From assembly GCA_958510875.1 (NCBI GenBank), contig OY294069.1, positions 434,001 through 498,000 of the forward strand: 64,000 nucleotides of DNA. Direction: 5' to 3'. The DNA comes from Endomychus coccineus (taxonomy: Eukaryota > Arthropoda > Insecta > Coleoptera > Endomychidae). The notes beneath the pieces are model-generated. The model was not told where the DNA came from. It was given only the letters and a program-made list of their open reading frames with translations, and searched no databases. A program made the position numbers and the translations under genes. Numbering within the stretch: position 1 is the stretch's first letter; every line of letters begins with the position of its first letter. Of this stretch, positions 1 through 64,000 are shown one piece after another.

Positions 1-478
1 AAATGTTTGTATTCTGTTGAATTCACACACTGATTTTATCATTTTACTCTTGTAATATATATTGATATAAAAACTCTTATGAGTTTATTTTATATAATTA
101 TGAATTATTATTAATTCTTCCGGCTAGCTTTTATTTGTATTTTAAATCTTATGTTTGTTTTGATTTGAGTAATCTAATGATTTGAATAATGAACTTTTAC
201 CTTTTTATTTTATATCTATGGAATTAAACACAATGTTCTTTGAATATTAAAAACTTTTATATTTAAATTTCTATGACTCTATTTTTTATCTCAGTATTAA
301 TTTTAACAATTTTATGTTCAAATAGATCTATGATCTAACCTCAAAATTATTCACTATTAATATTTGTTTACAAAGTTATAATCTACAATCTTTCTTTCAG
401 ATTTACAGACAGATAATAATACAATGGAGAAATAACAAATAAACTTACGTTTAGTTTATATCCAAGAATATGTTTTTT
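1..478. other. AT-rich unassigned sequence
   Basis: Very AT-rich sequence without a convincing ORF or recognised repeat. I see nothing that supports a gene. Confidence 0.5.
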
Positions 479-1200
479 AAAATGTAGGCAATGTTCACTT
501 GGCTTGATCTTCTTATTAATTTGATAATTCACTTTAACCGTAGGTACACAATTTCTTTGATATACACAAATTACAGGTAAACAATGTGGTTACTTCTTTA
601 GAAATCAGGAACTGTTGATAATTGTTTACTTGTCTTATTCTTTTTCAAAAGATATAAAATCTTAAATGATGTATTGGAACGTTGTCGAAGACTAACTATT
701 ATACGATGCTACTTGTGAATTATGGTTATAATAACTTTTAAAAACTTTGTTCGAAGACTGGGAATACTACTTGACTTGTATAAATTACTTATTTGCTTCG
801 GTTACTTTCAACCTTACGAAGCTATTGGAACACTTGGGTTCACCGATGTTTATCCAAAAACTAAGGTTATGGAAATCTTTTGAGTAGCTTGAGTATCTTG
901 ACTCTTCAGATGTTGATGGCTAACTAACTTGGCTTGTCTTCAGATGCCTTTTATAGGCCTTCAAAAAGGACGCCAAGTATTTTCAAAAATAACCAATGAG
1001 GTGCTTAGTTTACCTATCAAGAATGCTTTGTTCATTGTTGAAAACTGACAGAACTATTACATTGTTACTAATCTGACGTCTATAAAATTGCATCGACCAA
1101 TCAGAATTTAGTATTCTTCAAATTTTTAATTATTGGAGATTTTCAACTTATTTTAAGTGATAATGATTCCTTCTTTTTAAATTCATATTGCCTACATTTT
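479..1200. mobile_element. TIR-bounded element or solo LTR, about 0.72 kb
   Basis: The ends are perfect inverted repeats: AAAATGTAGGCAAT at 479-492 and its reverse complement at 1187-1200. Read from 483 to 1196 the unit begins TGTAGGCAAT and ends ATTGCCTACA, the TG...CA form of an LTR with 10-bp terminal inverted repeats. It has no ORF of note. A TATAAAA-like string lies near 1081. No clear target duplication can be read because the flanks are A and T runs. It could be a solo LTR or a non-autonomous TIR element; I cannot decide between them. Confidence 0.45.
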
Positions 1201-1770
1201 TCCACACACTTTGGTATAAGATAACATATGATTAGGTTATTATTAATATGATTATTCCTATAATTATTATAAATTGGACAGTTGTCATTATTAAAAACTA
1301 ATACATGATATAATATATCAATAACATTTCTTTAACATTATATAATTCAAATTTACTAATCCTAACTTATATCTACAACATTTTTCAATAGTTTGTGCTA
1401 TCTCATGATAGTTTTTGTAATCATTTTAATTATGATTTCTGCCTTCGTAACACTGTACGTTTATTCACTTTCACTGAAGTTCTTGTTTTACACTTTTATT
1501 CTAATTACAATGTTGTTTATTATGTTTTACATTGTTCATTATATTATACTAACTATTATTTAACTTTTAATATTGTTTTTAATTCCATATAATATCTTAT
1601 TATTAATCTTTTCTGATTTTCAATATTCGGTAAGTTCTAATTTTATCATTTTATTGTTTAGGAAATGAAATCATAACAATATGTATATTCTATTTTGTAT
1701 ACATTACTATATAATTATGTGTTCGTGACTTTATTATGCTTGTGAGAATTTGATTGGCTATAAAGAAACT
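1201..1770. other. AT-rich sequence, possible LINE 3' tail
   Basis: This is AT-rich sequence with no convincing coding capacity. It runs into an ATT microsatellite, which is how the LINE 3' ends in this window finish, so part of it may be a plus-strand LINE 3' UTR. That is inference only. Confidence 0.25.
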
Positions 1771-1771
1771 C

Positions 1772-1789
1772 ATTATTATTATTATTATT
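1772..1789 (+). repeat. (ATT)6 microsatellite
   Basis: Six ATT units in a row. The same triplet terminates the LINE at 42116-43995 (as AAT on the plus strand), so this may be a retrotransposon 3' tail. Confidence 0.8.
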
Positions 1790-1824
1790 ACCATAAAGAT
1801 TCTTGACCCAGGTGTGAATTATAT

Positions 1825-2040
1825 ATAAATTTTCTGGAAATAGGTCACATTAACACTTATGCTTTATATTTTCTCGTCTTTACATACGTTTCGGTCTCAC
1901 GACCATCATCAGAAGACTTATTATGTCTAAAACTGGATTATTCAAAACTAATTGTATTACACAAAGCGTCCTTATCGCACCAATCTCAATTGAAATGCCC
2001 ACGTCGCCGAAACGAACACAAACACGAATAATTGAAATTG
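1825..2040 (-). repeat. Penelope-type terminal repeat, copy A1
   Basis: This segment matches 10195-10395 and 41840-42035. Shared strings include GGAAATAGGTCACA near 1840, the block around GGTCTCACGACCAT, the AAAGCGTCCTTATCGCACCAAT block near 1965-1990 and CGTCGCCGAAACGAACA near 2002-2018. Read on the minus strand it carries a hammerhead-like motif. The copy at 10195 lies downstream of a decayed Penelope ORF in the same orientation, which is why I assign the family to Penelope-like elements. Confidence 0.65.
1876..1917 (-). ncRNA. hammerhead-ribozyme-like motif, family A copy 1
   Basis: On the minus strand the order is GTCTT (1917-1913), CTGATGA (1912-1906), one extra T (1905), GGTC-GTGA-GACC (1904-1893), GAAA (1892-1889), then CGTATGTA and AAGAC (1880-1876). 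GTCTT pairs with AAGAC as a 5-bp stem I. GGTC/GACC closes stem II with a GTGA loop. ACG/TGT around TA forms a 3-bp stem III with one G-T pair. Cleavage would follow A at 1881, a GUA triplet. All catalytic-core bases of the hammerhead consensus are present. The extra base between the core and stem II departs from the textbook motif, although a natural hammerhead with an extra base at that site is known (CChMVd plus strand). Penelope-like elements are known to carry such ribozymes. Confidence 0.6.
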
Positions 2041-4780
2041 TGCAAAAATTTATTGCATTTCAACAGCCAAAAAATGCATTTTTCTGAGTGCACTGTTTGA
2101 GGTGAACAAAAAAAACGAACTCGAATTGGTTTCTCGGGGGTTTTTGGGGTCGCCGATCACGAATATGATGTCCAAAAAAATCCTTGGACCATCCCCGTGA
2201 TATTTTTTAATGCTTTTCAACTGGTTGGAGTGGGGATAAAAGGTCGTTAATGATGATTACGACATGCAAAAACTTTCCTGCAATACCTGGGGATACCCGG
2301 AGACCGGATATCTACGTCATCTTCTAAGAATTCGTTATTTTTTCTTTATAATGGATACATCGCTTGCAGTCGATGTAATTCATATTATTTGGGCTTTCAT
2401 TTTACTAAATAAATAATCATAAATGAATAATTGTTGTATTTTCATTATAAAGCAAGCATTGAAACTTTGTTGTGGAGTGCACACAATCTTTTTAATATAA
2501 CAAATTCGATTCTACAGCGTTTCCTTATCTGGAGACTGTTGTCCGATGTACAATGTTCATGTCCCTATTCACCGTCTGTGTCTGTTGTTATCTGTTCCAT
2601 TCGATCTATACGAGTGCATTTTCTTCAATTGTCGCCGCTGATACGCGTTCTTCCACAACGTTGAGTCCGTAAGTAATATCGAATCGAATTTGAATCGATG
2701 TGGTAGATTCATCGTTTCGTAATATATCGTTTTACGGACGCAGCTGTTTGTGTTCAATCGAATTTATTTATTAATCGATATTGTAACTTTCATGTTTCAA
2801 CAGTAGGGCTTATGCTTTTTGAACAACAACTAAAAAAAACAGACACCGTGTGAAAATTATGAAGATATCATCCTCGATGCCTATTCTTTATTCATGAAAA
2901 TAAATTATTTACGGGAAATTTCTGATCAGGATATAATAACTTAGGATTTCATTTCATTTGTACATGCTCATGAATGTTCTTTTGACAAAACTGTGCTTAT
3001 AATGCACCCCAAAAATACAATGAATCTAAGCAGAGATCCTTAAGGGATTCTGAATAATGCATTTTGCATTTTTGATGATTTATTTTAATGAAGGTACAGA
3101 GAAGTAATTTCATAAATAAATCGGTTAATAACTTATCATAACAAATTTCATTGCTTACTTCAGGCAATTGTCAGAATCAAAAAATACTTTACTTTAATTA
3201 AGTTGGAGTTCAAGAGAAACAATTTTCATATCAAAAATTAATCCCAAACGGAGTAAAAGGGATTTAATATAAATTGACGTTTATGACTGCTACTATAATC
3301 ATGTACAATCCACATGACAGACAGATTTGTAGATTAATGGACCATTATCACAGTCAACAGTCAAATTATGTCCATGACAGACCATTCCATAACATAGATG
3401 TCCCTTCTACATGACATAGAGTATAATTTTACGTCTTCCCACGCTTTTTGTTTCTACTCATTTAAAATATGCATTAAATAATGAAACGTGTGGGTGCCTT
3501 TTTCTACCGGTATTAGCTGTTTCTGCTGAAGCATCCGGCGGACAACAGCTAGTGTATGTATGAAACCTTATTGATGCTGTCACGTGAATCGAGCTACGTT
3601 TTTTTAAAGGAATTCCGTTGTTCTAAAATCGATAAACGAATGTCAAAACGATCTTGCATATAAGTTTACCAACCTAAAAGGTTCGCAAGCAATGAAAGCG
3701 TGCCAATTAAGCCTCAGCACGAACTGTTTGGCGCCTGCGATGTCTGCTCGATTATTTTATCAGATACAAACGTTGGCGTTAACAACAAATTAACAGCATA
3801 TTAAATTGCCGATATTGTATTCAATCGAAGACACTGTTACCACCTTATTCTGGTCACTTTTCGCCGATTGCATCCGCTCGAGAAATCGAAGATAATTAAT
3901 TGTGAACATAAATGAAAATCATGAAAACGTATTAAAATACTGCATTAAAAAAATATCACGGCTGTTTTCTTTTAGTATCACTTTAATCTTGGAATGTGCT
4001 TCCAAAGAAGTTAAAATGTCTGTTTGACCCTCTTATGTATTTGGCAGACGAATTGTCAGAAAACTTCAAACTCAATAATCGTTACCGAGATCCCTGAAAA
4101 TGTACTTAAACCTTTTAACACCTCTGGAAAGAGAATGTTGACGGCGGGAGTTTAATGCGATATAAAAGTTAAGACACGAGACGCGAGTGCGTAAGTTTAA
4201 AATCAAATACGAACGAGTTTTTCAACAGCTTTACGTGATTTATGAAGTTGACTGCTACCGGATTTGCATAAATACCATTTCGTCATTGGAACCATGTCGG
4301 AAAATGTAATCACGTCTTTGTTGGACGTTCAATAAAACGAAACGGCTTGCACGTAGTAACATTCTTATTTGAATTATTGTCGGTATTAACCGATATTTCT
4401 GTTGTGCGTCTGATAATGGTGCGTTCGAATTAATAGTGGACATTTCGACTGGAGATATGCCATTTTAGAGACAACGTAAAATTATATAGGAATATGGGAA
4501 TGTAATATTTTGTCAAAGTAGCAACTACCAACCTCCTTGAAGCTAAATGGGTCTTCATATATTCCAATAACAAATGTAAGTAGAGAAAGATAAATGAAAT
4601 ATTTAGTGAAAAACGTGCTGAGTTGAGGTTATCTCATATTGAAACATTTGAATAAAACACCTGACTTCAAAATACATCAAAAGTGATGGAAACAATGAGA
4701 ATATAGAATACTTCTTTCTTACAATCAACTATGATATCTTGAAGAGCTTGATGTTAGCACTAAACGGTTTTAGTTCAAGC
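2041..4780. other. unassigned sequence
   Basis: No recognisable gene or repeat. The segment near 3480-3780 is less AT-biased and of higher complexity than its surroundings, but it has no long ORF. Short ORFs here do not resemble known proteins. Confidence 0.4.
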
Positions 4781-4915
4781 CTCGAGCTTAAAATCCTAAA
4801 GAAACCACCTGTAAAGGTGGGCGAAACGTCGGCACCGAATCTCTGGCGCGAGATCTATCCGGAAGTCAAGAATTTTCAAATAACTTTGTCTTCAAGATCG
4901 GAATAAATAAATTTC
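4780..4915 (+). repeat. possible degraded hammerhead-like/Penelope tail
   Basis: CTAAAGA followed by AA, then CCACC (4805-4809), a TGTAAA loop, GGTGG (4816-4820), GC and GAAACGTCGG. The order is the one seen in the other hammerhead-like motifs of the window, but the core carries G-to-A at the third position and stem II has extra bases. I cannot link it to a coding region. Confidence 0.3.
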
Positions 4916-6190
4916 TAATCATCTCTATGTTCGACGTCCAATTGCATAATGAAAAATAATGCCCAATACGTTATAATCTTCTAATCACTAGAGAAAATCA
5001 TCTAATTATCCAGTTGGCACCTACTTGCTTTACTCCTGGGCTTGTTTGTTAGTAGAGGAGGTATAGAGGTGATGTTTGTCCTTAGGATAGTTCGATTAAT
5101 AAGTAATTAAAATTGAAGAAGCTATTACAATCATTTTTGTCGTACTGCAGTGCCAAGGAATGTTAATAATATCCATTTGTGAAGTAACTTGGCAGCCTTT
5201 CATTTATGGAGTCAATATGAACAATTCAAGTGTTGCAATGTCTAGAAAAAAGACAATGATTGCTGTTAATAAAATATATTAATTACTTATGCCACTGCAT
5301 AAAGGTAATTTCTGGAACGATCAAAAAACCACATACTTCTATTGTACTTCGCTGTTCCATTCTTTAATGGAATAATTCCAGAGAATAATCAACAGCTGAT
5401 TATAGTTTAGTTTACACTTTCACCCTTTTACCACTTAAAATTGTAACTTGTCTGAAGCACTTTTCAACTGCGATGCAGTTATTATTTTCAGTGGAAAAAG
5501 GGTGATAGTATAAATTAAATTATATTATATTACATTCCACATTGTTAGTTGAATAGTATAGTTGAAATTTTATAGGATACAACGATTGTTGTTGTTGCAT
5601 TAGTTGTGATATGTTTTTCACTGTAAAGCGTCATCACTTGTAAGAAATAAAATCTTATAAGAATATCCGGGGTTTCGATTTAGACTTTCGTCATTGGAAT
5701 CTCGGGGAGTATAAGATATATTCGAAGATGGTTAAATTGGGGTGAAGTTGCGTATCGGCGAGGCCGATAATATTCCGTTTAACAATTGAAGTTATCTGTG
5801 GCACTTCCTGGAAAGTGGCGGAAAAACTGAAATATACGGTTTTTTTTCAAAGGTTAGATGAAATCCATAAACACTTTCTCTTTGGACTTTTCGAGCTTCA
5901 TCTGTTGGCGAAGTTGAAAATCCTCTAAAACGTTTCGTTCTTCCCAAATCGTCATCAACTTTATTTGTTTTTATGGTCGCCATATTGAATTTTTGCAGTT
6001 TCTATTACCTTTTTTATGATGTATCACAAGTTACCCCTGTAGTCTCAAAAATCACAAACATTAAAGAAAAGTTGTTATATCATAGTAGGCAATCTTTCAC
6101 ATGTAAACTAATTGCACCACTTTGGTTAACATATTGGACTACACATCCAGGAATGTGTGATTCAATGTTTTTCGTTTATTCATCTTGATA
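4916..6190. other. unassigned, with a weak inverted repeat
   Basis: No gene recognised. An imperfect inverted repeat lies at about 5409-5440 and 5484-5518. Its arms share CACCCTTTT and its complement AAAAAGGGTG, with TTTACACT against AGTATAAA. It may be a small fold-back relic. Confidence 0.3.
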
Positions 6191-6815
6191 ATCTTATCGC
6201 TAAGAAATAATCACCCTTATCCACTATACATACTATTAAAGAACTGAGGACCTTTCGGCTATCAAGTAGCCATCATCAGAGTAAACTAAATCATAAATCA
6301 AAATGTGCCTGTTTAAATACTATTTGGGGATACTAATGTGAACAGTGAGTTACCCTCAGGTGGAGATGAATCGGAATTTAATACATTGCTTTTGTGTTTA
6401 TACATTTTCATCATTTCTAAATTACTTAGATACTGTCTGTACTGTGTTTTAAGAGTGATAAGCTTTCTTGAGAAATGGTGTGACTTGTATTCAAAATATG
6501 TTCAGCTACCGTTGATTTTTCACCGTTATCTTTTTTTAATGGGCAAAATGTTCCTTATAACGAGTTAAAATGTTACTTTCAGTTTGACCCACATAGAATT
6601 TAGAACACGACACACAATTGACTTTGTAAATCCCGGATTTGTCGAAATCAGAAACTTTATCAAAGGTGTTGCCTAAGCGGTGTTCTCACATCCATAAGCT
6701 GGTTGTATTGCAAATGTAGAAAACTAACTATGGAATTTATTAATTACTGAAGAATGGTAAGTGAAACCTCTCAATTTTATTGAAGTATTTGAAGTTGGTG
6801 GCTCTAATTTGGCTA
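6191..6815 (-). pseudogene. decayed Penelope-like element, GIY-YIG region
   Basis: Reverse translation of about 6540-6700 gives a readable GIY-YIG endonuclease start: SGIYKVNCVSCSKFYVGQT, followed by RYKEHFAH. GIY-YIG nucleases of Penelope-like retroelements nick DNA for target-primed reverse transcription. The continuation is broken by stops and frame changes. The segment ends in a terminal repeat with a hammerhead-like motif in the same orientation. A homologous decayed segment lies at 19121-19580. The plus-strand ORF across 6338-6568 is a shadow of this fragment. Confidence 0.7.
6241..6283 (-). ncRNA. hammerhead-like motif, family C
   Basis: Minus strand: ACT, CTGATGA (6279-6273), T, GGCTA-CTTGA-TAGCC, GAAA (6256-6253), then GGTCCTC and AGT. 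Stem II is a perfect 5-bp hairpin. Stem III can form as AG(G)/(C)CT. Stem I has three pairs, ACT/AGT. Cleavage would follow CUC. It lies downstream of the Penelope GIY-YIG fragment and in the same sense. Confidence 0.45.
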
Positions 6816-6979
6816 GTTGGCTAGGTTCCTATTTCCTTTTTTGTTTAGAAATTAAATTATTGATCAAAGATTTTTGGTAACCATTGCCCAAGAGTTAGGA
6901 ATGTATGAACGAAAAAGAAAACTGTTTACATTATTAACCTCCATATAGTATTTAAACACGGACATTTTAATTTCTAATT

Positions 6980-7085
6980 TAGGTTACTCTGATGATAACT
7001 ACTTGGTATTCGAGAGGTCTCAGTACTTTAATAGTATTTTTAGTGGATACGGGTAATTATTTCTTATCAATAGTGTTATCATATA
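6980..7085 (+). repeat. inverted second copy of the family C terminal repeat
   Basis: It is homologous in inverted orientation to 6195-6285. Shared features are TACTCTGATGAT, ACTACTTG, the AGTACTTTAATAGTAT block, and ATTTCTTATC near 7065. CTGATGA is intact at 6988-6994, but stem II has decayed. Together with the minus-strand copy it brackets the Penelope fragment as an inverted pair. Confidence 0.55.
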
Positions 7086-7198
7086 TCCACAGTGTGGACT
7101 CTTTTATAATTTATTAATGTTGATAATCCTATGTTAAATTATCTAAGTTTCATGTATAATTCAGAAAATTGAATTCTATACGACTATGTCTTAATGTA

Positions 7199-7677
7199 CA
7201 GGGTGTCCCATTTTGGGTACTTTTGCGAGGTATCTCCTTTATTTTTAAAGATAGAGAGTTGCGGTTTTCGCGACACTGTGCTACTTTTTCGTAAAACTCA
7301 AGATGCCGTCAACAGAATTTTCATAACCCTTTTAGTTTTTAAGATACAGGGCATTTCTGAAAATGTTGCATTTTGTGACCCCCCTCGTATCTCCGTTATC
7401 CTTCAACTTATCGAAAAGGTAAAATAACATTCTAATAGTTTTTTTTTCGTAGAATGCAGTGGTGTAGATAACTTTTGTTACATATTTACTGTTTTTGAGT
7501 TATATAGCAAACTTATGTTTTTTTAAATGGAACACCCTGTATATTTATAGACTATAAAATTTGTCTTTTTTTTACCTTTTCAAAAATATATGATAGTATA
7601 AACTTTTTTTCAGAAACACGCAAATAATTGACAATTTTTAGAAATTAAATACATATTTTAATAGTAGGCCATTGATA
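7199..7677 (+). repeat. left inverted arm of the long-arm transposon
   Basis: It is an inverted copy of 9044-9485. Within it, 7199-7539 is itself bounded by CAGGGTGTCC and GGAACACCCTG with TA at 7540-7541, so the outer 341 bp has the form of an independent MITE. Confidence 0.85.
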
Positions 7678-7789
7678 TTGTTTATGACAAGAAACAGAAA
7701 TAAACATCAAATCTCTATCGCATTTAAGCTGTTTATTTTCGTTCTTTTGGTATCATTATTCGATAGATATTTATCAATTTTTTCGAATA

Positions 7790-8892
7790 ATGGCAGTTTA
7801 CGAAAATTATGAGAAATATGATATGATGGTATGTTTTATACAGAGTAATGAAAATTCTGAAGAAGCTTCGGAATTATATTTCCAAAGGTGAGTAAGCTAT
7901 TATGGCTATGAAAATCTCTATTATCATTTTAATTTTTGCTTGTTAGATATCCAGAAAGAAAGCAACTGTTTTTTGGGATATTTGTCCGTTTAAAAGCAAA
8001 TTTAGTTGAGCACGGATCATTTGTTCACCCGCGCCCTAAAACATACAACAAAGAGAACAGGGAAAGAAAAGAGATAGATACTTTAGGATATATAGAAGCA
8101 ACATCTTCGTCCTCATGTAGAAAAATTTAGAAGGAAATTGGTGTGCCAAAAACTAACGCTCAGAGGATCTTGAAGAAATATAAGTATCATCCATACAAAT
8201 TTAATATACTACAACGCGGGGCACTGTTTTGCCAGTGGTATTTGCAACAAATCGATGCTAACGATTTATTTGGCAGACTTGTTTTCTGGTCAGACGAATG
8301 CTTTATTTCAAGTGCTGGCATTTTCAATCGTCACAATACCAGGAACTGGCGTAGTGAAAATCTGCATTTAATGTTTGAAAGGGCACAACAAGGACGCTTT
8401 GGAGTTGAGGTTTCATGTTTTATTTTGGGTAGACATATAGTTTATAAGATTTTTGAAGGAGGTCTTACAGCACGTAGATACCTAGAAATTCTTGAGGAAG
8501 TTATTCCAGAACTGCTCGAAAACATTCCATTAGCCCAGTATAATGCTGTTTACCTACAGCAAGATGGTGCCCCAAGTCATAACTCTAGGCTCTTAAGGGC
8601 CTTTCTAAATAATAACTTTCCTCAAAGATGGATAGGTACCAACGGACCTGTTAGATGGACTCCACGATCACCAGATCTCTCAATTTTAGATTTTTTTTTA
8701 TGGGGTTATATACAAAATGAAGTATATAAAACTCGATATGACGGCATTGCAAAACTTCGAGAGGCAATTCATTTAGCTTTTCGAAATCTGCGAATGAGAA
8801 CAATGGTTCTTTTGAACGCTATTCAAAGAATCTCAAAGATGTGCCAATTTTGCATTAGAGAAAATGGTGGTCAATTTGAACATCACATTTAA
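7790..8892 (+). pseudogene. DDD transposase, two exons, one premature stop
   Basis: It encodes a cut-and-paste transposase. Exon 1 is 7790-7887, starting at ATG with MAVYENYEKYDMMVCFIQ. The intron is 7888-7946 (GTGAGT...TTGTTAG, 59 nt). Exon 2 continues in frame from 7947. The N-terminal part has the helix-turn-helix pattern of insect mariner-like transposases, and SSSSCRKI...KEIGVPKTNAQRIL is the second DNA-binding helix. A TAG at 8128-8130 interrupts it. The catalytic Asp residues are in FWSDECF, QQDGAPSH and ILDFFLWG; 41 residues separate the last two, a DD41D spacing. The total would be 347 codons, close to full length. One nonsense change apart, the gene looks intact. The start is chosen because exon 1 joins in frame at a canonical donor. 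Confidence 0.85.
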
Positions 8893-9043
8893 TTTTTTTT
8901 AATAATGTTATTTTTTTGTGTTTTTGTTATATTGTCACTTTACGCCACAAAACTGTTGTTACAAACTTACTGGGAATTTTACCTATATACAAGGTATCCA
9001 ATTATTTGTTAGTAATATGTAAGTTGCACTTGTTTATTATTGT

Positions 9044-9485
9044 TATCCATAGCCTACTATTAAAATATGTATTTAATTTTCTGAAAATTGTCAATTATTT
9101 GTGTGTTTCTGAAAAAAAGTTTATACTATCATATATTTTTGAAAAGGTAAAAAAAAGACAAATTTTATAGTCTATAAATATACAGGATGTTCCATTTAAA
9201 AAAACATAAGTTTAATTTATAACTCAAAAACAGTAAATATGTAACAAAAGTTATCTACACCACTGCATTCTACGGAAAAAAATCTATTAGAATGTTATTT
9301 TACCTTTTCAAAATGCAACATTTTCAGAAATGCCCTGTATCTTAAAAACTAAAAGGGCTATGAAAATTCTGTTGACGGCATCTTGAGTTTTATGAAAAAG
9401 TAGCACAGTGTCGCGAAAACCGCAACTCTCTATCTTTAAAAATAAAGGAGATAACCCGCAAAAGTACCCAAAATGGGACACCCTG
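9044..9485 (-). repeat. right inverted arm of the long-arm transposon
   Basis: It is the complement of 7199-7677. The outer part, 9183-9485, is again bounded by CAGGATGTTCC and GGGACACCCTG with TA on both sides, giving a 303-bp MITE-like unit. Confidence 0.85.
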
Positions 9486-9489
9486 TACT

Positions 9490-10190
9490 TAAACGGAATT
9501 GTGGCTAATTAGGTAAATTACTGTATTTCCTTTTCATTACAGCTATCGGGGTAGTAAAATTTGATAACACTTCAATGCTGTTCGATGCACTCGTGCTGCT
9601 GTATTTCGTCAAATATTTCCAATTGATTGATCGTAGATGGTTACGACACTTATTGTTATAAATTTCGATACTGCACTTGATCCAATCAGCGACATTCCTC
9701 GAACAGGATCGTTGACGCCTGATTTGGCATTTTTCATTCACAATAATAGTCAATAAATAACCTTATACGATCTCCATTTGATAGACATTCTTTGTTTTAT
9801 TGTGAATTACATGAACTTTGTTCACTGGCAGATTTAATTGAATACTATAAACCTTCAAACTCTTACTAGCGAATTGCATCATTCGAATTTACAATCGATA
9901 TTGTGCTTTCGTTACTGGCACGGCCGTTTAAATTCGAATATTCTAGAGAATTCCATGCCATAACACGTACTGAGCTATTTACTTTAATATTACACAGCGC
10001 AAACCAACCAGCTTCTTTATAGTTACGTTCACCAAAAGAATTCAATTTAGGCATAAAGCACTGGAAAGTTTCTGAAGCTAACGTCTTTTCCGTGCGTAAT
10101 AACAAAGTAAGGTACCTACTGTAAAATATTGAATGTTCTTGAGTTGTAGTTCCAAAAATTGGTAATAGCTATTTTCACTTTGTTCCATTA
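9490..10190. other. unassigned sequence
   Basis: Moderate complexity with short minus-strand ORFs (9505-9753, 9866-10105) that resemble nothing I recognise. No repeat copy was found elsewhere in the window. Confidence 0.35.
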
Positions 10191-10194
10191 CTCT

Positions 10195-10395
10195 TCATCT
10201 CAGATTAAATTCTGCATTATCGTCTTTACGTACGTTTCGGTCTCACGACCATTATCAGAAGAAGTATCATTGTATAAAACGTGATTTCTTAAAACTAATT
10301 GTATCACCACAAGGCGTCCTTATCACACTAATTGCAATCGAAACTGCCTACGTCGCCGAAACGAACAGAAACACGAGCAATGGAAACTATGACAC
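10195..10395 (-). repeat. Penelope-type terminal repeat, copy A2
   Basis: Matches 1855-2035 and 41880-42035, including the CGTCTTTACGTACGTTTCGG block and CGTCGCCGAAACGAACA. It lies about 0.3 kb beyond the GIY-YIG end of the decayed Penelope ORF on the same strand, and this identifies the family. Confidence 0.65.
10222..10264 (-). ncRNA. hammerhead-like motif, family A copy 2, core mutated
   Basis: Same layout as 1876-1917, with a perfect stem III (ACG, TA, CGT) and stem II GGTC-GTGA-GACC. The core reads CTGATAA, not CTGATGA, so the guanine that acts as general base or acid in hammerheads (G8 position) is lost. Stem I has four pairs. I infer that this copy is inactive. Confidence 0.5.
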
Positions 10396-10679
10396 ATTAA
10401 TGTTTTAAGTACCTATATGAATTAAGAATCCGCTGCTTAGCAATATTTTTATAAAGTCTAAAGTCATATTGAATCACAGTATGTAACACGACTGAAGGAC
10501 TGAACCAAAAATATAACGTTCGAGTATCCACTTCCGAACCAGCTGTTGATGATTTATGAGGTGATAGAAAAAGGTTGTCAGACCCTACTAGAAATATTGC
10601 AATTTAAGCATTCTACCTGAAATATACTTCTAACATTATAAAGACGTATGTAGGAATTTGCAAGGGTTTTAATTAATTA

Positions 10680-12000
10680 AATTAGTATAAATCTGACTTA
10701 ATGATTGAATATCTGTTCTATGATCTACAGATTTGGAGTCACGTTTTATGTGAATCATCTCCAGAATAGATTTTTGATAATAATTGGCTTCCTTAGCCAA
10801 AAATTACAATTTTTGTAATCGAATTGATGATTATAATCAAAGCAGTGTGTAGCAAGGGTGGTGGAATTTTCTTACTTTTCGTTTCTCGTACTATACTTAT
10901 GGCCATAAATTCTTTTTTGTACATATTGTTTACAGATTTCTGTATAAGTCCCATCGCAATCTAAACAATTTGATTTGTATACTGTGTGGTTTTGATTATC
11001 TTAAGGTATTGAAGGTTTTAGATTTGAGAAATATTTCCCAACACAGTTAGTAGGTTTATGCGTAACATTTATATCATACTATTTTAAACATTTCTTAATT
11101 TTCTCTGGAATATATGGTAATGTTAGAAAATTATCTGTATTACCGTTTACGTTATTTATAAACGACGTTCCATTATCAATTTTGTTTATTCTTTCTACAA
11201 TGATGGGATTGGAAAATGTTTTTGGGTAGCCATTCCATTTCCAGTGTATTAAGAACAATTTTTTAATTTTTGGGACGGTCCTCTGGGTGAGACAATTTAA
11301 CCGCGCGATTTTGGCTGAGAACAAACTTCTTAAGTAAACTACGAAGTTTTTATTCTTACATCTTCATCATGCCTAATGTTCATATCTAGGAAATTTATGT
11401 TTTTGTTCACTTCTATTTTACAAGTAAATTGAAGTTTACAGTGGAAATTGTTAAATTTATTAATCACCTATTGAATTTTATCATCGGGAACACACATTCG
11501 GCAATCATCTACATACCGTTTAAAGAATACTGGTTGAAAATATAATGAATGTATTACATATTTCCTCTAAGCATGCCATAACTAAGTTAGCAATAGTAGC
11601 TGAAATAGGAGATCCCATTGCTGAGCCGAATACTTGCCCAAAATATTGCTCACCGTATTGAAAATAAATTACTACATTATTTATAGATTCAGATTGCAAG
11701 TTCTATCTTTAAATTGTCTTTGTTCGTCTATCAGTTTGTATCCAGTTTTTAATTCCTGCAAGAATGTGTAAGGTTCGTTCGTGCAATTCTTGATTCAAAA
11801 TGTAATAATGAAGTGGTTATTCCAACAACGTAATGTCCTGTCAGTTCGCGACAGCTTTGTGATGTCCAAAGTCAGAAGTGCATTCACTGAAGTTAGTTTA
11901 TTCCACAAGTTTTGGTAGCTTTGTACATTGTGAAGCATTTTCATGTACTCATTATAATAAACTGCTGGTAATAAAGAACAGGAATGCGAAATATTTACTA
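10680..12000 (-). pseudogene. decayed Penelope-like element (RT + GIY-YIG)
   Basis: Read on the minus strand, fragments appear in the order expected for Penelope RT. FGSAMGSPISATIANLVMA lies near 11590-11630, FFKRYVDDC near 11500-11530 (the catalytic Asp pair), NFLDMNIRHDED near 11370-11400, then LPYIPEKIKKCLK at 11079-11120, and finally NCLDCDGTY...YVQKRIYGHKYSTRNEK near 10870-10970, which is the GIY-YIG domain. Frameshifts and stops separate the pieces. The linker segment at 11079-11324 remains open. N-terminal remnants may extend to about 12250, but I cannot align them with confidence. Confidence 0.8.
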
Positions 12001-14030
12001 CGACAGAATGAGCTTCTCGCTGGGTAACTTATGTTTCGTATTAGCGGACATACACACACACTTTACCATTTCAACTCTTACAAAACAGTTCTTGATGTAC
12101 TTGCATGCCAAATGTTTATTGTTAATGATATAATTCCCCTATTCGGCCAATTAGTTTTGCTAATACTATTTCAGTCAGATAAAGACAATCGCCAAATTCT
12201 TATCGACTTCTGACCGGAAAAATCGTAGACCTTTGCTTTTGTTGAATCGGGATAAGTCTCCATTACTTCGTTTGAATAATAGACTGTATAGTTGATAATA
12301 ATAATCAAAAATGCCTAAAACGTTAGGTTTCCCTCTGGTGAAGTCAGAATATAAAAATACCCTAAAGTTTCTTAAAATATTGCACATTAGCAATGACACT
12401 AAACTATTCCATCAGTATGTCGTACAATGTTGTTTTTCGAATTACAATATGTATCAACGTAATCTCTATAGAAGCTTTTATTTATACCCCATATGTGTTC
12501 AATTGTTTTTGACTACACGAGAGGAAAACTGAAAATTTATAATATTGGAAGAATAATATTGGAATGTGGGGAGAGGAGATAGGGATGAGGAGTTAAAAGT
12601 TTTGGAGGTTATAGGCTAATCTATAGAAAAGGGAGAGATCGTCCACCAATCAGATGAATAGCTCTCTCCCGAATGAATCTAGAGCTTCAGCGGGTGTTTG
12701 GGAGCTGAACGTGAACGTGAACAGTACTGCAGGACAGGTCGAATATGTGCTTTGCTGATTATGAAGAGCTACTAGGATGTAATGTAGCTGCAATGATAAG
12801 GGGATAGACGAAATACTCGATGCCCATATTTCAAATATTATCAGCCACGTGAACTGGTTGTGGATTATTCATTTTTATCAAATCGAACAACTGTGGCTAC
12901 CAAAATGTGTTATCATAATGTAATTTTCCTAACGGATTAACAAAGTTGTAAGGAATTGTGGTTCGATTATATTTTCACTTATCTCAAACGATAGTTCCAA
13001 CGGCTTGCGTTGAAATGTAATAGCCAACGAAGTGATAAAAGTTTCCTTATCTTATATGTTGATTAAGAGCAACAAAGTCAGCCGTCTATAATAATTTTAT
13101 TGTTGAGAAATATGAAATGTGTCAAATCGTTCTCCGATCAATATACAATAAATCATCAATGCGAAATAACGCTATGTAAAATAAACATTTCGTAATATCG
13201 AAGAGTCACTTTATCGTAAATATAATTTCATTGCCATATCCAGACTTTCGGTTCCCTGACAAAGTTCAATATTCCAAACCTCGCCAACAAACCAAGTGAC
13301 GCATGGAAAATCCCACTCTCCCGAATATTGCACTATAACAACGGAGGAAATGCAGGGAAGTAACAGATGAACGTCGGGCCTCCGCCACCGCCGCCTCTCT
13401 TATACGAAAACAACCCCGCCGTTATCTTATTCATATCCATCCAAGCGCCATCCCGCGAAATGCATTAAAACTGAGTAGCTTCTTCTAGTGCTCTCTTACA
13501 AAATGTACACCACCCTCGCTATGTCCGTTACGCGTGATTTACTATTTCCGATTCCTTGTAAATGGACCAGTTTCGTGCGGATTTCCAAAGGAACTAACTC
13601 GGTTAATTTGACGTTAACGGTAACGGGGGATTACTTATATATCTTTGTAATAATTGATTGCGTCTGTAATGAATCACATTCTGTCGTACAAACAAATTTC
13701 GAATTTTCTGCCAATTATTTCGATACAATATCTAGAGAGCATCAAAATCGTGAACGACCGACAATATGGCTTCCATCAACAGCTTACATAACACATATAT
13801 GGAAAGCATCCATTGAAAACTATGGGGAATCTTCAGCTGTATCACCAAAGTATTTGCTCGAGTCTGGCCAATACCCTCTATAAATAGCATAGCATTTATG
13901 TAGATTTTCACCGCGTAGATAAAAGCAAAACTACGAAAATTTATTATGGCCCGATCCTGTATACAACCATCTTCCGAGCATGGTAAGGTCCTTGTCAAGG
14001 ATTAGGTTCCGCAAATATATAAAAGCATCA
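12001..14030. other. unassigned, includes a 131-codon ORF
   Basis: No recognised gene. An ATG-initiated ORF of 131 codons lies at 13488-13883 on the plus strand. It has no domain I recognise, and a chance ORF of that length is plausible. The segment at about 13370-13620 is relatively GC- and CpG-rich, with a CCGCCACCGCCGCC run near 13383. It could be a regulatory or conserved noncoding block. Confidence 0.35.
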
Positions 14031-14035
14031 CCGAA

Positions 14036-15905
14036 AAATAATAATTTATTGTAAATCTCTACAACATAATTAATAACAATATAAAAGAAGTTTACAATAA
14101 GCATTGATCACAAAAGATAAAAATATCTTGTACGTGATTAAAAATATAATGTTAATAATTACAAAGAGAAAATATACATTTCAATGCTTGAGAATAAATA
14201 CAATGCAGTTCAATATTAAATTACTAAAAATTATAAATTAATTAGAAAATGTAATAAAATTAATATAACAAAAGTAACATATAATAATAAATATATATTA
14301 TCTCAATATTATACAATAAAAATATATCAGCCACAACATCGTTTTCTCAACGTTTACCACTTACATACTTCAAAATAATTTTACTTCTTATGATAATAGC
14401 TTTATTATGTTTTCACTTTGCCGTTATTTGTATAATATTTAAACAATGAAATTGATAACCTAAGAGTTGAAGACAATAAAGTATCAATTCAACAAAAGTT
14501 ATTAGTTTTAAATTTAGTGCTTAACATGGAATGCAGTGATAAAGAAAATATATTGGATTTTCGTGTCAACCGGACCCCGTATCGAATGGCAGTTTTATTG
14601 CTACGGAATTGAACCTTCTGTGTTTATTTTGATAGTTGATAATAATTTTAAAGATCAATTTTTGAATATATAGCAAATCTATGCTTAGAGAAAAAGTAAT
14701 TGAATAAATTAATTTTAAAACTTCTAAAATGCTTCGAATTAATAATATTTTGTGGTAAATCATTGAATGATTTAGGAGCTAAAAAGGAATAAGTCTCTGT
14801 CCAAATGATTTAATTGCAAAAGGTTGTAAAGGATATTGTTTTCTACGGGTGGTTCAAATATAAACCGGAATTTTGCTATACAAATTTTTATTATTAAGTT
14901 ACAGAGCTGAAATTTTTTTACAGTTTTTCTAGATAGTCTTCCTTACACTCTACACACTTTTGCCACCTCTCCGGAAGCTTTCGGATGCCTTTTTCGTGAA
15001 AATTTCTCGGCTTGTACGTAACCATTCTCTCACGAAGGATTCTACCTCCGCATTGCTTTTGAATCGCAGTTCGCCAAGTGCCTCTTTCAATGGACCAAAT
15101 AAATAATAGCCGCATGGCGACAAAGCTGGACTATAAGGAGGGTGTTCCAGTGTTTCCCAACCCAATTCGTTCAATTTTTCCATCGTAAGCCGAGTTGTAT
15201 GCAGTCTGGCGTTGTCTTGCAGCAATATCGCACTACGGATTGGAATATCGGCTGAAATTTTGCGGTAACCGATCCGTTCATGAATTATTTGCTCAATACT
15301 TCCTACGCTGATACCCAATTTTTCAGCCATATCGCGTACAGTACTGCGTTGGTCTTCCAAAATGAGTTTTTCTACAGCGCTGACGTTCTCATCAATGGGA
15401 ATTGATAGAGAATATACTATTAATAAATATATTAAATAAAATTGGTTCGATAACCGTACCTTGGGGAATTCCAAAATTTGTACTACTTGACTCATTCATC
15501 TCATTACCTATCTTTACATGTTGCCTTCTATTGAATAAATAACTTTGAAACAATTTTAATTCATTATTCCTTATACCAATATCTTGTAAACTATGCAGTA
15601 AGTGATCGTCCGGTACCGTGTCAAACGCATTTTCTAATCAATAAATACCGCTAATGGTGTTTGCTCTTCGTCTAGTGAATTACCTATTAGGTTTGTAAGG
15701 TATAACATGGCGTCCTCCGTTGAATGTTTTTTTTGAAATCCATATTGTTTCTCCGAAATCAAATTATATTTCACAATAAATGATGATAGACTTATTTTTT
15801 AAATAATATTTCTATAATTTTTGCAATATTACCAATCAAAGAGATTGGTCTATAATTTTCTCCCTTCGATTTATCTTCGTTCTTGTATAAATCTTATTAC
15901 ACATT
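14036..15905 (-). pseudogene. LINE (non-LTR) relic interrupted by mariner
   Basis: On the minus strand, 15900-15410 gives an RT palm segment with frameshifts: FDTVPDDHLLHSLQDIGI near 15560-15620, then NFGIPQGTV followed by an ILFN-type block near 15440-15480. The reading resumes on the far side of the mariner fragment with PKSFNDLPQNIINSKHFRSF near 14720-14780, a typical LINE C-terminus. The catalytic FADD/YADD section is missing. The element ends near 14036-14060 with AATAAA followed by a TTATT-rich tail. It is 5' truncated. Confidence 0.75.
14846..15405 (-). pseudogene. mariner fragment with internal deletion
   Basis: Minus-strand reading gives a mariner helix-turn-helix (ENVSAVEKLILEDQ, then KLGISVGSIEQIIHE) joined directly to the second catalytic block LLQDNARLHTTRLTMEKL. 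A PPYSPALSPCGYYLF block follows, in which the expected third catalytic Asp (SPDLAPxD) is degraded. About 100 residues, including the first catalytic Asp, are missing. After EIFTKK the frame shifts and the true C-terminus GIRKLPERWQKCVECKEDYL is read in another frame. The left end at 14846 (CGGGTGGTTCAAATATAAA after TA) resembles a mariner terminus. The right end is truncated against LINE sequence at about 15405. Confidence 0.8.
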
Positions 15906-15995
15906 AGATGATCATGTCAGCTACTTTACATTCCAGCAGCTCAACATAATATACAAGGCACAAACTGTCCTGGAGTACTGTACACATGGGAGTTT
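15905..15995 (+). pseudogene. small LINE RT relic
   Basis: The segment is homologous to 39665-39750. Both contain CTACTTTACAT, a CAGCAG/CAGTTC variant, then ACAAAGCACA/ACAAGGCACA and TGTCCTGGAGTA, the LINE thumb region coding (A)QILPVLEYC. Too short to define the family. Confidence 0.55.
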
Positions 15996-15999
15996 ATAA

Positions 16000-16495
16000 T
16001 TTCATAATAAGTTCCATATTCGTATCTATATAAATGTGACACATTGTATGATTTCGATTATACTATGATGGAAGTGAAAGGGATATAAGGTGATCGGATA
16101 ACAAAACTATCACGAAACAGTCTAAAGATATCGGTCGATTTTCGGATGTTTTCCCAAGTGTCAGTAGAAGAACTATGGATAACAGGAAATAAAGACATTC
16201 GTACAATGAAAGTCTGTTCAATGGCCATTACAAGGGGAGGGTGAATTTGTCACCGCCGTATTGAGACGTCACATGTTGCCCTTTTAGCAATAGCTGGAAA
16301 TCAATAGATTGCAATTGTATTTGTTGATTCAGCAACGCAAACTCCAAATAAAGATAAGGAAGCAAATATAGATTATATGTCTAATATAACTGCTTGGGGC
16401 AGTAAGTATTTCTAGATTCCTAGGGAATGTCATTAATTGTTTGTTTATATTGAAATGATGGTCGACACACACAAAATTTAAACTGACTGATAGTA
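16000..16495. other. unassigned sequence
   Basis: No ORF or repeat recognised. Confidence 0.35.
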
Positions 16496-16499
16496 TCAA

Positions 16500-17480
16500 T
16501 CAATCAAAACGGAGGCGGACAAGTCTAGAGCACTTAGACCTCTTGATTGAGTCCATTCTGCGCCCCTTGATACAAGACTCAGTCTATCAAGACTAAGGCA
16601 GTGGCCACGGCTAGGATTCTGTATGAACTCCTCGCAAAGGGCCCTAATAGAGTCTTGTGGACCCTCGTTGCTCTAATAAAAGTCCATCGTCTGCACTTGG
16701 TCCAGCCAGACAAGTAGTCTTAACCCGTTAGGTTCTTCTTTCCTCTCGAGTATGCCTCAAGAGGTGATTCTGAACCGGGTTTTGTTTATCAAGGTCACCT
16801 AGGTTGTCCTGGTTTATCTGGTGCCATTTGCCTGGCAACCATAACATCGCCTTCCTCGTCGCTAGGAGGTTGACGTTGTTCCTAGGCTTGATAGTGGCTA
16901 TAACTTGTGACAGCTAATCCTTGGAAGCGGAGTCCGCCGCCGTAACCAGCAGACAACGTTCCCTTGTTGGTTGAAAGCGGGGGGAGGGGGCTAGGCCTTG
17001 TCCGGTAGGAAAGAGCTTGCGTCCCCAACTGCGTCCGCTAAATTCAGGAGTTCGTCAGGTGAGAATTCTGGTTCCTGCTTGCCCTCCCGAAAGATGACAA
17101 GCTGCCTTAGCGGTGTTCCCGACCTCCTGCCATCCTCCGGCGTCGCTACCTCTCGGCCCCACAAATGTTGGGCCGTTTTACTTTGACTATGCCCAACGCG
17201 TTGGACAAGGTGTTTATCTCCTCGGGGTACTCTTGCGAGAGCCCCGAGGAGTGTTCGTTGAATGAAGAGACGCTGGTAGGCACCGATGGGGAACCAACCT
17301 TTAGGAGGGAGGAAGGCACCAAGGAGGAGACTTCCAAGGATTGGGAGGAAGAAGGCACCCTTATGGAGCCTTCTTCTGGGGAGGAGGGAGAGGTCGGAGT
17401 CCCATATGGATGGAAGGTCTGCATACTACTTGAATTTGACTCGGTTTCCCAGAGGAATAGTATATTAAAGAACTAGTTTT
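16500..17480 (-). repeat. GC-rich relic, possible LINE gag-like segment
   Basis: This is by far the longest GC-rich stretch of the window, with sharp composition changes at both ends. Overlapping ORFs exist on both strands: 17165-17476 plus, 103 codons, very acidic; and 17146-17424 minus, 92 codons, rich in Ser and Pro. The minus-strand ORF ends IVKVKRPNICGAER, which resembles the start of the basic SGAxRRR-type segment in insect LINE gag-like proteins (DUF4780 type). I lean to a 5' portion of a minus-strand LINE, but this is not demonstrated. Confidence 0.35.
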
Positions 17481-19115
17481 ATCATGCATGATTTCCAGAA
17501 AGAACAAGTGCACTAAAATCCATAATGAAACTAGTTTTTATACTATTTTTTCTATTATTAATTAAAGACATTACATTTGAAGTATCTATTTTATAACTTT
17601 TATTAATTTGACAGAGATTCAATTTCGATTTCCTTCATTTTAAATTATTTCAATTTTGATCACACTTTAAAAAAATTAGTGAAAACAAAGATGTTTCGAT
17701 GGGTCTTCCTCCCAAGAGTAATTATTTGTGAATACTTTCGGTAACTTGTTACTACCAAATTCCCGTACCCCGTACGAAAAATAGTCTCTTATATTCTCTT
17801 ATTGGCTTGAAAGGGAAAGCTTTGAATCATCAATAATATTATGGATCAATCAAAAATCTTAGAAAACAAGATATTCACAAATTGATAAGAGACGCAGATG
17901 ACAAACAGTATTTTGGAATGAAAAAAAATACCCTAGAATTTTCCTATCGCATATAACCATAAGCATTTTCGTATCGTTAATGAAGTCTTGAGCATCACGG
18001 AATAGAAAAAAATTTTTATAATTACTGAGCCATAAATATACAAAAGGCTCTCCTCAGCCATGAATTCTTTATTGATCATACACTAATATCTATCAGTAAT
18101 GCAAAATTTTGTATATTATGGAAAATAGAACGAAAATATTTCTGTAGAAAATAATATTTCGTGATATGTGCAATATTGTTTAATTATCTCTTACGTCAAA
18201 GATAAAAACAACATTACACATTTGCATGCATCGCCTAACTGGAAACAATGTTAATACGCTTACATATAACGACATTCTTTCAATATGACTAAACTAAATC
18301 TCGAGAGGGAAAGTCTGTGGATGTGCTACGTAAAAGTAAAAAAAGCAACTACACAATAAAATCAGAAACTTTCGTCGAGGCCGGCGACAGCGGGTTCGCG
18401 CTCTCTTCTGTGTACCCTCCGTGTTTTGTTAAATGAACCGTTTCGCAATGAATTTGGTAAATACATTACAGCGAGAACTCAGTCTTGTATAAAATACTAC
18501 TTGTATACTTACTTGCTGGTAGGACGTTAAACTTCGTATCAGTTCGATTCAAAGGAAATGTATTGAAGGCGTCCGAGAAATCTTCTTGTCTGTTCGAAAA
18601 CTTTCAGGGAATAGACGATTACAAGAAAAGGAGTAAATTTGATGGAAATCGCATCAACAGAACGATTTCTTGGTCGATAACTGCCGCGCAGACGAAAAGA
18701 TAAAAATGTGAACGTCTCGGAATTTAAGTTACCTCAGATTTATGGGTATTCAATATACAGTTTATTCCGATACGTGGACCTGCTTCAGATGTTGCACATT
18801 ATGGCATAAGTTACTACAAGAAGATGCCGAAAAAAGAATGGAAAATTCTGGTATTTGAAGTAAAGAAGAAATCTTGGAAATGATAGAACGATACAAGAAC
18901 GTGCAAAATATTGTGTCTTAATCGTTTACGAGAATGTGGAGAAGGTTCTCAATGTTCAGTGAATTATTTTAAAAACGTAAACGAACGTTTGACCACCAAC
19001 AATGTAGCAATATGTACTAACAGTAAACAGTTAATACCAAATACCATAAATCCTGTTATTTGTCCTGATCGATTGCTTTAGAAGCTACTAAAAAAGCGGA
19101 TTTTCCTGTGAGAAC
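17481..19115. other. unassigned sequence
   Basis: Mostly AT-rich. A CpG-rich patch occurs near 18370-18470. The 72-codon ORF at 18485-18703 is not recognisable. No repeat copies seen in the window. Confidence 0.35.
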
Positions 19116-19120
19116 ATTCC

Positions 19121-19810
19121 TTGGGATATGTTCAGGATGGTACAAAATATGCCAATTTCTCTTTCCCTTATACATTTCTATCCCTTGTAAGTTATCTAGA
19201 TATTTGTCGTTATTGTGTTACAAGAGTGCTAAACTTTATTGAGAAATGGTATGACCTGTATTCAAAGTATGTTCGACTAAGGCAGTTGTTTCATCATCAC
19301 TTTTCTTTATCTGGGTAAAATGTCTTTACACTCAGTTAAAATATGTACCACTTTGGCCCACATAGCATTTTGAACACCATTCACAATCGATTTTGTAAAT
19401 TTTGGATTTGTCGAATTCGGAAACTTTATCGAAGGTTTTTTTAGCTTGTTTTTACATGTATAAACTGGTTGTATTGCAAATTTAGAAAACAAATTATGGA
19501 ATTTATTATTTACTGAAGAATGATAGGTGGAACTTTTGAATTTTTTTTGAATTTGAAGGTAGTGGCTCTAATTTGGTTAATTGGAACGCAACCTCCAATT
19601 TCCTTAACCAAATTAGAGCCACGTGTTCAAAATGCCATGTGGGCCAAAGTAGTAAACATCAAAAAAAATCAGATAGCTGAGGGTAATCCATTATATATAA
19701 ACTATTAATTCTAAAAAGTATTTTCTAATTTAATTTACGCTGATGATGGCTACTTGGCGGCTGAAAGACCCTTAGTCCTTTAACAGTATTTTTAGTGGAT
19801 GAGGATGATT
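19121..19810. mobile_element. fold-back Penelope fragment
   Basis: The left half on the minus strand (about 19340-19460) reads KIYKIDCEWCSKCYVGQSG, a GIY-YIG domain start homologous to the fragment at 6540-6700. From 19601 the same sequence resumes in the opposite orientation on the plus strand: GTGTTCAAAATGCCATGTGG at 19622 corresponds to the complement of the minus half near 19365. The junction hairpin has arms GTGGCTCTAATTTGGTTAA (from 19563) and its complement near 19604-19622. The plus half leads into a CTGATGATGGC terminal motif at 19740. Confidence 0.7.
19739..19790 (+). repeat. degraded hammerhead-like motif, family C
   Basis: CTGATGATGGCTACTTGG at 19739-19757 matches the family C core at 6241-6283, but stem II is broken (CGGCTGAAA where TAGCCGAAA is expected). 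The downstream CAGTATTTTTAGTGGAT also matches 7030-7050. Confidence 0.5.
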
Positions 19811-20220
19811 GTTGCTTATTCATAGTGCTGATGTCAGTTGGCAATATGCACTTGAGCTCTTCTGCCTCTCGTGTCTATATCCTGGCAACTAGTTTTCGAA
19901 AATATGTCAAATTATTTTCCATATATTCTCACTCTCTTGTGACACTACAACTAATAATTATTGTTGTACGTACCAGTAAAATAACAATTCAACGTTGGAC
20001 AGACGTAACGTGTATCCAAGTGTCAATATAAACTTGATATAATCGTCTGCCAATACTTGTATACACTTAATCGTCCTGTTTATCGCCTCACGCAGATCTC
20101 AAATTGATGACATATCTATATAGCATGCTATTTTGGTGATAATTATACGTATTCAGCTATACAAGTAGTGGGAAGCACATTTCATCAGTAATAATAATAA
20201 ATATATCCGATCGTGTGTGA
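19811..20220. other. unassigned flank of the Penelope ORF
   Basis: No coding remnant of the N-terminal half of a Penelope protein could be read here. A short TAA-type run occurs just before the ORF opens, near 20191-20202. Confidence 0.35.
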
Positions 20221-21513
20221 TCCAAAAATGAGTTTTATATCAAAGATTCTTGGGATTTCAAGGAATTCATTAACAAAATTACAATACCTAAAAACTATAT
20301 CTTAGTATCACTAGATGTCACATCTTTATATACAAATATCCCTTTAGAATTAGCTAAACAAATAATTCAAAATAAATGGGATGAAATAAAACTATATACA
20401 AATTTACCTATGAATGAGTTCTTAACAGCTATAGAATATACATTCACCGCTAATTTTTTACAATATAAAGATGATTGTTATAAACAATTAGATGGTTGTG
20501 CAATGGGCTCTCCAATATCAAGTATCATAGCCCAAATAGTAATGGAATTCCTTGAAAAAAAAGTAGTATCTCAACTAAATTATAATATAGCCTTCTTCAA
20601 AAGATATGTTGATGATTGTATTGCTGCAATCCCTGAAAACAAATGTAATGAATTTTTGAATTCTTTCAATTCCTTTCACCATAAGTTACAATTTACAATT
20701 GAATTAGAAAATCATAACGAAATAAATTTTTTAGATTTAACTTTAGTAAGAAAATCAAATGATAACAAAATTCTAACAAAATGGTATACCAAACCTACTT
20801 GGTCAGGAAGGTATACTAATTTCAATTCTAATATACCTAAAAAATATAAGAAAAATGTTATTATAAATCTAATAGATAGAGCTATTCGACTAAGTTCTCC
20901 TGAACTGAGAACTATATCTATTACAAAAACAAAAGAAACTTTAATAAGAAATGGTTATCCCATTGATTTAGTAAATTCGATAACTAAAGACAAAATTCAT
21001 AAATTTTATAACTCATTTGGTGGAATCAATACCAATAATGAGAAAACTAATGATAGGCATTACATATCACTACCATATATCAGTGGACTTTCAGAGAAAA
21101 TTTGTAATATAGTGAAACCTTATGACCTACATATATGTCATAAGAGTTATTTAAATCAGAAAAGTCTCTTTACAAAATTAAAAAGCAGCGTACCTTTCAA
21201 AAAAATAACCCATACTGTTTATTCCATCCCTTGCAAAGATTGCGAAAAGGTATATATTGGCCAATCTTCACAATACCTCGAAAAAAGATTAAATGGCCAC
21301 AAATATACCAAAAATTCATCAACTGCGCTCAATAAACATGTGAAAGACACTAACCATACTTTCGACTACAACAATACAAAAATTTTAAATATTGAAACAA
21401 ACGACAACAAACGTTTGATATTAGAATCTATTCAAATTAAAAAGAACAATTGTGTAAATGACAAAATAGATTCCAATCTTTCGAAACTGTACAATAATCT
21501 AATTCAAACTTAA
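20221..21513 (+). CDS. Penelope-like retroelement, RT + GIY-YIG, 5' truncated
   Basis: An open frame of 430 codons. The stop at 20218 precedes it and the first ATG is at 20410, inside the RT domain, so the 5' end of the element is missing. RT motif A is visible upstream of that ATG as LVSLDVTSLYTNIPL. Counting from the 20410 Met, motif B is AMGSPISS (31-38) and the catalytic box is YVDD (66-69). A linker follows with LPYISGLSEKI near 221-231. The C-terminal GIY-YIG nuclease has the CKDC pair at 275-278, YIGQ (282-285), Arg 293 and the conserved Glu 339. These proteins copy the element at nicked target sites. A hammerhead-like motif lies about 0.42 kb downstream. This is the best-preserved Penelope copy of the window. 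Intact elements also have an N-terminal half that is absent here. Confidence 0.92.
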   Translation, partial: SKNEFYIKDSWDFKEFINKITIPKNYILVSLDVTSLYTNIPLELAKQIIQNKWDEIKLYTNLPMNEFLTAIEYTFTANFLQYKDDCYKQLDGCAMGSPISSIIAQIVMEFLEKKVVSQLNYNIAFFKRYVDDCIAAIPENKCNEFLNSFNSFHHKLQFTIELENHNEINFLDLTLVRKSNDNKILTKWYTKPTWSGRYTNFNSNIPKKYKKNVIINLIDRAIRLSSPELRTISITKTKETLIRNGYPIDLVNSITKDKIHKFYNSFGGINTNNEKTNDRHYISLPYISGLSEKICNIVKPYDLHICHKSYLNQKSLFTKLKSSVPFKKITHTVYSIPCKDCEKVYIGQSSQYLEKRLNGHKYTKNSSTALNKHVKDTNHTFDYNNTKILNIETNDNKRLILESIQIKKNNCVNDKIDSNLSKLYNNLIQT

Positions 21514-22130
21514 CAAAATTTTATTAATTTGAAGTACCACTTTCCATTGTCTATTTAAAATTCAACCTAAAAAAAGATGAAGTATTATTTAAGTATGACA
21601 CTATAGAGTAACAATTTTGAGGTTAAATTCCATAGAATTATCTTAAACTTGAATAGTTATGATAGAAATACTTATCATAGAGTAACTAATTCATACAATA
21701 ATTCATAGATATTTATAATTGTACAATATTGGAATGTCTTGTATTTAATCAAATTCAATCTATTTCAAATTGTAGTTAGCCATACATTACTCTTTCACTC
21801 ACAACCGATCCAATGTTTTCTGCAGTTTTAATTGGATCTTAAAACACAAGTCGGCTGCAGACGCATTTCATTAATCGAAATCATCTATTCTTTTCTAAAT
21901 TACATGGAAACACTAATTCAATTAACAATTTTTGATAAAGGCAATAAACGTTGTCGAAACGTCAAAACAGAATTTTTATTTCATTATCAGTATATATACG
22001 AACCAATATACCAAGAAAACATACAAATATATATATATATCGGACATTTTATGACGTTTTTCCATTTCCTAAAGCTATTAACCTTACCGATGATGGCTAA
22101 CACGAGGGTTGTACGCTGAAACTACGACAA
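21514..22130 (+). repeat. 3' flank of the Penelope element
   Basis: AT-rich 3' region of the element. It carries a degraded hammerhead-like motif at 21929-21967 and a second, weaker CGATGATGGCTAAC...CGCTGAAAC string at 22088-22126. An ATATAT run sits at about 22028-22040. Confidence 0.5.
21929..21967 (+). ncRNA. hammerhead-like motif, family B, degraded core
   Basis: TTGATAA, extra A, GGCAA-TAAACG-TTGTC (stem II, five pairs with one G-T), GAAA, CGTC, AAAA. The end GAAACGTC would place cleavage at a GUC triplet, and TTTT before the core pairs with AAAA after it as stem I. The core differs from CTGATGA at the first C and at the catalytic G, so this copy is probably inactive. Confidence 0.5.
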
Positions 22131-22339
22131 TGTATCAACATATCATATTACTTACTACAATCAGTTACTATTTATAAAAATAACAGACCGTTAAAGATGT
22201 TGTGGAAAGAAAGGAATTTATCTTAAGTAACTAGTAATGTTCCGATTGCACTTTCTTTTTTTGTTGGGAGAGAATAAATTGTTACCATTATTTGTATTTA
22301 TTTACATGAAAATGTAAAACTTATTTTTTATATAATATG

Positions 22340-22560
22340 CGGTAATAGTTGTCTCAAAACTTTACAAGGTCATTGAAATATTGAAATTATTACTTTTGAT
22401 CACGAAGTATGTGTTAACTCAAGCTATACTGTATGTTGATTAACTGAAACTTCAAGATGATGTGAAAACCATTTAACCGTTTGGTTAGATATAATTGCTT
22501 CAAACTAAATCTCGACAAATGTGTAGTTATGTATTTCAATCACATACGAATACTGTATAT
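22340..22560 (+). pseudogene. LINE RT relic
   Basis: Plus-strand fragments read NRLVRYNCFKLNLDKCVVMYF near 22470-22535, the LINE segment just after the FADD box. An AAAACTTTACAAGGTC block near 22350 recurs at 46217. No intact frame. Confidence 0.5.
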
Positions 22561-22564
22561 GCTT

Positions 22565-23245
22565 TGAACCAAGTTAACGAAGGTGTTATATTTGATTAAA
22601 AAGTATCATTTTCCACCCATATTAACAAAATAACTTTTGTTTATAACTCGAAAACGAAAGACGATAGCAAATTTGTCTCAAAAAAAAGAGATGGAGAAGT
22701 ATTGTGATTAAAATTTCCGGATTTTCGCGTATATTTCCGTTTTTGACCTTTTTTTGAATCGACCCGGGCTACTTTTACGTTAAACGCGATATGCTGCATT
22801 TCAATTTAATCGAATCGAATGCAAACTCTGACATACGACGAGAGAGCTTACTTTGAAACAGCTGTCGATCATCAATCTCCGCTAGTCGCCAAGTTGAAGG
22901 AAATACGTTTGTCTTCATAACGCGGTGATTCAACTAATAATATACTTACTGCAGGTGGAATTTCTTTGCGACGTTTAGCGTAAGCAGCGCCCCGACGTTT
23001 GGCCCTGCTTTCCCCTTTTGCGTCTGGAAACAGACATTTCTGATTTGGGAATATGGTGTCGGAATTAGTTGCATTGTTTTTGACAGAAGATAATGATAAT
23101 CAGTAGTAATATCACAAGAGAGTAAGAATAAATTGAATTTATTTCGTACAAAGTAAAAAAAATACAAGTGAAACGCGAATTTTAGCTTATGCTACTCATA
23201 CTTAACCTCTAACAAAAGTAAAATAAAAAGAAATGCTTAAAATAA
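22565..23245. other. unassigned
   Basis: Contains AACTCGAAAACGAAAGACG-type low-complexity repeat sequence near 22650 and a more GC-balanced block near 22740-23050. No recognised gene. Confidence 0.35.
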
Positions 23246-23249
23246 AGTA

Positions 23250-24010
23250 TAAAGTGGAGGTGGACAGTACACGAAAGACCAACGAGCTCATATGATAATT
23301 GAACAAATTTTCGATCCTAAGCCAGCCTAGATTGTTGATTTTAGCTGATACTCTGTCATATTTACGGAGACCAAAAACAAATCTACAACAGTAGTTTTGA
23401 ATGTTTGAAGGCGATATTTAGCAGTTTGAAGCAAGCAAGGGAAATACAAAACTAAGCCGTAGTTAAGGATAGATAATACTAAACATTCACAAAGTTTTTT
23501 CCTCAAGTTAAAACTTATTAATTTCCTAAGACGTCTGACGTTTTAACATGAGATCGTCATTAATAAGATTAGATGCATCCTTAGATTTACATGGGTCATA
23601 TGAAAGATGCAGCTGAGTGTCATCAACAAAAGACTGTATAGTGACATATTTAACAGAAGACTGTATGTCGAAGACATATAGAAGATATAGAGCTGGGCCT
23701 AATACCTATTCCTGTGGCACCCCGGACGTTATCTCTGAAGCGTCCGATAACTCACCGTTGAGCTCAACCTTCTGCCATCGATTATTTAGATAAGAGCAGA
23801 AGAATTCCACCGCCGTATGATCTAAGCCGAAAAATTCAAGTTTGGAAATCATAAGATCGTAGTCAATACTGTTAACAGCCTTTGAGTAATCAAGAAGGAG
23901 TAGAGAGGTAACACAACCCTTGTCCAGTGAATTTATGATATCGTCAGTAAGTTTTTGGACGATTAGTTTGATAAGGTTATTAGTTACAATAAAAGGATGA
24001 TCTGAAACAA
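23250..24010 (-). pseudogene. LINE (jockey/CR1-like) RT fragment
   Basis: Minus-strand reading: SLLLLDYSKAVNSIDYDLM near 23850-23910 (motif A, with the usual Phe lost), EITSGVPQE near 23730, VLGPALYLLYVFDI near 23700, and FVDDTQLHLSYDP near 23600-23640 (catalytic box FVDD). One in-frame stop follows GVPQE. Downstream pieces are frameshifted. Both ends are truncated. Confidence 0.8.
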
Positions 24011-24014
24011 CATG

Positions 24015-25315
24015 CAGAATATAATAACGGTGAATTCAGTTTAAGCAAAACTTTGATGCCAAAAATAGTTCAATTTCTATATCAACATAATTATCAATGA
24101 TTTATGAGAACCGTTGGTGGTGTAATGAACTGACTCGGCTGTAAATCATAGCGGTATAAAAAAATCTTATTAGAAAATGGTGCTCAAAATACTGGAAGTT
24201 TGACGTGTTACTAGTCATTTCCAGTACATGGAAGGGAAATGTACATATTATTCTCAATAGAGCTTAATTTTACGTGTTTGTCTTCAACTATACGTTCCTT
24301 GACACAGTAATTACATTTAATTGTGTATCGTCCTTGCGAACATGGAACATAAATAGGGTTTTCACGGAGAGACTAGTGTAAATAGAGGGAAGTCTACGGA
24401 AGATGAGTAACTTTAGGGATTTTGGGCGTATAAAAGGAAATAAGGCGGGGATGTCTTTGTTTTGACATTAAGCTAGACTGTAAGTTTCTGAATAGGGGCT
24501 TTCATATGTGAATATAGAATCGGATATGTGTATGTAGACATACAGAATGTATGGTCTTTGTATTTTCCTCTGAGATCTTTTGTGTGTTTCGCCACAAATC
24601 CATTCAGATTTATGTAATATTCTAAGTTCACCTGGATCTTTTCTTCTAAACAGTAATAAGTTGCAGGTTGTAGAAACGATGTAGACAATGTTAATTTTAT
24701 TATGGCGACATTCAGGCTCTCTGATTATCTCTTGCGATTTTATTACATCGTTCAGTAAAAATAAAACAAGAGTTTTTAGTGTAATATTATATGTCATTCC
24801 TTTAATGTAATTGATCGAAAACTGATACATATAATATAACAAAATTTTCCTGGGAGTACTTGATTGAATTTTCTGTGTGCTCATATACTTATTTTTTTCC
24901 GGTATGATAAGGAACACTTATACGAACTCTATCAAATGGCGTAAGTAGTATAACTATAAAAAAAATTATTACAAAAGCATGAGCAGTAACAATTACATTA
25001 AAAATTGACTATTTCTTGTTCATAACCATTTGAAGATTGTATCATAAACTAATATTTACCAAATTATCTCATATTTAATGAATTTAACCTTGACCTTATG
25101 AATTAAACTAATTTTAATATATAACTTGTTGATTAAACAGAAGTACGAACTGATTTAGGATGAATACTATTTATACTTTGACATGGACATTCGATTTTTA
25201 ATCCCACAGATATATTAAATGAAGTTAACTCATTCTTCGTCAACCTAGGCTCTGACTTGAGTAATTTGGCACCTGCTAATGCTGTGGGGAAAGTAACAAA
25301 ATAATCATTGTCTAT
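24015..25315. other. unassigned, with a 149-codon minus ORF
   Basis: An ORF of 149 codons lies at 24468-24917 on the minus strand, rich in Ile, Tyr and Lys, with no domain I recognise. A second frame overlaps it. Just upstream in the same sense, near 24290-24330, a short piece reads VPCSQGRYTIKCNYC with a Cys pattern. I could not assign it. A TATAAAAGG string at about 24431 has no gene attached. Confidence 0.3.
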
Positions 25316-25319
25316 TTTT

Positions 25320-25490
25320 GCGACCTACAGATCCAGTCGAAGTATTTAACATAATTAATAGCTTAAAAAATACCAAATTTCAAGACGAGGATCTAATACC
25401 TATAAAATTGATTAAATTTGTAGCCAATGATATAACAAATCCTTTAGTTCACTTAATAAATCTATCTCTGATTTAGTCTACTATATTCAG
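25320..25490 (+). pseudogene. LINE RT N-terminal relic
   Basis: Plus-strand reading PTDPVEVFNIINSLKNTKF, then DLIPIKLIKFVANDI and PLVHLINLSLI. This matches the region just before RT motif 1 in jockey/CR1-like LINEs. It is truncated at both ends. Confidence 0.7.
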
Positions 25491-25494
25491 TAGT

Positions 25495-28080
25495 TTTGAA
25501 AAGAATGAGTGAGTTAATTTAGAAATCAGCAAGAGAACAATTAGATAATAGCTTACTGAATATAGTAGACTGAAATCGTGATCGTAGTTTCTGTAGAATA
25601 ATCCGTTCAAGCAATATCAGAATGTTCTATCAAGAAGCAGTAAATGAGAATTTCGGCTTTATTTAAGTTCACCCAGATCAACAATTATTCCGTTCTCTCA
25701 CCATGATAGGCCTAAAGAAATATATTCTTCCAAATTTATCAATAGGAATATCTAAGGAGGGTAATACGGAATTTTATGTAACCACGTGGCTCATTGCTAG
25801 ATTAAACAAGCCTTAAAGAACGATATAAACCATTCCGACTATTAATAAACAACTGCAAAGCCAACAGGTTTAATAATGATATCATTTGAGAAAATATGTC
25901 ATCATGAGGAAAGGAAACAAATTTAAACGAAGATATCATGCAAATCACTATTCAATATTGAAGAATGATTAACCCTTTGTATATCAAACCACTTGTATTG
26001 CGCTTTTTCGTCTGGTTAAACTTTCATTGGTATTTTTCCACGTAACGTGACAATGTGTAGACAGAGGTAGTGGGTTAAGTGTGTCACATTAGGGCAGTAA
26101 AAAGCTCATACAGTCTGTCGCGTAAACGTTAACGTAAATAATAACAGGTCATTAGCGTTTTGAATCATTGAAAGGGTGGTCGGTTCGCCACGGAAAAGGG
26201 CGTGAAAAGAATGACTTGACTTGTCTATTGTGCTACTCCCCACACAACTACTTAACACAAAAGTCTAGATTTATCATAAGATGTCGACGCGCGAAGAGAG
26301 CTTTGTTGGTATAACAACCATCAGGGCCGTAACGGCGCGATTTTGAGTCTGTACGGCTGCCTAATATTGAAATAGAGCAACAAACTATTGAAAAGAATCT
26401 ACATCGTTTTAATAAAAGAGCGCAGTGAAGGGCATTTGTATAATTCTACCTTGTATCTAGATAATAATCGTTTACTAATTTTCTACAACTTCATACATCA
26501 TTGAATAATCTATCCCTAACACAAAGGAAGAAGATTTGTGCAATTGCTGATTTCTTTTCCTGATTTGTTTAGTGTTCAGTTTCCATAGTGAGAACAAATT
26601 GAAATATGTATTCTGACTTCGTCTCAGCTACGGCACTGTATTCTAATAGCAAGTAGCACTGTGAGTTTCAGTTTTACAAGCGTCCCTCTCTCATATCATA
26701 TTGCACACTCGTAAAAACACTGAAGAGTATCAGATCTCAAAGGAATATCTTATTATTCTCTAAGTAGCGTCAACAAAGCAACATTAACGTTCACAAAGGA
26801 ACTCTTATACTAATTTCGAGTTTATTTTCAATAACTCGCCTACAAAAATAATCATTTAACGACATAAGAGAAATAAAATTGTGTCGCTATTCTCTGTTCT
26901 TTCAACCATACAAAGTTGTTCAAGGTGGTAGGTAGAACAGTTGCAATTCAGAAAATTATGTGCATTTAATAATATTTAATGATATTTACCTTCCTTTCCA
27001 CCATAATTTGGAATGATAGTAGCGCCACACTCCTCAGAATTTTGAATAATTCTTACCTCTAAAAGGATCACGTTTAATGTCTAAGTCGTATCTTCAAATG
27101 TGAAGATTATGAGTCCCAGGTACTTAACTCTGGAAATACTCAGGAATAAAATTTGCCATCAGGCCACAAGGATAAATATAATTGTAACAACATGGTGCAT
27201 TAGTAGTAACCTACAAATTATGAGGCTATGAAAAGGAAAATGTTCTTTCCAACGAGCGTTACATTGAGAAGTTTTCAAACGGAATTGCAGTAAGGTAATA
27301 AAACACTGGAAGTGGTTATAAAAATTAAGTAGCTCCCATTTCGTCTGGAACGTGTGGAAACGACACGAACTCTCTGATGAAAAATGATCCGTAAAGATTT
27401 TTGTGCAATCAAAGAAGACTAAATTAAACAAAGGAAGTGTTTCTTTCAGCGCGTCAAATAACACCGTATTATTAGGATTTACAACCGTTCTTTGTATATT
27501 GAATTTTTGGAGTTATTCGTTCGAGCTATTATCAAATAGCAGAGCAAAGTTCGTAAAGACGATCTTATAAACTGTTACTGCTCTATGAAGTTTATCTGTT
27601 TGATCTAGTTTTTTCATTGAAATAAGCGTGTGTCGGTTATGAGAAAAGGATATAAGCGAAAAGGTAAGTGTACGAAAATCAGACGATTCATAAGCCCAAA
27701 TTCACAATCTTTTGACTGATGTCTTTACGTAAGAGCCACCCTCATGAACTGACATAACTATAAAGGTGAAATAGACAAAGTTTTGGTTCACCAGGTGGAA
27801 CAATGACAACACTCCTTTTAGTTCCTGACAGTTGTTTCGCTCTTCTCGTGAGCGTGTCAGTGGGACGAGGCAGACATGAAGTCACTGATCAACCATCCCT
27901 AAAAGAGATATAATATAACACCTTCGAAAATTCTTTGCCAAAACACATCTCTTATTAGAAGTCAATAGATAAAACTTTGCCTATTGACTTCTAACACGAA
28001 ATGTGTATATAGTTCATATTGTATTGTTTCGTAACCGTCATCTGGCGGAAGTATCCCCAACTATTTCCCAGTCGAACTGT
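25495..28080. other. unassigned sequence
   Basis: No recognised coding region. Short ORFs such as 27159-27464 minus have no recognisable domains. Composition is mixed, with less AT-rich patches near 26150-26350. Confidence 0.4.
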
Positions 28081-28084
28081 ATTG

Positions 28085-28260
28085 TCAATGCGTAGCAAAT
28101 TATCAACCATGTGCTATGCTTTGAGGAGGTTACACAGTCTTACAAGTAGATGTATACTCCTATCCTATTATTATGCACAGTTCTATTCAAGATGTTTTTA
28201 TGGCATTATATTCTGGGGATCTGCATTTAAATCGGACCGAGTCTTCATAAGCTCTGTTAG
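28085..28260 (+). pseudogene. LINE RT thumb relic
   Basis: Plus-strand frame reads SKLSTMCYALRRLHSLTSR, then SYYYAQFYSRCFYGIIFWG and SDRVFI. This matches the thumb region of insect jockey-like LINE RTs (ALRxLxSxxSxxxLxxxYYAxFxSxLxYGIIFWG). Confidence 0.75.
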
Positions 28261-28394
28261 CTTCTGTTTAGAGTGGTAATTCCTCCATGACGAGTGTTTA
28301 GCTCTCCTTATGGCTGCACTACATGCAGTCTAAAATTTCGATTAGTTTCTCGATTTATCGCTCCATAAATTCCAGGTTACGAATCCATCAGTGT

Positions 28395-28680
28395 TGCCCT
28401 TTTAAAAATCAGTAAAATTCGAAAATTCAACAAATTTTAATTCCCCAGAAACTCATTCTATGAGATCCTAGAATACTGTGGGAACATTATTTTATCCGGG
28501 TCATGACCCACGGAGTGACCAGAATTCAGGAGCTGGAAAGGCTGTGACACGGTTTTTAGTTGAAAGTAAGTGAAATCGAATTTCTCATCAAAAAAATGTT
28601 TTATAACGCATTTTTACCCGAATCAATAAAATCGGCCAAAAGCACAATATTTTTAGTTGAAAACAGAAAGGTTTCTACAT
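28395..28680 (+). repeat. divergent copy of a roughly 300-bp repeat
   Basis: Shares CTCATTCTATGAGATC, ATTCAGGA, GTGACACG, GTGAAATCGAATTTCTCATC and CGAATCAATAAAATCGGCCAAA with the units at 33098-33480 and 34838-35015. It is the most divergent of the three. Confidence 0.6.
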
Positions 28681-28684
28681 TATT

Positions 28685-30700
28685 TTCAGGACTATTTAAT
28701 ATAATCAATAATGTCTATTGCACGAAAGGTATTTCCTTTATTTACTTTGTCTATTTTCCGGCCTTGTTCTCTGATGCTGCGGATATTGGTTGCTTTAACA
28801 CACTGCATATGATGTTGGGTCATTGTTGTGGTTACTCCTTGATTAATATCACAGAATATATCTCACATAAACTGCAGTAAAATCAATACAAAGGATGTTT
28901 TAGTTTGTTGGTAAAATGCAACATAGAGTTTATGTTCGTTGATGTAAAACGGAGCCGCGATATTAATGACCTATTATTACTGAATCGATATAGCATACTA
29001 TTGCAGGAAAGTAACTGAATTTACACGGATATGATAATTGTTGTAACCTTTCATAAAGATAATCGTTGCAACTAGCTGCAGGTATATTAATAACTAGCAG
29101 AATAATTCCGTTATGAAACGTACTATCTGGATGCAACATTCATTCATTAAATAACTGTTCATCTGTTGCATGAACATTTGTTCTTCCTAATTTTACGTAA
29201 TCACCTCTCACTGTGAGAACAATCTAATACGTAAGGTAAATGGTTGCTTCGACAAAATCCTATTGATTAAGGTTTGAGTGAAAACAGAACAGTGATTCAC
29301 TGTCAACAACTTCGAAATCAATGCAAGCTTCAGTGGAGGTGCAAATAGATATCGGTCATTTTCGTGAGTATTGTATCTACCCTCAAAACTGTTCTATATC
29401 TGGTGTCAATACCTTTTCATCTAAGGCATATGAAACAGTTTATGGTAATTGATAAAAATTATATACTATACCGCAAAATGGTGGATGCGCCAGGACTCAC
29501 AAACGATATTGAAATCAAAGGTAATGCGATTGGTAAATGACAACATTCTTCATACAATTAGTCAGCGTTGCTCCTCATGATATGAATATTTCATCAGATC
29601 GATTGGAAGATAGGCCGATGAGGCGGAATAATAGACAATCTGGCTATCGTTCTTAACATTAAAATCATCACGTTCATCTGCGTACTTGCCATGAATGTTC
29701 CGTTTTAATGTGCGTAGTAATTTTTAGCACTAGACGTTGCTCATACATATGTTGACCAAACCTGCCTATAATATCCAACTCCAATACAAAATAGAACCTA
29801 CATAAGATTAATGTACAATCGACAAATAAAATCTGTGGAATCAATAATGTAAAGATACTCCCCCTCCTTCTTATGCCAAAGTATTCAATTTCTATATAAG
29901 CTAGATTCAATCTTTCTATGGAAATGAATTGTAGGGGTATTGGTTGTCAAAACTTTAGAAATTTTATCTGATGACTTTTTAATCTTCTTAGTTTTGACAA
30001 CAACAAAATTACAGGCTTAGGTAAAAACATTTGTTGTTGGAATTCACAACATCTGGTAGGTCGGTCCATTGTGTGAATAGATTTAAGATTTATTTATTAT
30101 AATAATACCGGGAAGCATAAATATTAATAATACTATTCAGTAAATTCATGAATGGCAAAGATTCGAAGAAAATGATTTAATAGTCTCACACAAATATTTG
30201 GAAACCACACGATTTTAGGGGGCTTATTGTCACACCACTACATCATGTCAGATTTGGTGGTGAGAAAGAAGTATCATAATATCATTCGACCTGTAAACAT
30301 AAGATTGTAATTTGTAAATAGAGATGTACATGTGTTAAATATAGTGATTATTCAACATTTGACTTTTCTTGGGATCCACATATAGATGAGTAAACCCCTA
30401 TCTCAGCCACTACTTGAGTGTAGCTTAGCAAATATAAAATAAAAGCAGCAAAATCTTCTTGCAATATTAGGAAGAGAAGCCACTGTAGCACACATTTGTA
30501 ATTCTTGAAAGTTCTAGATGGATGCATAAATAAACTTTGAAAAGATGAACGGATTCATTAAAAATATTTTGATATATTTGAATAGGAAATAGTTCTCCGG
30601 AAACTTTTTATTGTTGACCGTTAGCGAGTTCCGCCGAAGAACATTGAAGGTCTTCTTTAAGCTGAATTTCGAACGATTGTAATTGCTGCCTTTATTGCTT
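28685..30700. other. unassigned sequence
   Basis: AT-rich. Short ORFs on both strands show no recognisable domain. Confidence 0.4.
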
Positions 30701-30714
30701 GTGTAAACGCTACA

Positions 30715-32563
30715 CAATAGCAATTTTTCTTTGCTAAATGCGGCCACTTTCGCTTCAAATCGATCTAATAGCTCTGCATAATGAACGCCGTTGAACGTTT
30801 TGCTCGATCGATAAGGACGATAGCGTGTGAATCCCAAAAAACTTTCGCCATGAATTTATTATCCGAGAAATCCACTTTGGCCTTTTTCAGCTTCGATTTG
30901 CCAGGACAAGTCCACTGTTTCGACTGTTCTTTGGTTTTCGGTCTGTTTTGATGAATCCATGTTTCGTCCACGGTTACGAAACGGCCCAAAAAGCTCTTAC
31001 CGCGCTTAACCTTCGCCAAACACTCCTTTGAAGTTGTCACGCGGTCGCGCTTGTTTTCAACAGAGAGCAAATGCAGCACCCATCTGGCAGATTGCTTTCT
31101 CATATTCGCAAATGTATGCAAAATTTTTCGTACTCGTTCGGTTGAGATACTCATAGCCTCAGCAATCTCGTACACTTAACTCTCCGATCGTCCAACATCA
31201 TACTATGGATTTTATCGACGTTTTCTGGCGTGGTAACCTCAATTGAACGACCAGAACGTTCGGCATCCTTTGTGGTCATACTACCGGGATATCAAAAATT
31301 ATCTTGGTCAAGGGCGGTTGTGGAATCTAAAACGTGTGTCTTTACTTCACTTTACTTGAAATAAAAATATCCCCAAAACTTGTGTCAAATTAATTAATTT
31401 GAAGTTTCTAAAAGTGCGAAATTTCGCAATTTTGTACGAATATTATTACGCTCAGAAGTTTCTAGCGCTTCGAGCTCCGATTTCTATCGAAATTAGAAGG
31501 TTCGAATTGCATAAAAACATGATTGCATGAACGCCAGACGTCCTATGTAATTAGCTACGAACGTAATCATTTTGACATATGCCTCGAGGAGCTCGCTGCG
31601 TGTCAGTTAGAGTTTATACTTTTTACCTCGATCTTGTCAATTCGGTGCCGTTTCGTGCCCCGTGCGGCCGACGCTAGTTGTAATAAAGTGTTTTCGGCTA
31701 TAGGCCGCTAGCTTTTACCACCTTTGGGTATATTTTGGTAGCTAAAAAATTCCCTTCGTTACGTCGCACGTTAGACGCGCATAACTGAGATCTGAGAATA
31801 GCTCAAACTGTTTTAATTGAATGTTCCTGTTTAATGGATATTTATCGTCGGGCACGGTCCGACACTAAATCTAACTACATGGAGCGAAAACGGCACGCGA
31901 AAAGTTGTCGTAAAGCCGTATTAGGTACAACCAGTTTGCACTTTTCTAACTCACGTGCTACGGGCTTCTCACGTGAACGTCATTCGATTTATCGAAAATT
32001 AACTATTTTAAAACGGTTTTGGAGCCGGTTTGGGGCTATCACGACCTTTAAAAATGTTCAAAGTTCACATTTAGAACATTTCTTGTTACTAAAACCGTTA
32101 TTTCATAATTTGTAGGTTATTGATGATGTCAGTGTGACAGTGACATAATTATTTCAAACGTAAAATAAGACACACGTCTTAGATTTCAAAACCACCCTTG
32201 ACCAAGATAATTTTTGATATCCCGGTACCACAACGAAAATCAGTAAACCACTTGTGAATCGCTTCAAGCGATAGTGATGACTAGTGATGAGTCTTCATAA
32301 TGTTTAAAAATCGATGCTTTGGTTTGCGTAATGTTTTTTTCATGCAAGAAATAATGTTTAATCAAGACGCGAAATTCACTTTTTTCCATGTTTCAAAAAT
32401 CTTCAAGGTTGCTTGCTATCGATGAGTGTCAAAACAAAACTGAATGACATATCAGTCTGAAAATCTTGATACGTTCCAGTTAAAGACGGTACATCACAAA
32501 TGTCACATGGGATTTTCGATTGTGGCGCCATCTGTTTTATTTTTCAGGACTGTACTTCATGGA
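30715..32563 (-). pseudogene. mariner element, truncated and split by a nested insertion
   Basis: Minus-strand reading starts in the terminal repeat near 32563 (GGACTGTACTTCAT against GGACTTTTCACCAT at 36966). The N-terminal helix-turn-helix includes MTTKDAERSGRSIEVTTPEN near 31200-31280. After a frameshift it continues EIAEAMSISTERVRKILH, then RFVTVDETWIHQNRPKTKEQ with the first catalytic Asp, and NGVHYAELLDRFEAKVA after a second frameshift. The C-terminal third, with the other two catalytic Asp residues, is gone beyond about 30715. A 942-bp TIR element is inserted at 31284-32225. Closely related copies are at 36469 and 51347. Confidence 0.85.
31284..32225. mobile_element. non-autonomous TIR element, 942 bp
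   Basis: Ends CCGGGATATC...GATATCCCGG. The inverted repeats extend about 60 bp with a few mismatches (ATTATCTTGGTCAAGGG on both sides). TA flanks both ends (31282-31283, 32226-32227). The interrupted mariner reads across the empty site (compare GGTCATATTACCATAACG at 36657), confirming a single insertion and a TA duplication. It has no transposase domain, and the small ORFs inside are not recognisable. A partial second copy lies at 33670-34264. Confidence 0.85.
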
Positions 32564-32564
32564 G

Positions 32565-33090
32565 GCGCTTCGACATGAGCATTTCCAAATCTCTAGAGAT
32601 TTTAACAACGTAAAATGAGGATCAGCTCGGACACAATAATAGGATGAGTAAAGATCTAAAATGTGAAATGTATTTCGCAACGATGTTCCATTTGTAACGA
32701 GACTTAGTGCTTGCAACGGTACACTCGAATTCTCTGAATGTAATACTATACCATCAGAAAAGCAATAAACCTTTTAAATTATTTGTTCGCTCGCCATGTT
32801 GATTGGATTATTCTAAAGTTGCATTCTTTTTTGTTTCAGGTGAGTTATCGCAGTTCATTCTGGGAATTGTACGCGGCGCACTTCACTCTTGGGTATGTAA
32901 CGCTATTATGCAAAATTCGCGTAAGAAGCGCATTTATTTTCACGTGTCTTGGAATAATACATTCTCCGTTTTTATTTAATTGGAATATATTGCCCATTTG
33001 CAGAGACTTTTCTTCCAGAGGACATTTTCCATTTCAATTGGAATATACTAAGAATGCGGTAACAGTATAGATCATACGCTCTTCAAATGA
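32565..33090. other. unassigned sequence
   Basis: Contains a 95-codon plus ORF (32783-33070) without recognisable similarity. Confidence 0.35.
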
Positions 33091-33097
33091 TGGAACT

Positions 33098-33480
33098 TGT
33101 TCTATGGGATTTAAGAAGATTGTTGATACCAATTTCGATTACGTTAATCATTTCGAAAGTGATTTTATTGTATATATTTCAGGGATGGCCGAAATTCAGG
33201 AATTCGGAACGTTGTGACATGTTTCTTTAGCGTCTGAGGTGGTAACTGATGGTAGAATCGAATTTCTCATCCATAATAGTGTATTATGATGGCGTTAGAT
33301 CGAAATCGAAAAGATCGACCAAATTCATTATTTTTCCATACACCCCTTATGAAATTTGAAAAAATTAGAAATTCTCAGAAGGTCCATGTAACTGATAGAC
33401 CTTGTTCTATGGGATCTAAGAAAATTGTTAATACCAATTTTGATTGAATCAATCATGTTGAAAGTTATTTTTAAGCTATT
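33098..33480 (+). repeat. tandem repeat, period about 303 bp, 1.25 units
   Basis: The block starting CTTGTTCTATGGGAT at about 33098 recurs at about 33401, followed in both by TAAGAA(G/A)ATTGTT and ATACCAATTT. Between them lies the unit body with GGCCGAAATTCAGG and CGAATTTCTCATCCATAA, which also recurs at 34838-35015 and 28395-28680. Confidence 0.7.
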
Positions 33481-33538
33481 GCATATAGCTTTTATCGCGG
33501 GCTTTGAGCGCGGCGACCGAATCAAGAAAAAAAAAACA

Positions 33539-33595
33539 CAAATACCGTAACGGAAATAGCTTAAAACAAAAAACAAATACCGTAACGGAAATAGC
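33539..33595 (+). repeat. short direct duplication
   Basis: CAAATACCGTAACGGAAATAGC is present exactly twice, at 33539-33560 and 33574-33595, separated by 13 nt of A-rich sequence. Confidence 0.9.
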
Positions 33596-33669
33596 ACAAC
33601 GAAATATCCTGACACCCACCATTCCGCCTACCATGTAGCTCGGCCGAGCTTAAAATTGTCGAAATGTTT

Positions 33670-34264
33670 CGAAATGTTAACTTTGAACCTTTCAAAAGGT
33701 CGTGATAGCCCCAAACTGGGTCGAAAACTGTTTTGAATTGGTTAATTTTCGATAAATCGAATGACGTTCACGTGAGAAGCGCGTAGCTCCCGAGTTAGAA
33801 AATTGCAAATTTACGGTACATAGAACGTCTTAACGAACACTTTTCGCTCCATGTCGTTAGTTTATGAACGGGGCCAACTAAATAGCATAGTCTCGGGCCC
33901 CAAAATGTCGATTAAATAGGAAAATTTAATTAAAACAGTTTGAGGTATTCTCAGCTGTCACCTACTAGCAACTGACGTGCCACGTACGAAAGGGAATTTT
34001 CTAGCTACTTATTAAATATACCGAAAGTGGGTAAAAGTTAGCGGCCCATAGCCCAAAATGCTTTATTACAACTGGTGCCGGCCGCACGGGGTTCGAAACA
34101 GCCCCAAATTAACAAAATACAGGTAAAATGTATAAACTCTAACTTACGTGCAGCGAGCTCCTGGAGGCATATGTCAAAAAGTTTGCGTTCGTAGCTGATT
34201 ACATAAGACGTCTGGCGTTCATGCAATTGTGTTTTTATACAATTCGAACCTTCTAATTTCGATA
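33670..34264 (-). repeat. partial second copy of the 942-bp TIR element
   Basis: Minus-strand homology to about 31489-32070, including the ATGCATGAACGCCAGACGTC-type block near 34215 and GTCGTGATAGCCCCAAAC near 33699. The terminal inverted repeats are not present, so this is a truncated copy. The paired 62-codon ORFs in the two copies (31523-31711 and 34038-34226) reflect shared sequence and not necessarily coding. Confidence 0.8.
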
Positions 34265-34353
34265 GGCCACGTGAAAATCCCGGAGCCGGAAGCGTTATCG
34301 AGATCTGAACGTTAAAACTTTCGTATAAAATTGTGTTTGCAAGTAACTGTCAT

Positions 34354-34397
34354 CATAGATAACCATCTACTACATACCGGTAGTAGAGTTATCTATG
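34354..34397. repeat. 44-nt hairpin
   Basis: CATAGATAAC and CTACTAC (34354-34373) pair with GTAGTAG and GTTATCTATG (34380-34397), with a small bulge and a 6-nt loop. Role unknown. Confidence 0.8.
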
Positions 34398-34469
34398 GTT
34401 GTCACAGAATACTCTTCATAGAGATCAAGATGATACTCTTACGTGACGCCTTTTATGTTTCCCCTACGT

Positions 34470-34764
34470 GGCGTCTTTTGGTACTACACTATATGTTCAA
34501 CAGTCGATAGAAAATTTGATTTTGAGGAAAAAAGTTCCTATTAACATATATGCAGACGCTTTGTTTTTGAGATTTGAGTTGAAATTGAAAAAAAAATTTT
34601 GTTTTTTGCAAATATCTCCGGAACTGTTTATCGTACAGAAAACATCTTTTGCGAACATTTTCTACTCATAACAAGCTATGTACTATGCGATCAAAAAAAA
34701 TTTTTTACTCATGATTCGTGAAGATTTTGAAGGGGTAGTGGATGTTTTTCTGCCCAACTTTTTC
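34470..34764 (+). repeat. probable repeat-derived AT-rich sequence
   Basis: Contains the CAAATATCTCCGGAACTG-type string common in insect repetitive DNA and leads directly into a conserved short repeat. No second copy of this part was seen in the window. Confidence 0.3.
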
Positions 34765-34832
34765 CAGTAGCGTAGTGCTATGCAATAGCTTTACCGCGGT
34801 AGTCCCCGAGTGCCACACGTTTCATTTTTATA
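34765..34832 (+). repeat. highly conserved short repeat, copy 1
   Basis: GTAGTGCTATGCAATAGCTT, then TACCGCGGTAGTCCCCGAG and GTGCCACACGTTTCATTTTT. The complement is at 60265-60345 with only a few differences. It includes the palindrome GCTATGCAATAGC (one off centre). Confidence 0.75.
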
Positions 34833-34837
34833 GTATA

Positions 34838-35015
34838 TTTATCTAAGGGTTGGCCGAAATTCACGGTTTTGGCTGTAACATATTCCATCAGCGTCTGAAG
34901 AGGAAACTAATGGTAGAATCGAATTTCTCATCCATAAGAGTGTATTTAGACGGCGTTATATCGGAATCGATGATATCGACCAAATTCTCTATTTTTTCGT
35001 ACCTAGGTATGTTAA
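34838..35015 (+). repeat. copy of the roughly 300-bp repeat
   Basis: GGCCGAAATTCACGG, GGTAGAATCGAATTTCTCAT and GTGTATTTAGACGGCGTTAT match the unit at 33180-33345 closely. Confidence 0.75.
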
Positions 35016-35019
35016 TGAA

Positions 35020-36462
35020 CAAAGAAGATGGATATCATTAACATACCGTACAAATATCTAGTAAATTTATATATTCAAGATATACGTAGGTTCAATCGTT
35101 ATCGCGCCCATACTTGTTACATAAGGTATAAATGCGTTTGTTAAGTGTCTGTTGGATATAATAAAGAGCACCGCTTAATGAAAATTAATATGGCGATAGT
35201 ACATGTAACAGTATGGATAATTAATTTTTGATTATTTAACGAGAAGCTAATTAAAGACCGTATTGATGAGTGATCCATTATATTTAATGTTAGCCCGAGG
35301 GATCATTACCTTTCATAAAACAGTAGCGGCTGTCTTGTTAATATTCATCCATGGACTGCCAGATGTTTCCGAATAAATAAACCCGTCTGATCGATAAATA
35401 TTATGCCAGGTATGACATGAACTGCGAGACTGTGACTTTCTAATAGGTACCTTTTTCTTGTTATGATTGTACGAACAATTTAAGACACGAAATAGATTGA
35501 AAAATATTCACGAAGCCTATACATGTAATTGAAATCAGAGCATTATTATTTGAGCAGATATTATGGCCTAAAACAAATGTCGTTGTATTCTTATACCAAT
35601 GTTAATCCAAGAAAGAAAAATCTAGTTCTATTGCGTATTATATGCAATGAACATGTAAAATATTTGACAAGAAGATCGTCGTTCTTGTAACCTCGGCCCT
35701 GGTTGGGCGACAAGGGATTATCCGGAAGCTATTAAGTACACAAGATTATATCCCAGGTAATGTAAATCTATGTCCGTTGAAGCACAATCGATTCTAAACT
35801 CAGTTTTATAGGTTGGGTACTTTATTTTTGGAAGCGTTATGTTTGAACAACTGTCATTTAATGTACAACTTTACTACAAAGGTTACGAGCTGTACCTACA
35901 ATTCAACAAATTGGAAGAAGCGTATATAACTGTACATTAATAATATACATATACGAGTATGCACCGACTGAAATAAATCATTATTTGCTCAATTATGTTT
36001 CGACAGACCACACACATATCCACGATTCACAATCATCATTATCTTAAAAAGCCTAGAATTAGGTTAATTAGGTGAAAGTACAACATTTTCAATTTGATCA
36101 AATATTATAACATGTTTTTTAATAATTCATACTGTTCTCTATTACTTTGTTAAATTTTATTCTAATTAAATGCATACGACAGACATTATAGTGTGTTCCA
36201 CGCAGAACAAGAGAACATTAATTCAGATATTGAATCAACAATTCTACATTAAATATTAGAATATCGAAATTTCATTCAAGTCTCATACTCAATTTATATG
36301 ATAAAGAATGATAAGCTGAAACAGAAGAAGAAATAAAAGATATCGATTTGCACGTTCAGATTGCAATAATCCATATATGGAACAACCAGAACTTATTAAA
36401 CATAGATATAGGTCTTGAAAAAAGGGATTCCTTCCTACACTATAATCATTCGACTAGATACA
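35020..36462. other. unassigned sequence
   Basis: AT-rich, no recognisable ORF. The first half has higher complexity. Confidence 0.4.
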
Positions 36463-36468
36463 TAAATA

Positions 36469-36986
36469 CGAGGGCAAGTCCCTGAAAAATGAAACAAGAA
36501 ATGATTTATTTGGTCAAAACTTGTTTTATTCCTCAACATAATCTACTTGTAGCCTGATACAGTTCGTCTGATAGTTCAATATCATATGAATTTTATCGAC
36601 GATTTCTGGCGTTATAACCTCAGTTGGACTAACAGAACTTTCGGAGTCCTTTGTGGTCATATTACCATAACGAAAATCAGTAAACCACCACTCGTGAGTC
36701 GTTCCAATCAATGGTGAAGAGTCCACATAACGATGCTTTGGTTTACGAAATGTTTTTCTACGCAAGAATAATGTTTAATCAAGACGCGAAATTCACTTTT
36801 TTTAATGTTTACAAAAATCTTCAAGGTTGCTTGCTTTCAATGGTTATCAAAACCGAACTGAATGACATATAAGTTTGAAAATTTTAATGCGTTCTACTTA
36901 AAGATAGTATATCACAAATGTCGTATGGGATTTTCGATTGGGGCGCCATATGTTTCATTTTTCACGGACTTTTCACCATGCCCTCG
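36469..36986 (-). mobile_element. mariner deletion derivative, 518 bp
   Basis: Terminal repeats are CGAGGGC...CTGAAAAATGAAACA on the left and the complement of CGAGGGCATGGTGAAAAGTC and CGTGAAAAATGAAACA on the right, with TA at 36467-36468 and 36987-36988. The interior keeps only the transposase N-terminus, on the minus strand (RRKTFRKPKHRYVDSSPLIG, then TPEIVDKIHMIL). Nearly all of the catalytic domain is deleted. It is related to the mariners at 30715 and 51347 and could have been mobilised in trans by such copies. Confidence 0.88.
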
Positions 36987-37079
36987 TATGCTGAGCAAAC
37001 TATAAACCGCATCACCCAGTAATTTCCATGTAAATTGAACTTCTGTAGAACAAAGTTTCATCAAAAAAATCATGTTTGT

Positions 37080-37450
37080 GGACACATGATGGACGAAGAA
37101 GCTAGAGTCGTTTCCGTAGGAACGAAGGAATTCACAACCAGTGGTTGAAAGTCATCATGCCCTTACACGTGTAGTGATGCTTTTGGGTGCAATCTGTTAT
37201 GGTAGTAGGTCACGTTTCGTTTTTTTCTGGGCAATTTGAATGCAGTCACGAGACATATCCGACGTTTTAGAACTTGTTGCAATGCCATATCTTCGGGGAT
37301 GGTTGAATCAATCTTGCAACAAGATAACGCCCTCACACGACAAGTTACAATACAGTTTTTAAAGAAACTCATGTACAAGTAATGTCTTGTGCGTTTTCCC
37401 GATATGTTGTTTGATTACTGCTGTATTATTGCATTAGATCACGTATTGTG
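37080..37450 (+). pseudogene. Tc1-like transposase relic
   Basis: Fragments in several frames follow the Tc1 order: EEARVVSVGTKE, a MVWGAI-type block degraded to DAFGCNLLW near 37180-37200, and ILQQDNALTRQVTIQFLKKL near 37310-37370, which holds the second catalytic Asp (FQQDNAxxHxA). The third acidic residue cannot be placed. The minus-strand 71-codon ORF is a shadow. Confidence 0.6.
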
Positions 37451-37469
37451 AACCCAGTTAATCGACTTA

Positions 37470-38380
37470 AAGCGCTTTATTTCTATCGGTCTTCGCCCTA
37501 CAAGACCAAAACGTTAGCAAGATTAGGATGAGAGCATCGCCAAATCCTAGAGTAGTGGTTTCAACTGTCATTAAGGATAATCAGCTAAATTCTGTTTCCT
37601 TTCAGCTAGTTATCGCTTGCCGGATTATATCGGTTTATCGACCAGTAGTAACAGTAACAGCAAGCAGCAGCTCATTGTGATATAGCGTGATTGGAACCGA
37701 CAGACTAACTTATTTACCACGTTTCTATCAGCATTAATATGTCAAGATTTGACGTTGCCATGTTAGAAGTGCATTATAATTCCCCCAGTCCACAATCTAT
37801 CGCATCCACATCCGAGTTAATCTAGCTTTTATTTCGATTATTATTAGCAGAAAACTATATCTACCTACATTCCATTCTAAATTTACCTACTCCGCCGGAA
37901 TTGTTGTAATCTACAAGACTGACGTTGCATGATGTAAATAAATTATTAAGTCCAGAGACCCAAAGTAAATGGCTTGGCCGTTATTTTAAGTTCAACATTT
38001 AAGGGTATTCTGTTCAATCAGTTGTGTTTCAGCTGTGCTATTACCCTTTATCTACGAAAATATGAGTCTAATGCTTATGTACATGATGAAAATTGTTAAA
38101 GCAGTTATTATGGATCCAATGAGAATGTCATGATGGACATCGTTTTGAGGGATGTTTGTTTGTCCGTGAACAGTGGAAACTGTTGCTATAATAGCATGAT
38201 TTCTACGGAATTTGAGATAAGCTACAGCAACGAAGATAATGTTCAGATGAAGAAAACTGATTGACCATGAAGTCCGTACCTCGCAGCATATGTAAGCTCT
38301 TCTGGAGAGAGATTTTGTAAAGATGACATTTTGATAAGTACTTTTTTCCCAATTCGGAGGTGAAGAAAACCCTTCATGGG
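37470..38380. other. unassigned sequence
   Basis: No recognised gene; short ORFs only. Confidence 0.35.
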
Positions 38381-38384
38381 GAGG

Positions 38385-39107
38385 TTATGAGCCTTTGTGT
38401 CTCAAGGTCTACTGTGCGAGTTACCATTCCAGGCATACTCACTAAAAACGTCACCCCCTTTGTAGGCTTATCTGGCTATAGCCTCCGGTGACACTTAGGC
38501 CTGCTGGCCCATTGTATCTCGCCTATGTTTCATTTCTTTACGGTATCCACTCGAGTATTTTTGTACCTTGTGCGAGTTTGTACAAGTCCTTTACTGGGTG
38601 AGAACTGTATAATTCTGGTTCGCCGTTAGGCTTTCCAAAAATTGACTTTCTTTTGCGATCCAGTGCCTCGCATTTACACAGTATGTGTGTCACTGTTTCT
38701 GTATCCTTGCAAAGTCTGCATGTCAGATCACCATTGTATAGTACCATTTTGTTTGGGTGTTCTTTTACTGGTGCATGGCCAGTCATGAGCCCTGTTACGA
38801 CTTTTATTTTTTCCCTATTTAGTGCTGATAGGTCTGTCGTTCTTTTGTTACACGGGGCCTTGATGTATTTCTTCTCATGTCCGTTTCCTGCGATTTTTTC
38901 CTAATATTCTTTGTGGTTTTCCATGATCCAGTCTTCAACAGACTTTTTCATTGCCTGTCGTTCCCTGATGTCCCGGCATGTACTTGTCGAACTTGTCAAA
39001 TTTATATGGAGTATGTTAGCTGTCCAATTTTGATGCAAACATTCATTTATATTTTCATATGCTTTGATCAAATTTTTTGAAATAGGATTCAGTATAAATG
39101 ATTTCAA
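38385..39107 (-). pseudogene. LINE C-terminal region (RNase H/zinc knuckle) and 3' UTR
   Basis: Minus-strand reading: SVEDWIMENHKEY near 38901-38950, then an in-frame stop, APCNKRTTDLSALNREKIKV and VTGLMTGHAPVKEH near 38770-38860, then a CCHC-like knuckle CRLCKDTETVTHILCKCEAL near 38670-38730. This is the tail of I/R1-group-like LINE polyproteins that carry RNase H. The 3' UTR continues to about 38385. It is 5' truncated, with one stop. Confidence 0.8.
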
Positions 39108-39439
39108 GTTAGACCATGTAGCTGGGATATCATGAGTTATTCTAGCTTACCGATTGGAATTGTCTTGGCAAGGGTATCTTTGTGGTATTACGGTGAAGTT
39201 TTCAGACATAAGCTTACAATCACATGGCTCCTGAGGTTATATAGGCTGACGAAAGTATAGTGTGTAAGATTGTATTGCAATAAATGATGGAGTTAGATTC
39301 AGGATGTGTTAGGATGTAAACTTTTCCTTCGATTTCTATCATCATTGCTGTTGAGGTGTGGCAAACCATTGGGCAGTGATTGCTAATATCTTCCACAGAT
39401 ATACCTTAGAATAATTTGGTGGCACAAGCTGGACCTTGT

Positions 39440-40130
39440 AGCGAATTGCAAGAGAATCTTGGCAACTTATCGCGAAAAGGTTTACTCTGAAGCCAGAAGA
39501 GCGAGACAGGGACAGGTTGACACAATTAATGTACATCTCGAAACTATTTTGAAAAGGGGATCAGAGTTTAATGCAGCTTGCGTTTTCTTCCATAACAATG
39601 CTCGGGATCACCACCAACAACCCCCTCATGGGACAATCATGTCTTTGTTTTTCATTCCGTCCCTAGGGCTACTTTACATCCTAGCAGTTCTTCAATATAT
39701 ACAAAGCACAGATTTTACCTGTCCTGGAGTATTGTTCACCTGTTTGGAGTTCAACTCCCAAACATAAGCTGAAGCTCTTGGATTCTGTCCAGAAGAGAGC
39801 TATTTGTTTCATCGATGATGTCACACTTACCAGTTCATTGACCTCTTCAGAATATGGCAAAGATATCTCTCCCTTTTCTATTGATATTTCCATGGTCGGT
39901 GTTCATCAGAAATCTCGTCTGTTGTTCCACCACTAGAGATTCCAGATAGGCGGACTAGACGAGCTCAAACTAATCACCATTTCAATTCAAACTCGAGACC
40001 CGTCGAACTTCTTCCTACCATACTTCATTTTTTTTATCGAACAGCCAAACTCTTTACTTAGCGAGGTCTATCCCTATCTGATCTCTTTACATTCTACTGC
40101 TGGCTCATACGATGTTCTTTGAACATAGGT
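39440..40130 (+). pseudogene. LINE RT fragment (family with RRARQxxVDxIN motif)
   Basis: Plus-strand reading: YREKVYSEARRARQGQVDTI near 39463-39525, then after a gap IYKAQILPVLEYCSPVW near 39695-39745 and KHKLKLLDSVQKRAICFIDD near 39760-39820. These are RT thumb and connection segments of a jockey-like LINE. Frames change several times. Related fragments occur at 15905, 46377 and 57480. The 3' part resembles a C-terminal region ending near 40130. Confidence 0.75.
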
Positions 40131-40134
40131 TTCC

Positions 40135-41835
40135 CTCTCGTGTAGTCAAAGTTTTAAAAAAATCCGATTTTAGAAAATGTTAGAATTCCATAAAATAAAT
40201 TCCAGAGATACCACATCAGTAAGTCTCGTGTTAATATAATTTGCTCAAAAAATGAACTCGCCAGGCTACGAAACTTCATTGAATGTTTGGATTTTATAAC
40301 ATTTGGAGAATAAATGCGAAACCATTGAATCGATTCGTTATTGTCCACTAATTGACTTTGATATTTGTCCATTCTCATTTCAGCTGTAAATTATCTCAAG
40401 TTTGATCAAATTCAATTGTACAAGCAACCACGGATGCTCTTTATTATATGGCATTTCCTCGGTTGCTCTTAATTCGATGATTAATTTTAAAACTAGATAT
40501 AACGATGTATAAATCGATTCCGCTCAAATTACCCCGAAATCGCTGGGTATGGGGTGCGTTCGTGCGTTAAGAAAGCGCTGGTGTAACAGTTACATCAATA
40601 GATGGCCGCATGGTTAATCACGAAAGGACCGAACTATTCGCTGCTACATTCACCGTGGCTAATCGTCTATGAATTGTAACTTTGTAACACTCTTAAACCC
40701 TCCCAGACCAACCTAATCCAATTAATAACTCATAAATCCCTGGCAATAATGACAGACTCGCTCGCACTCTCGAGTGCCGAGTAATAAATTTACAGCAAGT
40801 GCTAACTATGAGTATGGCGTACAGAGATTTCTCTATACACGTTTTAAGACCGAAGGTGCGATAGTTGGTCGATGATTTATAAACTATAAACTTCCGATAT
40901 TCAACGGCCTATCACGATACCGAGATGTATCTCACGCTATTGTCCATTTAGCAAACAAATTATATTTGCTCAACTCTCATTGACTATGTATTTGTTAGGT
41001 TCCAATTCTTTTATACACATGATACATAAACCGCGACACCGATAGTTGGAAAGTTAAGATTAAGCTGCTTATTTTTCTCACAATGAGTTCTTTGATAAAG
41101 GCCGGTGTGAAGAATCTTGTGAAAATAGTGCCATATGGTTTCGCAAAAGCACATGAATAACTTAATTTTCTAAAATGAACACTTACGGTCTAATACTATA
41201 CCTTTCATATACATTATGTAATTAAAAAATTCGGAATATTCACATTTGGTACTTCCTACGAATTCCAAGAATACTATGGAACTGAAAACGTGTGCTATGT
41301 TAAAATTACGGGTGCAAGTGTAATAAAAACAGATGTAAGGGAAAATTGGTCGATAGAATTAGAGGATTAAATTTCAAAATGGGTTAAACGAGCGGTTTGT
41401 TGGTATAATCTGGTAGGCAAGCTTAAAGTACGGCTATTGGTAATAGCAACGGATTGTAGATGGCGCCTCGCCTAGTTAGTGCAATAGCCTCTTTATCTTG
41501 ATGCATGTATAAACGCCTACGAGGGAATTCTTCTTAGTGGGGTATCGCAAAGTAATACAACGGAATATGCCAGGGATCCGTAATCAGCGGCTAAGAACTG
41601 CTTAAACTCACGCAGATAACCGTGCCAAAGTAGAATTCCATAACAATGAGAAGTTTATAACGTCTGCAGACATACACGCGGTGCCCACTAATTATATGCA
41701 CCATTCCATTTGTTACACCAATAATTATTCAATTGCTGACAGTTGATTTATTCGATATATTGTGCATTGATACTCAGGATTTGTTATGAAGTTAATATAA
41801 TAGGTACTAAGCGCAGAATTTCATAAAGGGTAAGT
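40135..41835. other. unassigned; higher-complexity block 40540-40960
   Basis: No ORF of interest. The stretch 40540-40960 is non-repetitive, with homeodomain-type strings (TAATCC, AATTAATAA) and few low-complexity runs. It could be conserved noncoding sequence. That is an impression only. Confidence 0.3.
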
Positions 41836-41839
41836 TATA

Positions 41840-42115
41840 AATATATAAATTATCGGGAAATAGGTCACACTAACACATATGCTTATTATTTTCGTCTTTA
41901 CGTACATTTCGGTCTCTCGACCATCATCAGAAGATGAATCAATGTCTGAAACGGGATTTCTTTGAACCACAAGCACAAAAAGCGTCCTTATCGCACCAAT
42001 TTCTGTCTGCAGTGCATTGCGATGACTTGATCTTTTCGGGAATGATTGGAAGCCATTTCGACTTAGAGAAAGTGAATTGCGTGTACTCTCATTTTATGAG
42101 GAAGACTAATTGTTT
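41840..42115 (-). repeat. Penelope-type terminal repeat, copy A3
   Basis: Homologous to 1825-2040 and 10195-10395 (GGGAAATAGGTCACACTAAC, GGTCTCTCGACCATCATC, AAAAAGCGTCCTTATCGCAC). It is truncated on its right by the LINE tail at 42116. Confidence 0.7.
41894..41934 (-). ncRNA. hammerhead-like motif, family A copy 3
   Basis: Minus strand: ATCTT, CTGATGA, T, GGTC-GAGA-GACC, GAAA, TGTACGTA, AAGAC. The core is intact and stem II is closed by a GNRA loop. Stem III is ATG/CGT around TA, with T-G and G-C pairs. Stem I has four pairs. Relative to copy 1 the stem III bases have changed but pairing is kept. Confidence 0.58.
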
Positions 42116-42136
42116 AATAATAATAATAATAATAAT
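42116..42136 (+). repeat. (AAT)7 = LINE 3' tail
   Basis: Seven AAT units, which read (ATT)n after AAATAAAG on the minus strand. This marks the 3' end of the LINE transcript. Confidence 0.85.
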
Positions 42137-43995
42137 CTTTATTTCAACATGGTTTGTCTACATTTAAAAAATAAACATGAACAATACAATATTAAAAAAC
42201 GTCGTAGTAACTATATGTATATACACTTCACTACATATATATACATATATAAACAAATAATAAATGATATAGAAACACTATCACCGTAAAATGTTAGCAC
42301 ATACTATACAGACTTATTGTTCTAAAAAATCTGCAACTGTATAAGGTTCTAAAGTTATAAGCAAATTAGTAACAGCTGCTTTGAATTTTTTTAATTCCTT
42401 AATCTCTTTAATCTCTTTTGGAAGTTTGAAGAAAAGCTTAAGGCTCATGTATTCCATATTTTTTTGATATAATGTTAAGTCAACCTCTAGGTAAAGATAT
42501 AAAATCTTACGAGTTTCATATACTTGTCCGTTTTCATACTCTGACGAATAGTGTTTGTTCCTGAAGTTGAACATAAGACTTTCCGAGATATAAAGTGCCG
42601 GAACAGTTAAAATATTGAATTTGCGAAAAGTACCTCTACAGGAGTTTCGATGCCTCAAGCCATAAATTATGCGTATTGCCATTTTTTGTAGAATCAAAAT
42701 CTGTTTAGATTGAGAGCTGTTGCCCCAGAAAGTAATCCCATAAGTTATCAGAGACTGAAAAAAGGCGTAATAGACAACCATTAGAGTTTCCTTGTCCACC
42801 GATTTTTTTAAAGTTCTTAATACGTATAGTTTAGATTTAAGTCTGTTTGAAAGAGATGTTATTTGTTCATACCAATTCAAATTTTTGTCTATAATAAGTC
42901 CCAAAAATTTAGTACTATTATCTACGTCAATAATTTGGTTATTCAAAGTAAGAGTTTTTGGAATTTCAATATTCGACTTATTAGTTTGAAAAATCACACA
43001 CTTTGTTTTTGACTTGTTAATTACAAGTTTATTGACTTGACACCAATTTTCAATCTCTGTCAGCACTAGGATCAACTCCTGATTCAAATTCTCAATATTG
43101 TTACTTTTAATGGCAACATTCTCGTCGTCCGCATAGTTTATCGAGGTATGACCACTTTCCGATATTATTATAGGCAAATCATTGATAAATATTAGAAAGA
43201 GAAGAGGCCCTAATATAGAGCCCTGTGGCACTCCCATTTCAATATATTTTGTTTTTGATATGTATTGGTTCTGGTCTGAGTTCATTTCTACAACTTGGTT
43301 TCTATCTTTTAAGTAGCTGACTATAATTGACAACTGTTTCCCTCGTATACCGTAATTTTTCAGTTTTTTGATTAAAATTGTGTGATCTATACAGTCAAAG
43401 GCTTTGGATAAGTCTAAGAAAATTCCACAAGGTATCTCTTGATTATCCAAAGCCTTTAACACAAATCTAGTAAATTCGAAAACAGCTGTCATTGTACTTC
43501 GGCCCCTAAGAAAGCCATGTTGACTTTTGTTAAAAATTTTGAATTTTGTAGAAAAACCTACTAATCTGTGACTCAAAATTTTTTCTACCAGTTTGGCAAA
43601 AACGAAGCAAGTAGGCTAATAGGCCGATAGCTACCCAAGTCCTCGCAGTCTCCTTTTTTATACAAAGGCTTTACTATTGCTACCTTTAAAGCGTCGGGAA
43701 ATATACCATTTTCAAATATACAATTTATAATATGACATAATATTTTTTGTATTTTTGTTAATGAGAATTTAAGAATAGTTAGGGGAATGCCGTCAACACC
43801 AAAACTAAACTTATTTTGCAGCTGATTACAACTCTTTATTATCTCATCTTCTGTGACTGGATAAAGATAAAGACTATTCGACAGAGGTTCAATGGGACAA
43901 ACATAAGGTTCTTGATTATTTTTATCATTGTATAACCTTTTTCCAGAGTTTATAAAGAAAACATTAAAATCGTTTCGAGTTGAGTAAATATCGAG
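42137..43995 (-). pseudogene. LINE (jockey/CR1-like) with long RT ORF, 5' truncated
   Basis: An open 420-codon frame runs 43576 to 42314. It reverse-transcribes the element RNA at a nicked target. From the first Met, FLDLSKAFD (53-61) is motif A, GVPQGS (115-120) motif B and YADD (148-151) the catalytic box. FLGLIIDKNLNW follows near 223-234. The thumb reads YGITFWG. The true reading frame began further upstream: FNVFFINSGKRLYND, GVDGIP and KKGDCEDLGSYRPISLLASF are read from 43960 to 43610 in another frame, with one frameshift near 43600. The 5' end, including the endonuclease domain, is missing beyond about 43995. Among the LINEs here this copy has the longest undamaged RT. Confidence 0.9.
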
Positions 43996-44235
43996 TAGTA
44001 ATAAATATATAGTTTGTATTGCTAGTGCTGCCCTATAGAAATTGTTCGAGTAAAATTGTAGATAAAAAATTATAGGAGGGTCGACTTAGAGTTGACTGTT
44101 CATAATTCAACTATTGAAAGGTTGATTTTCACTGATTTTACACATTATTACAAAATACTGAACTGTAATATCTACTTTCCATTTAGCAGCTTGACCAGAA
44201 ATTAATTCAGCCAAAAATGTAATTATTCTACTATA

Positions 44236-44533
44236 AAGGGTGTTTCGCAACATATCCCACAAGTTTTAACTACTTTATTCATGTAAGAAGTCGGTTTCTT
44301 AAGAAAATGATAAATGATAAAATGGTTAAAAATATTTACAATAATAAATGAATATAATAAATTATTCTTCACCAAGCCCTCTCTTGTATGATTGACGGTG
44401 ACAATAGAGGCAATGTAGGTTTTCACCTCGTTTTCTGTTGAACTTTTATCAAAATTTTTTCATGAAATCTGCTTCTTATTCGAAAGTGCATATGTGGTTA
44501 TTGAAAATTGTCGGTAAGTTGTGAAGTACCCTG
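44236..44533. mobile_element. MITE with CAGGGT-type ends, 298 bp
   Basis: Left end AAGGGTGTTTCGCAACA; right end is the complement of CAGGGTACTTCACAACTTACC; TA on both sides (44234-44235, 44534-44535). The ends resemble those of the transposon at 7199-9485 (CAGGGTGT), so it could belong to the same broad group. No coding capacity is recognised. Confidence 0.6.
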
Positions 44534-44539
44534 TATAAG

Positions 44540-45425
44540 TGTACATTCTGTGCGGTGCAAGCACACTTTATGAAATGTAAGATGTCCGTTTACATGGTTC
44601 ACCGTAAAATTTCAACTATGTGTTGTCGACAACTAAATTAATATTTTGTCATGAAAGCGTGGTATAGCGATGGCTTGTGTCGATGGTCTATTCGAGCTTT
44701 ATGGGGGGTTTATAGCGCTCCTTTATGTCTCTTAGCGTAACAGTTTATTGGTAATTTAACGAAGAGTGATGAAATATTTATATTGTCTACAGTAATTTAA
44801 CTTACGCTTAACTTATATTCCTGAATTCTAGAATCTATTGTTTGTTACATTATTAATATTTTTTCGCACAATGTTTCCGGAGCAGATGTACCTATAGGTA
44901 ATTCTAACATTGTAAATTATGGATGTGAAATTAAATTGCTTTTCAAATTCACTGCGTTTCTTTATGTAACTGTTGAAAATATCAAACATCCACTAGAAGC
45001 GGCAATTGAAGATGTTCCACTTCCTGCGATAGGCACCTATAATTAATTACAAACTTTGTACCTTCACGGTTAAAACTCTAATAAATTGAACATTTCTGCT
45101 GTTGGAAAAGTCTCTCGGGAAACTCTGTTCCATGACGACAGTTTATTTCTTTAATCACGAACACAGTAGACTAAGTTTTCCCGAAGTGTTGTATTTACGT
45201 TAGGATAACGTGTACATAGTAATTTATATGGTTTCCTTATTTACTTTGCCTCTTTATGCATCCAATTTTCTATTGTTACTACAGTAAGAAAGGAAAATAC
45301 TTTTACAAAATATTACGATTTCTCAAAGTTCTACAGGAGTATTGAGCAATTCATTGAACTGAATTAATGTGAAATCAACAACAATACTTCACAAGATTGT
45401 TGATTATTGGACATAAACAAAATAT
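44540..45425. other. unassigned sequence
   Basis: AT-rich, nothing recognised. Confidence 0.4.
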
Positions 45426-45428
45426 ACT

Positions 45429-45725
45429 ACGTCTTTGCTCACGTTTCGCGACTTTATTGTTCGCTTATTAAGAGCTGAAATAATTAATGAAAATCATATC
45501 TCAACATTCCAAGAAAACATTTACAATCTATTTCAACAATAAATAAAGAAAACACACCGCAGGCGTGATTAAGTGATTAGTACCAAGTACTATGTTATGT
45601 ATGAGTTTTCCTCATTTATTGTTGAAATGTATTGTGAATGTCCTCTTGGAATGTTAAGATATGATTTCATTAATTATTTTAGCTCTGAAGAAGCGAACAA
45701 TAAAGTCGCGAAACGTAAGCAAAGA
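45429..45725. repeat. fold-back repeat with paired hammerhead-like motifs
   Basis: The two arms, about 45429-45556 and 45603-45725, are near-perfect inverted repeats of about 125 bp around a spacer of about 46 bp. Each contains the same motif with GCGAACAATAAAGTCGCGAAACGT. The left arm core has decayed (CTTAATA); the right arm keeps CTGAAGA. The unit looks like a head-to-head pair of retroelement tails. Confidence 0.8.
45680..45725 (+). ncRNA. hammerhead-like motif, family D
   Basis: TTTTAGCT, CTGAAGA (45685-45691), extra A, GCGA-ACAATAAAG-TCGC (stem II), GAAA (45710-45713), CGTA, AGCAAAG. AGCT pairs with AGC(A), giving a stem I of three pairs plus two beyond a mismatch, which places cleavage after A at 45717 (GUA). 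Stem III is then minimal, a single A-U pair. Such tiny stem III helices are described for Penelope-associated hammerheads that act as dimers. Confidence 0.5.
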
Positions 45726-45879
45726 CGCAGACAAAGACAATTTTGTGATGCAATAAAAATAATTATCAACAATAGTGCAAATTTTTTGGGCCACCTCACT
45801 CATATTAAAATTTCAAACATATCGTAATTACTTTATCTAATCCAACAACAGTTCAATAAATCACTTCATACCAAATTCA

Positions 45880-46290
45880 ATAAACCATCAGACAGAACTA
45901 GATAGAGTCGATTGCATTTCTGATCTAGGTGTAATTTTTAATAATCAATTATGTTTCCATTTACATATTGAAAATATATTGAAATGTGCTGGTTTCATTA
46001 AAAGACTAATATTATTATTCAACCATTTGATACTTGCTACTTTGGAATACTACTGTAGTACGATTTGGAACCTTCATTATTGTAAATGTAAATAGTATTG
46101 AGCGAGTTCAACGGGAATTTGTAAATTGCTCACTATTCAATATCTTATTTTTATTTACTATTTGAAGGGAAAACAAACACAAACGATTTTGATTAGAATG
46201 CACGTTTAAATTGGGCTGGTCTTAAAACTTTACAAGATCGTCTAAGTATCAAAATGATTACTTTTGCCCACAAATTAGGTATTAACCTCA
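45880..46290 (+). pseudogene. LINE RT thumb relic
   Basis: Plus-strand reading: DRVDCISDLGVIFNNQLCFH near 45905-45960, LHIENILKCAGFIKRLI, TLEYYCSTIWN near 46035-46070, then NSIERVQREF after a frameshift. The AAAACTTTACAAGATC block at 46217 recurs near 22350, so the fragments at 22340 and 45880 belong to one LINE family. Confidence 0.7.
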
Positions 46291-46376
46291 GATTATCTTA
46301 TTGATCTGAGCTATTAACTAATTTAGTTGACATCTGATTTACTAGCTCTTTTCTATTATTTCGTGTTTTAAGATTA

Positions 46377-46740
46377 AAGATTCTCTCAGATCGATCACTC
46401 CATGTGGTAGTTGACGGAGTATCCCCCCATACAATGACTAACAATGCCGGTGTTCCACAGAGATCCATCTTGGCACCTTTGTTTCTGCTCCATATAAACG
46501 ACCTGCTGGAAGTGACCAGCTGTCCCGTTCACAGCTTTGCAGATGATGGTACACTTCATATCGCTTTCTCATCCAGAACCCTTATACCATCCAATGAAGC
46601 CAGAGGAGCGAGACATAGACATGTTGATTCAATTAATGGAGATCTTGCAAAGATTTTGAGATGAGGATCTGATAATCTAGTAGAGTTTAATGCGATCAAA
46701 CCAAAACTTATTCCCCTCTCGTGTATTTAAAGTATAAACA
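46377..46740 (+). pseudogene. LINE RT palm fragment
   Basis: Plus-strand frame 46404-46664 reads NNAGVPQRSILAPLFLLHIN, then FADDGTLHIAF (catalytic box FADD) and RHVDSINGDLAKILR. Motif B has Arg where Gly is usual (GVPQGS). Same family as 39440 and 57480. Both ends truncated. Confidence 0.8.
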
Positions 46741-46744
46741 AAAT

Positions 46745-47865
46745 TATATCGTAGGTGTTTATTATTTATAAGTTAATAAATACACTTCTGTAATTCGTCA
46801 ACAAGTCTACTCTTATTCAGTTAATTTAAATATCAAGCAATATGACATATTATAATCTAGATGGCCAATTTAGAGAACTCCATTGAATGACTGATTTATT
46901 CAAATTCACAACTAAGTGATAATTTAAATCAACTTGATGGGATATGCTTGTTCATAATAAATATTTTCATCAATCGCTTGTGACTGAATTATACGAATAC
47001 CTGATACTATCCCATGACTGTCAAAAGCATGAATTTCCTTTGCGGGTATCTAAACTAAAGTAAACATGTAACCGTTCAAGACTAGTTAAACGTTACGTAA
47101 CAGATTTACACCGACTTCATCGATACAATTCTGAAAGCTGAATGGGGAATATTTATTCAAATCTGAAATCCGAGACTACAAACAATATATTCATAAGATC
47201 ATTATCTTAGTGTAAATATACAGTTCCTATGAAAACACTTGTAAGTTAAACGCAATCATGTGAAGTGGACGACGAGAGGGCATTATTTATTTCCCCCGGT
47301 TTATCTATCAGGAGCTGTCACTAACACACGGACACGTCTCTTCCGATTCAATAGCAATGTTCCATTTCTCCCACACATACACTCCCAGCATGCTCAATTC
47401 TCTCTTCTCGCTCTCGTTGTGACGGCGCTATTGGCACACAGGCGGTTTCTTCAAGAGAACAAAATTACCTCGAGATGTTAGCCGAGTGATATGCCGGAAA
47501 AATGTTCCAGCCAGAACGATGAACAATCGAACCGATGAGATGGAAAAACGGCTGTTTATTGTAAATGCTAATCAGTCTAAATAGAAGTTGAAAATCGAAT
47601 TTGTTTTGATGTAAATGTCTGGGCAGGAATTTATAAAAATCGACATTTGGGCGATATCGTTATGGCAACAACTGAATTTTGAACGACAGTTTTCAATAAT
47701 ACATTTTTGAAAGGTTTTGTTTACAATGAGCCCATTGAGAGTATGGAAGCACTTCTAGACCCATTATTAGGTTATTAAACAACTTGAACAATGAATTAAT
47801 TTATGTATTAACCAACTTTTTCAATTCTAATTTGTAAGAATTAATGAAAGTATCAGTTTACCTCA
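46745..47865. other. unassigned; GC-richer block 47260-47530
   Basis: No gene recognised. The block 47260-47530 has more C and G than its surroundings and a 73-codon ORF, with no recognisable domain. Confidence 0.35.
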
Positions 47866-47869
47866 AAAA

Positions 47870-49200
47870 ATAAAGATCGGAGTTCTACAAGGTACAATTC
47901 TGGAACCAATTCTCTTTCTTACATACTCGCTACTTAACATTAATATTAAGGAAACATACTATGGTATGCGGATGACACAGCTGTCATATTCTGTGGTGAA
48001 AACTGGGAAGTAGCCAAACAACTTGTAAAAGACGGTATGAAGGAGGTGAAAAACTGGCTCCAAATCTTCAAACTATCTTTGAATGACATATTATTCTCAT
48101 TAATAAATGCATCTCACCAGTTCATTATATAATGACAGTATCTGTGATATGAGTTGTCTTTATATATACTTGTAGTGTTCTTATTTTTATAAATTACAGA
48201 TATTAAAAAAAAAATTGTTGATCATCAATATTGCACCAGATTGAACACCAAAAAACTATTGAAAATTCCACAGAGCATTGAAACGCTTAACTAAAATTTA
48301 TTGACTACTTAAGACCGTTTTACAGTTCGCAATTCTTGTTGCAATACGCAATACTCTTGATCAATATCATTCGCAGTACAGATATTGCGTGCAAGTCTGC
48401 GTGCAATAATGGGGGGAAATTTTGGAGACTTTTATCTATCCACTGAACAAAAGTTCCCACAAGGACGCTTATTGACGTTGACGTTTATATCAACAGAAAG
48501 ATGTATACCTGTTGATTTATTGATACTTGTGTTTCGTTTATTCTTTTGCTTTTAATTGTAAATTTTGTTATATTGTAGTTTAAAACCAGAAAAAGCATTT
48601 CACATTGTTTCAAATTTCTTAGCATATTCAACCATTCTGCAGCCAGATATGTTAATGTTATTATTAGTGTGAGCAAACTTTTCTATATCTGGAGCAACGA
48701 GCTCTTTAGTTAAACCATTATTTCCTCTATTTTGGTTCGACCAAGGTCTTACTCACCACCTTCGTTGTCTTCTTTATCCAGTCTCTCTTGCCAAAAGAGC
48801 AGCGGCAGCAATAATTATAGTAATTATAGCAGCAACGTTTTTCTTTTGTTTGTTTCTATTCATTTTTACATAGAACTAAATAAATTTAAAAAATACAACG
48901 AACAAATTAATAATTCATAATTTTTCATTATTTTAATATGTTTTTTAAGGTTGGTAGAGAACTGAAGTATGCAATTGCAAGTAAAAATAGCCAAGTGTAA
49001 AATGTTTTGCCATAAAAAGTTGCAGGCCAGTTTTTGCAAGATCAGTGTATTGCTGCAATAGTATTGCAACAAGAATTGCGAACTGTAAAGCGATATATAG
49101 CACCGAAATTTTATAGTTTATTGCCTGTAAATATTAGAAATATAAACAAATTGAATTTGAGAAACAATGTAAAACATACATTGTCATCAAACTGAAAACA
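47870..49200 (+). pseudogene. LINE RT relic split by a TIR element
   Basis: Plus-strand pieces: KIGVLQGTILEPILF near 47874-47920 (motif B), ADDTAVIFCGENWEVAKQLV near 47970-48030 (catalytic box), KEVKNWLQIFKLSLN, then, beyond the nested element, IAPKFYSLLPVNIRNINKLN near 49098-49160 and a stop at 49190. The frame is broken in several places. Confidence 0.75.
48316..49092. mobile_element. nested TIR element, 777 bp, possibly PIF/Harbinger-derived
   Basis: Terminal inverted repeats of about 32 bp with one mismatch: CGTTTTACAGTTCGCAATTC against CGCTTTACAGTTCGCAATTC, both continuing TTGTTGCAATAC. It lies inside a LINE fragment. Minus-strand reading of about 48670-48760 gives RPWSNQNRGNNGLTKEL followed by DIEKF, similar to the N-terminal RxW...L..EL...D...F pattern of PIF/Harbinger transposases. 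No DDE region remains. I could not read an unambiguous target duplication. Confidence 0.65.
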
Positions 49201-49204
49201 TATA

Positions 49205-51340
49205 ATAACAAATAATGGAATGGTATGTCTCAGATACTTATCTTAAAATGTGTTGAATACATTGTTTTGGAATTTGAACTTCTGTTTATAAGTTTCCCTA
49301 CAAACTCAAAATGTACATTAACAATTTCTCCTAATTATACTATTATATTCTACGTATGAAATTTTATAGCATATACAGGTGTTCTAACACCTAGGTGTTA
49401 TCTAACGGATTGTATATGGTAAATGACATATTTTTATTTATGTTTAGAAACTGAACCTAATACGTGTGTATTTTTACTTAAGCTTCTCTTGTTTTATCTT
49501 CAAGGTAGAGCCTGAGGATATAAATGAATGAATCTCCTGTATTATTTTGCTTAAGATTTGTTTGATTTTCACCTTGAATAAATTCACAATTTGTTTGTAA
49601 AGTTTTTGTAGTCCAATGATATTTATAATTATTGCCAGAGCGTTGAATAATAATTTTGGCTCCTATGTTTTGCAGTATCATTCAAATCAGCATAAAATTG
49701 CTCCATTTGAAAAATAAACCTCATGATTAATTTCGTAAAAAAGTACCTGTAGAAAGTGTTTCGGAATTAATAAATTCTTACAAAGATATGATCTATAATT
49801 GAAACTCAAAAATTTCAGTTCTTTGAAAATACCTCAAAAACCAAGTGGTTTAGGACGGATTTTTAACTAGCACTAAAACTCGTTACCTTTTTCCCATTTG
49901 AGCGATTTCGTATCTCGTATGGTTTGCTAGGTCCCATGCTGCTCATCGAATTCCAACCATCTTATAGATTGATCTAAAAATGAGTCGAACTATCGATTTT
50001 TAATATTTTGACCACACTACTCGTGTTGTATAATGTTAGTAGAACAGCGGTGGAGTGTTGGTAGAGGAGACAGGTATGAAAAAGTACACAACCTGCAAAG
50101 AATTGATCTTAATTCTTGAGAAAACAGTATGCTGACCCCAGGAAAAATTTCATTTGCGTTCTTTCATCGAACAATTTACCTAAGAGAGATATGAATTTCA
50201 TAACTAATGTTCAGAAGAATATTTAAGAAATTAATTCATAAGCTATTTTAAATTCGTACCACCGTATAGTAGAGCTATGTGATTCTAAATTGATCACTCT
50301 ATACTTCCTATTCTATTCGAAGTATCCTTCGCTGATAGTATTTGTAGATTGGTTCTTCCTGGTGGACGTGGATGTATCGAAAGTGGGTAATACGATTGTC
50401 TGGTTTAATTTAGAAAAGTGCAGGCGTGCATTAAGTGCTCCATAGACGGGCGTGAAATAAGCAATATAACCCTCAATTACAAAATCCAGAGCGATCCTCA
50501 CCCGTACTGGACGTATGGACACGTGAGAGATTCCTTTGCCCTCCATCCGTATCCTTCATACTCGACTTTATTGCTCCGGTACATTCTAGTCCGCAAATTC
50601 CGAAGCTTTTCAATCTGTTCGGTCAATAAATAGATAAAGTGTTTACCATTGACCTGAAAATGAAGTTTATTGCAAAGGAGAGAGGAGAGATTTTGCAGTA
50701 TTGTATAATATTCAAGTTATGAATTAAAATATATTCTCGAGAGATAGGTTCAATCCAATGTAGGTATATCATAATCTCATCGTTATCACTCCAGCTGAAG
50801 TTGGTAATTCGAATTCATTATTCATGATATTGAATCGGAAACGCAGAGTTTCAAGTAATATAAAAATAAGGGACAAATCTTTCATGATTCGAGAGAATCG
50901 GGAAATATCATCTTGTTTCAACGGATCACGTTCAAATATTCCCCTAGAAATGTCGAGTCCGCCTCATCGGAATTTTAAATAATTCAAAAGTTCTCTACTT
51001 ACAGACAGTCAAGGGGGCAGGGATGATTGGTTAGGGCAGGAGGCAAGAAAGACAATTCGGCGTAATCTTTCTCAATGTGCACTAATTACAGAAAACCCAA
51101 GAACCTAATTGGATCGAGTCACTCTTGGGAAATGTCTCTAATGGAACTGAGACAAAATATAAGAACGAACGTAGTTCGTACTACTTCTCACAAATAATAT
51201 CATTGCTTTTAATATTGTAAAGATTCATTCCGGTGATCTTGTATACTGAATCAGAATTATTCAACTTCTTCCCAGATTTCCATACTCTTATTGAAACTTA
51301 ATTGTGGACAGTGTTTTCAAACAAATCCATACAAAATTAT
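49205..51340. other. unassigned sequence
   Basis: No recognised gene. Short ORFs (49478-49681 minus, 50313-50546 minus, 50418-50633 plus) show no domain. Confidence 0.4.
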
Positions 51341-51346
51341 ACAAAC

Positions 51347-52392
51347 AGGAGGGTGAAAAGTTCCTGAAAAATTAATCAAGAAATGATTTATTTGGTCAAA
51401 ATATATTTTATTTCTCAACATAATCTCCTTGTAGCTCGATACACTTCATCCAACGTTTTTCTAATTTTTCGATCCCTTCCAAATAATACGATTTCGGCCA
51501 TACTTCAAAATTGACCTTTTTTTCAGCGATAAACTCATCGTTGGAGCCAAATCTTTTTCTTCAGGTTTGGAAATAGATAAAAACCGCAGGGGGCAAATCT
51601 GGGGCAATTTTGCCATTCTGCGGACCTGTGCGCCGGTGCGTTGTCCTGCTGGAAAAGAACTTTTTTCGTTGCCAAATGCGGCCTCTTTCGTTTCAAATCG
51701 GCGTCGAATCGATCTAACGGCTCTGCATAATATACGCCGGTGATCGATTCGCCCTTTCCAAGGTAATCGATATGGACGATACCGTGTGCATCCCAAATGT
51801 TGCCATGACTTTGTTGGCCGATAAACCCACTTTGGCCTTTTTCGGCTTCGATTCGCCAGAACAAGACCACTGTTTCGACTGTTCTTTGGTGTCTGGTGTG
51901 CTGTAATGGATCCATGTTTCGTCCAAGGATACGAAACGCCGCAAAAACTCCTTGCCGTGCTTGAACATCGCCAAACACTCCTCTAAAGTTGTCACACGGT
52001 CGCTCTTATTGTGAATAGAGAGCAAATGTGGCACACATCTGGCAGATAGCTTTTTCATTTTCAAAAATGTATGCAAAATGTTCCATACCGTTGAGATGCC
52101 CATAGCCTCAGCAATCTATGGCACTTTAACTCGCCGATCGTCCAATATCATATCATGAAAATTATCGACGATTTCTGGCGTTTTAGCCTTAATTGGACGA
52201 CCAGAATGTTCGGCGTCTTTGTGGTCATACTTACAACAATGAAAATCAATAAACCACTTGTGAATCGTTCCAATCGATGGTGAGGAGTTCTCATAATGTT
52301 CAACAAGTGATGCTTTGGTTTGCTTTCGATGGGTGTCTAAACAGAACTGAATGACATACAAATTTTAAAAAATTCTTATATTAAAGACACTG
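51347..52392 (-). pseudogene. mariner element, near full length, frameshifted
   Basis: Minus-strand order: N-terminal helix-turn-helix (SSPSIGTIHKWFIDF, RPIKAKTPEIVDNF) at 52361-52116; a stop; IAEAMGISTVWNILHTFLK; RFVSLDETWIHYSTPDTKEQ with the first Asp; after a frameshift, ITGVYYAEPLDRFDADLKRK and LFQQDNAPAHRS with the second Asp. FAPCGFYLFPNLKKK follows, where the third catalytic Asp is replaced by Gly. Finally EKKVNFEVWPKSYYLEGIEK and KRWMKCIELQGDYVEK end the protein near 51415. The C-terminal side TIR (GGGTGAAAAGTTCCTGAAAA, near 51351) remains. The other end is truncated near 52392. Confidence 0.88.
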
Positions 52393-52539
52393 ATCTGCAT
52401 TCAATATGTTTCTTCCCAAAACATCCCCAGCCACCTGAGCGCCACCTCCTTGTTTACCCATGACATAATTCCAGACTACTTAAAACAATATAGATCATCT
52501 GGCTATGAATGATCATTTATTTTGCCAGTTGCTTAGGTT

Positions 52540-53030
52540 TCTGGATTCAGGTCTGACATACTGATCCGACATCTGGTGTCTCGCAGGGCCCAGTTTTTGG
52601 CACTCTGCTGTTTATATTTTTCTTGATGATGTTGATAGAATATTCAGGGTGAAATGTGTTCTTTACGCTAATGATGTGAAACTGTACTTATAGATTAGAT
52701 TTATATCAGGCGCTATTTTATTAAAGGATGATCTGTATAGATCAAATATTAGAAGCAAGTCGCCACTGTTGTTTTCGTAGTTCATTGAAAACATCGCTTC
52801 TCCCCAAGCATACAAGATGAAATGTTTTGGAGTTACCTCTGATTCACAATAAGAATGCATATGTAGAGAACATTTGTTCTAGGGTATACAAAACTCTGGG
52901 TTTCCTATTTCGTGACTACCTGAATTTTGTTAAGCCACAGATTCTGATTTTATTATTGGAAACCTTGATTCGCCCTCATTTTGAGTTTTCAGACACGTGG
53001 ATTCGAAACAAAGCACCCTAATTTCCTGTT
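52540..53030 (+). pseudogene. LINE RT relic
   Basis: Plus-strand reading: GVSQGPVFGTLLFIFFLDDV near 52573-52635, YANDVKLYL near 52657-52690 (YADD changed to YAND), then NAYVENICSRVYKTLGFLFR near 52850-52910 and LLLETLIRPHFEFSD. Truncated at both ends with stops. Confidence 0.75.
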
Positions 53031-53034
53031 TTCA

Positions 53035-54795
53035 GATTCTTGGTACCTGATTTGTTTTTTATTCTCCAACACATCAGCTTTGCCATGCTTTCGCCATGAT
53101 GAATCACTGAAATGTATTGTTGTTTTCATCTATATTATAATGTTATTTTGTTTTTCTTGTTATCGTACTGTTTTATTGGAGTCTGAATTATCAGTGTTGA
53201 AGTTTACTGGTAAAATTCTCAGTTCCTCAATTTTATTCAGTACTGGAATGAATGAATAAATAAATAAAAAACTTCTAGACAGAGGCAACCACAATTGTTA
53301 ATCTAATCTGCATTTCTAAATTATATATAGCTTCTCAATATATCAATCCATCGTTTCATTCTATCGATCGTCCTTCATGTCCCAAAACCAAACGTCGCAA
53401 GTTCGTTGCAAACGAGCATACAAGTGAAGCATAAATCGCCAAAGTTATACGTAAAGATTACCACTAAGTTTTACAGTTCCCTCGGGGTGGTAACTGGCTG
53501 CTGTATGAATATAACGCGAGCTACCCGCAGTTTGTGACAGCCACAAAACATTCAACTCTAACACAAACACGGATTTCTGCTGAGGCGAACGTGGAGGAAG
53601 AGAAATCGGAATCAGTGGAAGGTTCGGCGAAGGGTATTGGGATAAATTTGCCTCATGCCATAAGTCAGCGATTCGGTAGAACGTTGCTGAACATAACAAA
53701 TCAATGTATATGAGTTATTGTGTTTTATTACTGCCGCATGTTAATTATGAAATAGATTTTAATGAACATGTAGACTCGCCATACCAATTAACACTTGCAT
53801 GATTTATGATGTCTCTGATACTATCTCGTAATCAGCATAAAGTCGCAGGCGCTATCTACAGATTTACTGGAAACAATCAAACTGATAACGTACAAATTGT
53901 TTATAATGATTCTTTCCATTAGATAACATAAATTATTTTTTTTCTCATTTCAAAATGTGAACTTTCGGTTATTTCAACCAATAGAAATATCTAATTCTAG
54001 CCAATCATTCGGTTTTATACTGATGGAACTGAATCGTCCTCGGGAAAACCTTATTTACATTGAACTGATTGATATAAAATTTCAAATAGTTTTCTTACAA
54101 ATAGGTTCAAAAAATAATCTTCAATTTTGGATATATTTTTATTTTTATCTTTCAATCTTTTTGATTTCAGATATCACTTTTGATTATTCTTACATCTACT
54201 GTACTTACGTTTATCTATTTTTCTGAAAGACCTATTAAGCAATTCTAGAGTAATCTTTTGCTCCGATTATGTTATTTACATAATTCAATCGCAATATCAG
54301 ATCAAAAGCTAATTGTTGATAGCTTTATCCGAGGCCAATCTCAATTTCTAATCAATTTTCCCAAGAATAAAATGATGAAAGCAATTTGATTTGATTTGTA
54401 CTGCTTAAATGTTCAATGTTTCAAGTCATGGGATCATCTTGGTACAAACCAAATCTGATAGTTCTTAAATTGATAATTCCTCAAAATAACTTGTTATTCT
54501 TAACATGTTTTTTTTAAATATTCCAACGGATTATTCAGAATACAGTCAAGCGCCTGCATTCTTGAGTTAGATTCAAATTTTCCACCTCCCCTCAAGCTGT
54601 CTTGCTATAGAACGTATTTGGTTCGATCATTGTATTACTTTTTGAGAGTCATTAGCTGTTAATTTTCTATTTTGATTTTTTTTTAACTTTGACTAGATGA
54701 GAGGGAAACCTACCTCTACAGTAAACCTTACTTTAATGATACCCCAGAGTAATTAATCCAATGTAACTTATTTATAAAATAACCATAGATTGATA
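53035..54795. other. unassigned sequence
   Basis: No gene recognised. The block 53390-53700 is more complex, with an 84-codon minus ORF lacking recognisable domains. Confidence 0.4.
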
Positions 54796-54799
54796 GATA

Positions 54800-55500
54800 G
54801 ATATTTATTATTTTACTGCGGTATAAAAAAAATGTTGACAGCATGTCAATAAAAAAGTCTGATGAACGCTAATAAGATAGTACAATCTAGATGGCGAACG
54901 ACACGTATAAATTAATGTAAGTGAAATAAATTATAAAAAATTGACAGTGAATAGGAAATTAGACACTAGTATTGGAAAATTCATCAACTTCATTAATAGT
55001 ATTGAGTGGCAAGTATCTTGAATGTTGATGTAGGTTGTTATATGAATGAATATTAAAGTCTTGGAAATATGTACTAAAGGTAATGAGAATAAATAAAGAA
55101 AGAAGGCAAGATAGTAGTATACCAGTATATAGAGAACAATGGAACGCAATCGAAAGCTTTAGAGAACCAAAGTTAAACCACTGAATTTAGTGAATTTACC
55201 ATCCTCCAGATTCTCACCAATGGTAGACAAAACCTTCTGCACAACATCTGTTGTAGAATTACCGGTACGTCGTAAACTGATTGGGTTTCAGAATAGAGAA
55301 CCGTAGAAGATAGGATGCCAGTCGAATTTTTAGAAGAGTTTCGAGAAGTTTGCCAATCGGCCAAAGATTGGCCGATAGTTATCGACAGAGGAAGGATTTC
55401 CCTTTTTAAATATAGGGATTACTCTTGATTTTATAGAAACTGCAGGAAAAGTACCTACTTCCAAGCAAAATTTGAAAAGGGCAGTTAGACGATACATAAG
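54800..55500 (-). pseudogene. LINE RT N-terminal fragment with 3' tail
   Basis: Minus-strand reading near 55490-55200: VGTFPAVSIKSRVIPIFKKG, NPSSVDNYRPI, then after damage SLRRTGNSTTDVVQKVLSTI. These are RT motif 1 and 2a segments of jockey/CR1-like LINEs. It is followed by a large internal deletion and an AT-rich 3' end with AATAAT and GATA runs near 54800-54815. Confidence 0.7.
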
Positions 55501-55582
55501 AATGCATAAGTTTCTGTAACTATAGTTTCGCTAACACTGTAGCTTCTCGAACCAAATATCACAAAATATAATCACTACTAAA

Positions 55583-55820
55583 AAAGTAATCATGAATGAA
55601 AATTAAATAGAGTAAGCCATTATGTGATGAAAATCCATTCTAAACATGAATAAAATAACTATTAAAAGTTTGATTTTTACTAATTTTATAAATGAATATA
55701 ACCACATTCATTTATTAAATTTGTGAAAATCATACTTTTAATAGTTATTTTATTTAAGTTTAGAATGGATGTTCATCACGTAATGGCTGATTCTATTAAA
55801 TTTTTAGTAATGATTACTTT
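55583..55820. mobile_element. hairpin (fold-back) MITE, 238 bp
   Basis: The whole unit is a near-perfect inverted repeat: about 110-bp arms with a short AT-rich centre. Both arms contain CATTCTAAAC(A/T)T and ATAAAATAACTATTAAAAGT. Ends are AAAGTAATCAT and its complement. No coding capacity. Target duplication unclear because of A/T-rich flanks. Confidence 0.8.
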
Positions 55821-55824
55821 CAGT

Positions 55825-57475
55825 GTTTCGGTGAAATACTCAACAGCCACCTACCGTCATCTATGTGGGGAGCAGGATACTATAAGAAGTGATTCTTCCC
55901 CGAGTAATAGATTTCTGTACTTTTCATTGCTTAGTGTATCTATCGAGGGAAAGATGGCGCTATAGTTGAAACCGCGTCGTATCAAATCGATTTATTTCAT
56001 CATGACAGCGTTTCAGCTGGTCGCCGGTTTTTAACTTGGCGTAGTCACCGATTAATAAAGCTCTTCCTCCGTTGATAATCTATTCCATTTACCATTATCA
56101 CACAAAAGGTCCAGCGATTCAGAAACCTGAACGATTCGACTATTGACATCCTTTTAAATCTGACATATCAGTCGTCTCACATCGGATGTCATTTGTCACT
56201 ACTAACATTACCCTGATCCTGAAATAATATCAGGTAAACACATCGATGAACACCGTATAATTATTTCAAATCTTCCATCGTTATTTCTCTCTACAATGTG
56301 ACATTTAAAGTTGTAATTGAGTTGAAACCAATTGATAATTGTTTAAAGTACCAGCATACTGCAAGTTTTTATAATGATAGTCATTATACTATTATCTCAA
56401 GAATCATATTAATTTATTCCTACTGTGCCTCATTTTTTACAGGAAAAGCTTGTAATTTACATTTAAATCAATTTCGTATGGCGAATTATTAAGACAGGTG
56501 TTACAATTACGTTGGGATTGCTCCTACTATAAGTTGACCATACTAGATTACCACAGTTATCAAAAATAATGCCTTACACAACATTTGTAGTTTGAAAACT
56601 TTTTTCTTCAGTTACAAAATGTTTTGGGGTCTGTAATTTGAAAAACGAACAATTTGGAAATGACAGTTTCCCTAATTTGCTAAATCAGGAGTGGCTTTGA
56701 ATATTTTCACGCTATCATCGTTATGATTTTAGAACATTTATTAGTAAAAACAACATACTATGATAATACTGATGTCAAGAGTATATTGAACTTCTGAAAT
56801 ACTTGAAATCTACTAGCCATTATACATCCGCTCACAACACAACAATGTCTGCCTTTATTTCGTCTTTCTACCAGCGTTTGCCGTATAATTAATTTTTTTT
56901 ACTAGAAGGTATGTATATTTAAAATGATACATTAAGGCCTGGCCCAATTTTGTTGAGCAAAGCAGATATGTAACAACGAAACCACTCTCAGATAAAAAAG
57001 TTGCCAAACGAGCACACTTTAAAACGACTACCAGAGATCAGAACAAGCACTAACAACAAAAACACCTGCCGGCAGGTGTTGCTGACGAGACGTGTATGAT
57101 TTGTTTTTGCGGAACCTACTTGATTAAGTCAAAACGCAATCTTAGCTTTCGGTTATACGCACTCTAGCAACTATACTCCACTTATTAAGGACAATGGAAA
57201 TAAAATGCATAAGGAAATGTCGCTTCCGGAATATATGCCTAGGAGTAACAAAACCAACTGCATATATTTGACCTGGAATATTGTATACTTACTGCATTAA
57301 ATTGCCCGCGGCATACACTTTTGATAAAAATCACTTCGATTTAATATATTGTGTAACATTATTTTATGTAGAACCTGAAACCGTTATCGTGTATACATAT
57401 TTTTATACAAGTTATTTATCTCATTTAACTCTGGAATCGTAGTAGGTTTGTTGCCATAAACTCTTTCCTAAAAAT
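55825..57475. other. unassigned; perfect 20-bp palindrome at 57061
   Basis: No gene recognised. AACACCTGCCGGCAGGTGTT at 57061-57080 is a perfect palindrome containing back-to-back CACCTG/CAGGTG E-box cores. Confidence 0.4.
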
Positions 57476-57479
57476 GGCC

Positions 57480-57706
57480 CCAGAGAAACGTTGTCGTTTA
57501 TTATCGAGTTTCTTCTCAGATACATCTCTCAATATGGTGGTTCAGGGAGTCTCCCCCGATATTCCCGCTGGGGTCCCATAGGAGTCTGCCTTGGCATCAA
57601 CTTTGTTTCTGCTCTTTTCAATGATCTGTTGGAAGTGTCCTCCTGTCCCGTTCACCGCTTTGCCGGTATTGAATTCAATGCAGTCATACTTACTAGAGAT
57701 GCAGAG
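57480..57706 (+). pseudogene. LINE RT palm relic (same family as 46377)
   Basis: Homologous to 46377-46520: TTTCTTCTCAGATACATCTC followed by GTGGTTCAGGGAGTCTCCCC and a frameshifted AGVPxxSALASTLFLLF segment, then SCPVHRFA. The FADD box is lost. It is abutted by another LINE at 57707. Confidence 0.7.
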
Positions 57707-58640
57707 AACTCATAAGGGTGTCTGTCAAGGCTGCATATTGGGTTCACTTCTCTTCATACTATATACAAATGACCTACCTGGATCACTGAAAAAATACCTA
57801 CATTTTGCTGATGGCAACTCAATAACGGTATCAACAGACGATGCTATTCTAGAAAGCTAAATATTTCAAATTATTGATACTGCCGAAGACTGGTTTCATG
57901 AAGATAACTCAAGAATGAATAAAGATAAAACTCAGGTCCTCACTTCGGCTGATACCGTTACTGATTTGGCGTGTGTGACCCATACATCTTTTTTAGGTAT
58001 AATTATTGATTCACGATTAGATTGGTATGAACAAGTAAATAAAGTAGTGAGATATAGTATTCCACACCCAAAAAAGATGTCTTAGAGGCACTTTCAACTT
58101 GTCTCAAAGAACAAGTTGCAAAGAAATATTTATAGGAAATAGCGTACTTACTTTATCAAGTCTATACAATTATGAAGCAGTTATCTTCACTCATCAAAAC
58201 CAGCCTGCTATCTATTTCAGGAACAGGCCAACAATCATGATCATAATAAAAGAACGAAAAATAACTACATCTGCAATAAACTTAATTATACATATCTCCA
58301 GAAAAAAGTACAATATAGCATTATAAAAATTTATAATAAAATTCCCCAATCATTGAAAACATTACCATTAAATCACCTCAAGAACAATTTAAAATCTCTA
58401 CTTATAAAACGAGCCTACTACTCACTGAATGAATATTTTACAGACAAAGATATTTGAGCTATTCCTATATCAAAGTATTCTAAGTCACTTTATTCATATC
58501 TGTATGTATCATTTCCATTTTATGTATTGGACCTATACACATTTTAATCTGTTTACCCAATGTTATCTTTATTTACGATGATAAATGTATTGTAATTCAT
58601 ATTTATATAAAATTTTAACTTGACATGCTCGGTGTTGCTC
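57707..58640 (+). pseudogene. LINE RT fragment, second family
   Basis: Plus-strand reading: HKGVCQGCILGSLLFILYTN, DLPGSLKKYLHFADGNSITV (catalytic box changed to FADG), AEDWFHEDNSRMNKDKTQVL, THTSFLGIIIDSRLDWYEQV, and after frameshifts the C-terminal YNKIPQSLKTLPLNHLKNNL with LNEYFTDKDI ending near 58456. Several stops. The 3' UTR runs to about 58640. Confidence 0.8.
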
Positions 58641-58644
58641 ATTT

Positions 58645-60260
58645 TCAAGACACGCTGTATATAAATATAAATCTGGCTCGTGATATTTAAACATACATTC
58701 GACCCTGGACATTGTTATACTATGACATGTACACATATGGCTTTATATAACTTTATATGCAGCAGATGTTAAACATATTATTAATGTCAACAATTTAGTA
58801 ATGAATATGTTAATAAGTTTGTACAAACGACGTCTATGCTAATTCCGTATTAATTCGAATTTTAACAGTTTACAGCTTATGTGATTGTTATGTTCTTAAT
58901 AGCATATCCAGGTGCTAAATCTAGATAGAGGCACATGGAAGACAGGTGCAAGATTGTTCGATTTACATTTTGAAATTTCATTGCGGTCAGAATTTTCAGC
59001 AAATCTGACAATCTGGGCCCGGTGCACGTTCTTTCTGATCGTCTTGATTATAACCATTTATAACGAAGGTATCTTCTACGTGTACCAATTATTATTTATG
59101 AACTAACAGTTGGTTGATTTTCAATATAGATCATATACTTACTTACAGTATGTGGTACTTTTGCGAGCATTGAGTGAAATATTACTTACCGAACATTTTT
59201 TTTGGGAACAATTAAGTTCTGACCTATCTTTTAGAAACACTTCAATCCTATTAAGAATACCTACTTCATTCTTCAAAACTAGTGTCAAAAATGCAATAGA
59301 AAAAGATGATAATACCGAATGTGATGTGTTTTGTAACCCTAACCAAAAATACGTCAAAAATAGTCTGAACAAAACATTTATTGTGTACCAAGATACGTTA
59401 TTCGCCGGAAAAAGTGGTTCGAATTGAGTCTACGCTAAGACATGAATCCGAATTCGACATATTTTGATTGTGAAGATCATTTTATGCAAGTATATTGAGC
59501 ATTAATATACATTTTTCGCACCTTTGTTATCACTTTTCGGAAATGCGTTAATATATGTAAAATAATTATAATCTCAACATTTTTGGATTGCACTTAAAGG
59601 TGAACCTAGAAAATTATGTTAGATTTTCTTTGATCAATTACTAATTACAACACGACAACGTAACCTAAAAATTTATTACTTATGCCTTATTATCATCAAT
59701 TTGAATATAACATAAATGAAATCGGAAAAATCGGAACTAATTCTATTAATAAATAGAACGCTTGTTTCCGGATAGGAAGAACTAACTGTACATTTCATGA
59801 AAGGATTCAATAATGAATAATATTGTATCGAAATGAACCATAATGTGAGCATTAAAATTCTAATAACTACAGTTGGTAGATACTATTCAAACATCAAATT
59901 ATGATAAATTTATTCACTTCCTTTGTTGTTCGTTCACTTCATTTGTTCCTAAACACCTGAACATTGTAAGATCGATTTATAATTCTAGTCTTTTCTTTGG
60001 TCGTGTGTTTCGTTTTATGCCAACTACGTTCGTATTATTTACATCCGTTCTGGCTGTTTCCTGTTTCCCGACGCCTGCCAGCCGAATCTCCTGATATTAT
60101 TCAACTAAGCAACCCCCAAGGGGCCTTTAAGACTATTTGTATTATTTGTAAACCAAATGTTATGTTTTTATTCTCTCTATTAAGTTAAATGATGAATATT
60201 AGGTAAAAAGGCTTTCGCCACCAGATACCTGCTTGTATACGTAACACACAGGCATCCATT
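58645..60260. other. unassigned, 105-codon ORF at 59110-59427
   Basis: The plus-strand ORF 59110-59427 has no recognisable domain and an overlapping ORF on the other strand. Otherwise nothing seen. Confidence 0.35.
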
Positions 60261-60264
60261 GAAG

Positions 60265-60345
60265 AAAAATGAAACGTGTGGCACTCGGGGACTGTCGCGG
60301 TAAAGCTATTGCATAGCACTACGCCACAGGAACCTGTCCATGGGG
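60265..60345 (-). repeat. highly conserved short repeat, copy 2
   Basis: Complement of 34765-34832 (TGAAACGTGTGGCACTCGGG, then CGGTAAAGCTATTGCATAGC and ACTACGCCAC). Similarity stops sharply on both sides. Confidence 0.75.
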
Positions 60346-60349
60346 CCCA

Positions 60350-62150
60350 GCAGCTCCTCCTGATCTACAAATTGAGCGATTTCGATCAACTGTTCACATT
60401 AGTGCAGTCAAAATGGTCGATTTGATGGGACAAAGTGCATTATCTTCAGAATGTTATCAGAAACAAAGTCTACCTCATAGACAGTTGTGCAAATTGTTCA
60501 TATTTAATTAGCTCATTTTTGAGATTACATAAAAAATGCTAAATTTGCCCATTTTTGATCGGGTAAAGACTATTTCTGGTCAGTGAACACATGAAACTAG
60601 TCAAACAAATAGTTCAATTAACTTCATTTGTTATAAACAATTTATTTATTAACAAACAGATGAATTCGATTAAAACTACGAGCTCAGAGTCGTTTTCGGA
60701 TAATTTCGGTATTCTGATAATTTCGGTATTCGTCAAATTCGTCGAATGTATACCTACAAATTTCCTACTATTATGGTCTATAAATGCATAGATAAATATT
60801 TAAATTGTTTTAAACGAATTATTTATTAACTAATAAATTGATATTTTTATTTATTTTCATATAATATGCACACTCAGAACTATACTTTTTTGACAAAATT
60901 GATGAAATGTATCAAACGTATTTATTTATATATTACAGGAGCGGGTGGGGGGGGGGGGGTTGTGTTTTGGGAATGTCACGAAATTTGGATAGAAGGTTCC
61001 TCATATACCAGCAATAGAAGGGTACCAATTTCAAACCTTAGACGGAAGTCTAAAGGGTAAAAAAAAATAAAACTTCAAAACTGACCTAAAAAAAAGGCAA
61101 AAAACAGTTTTTTGAAGGTTATACATGATTCTACCCAATATTCATAATAGAAATTCCAGGATCTTATTATTTTTATCATAAGACACCATTTTTTCCAGGT
61201 CGCTAACCTCCATCAAATTTTTACAAACCTCGTCCTTTTTTTCCGTAGATTGACTCCACTAAAATGATTCTCTTATATTAGATTTTTTAAGCTCTTTCCC
61301 CATCGATAATATTTAAAATGTTTATCAACGTAAATACACTTTAATACGTGTAGCATCTGCGTATTGCAAAATATTTCGCTCTGAGTAAATCCACTTATAC
61401 CTACCTATAGAGTATGAAATGTGCAAGGATATGTTCACAATTGGAATATTCTGTATTCGAACTCACGTACTCAATTGCCAATTTGAAGAGACAATCCACA
61501 ATCTGTGCTACAGCTGAAGGGTTCAATTAGAATTGAACAGAAAGCGAGACGAAATTATCCCTAAAGCAGCCGAAAGAATCGCAAGTAGGCCAACAACGAC
61601 GATATAATACGTGATATTACATTTGCTGTTGTGTTTTATTAATTAACACGATAACTCGGCTATCCGTAACCAGGATATTATATTCTGTCTTCACTTTTAT
61701 CAGTCATCGTGCCAATTATGCCCTGGATCTCGATTGCCTTAAGTGTTGTATGAAATCTATACTTTAAAATTCACGCAGGGTTGTATTCAGCTCCTCTCGA
61801 CCAATACCAGGAGTTACATTATAGAAATATATGCACTGCTCCTTTCTGACTTTTAAAATAAAAGAGTCATCAATAGACTAAGTTTGAGGGCAGGCTGGAA
61901 TCAAGGACATTAAACAATAAAATAGTATATGTAGAGAATGGGCCCTATAGACTGATTGTATCATACTGCCAGTAAAATCGGCGCGATGCTTCCCACATAA
62001 CCAAAGTACAGCACGCTGCAAGTTCAAAGTTCAACTTCATACGAATATGTAACGTAACGTCAGTTTTCAGAATTACATTGCAGTGTAGAGAACTGACCAT
62101 TGGCGATTCTCTACAATTATTGTACAATGTCCTTGGCCTGGAACTGGTTC
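60350..62150. other. unassigned; 13-nt G run
   Basis: AT-rich. A homopolymer of 13 G lies at 60947-60959, unusual for this composition. No gene recognised. Confidence 0.4.
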
Positions 62151-62154
62151 TGGC

Positions 62155-62240
62155 TCTGAGGACGTCTCTAGTATTGAAGTAGGGGCAGTACCGCTTTTAG
62201 CAATACCGGTGCCCTGGGCATGATCTATACGGCGCCATAT
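62155..62240. repeat. GC-rich TE-like relic
   Basis: AGTAGGGGCAGTACCGCTTT, then ACCGGTGCCCTGGGCATG. The pattern GGGGC...GCCCTGGGC resembles the termini of a widespread animal DNA-transposon type and the relic at 63743-63822. Confidence 0.3.
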
Positions 62241-62244
62241 TGTC

Positions 62245-63740
62245 TGCTTTACAATTCATAGACAAATATGAAAAAAAGAATTAAATTTGTAAAACCTTAA
62301 AAATTAGGTTTCGCACAATTTTTTCTAATAATATTTCACTTTCGTGGCACTTTTATCAAGTCAGCGCATGTTTTCCGCAATTTCATTTTCATTTGTCAAG
62401 TTTGTTAATGCAACCAAAACTGAAGCTTGCGTCTTCTCCACGAAGGTGGCTCCCACAATCCCTTATATGATAATGCAAGGTACAACTATTGTCATGAAGT
62501 CTTTGTGTGAGTATGTGCGTAAACAACTGTGGACATGATTGTGACGTTTCGATTGCTCGCACGGAATGAAACTGTATTGTTCTAGGAACAAAAAAATAGA
62601 TGATGACGTTTTTGTAGTTATAACTTTAAAAATAATGATTATTAATATCATGGTCTGAACATATCACAAATAGCTAAAAACTGATGTTGTGCTTCCAGGT
62701 GTTGATCAAAAGGCACAAGTCTGCCAAGCAAGTTGCTGTATCATTAACTTCACATTTATCTTATGATTATATGTCAGCTTCAAATGATATCTAAGAAATG
62801 TATGTCGATTCACAATTTTGTTTTAAAAAACAATTTTATCGAAAATCACAATGAAAATCAGGAGCTAGTTGCTTTATCAAATAGCATAAAAGAAAGTATG
62901 AATAGTTAAATTAAATATTTACGTGTTACAATGTTCTTTTTTATTATTTCATACACTTACTTTTTTCTTCAAACATTTGGTGAACATTATAATTGTTAAT
63001 AAGATGATAATAATTAAAGAACCCAATTTTGTTTGTTTGTAACAGTTTATTATATAACAATATGTCAAAGCTGCTATAACATATAATGATACCTCGTTGA
63101 TTTATACAAGTAGAGAATCGTGAGACGCCTATAAAATCAGCTAAGACAATTTGCATGTTGCCACTATCTAGCATGATATTTAAGAGTTAAAAGCAGTTGA
63201 AGTAAAGGTGGAATGCAACATTGCAACCTCCTCTGAAATCAATCATATTAATATATCTCATATAGTCAGATAAGTGATTATATCATACCTGTTTGTTAAT
63301 AATTTGATTCCCAGCTATTTCCAAGAAATGCAACGACATACATTTTCATATTCTTGATTTTCTTATTCGTTTTAGTCTGTTTCACATAAACATCATTAAA
63401 ATCTCGAGAATCAGAATAACTTATGTAAAATAACAAATTCTCAGATAATTAAACATAAATTATTATTTAGTTAAGAACCCTTTCAAAATAATTATGAAAT
63501 TGGTTGAGTAATGTAAAGTATGTTTCTAGATCCAACTTAACCAACATTAATGAGTGTGGAAAGTCACGTAATCAATTGATCACAGCTTTTCTTGATTTAC
63601 TTTGACTCTTATTATGACTTGAAGTGTTGAATTATTTCATTGAACTTTAGGCAGTTCAAACATTAATGATAGAAAGAAATCAGAATTTCCAGATCTAGTT
63701 TACCCATTACTAAAATTTAGCCGTTCAACCAAGTCAGAAT
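62245..63740. other. unassigned sequence
   Basis: AT-rich; short ORFs only. Confidence 0.4.
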
Positions 63741-63742
63741 AT

Positions 63743-63822
63743 GCCAGGGTTGCCAAACATGAAGGGGCGCCGAAGGCTCTACCTCTTGCCCTGGGCGCGC
63801 CCTATTCGAACGCCGCCGCCTG
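63743..63822. repeat. GC-rich mini-element
   Basis: An 80-bp GC-rich island beginning CCAGGGTTGCC and ending GCCGCCGCCTGG, with GGGGCGCC and GGGCGCGCCC inside, in otherwise AT-rich sequence. It may be a remnant of a TIR element. Confidence 0.35.
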
Positions 63823-64000
63823 GAGAAACGAGAATGTATTTAAGATGCAAATCTAAATATTAAATGGAATTGATTTGTCCGTTTCATTGTGTTATCCATT
63901 TTGAACAAACATTTTGTATTATTATTTGTTTAAGATTAATGTAGTATGACATTTGATAATCTTATTCATTTCATACGTTTTGGGTACGTGAATGTACCCA

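What the first reader, a model, noticed from the sequence alone, without database searches (positions are those of the whole stretch)
1876..1917. Complete hammerhead-ribozyme fold in a Penelope-type terminal repeat
By eye this minus-strand 42-mer forms stem I (GTCTT/AAGAC), core CTGATGA, stem II (GGTC/GACC, GTGA loop), GAAA, and a 3-bp stem III around TA, with a GUA cleavage site. Only one extra nucleotide after CTGATGA departs from the consensus. Penelope-like elements are known to carry hammerheads. The specific variant, extra base included, may be uncatalogued.
Basis: partly seen in the sequence, partly recalled or inferred. Interest (0 to 1): 0.8.

Follow-up and report, generated by a model that had tools for sequence, protein, structure and literature searches.

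The report
Dimer-type hammerhead motif in Penelope retrotransposon
The 42-letter sequence is a copy, in a truncated fragment, of a small hammerhead-ribozyme motif that sits in the terminal repeat of a Penelope retrotransposon, a known kind of self-cutting RNA that here exists in thousands of copies and appears to have been left uncut in the RNAs that were copied back into the genome.

Summary
Window 1876-1917 (minus) holds stem I, CTGATGA, one extra T, stem II, GAAA, a short stem III and GUA, on the sense strand of a Penelope-like element (PLE); this copy is a 5'-truncated 3' fragment. The source genome (906 Mb) has 13,007 exact copies of core plus stem II with one extra base and 2 without it. 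A second family has other, partly compensated stems. Among five PLE subfamilies the 42 nt are 99% identical, the flanks 61%. Stem III is palindromic (ACGUACGU) in 25 of 29 ungapped sampled copies, which fits published PLE hammerheads thought to cleave as dimers; as a monomer the fold is not complete. Insertions of one or two nucleotides beside the core are within known alignments, so this is a new member of a known kind. Most interesting: in copies picked by their reverse transcriptase, 28 of 29 element 3' ends lie 62-100 nt beyond the predicted cut, in two clusters, none at it; and 0 of 19 readable 5' flanks of full-ORF copies start at it. Reverse-transcribed templates were thus not end-processed by this ribozyme, as in vitro work on an Anolis PLE suggested. 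Self-cleavage itself was not testable.

The parts
1876..1917 (-). Hammerhead-like motif, family A copy 1
   Evidence: Sequence; R1 model 61.2 bits, but it is one of the model's own training sequences
1913..1917 (-). Stem I, 5' strand GTCTT
   Evidence: pairs with 1876-1880 AAGAC
1906..1912 (-). Core CTGATGA (C3-A9)
1905..1905 (-). Extra base (T) between A9 and stem II
   Evidence: 13,007 exact genome matches with one base here, 2 with none; 95 of 95 matches in the loci scanned have exactly one, 74 T and 21 A
1893..1904 (-). Stem II GGTC/GACC with loop GTGA
   Evidence: compensatory differences against family B
1889..1892 (-). Core GAAA (last A = A15.1)
1882..1889 (-). Stem III segment ACGTATGT; ACGTACGT, an 8-nt palindrome, in most sampled copies
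   Evidence: CGTACG in 25 of 29 ungapped copies of L001-L030
1881..1881 (-). H17 (A); predicted cleavage between 1881 and 1880 (minus strand)
   Evidence: inferred from hammerhead numbering (recalled)
1790..2037 (-). 5'-truncated PLE 3'-end fragment that carries the motif; long-tail 3' end beside an (ATT)n run on the + strand
   Evidence: both ends approximate
10222..10263 (-). Family A copy 2, core CTGATAA (G8 to A), predicted inactive
41894..41935 (-). Family A copy 3 (GGTCGAGAGACC, GAAATGTACG)
6241..6284 (-). Family B motif (TTACT-CTGATGA-T-GGCT..AGCC-GAAA-GGTCCT-C-AGTTC)
   Evidence: training sequence of R1
6984..7026 (+). Family B motif, degenerate, in inverted orientation to 6241-6284
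   Evidence: training sequence of R1
19735..19778 (+). Family B motif
   Evidence: training sequence of R1
20221..21513 (+). Penelope ORF remains: RVT_1 and GIY-YIG
   Evidence: Pfam above cut-off for both; 48% identical to the L068 ORF
21929..21968 (+). Third, degenerate motif (TTTTTGATAA-A-GGCAA..TTGTC-GAAACGTC-AAAA), 416 nt after the end of that ORF
   Evidence: 13.9 bits, E 0.41; letters; assigned mainly by position, weak

Best explanation
It is a minimal type I hammerhead ribozyme of the kind carried by Penelope-like retrotransposons, here in a truncated 3' fragment. In a tandem relative with open ORFs (L068) it lies on the coding strand, about 405 nt after the ORF end and 121 nt (cut to ATG) before the next unit's first in-frame ATG (SHOWN). 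Stem III is too short for a stable monomer, so two motifs most likely pair through the palindrome ACGUACGU into a double hammerhead and cut after GUA (INFERRED; folding energies). In a transcript that crosses tandem units (period 2,965 nt) this would separate unit-length RNAs. Reverse transcription that made the genomic copies began about 60-100 nt past the cut, on RNA that had not been cut there (end positions SHOWN; the step to the RNA is inferred). The cut is therefore not what makes the template ends. Cutting either releases messenger units, or happens later or in a protein-gated way, as reported in vitro for an Anolis PLE (PMC11167929, its main-text section read).
For: Sense strand and element: 30 copies share a 3' region and lose homology at varied 5' points. 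Longer copies carry RT/GIY-YIG remains upstream. L068 shows units identical over 1,636 nt at period 2,965, and its ORF is 48% identical to a window ORF with RVT_1 and GIY-YIG above Pfam cut-offs. Selection: 99.0% mean pairwise identity in the 42 nt against 61.2% in the other columns among five subfamily representatives; the best other 42-nt window reaches 85.7%. Structure: families A and B, 86% of cells paired, 5 of 9 pairs with both sides changed, covariation score reached by 0 of 500 shuffles and by none of the slid controls. Abundance: 13,007 and 2,920 exact pattern matches, reversed-pattern control 0 in both. Dimer fold near optimal.
Against: No cleavage was tested. Only 8 related sequences stand behind the covariation count, shuffles ignore relatedness, and one measure, further pair types, did not exceed shuffles (468 of 500). 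No hammerhead model reaches its Rfam cut-off. A base beside the core could lower activity: passages of PMC3088659 report low activity with an insertion after A6, and with a 2-nt insertion near C3 whose removal restored cleavage. Family B stem I is only 4 bp, and its link to a PLE was not shown. In the 110 nt after the cut no structure stands out (z +1.01).
Confidence: 0.8

Rival explanations
1. The motif is kept for another reason, for example as a binding site of the PLE protein or a DNA target, and the hammerhead likeness is ancestral with cleavage lost.
For: Genomic insertions keep the site uncut. An extra base sits beside the core in 13,007 exact copies against 2. In the Anolis PLE, catalytic mutants do not change insertion (PMC11167929).
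Against: Core letters (CTGANGA, GAAA, A15.1-U16.1, UH) stay while the stems differ between families A and B. Binding alone need not keep G8, G12 and the palindrome. The Anolis motif does cleave with protein.
Confidence: 0.13
2. A retrozyme or satellite (short non-autonomous tandem hammerhead repeat) rather than a PLE part.
For: Many short copies; type I hammerheads of animals often lie in retrozymes (PMC7229834, passages).
Against: Copies share a 3' region and extend into a RT/GIY-YIG ORF. The tandem unit is 2,965 nt, not the 150-450 nt of those repeats.
Confidence: 0.03
3. Chance likeness in AT-rich sequence.
For: A match of the motif grammar occurs in 2 of 200 shuffles.
Against: Thousands of exact copies, control 0; conserved block among subfamilies.
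Confidence: 0.01

Closest known systems
Small hammerhead variants of Penelope-like elements (Cervera and de la Pena 2014; Lunse, Weinberg and Breaker 2017: neither paper held, known here through passages and reference lists in PMC7761336, PMC6466107, PMC10085705 and PMC6155905)
   Same: Type I order, diminished stem III, palindromic stem III, PLE terminal repeat, tandem units, predicted action as dimers
   Different: One extra base between A9 and stem II in nearly every exact copy. Whether those papers list it could not be read.
Hammerhead of PAc, the Anolis Poseidon PLE (PMC11167929, main-text section read)
   Same: Cut site 26 nt after the A of A9-U-G in our T variant, the spacing they give from their start codon; insertion ends beyond the cut in two clusters; insertion independent of the cut in vitro
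   Different: In L068 the ORF starts 121 nt after the cut, not inside the motif; the extra base is A in one subfamily, so no AUG is kept there. Their sequence was not seen.
Newt satellite 2 / amphibian retrozyme hammerheads (PMC6155905 and PMC7229834, passages)
   Same: Short helix III, dimer needed
   Different: Short non-autonomous repeats, not a RT-coding element

Membership tests
Hammerhead ribozyme (type I) | Core CUGANGA ... GAAA | tested here: met
   1906-1912 and 1889-1892; both intact in 27 of 30 sampled copies (26 of 29 ungapped, plus L024 by its letters)
Hammerhead ribozyme (type I) | A15.1-U16.1 pair and UH before the cut, stem I open-ended | tested here: met
   A1889, U1882, A1881
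Hammerhead ribozyme (type I) | Three helices around the core | tested here: inconclusive
   Stems I (5 bp) and II (4 bp) present; stem III 2 bp as monomer, 8 bp as dimer
Hammerhead ribozyme (type I) | Reaches the Rfam gathering score | tested here: not met
   The low score fits the missing stem III and so weighs on the canonical families more than on the minimal PLE variants (inference)
Hammerhead ribozyme (type I) | Loop I-loop II tertiary contact | tested here: inconclusive
   5-bp stem I followed by AT-rich sequence, 4-nt loop II; contact not modelled
Hammerhead ribozyme (type I) | Self-cleavage | not testable with these tools
   needs bench work
PLE small hammerhead variants acting as dimers | Diminished, palindromic stem III | tested here: met
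   CGTACG in 25 of 29 ungapped copies, CGTATG in 3 including this one, CGTAGG in 1
PLE small hammerhead variants acting as dimers | Lies in a PLE with tandem units | tested here: met
PLE small hammerhead variants acting as dimers | Cleaves as dimer | not testable with these tools
   only folding energies
Penelope-like element | RT and GIY-YIG in one ORF | tested here: met
   Window 20221-21513 passes both Pfam cut-offs. The L068 ORF gave 0 Pfam families at 1e-3, but is 48% identical to it over 433 columns and shares the invariant columns of a 14-protein alignment
Penelope-like element | 5' truncation, tandem or inverted copies, optional 30-40 bp 3' tail | tested here: met
   two end clusters about 30 nt apart. 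Features as given in PMC8969392 (passages) and PMC11167929
Animal retrozyme | Tandem repeats of about 150-450 nt without ORF | tested here: not met
   unit 2,965 nt with ORF

The most novel reading that the evidence does not exclude
The extra base beside the core is a selected brake. In these PLEs the hammerhead is kept nearly silent on nascent and template RNA, so that multi-unit transcripts survive for reverse transcription past the cut site, and it fires only as a dimer or with the element's protein. Genomic insertion ends would then be a standing record that transposition uses RNA which escaped its own ribozyme.
Probability: 0.2. Interest if true: 0.65.

Novelty: new member of a known kind. 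Interest (0 to 1): 0.4.

Why it matters
[quoted passage not shown] Here is a genome with thousands of copies, several subfamilies and near-identical tandem units, in which the 3' and 5' ends of insertions can be read against the predicted cut site. In the sample read, they say that the cut does not make the template ends. The near-universal one-base insertion gives a single position whose effect on rate can be measured directly.

Tried and rejected
Rfam at gathering score, whole window: nothing. Permissive scan of 1-6000: five matches far below cut-off, four to microRNA models and one to a thermometer model, no hammerhead. Idea that the extra T exists to make the start codon ATG, from the PAc paper: not supported as the general reason, because one subfamily has A there and in L068 that frame stops after eight codons while the ORF's first in-frame ATG is 121 nt past the cut. 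Window 4801-4850, first suspected as another motif because of GGGCGAAACGTCGGC: left open, no CTGANGA, fold z -0.26. Other organisms: viral contigs pattern scans gave 0 and 1 contig with an unrelated motif; genome contigs gave 0; a PLE protein alignment in viral contigs gave no confirmed relative. Metagenome contigs were not open to scans. Species identity was not established; the one insect-named homologue among the 120 listed of 1,692 is from Coccinella septempunctata. Not answered, tool busy: genome counts for T alone, for a two-base insertion and for family B without the extra base. Papers not held. On rechecking I found that my first count of 62 insertion ends leaned on a biased sample (see full report); the headline count is now the 29 ends of the sample picked by protein.

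Full report
What is there. On the minus strand, 1917-1876, the sequence is GTCTT CTGATGA T GGTC GTGA GACC GAAA CGTATG TA AAGAC. A motif grammar finds it once in the window; 2 of 200 shuffled windows hold any match. Rfam does not list it at gathering score, and gives 18.3 bits to RF00008 (cut-off 48.5) when 96 nt are scanned alone. Two further copies of the same family lie at 10222-10263 and 41894-41935; the first has G8 changed to A. A second family with other stems lies at 6241-6284, 6984-7026 and 19735-19778.

Which element. A 217-nt query (1821-2037) had 4,190 first-look candidates in the source genome, 40 of them scored. The table has 42 rows: 40 cover the whole or nearly the whole query at 94-100% identity, the window itself included, and 2 are short pieces. 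Thirty loci share a 3' region and lose homology at varied 5' points. Longer copies hold remains of a reverse transcriptase and GIY-YIG ORF upstream on the same strand. A protein search scored 150 places of 19,181 candidates; many have an 830-codon open frame, some at spacings of 2,965 nt. L068 holds parts of two units that are identical over 1,636 nt. Its ORF is 48% identical to the window ORF 20221-21513, which passes Pfam for RVT_1 and GIY-YIG; L068 itself gave no Pfam family at 1e-3. In L068 the motif starts about 405 nt after the ORF end, and the next in-frame ATG is 121 nt after the predicted cut. Downstream of the window's own Penelope ORF, at 416 nt, a weak degenerate motif stands at 21929-21968 (13.9 bits, E 0.41).

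Is the motif kept as an RNA? Among one representative each of five subfamilies the 42 nt are 99.0% identical and the other 363 nt 61.2%; the best other 42-nt window reaches 85.7%. I chose the representatives by eye from the loci at hand. Copies within a subfamily say little, since they were picked as best matches: of 30, 27 have core and GAAA intact. Between families A and B (8 sequences; those of L030, L044 and family B typed in) 86% of cells pair, 5 of 9 pairs have changes on both sides, the covariation score 0.504 is reached by 0 of 500 shuffles, and slid controls reach at most 0.161; the count of further pair types does not exceed shuffles. Twenty family B copies show TTACT-CTGATGA-X-GGCTAC-TTG-GTAGCC-GAAA-GGTCCT-C-AGTAC as the usual form, with decay in many.

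The extra base. CTGATGA-N-GGTC-NNNN-GACC-GAAA has 13,007 exact matches; without N it has 2; reversed-pattern controls 0. In the loci scanned 95 of 95 matches have exactly one base there, 74 T and 21 A; a few of these loci overlap (left out of that count: L031-L038, L069, L090-L109). The pattern CTGATGA-N-SSS-N{3,9}-SSS-GAAA, which leaves out family A, has 2,920 matches, control 0; of the first places listed most are family B with one extra base and a few look like chance. So the base is a fixed part of the motif in this genome; for family B the count without the base was not obtained. [quoted passage not shown] In the Anolis element PAc the cut is 26 bp after the start codon and the ORF begins at stem II; in our T variant the A of A9-U-G is also 26 nt before the cut. 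I could not see their sequence, so the likeness is of spacing only.

How it would work. As a monomer the hammerhead fold scores -5.9 kcal/mol against minima of -9.9 (this copy) and -9.7 (common variant). As a dimer it scores -22.8 and -26.4 against minima of -23.4 and -27.0. The common stem III segment ACGUACGU is a perfect palindrome. This is the scheme given for PLE hammerheads in reviews (passages in PMC7761336, PMC6466107, PMC6155905; the primary papers are not held). A transcript over two units carries two motifs.

What the insertions say. I placed the 3' end of each copy against L068 (recounted; 67 rows, 2 more dropped because fewer than 130 nt were left in the locus). Two rows repeat a locus (L038 = L024, window = L001) and 3 run on into a next unit, which leaves 62 ends: 37 at +56 to +75, 23 at +91 to +101, one at +30 with a poor alignment (L050), and one, the window copy at 10222-10263, at +7. 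None lies at the cut. This set is biased: L001-L030 were picked by a query that itself reaches about 60 nt past the cut, so a copy ending at the cut could hardly enter. The fair sample is L039-L067, picked by their reverse transcriptase: 29 ends, of which 14 lie at +62 to +72, 14 at +91 to +100 and 1 at +30 (L050); none at the cut (read off). Copies that lack the motif altogether cannot be counted this way. The two clusters are about 30 nt apart, like the two reverse-transcription starts and the 30-40 bp tail of PLEs; PAc starts at 111-118 bp of its ORF, that is 85-92 past its cut (PMC11167929). I also fetched 20 flanks upstream of copies. One, L070, belongs to a 772-codon frame and was unreadable. 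The other 19 belong to 830-codon frames: 14 run through the motif to the end of the stretch fetched, 300 nt upstream, the other five begin at about -292, -262, -229, -224 and +18; none begins at the cut. Some of the 19 are neighbours in inverted pairs (L072/L080, L074/L089), so they are not all independent. In these samples insertions thus came from RNA that was not cut at the 3' motif, and 5' ends are not made by the cut either. A circular or re-joined RNA would give the same picture and is not excluded.

Verdict. A real, strongly kept hammerhead motif of the PLE kind; this copy lies in a truncated fragment. The kind is known; the fixed extra base and the genomic ends are the points worth a bench test. 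Cleavage is unproven.

Noticed in passing
L069:2256-2325 (-), IMG/VR contig IMGVR_UViG_3300010885_011310: A viral contig holds a motif with canonical hammerhead parts: GGTTAA-CTGATGA-GGGTTTAATACCC-GAA-ACGTACGT..ACGTGCGT-C-TTAACC (6-bp stem I, long stem III). Rfam RF00163 gives only 14.0 bits (cut-off 34), so Rfam at gathering score misses it.
   Followed up: partly
G000:C1:19530300-19534900 (L068) and other places: Tandem PLE units identical over 1,636 nt and many open 830-codon frames: the element family looks recently active in this genome.
   Followed up: partly
window 7191-7677 and 9044-9493, ORF 8131-8892: Inverted repeats of about 450-490 nt (ungapped pieces 94-97% complementary; 88.9% over 488 columns with gaps) around a 253-codon frame that looks by eye like a DDE transposase; Pfam found no family at 1e-3.
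   Followed up: no
window 5401-5524: Near-palindrome of 48-nt arms, 83% complementary, that attracts microRNA models on both strands far below cut-off; probably a small foldback element.
   Followed up: no
window 42314-44085 (-): LINE-type reverse transcriptase frames (the 42317-43615 frame hits RVT_1 at E 1.2e-30), on the same strand as the third family A motif copy and about 300 nt upstream of its element fragment.
   Followed up: no
window 4801-4850 (+): AACCACC-TGTAAA-GGTGGGCGAAACGTCGGC recalls (from memory) PLE hammerhead 3' halves with GAAACGTC, but has CTAAAGA instead of the core.
   Followed up: partly
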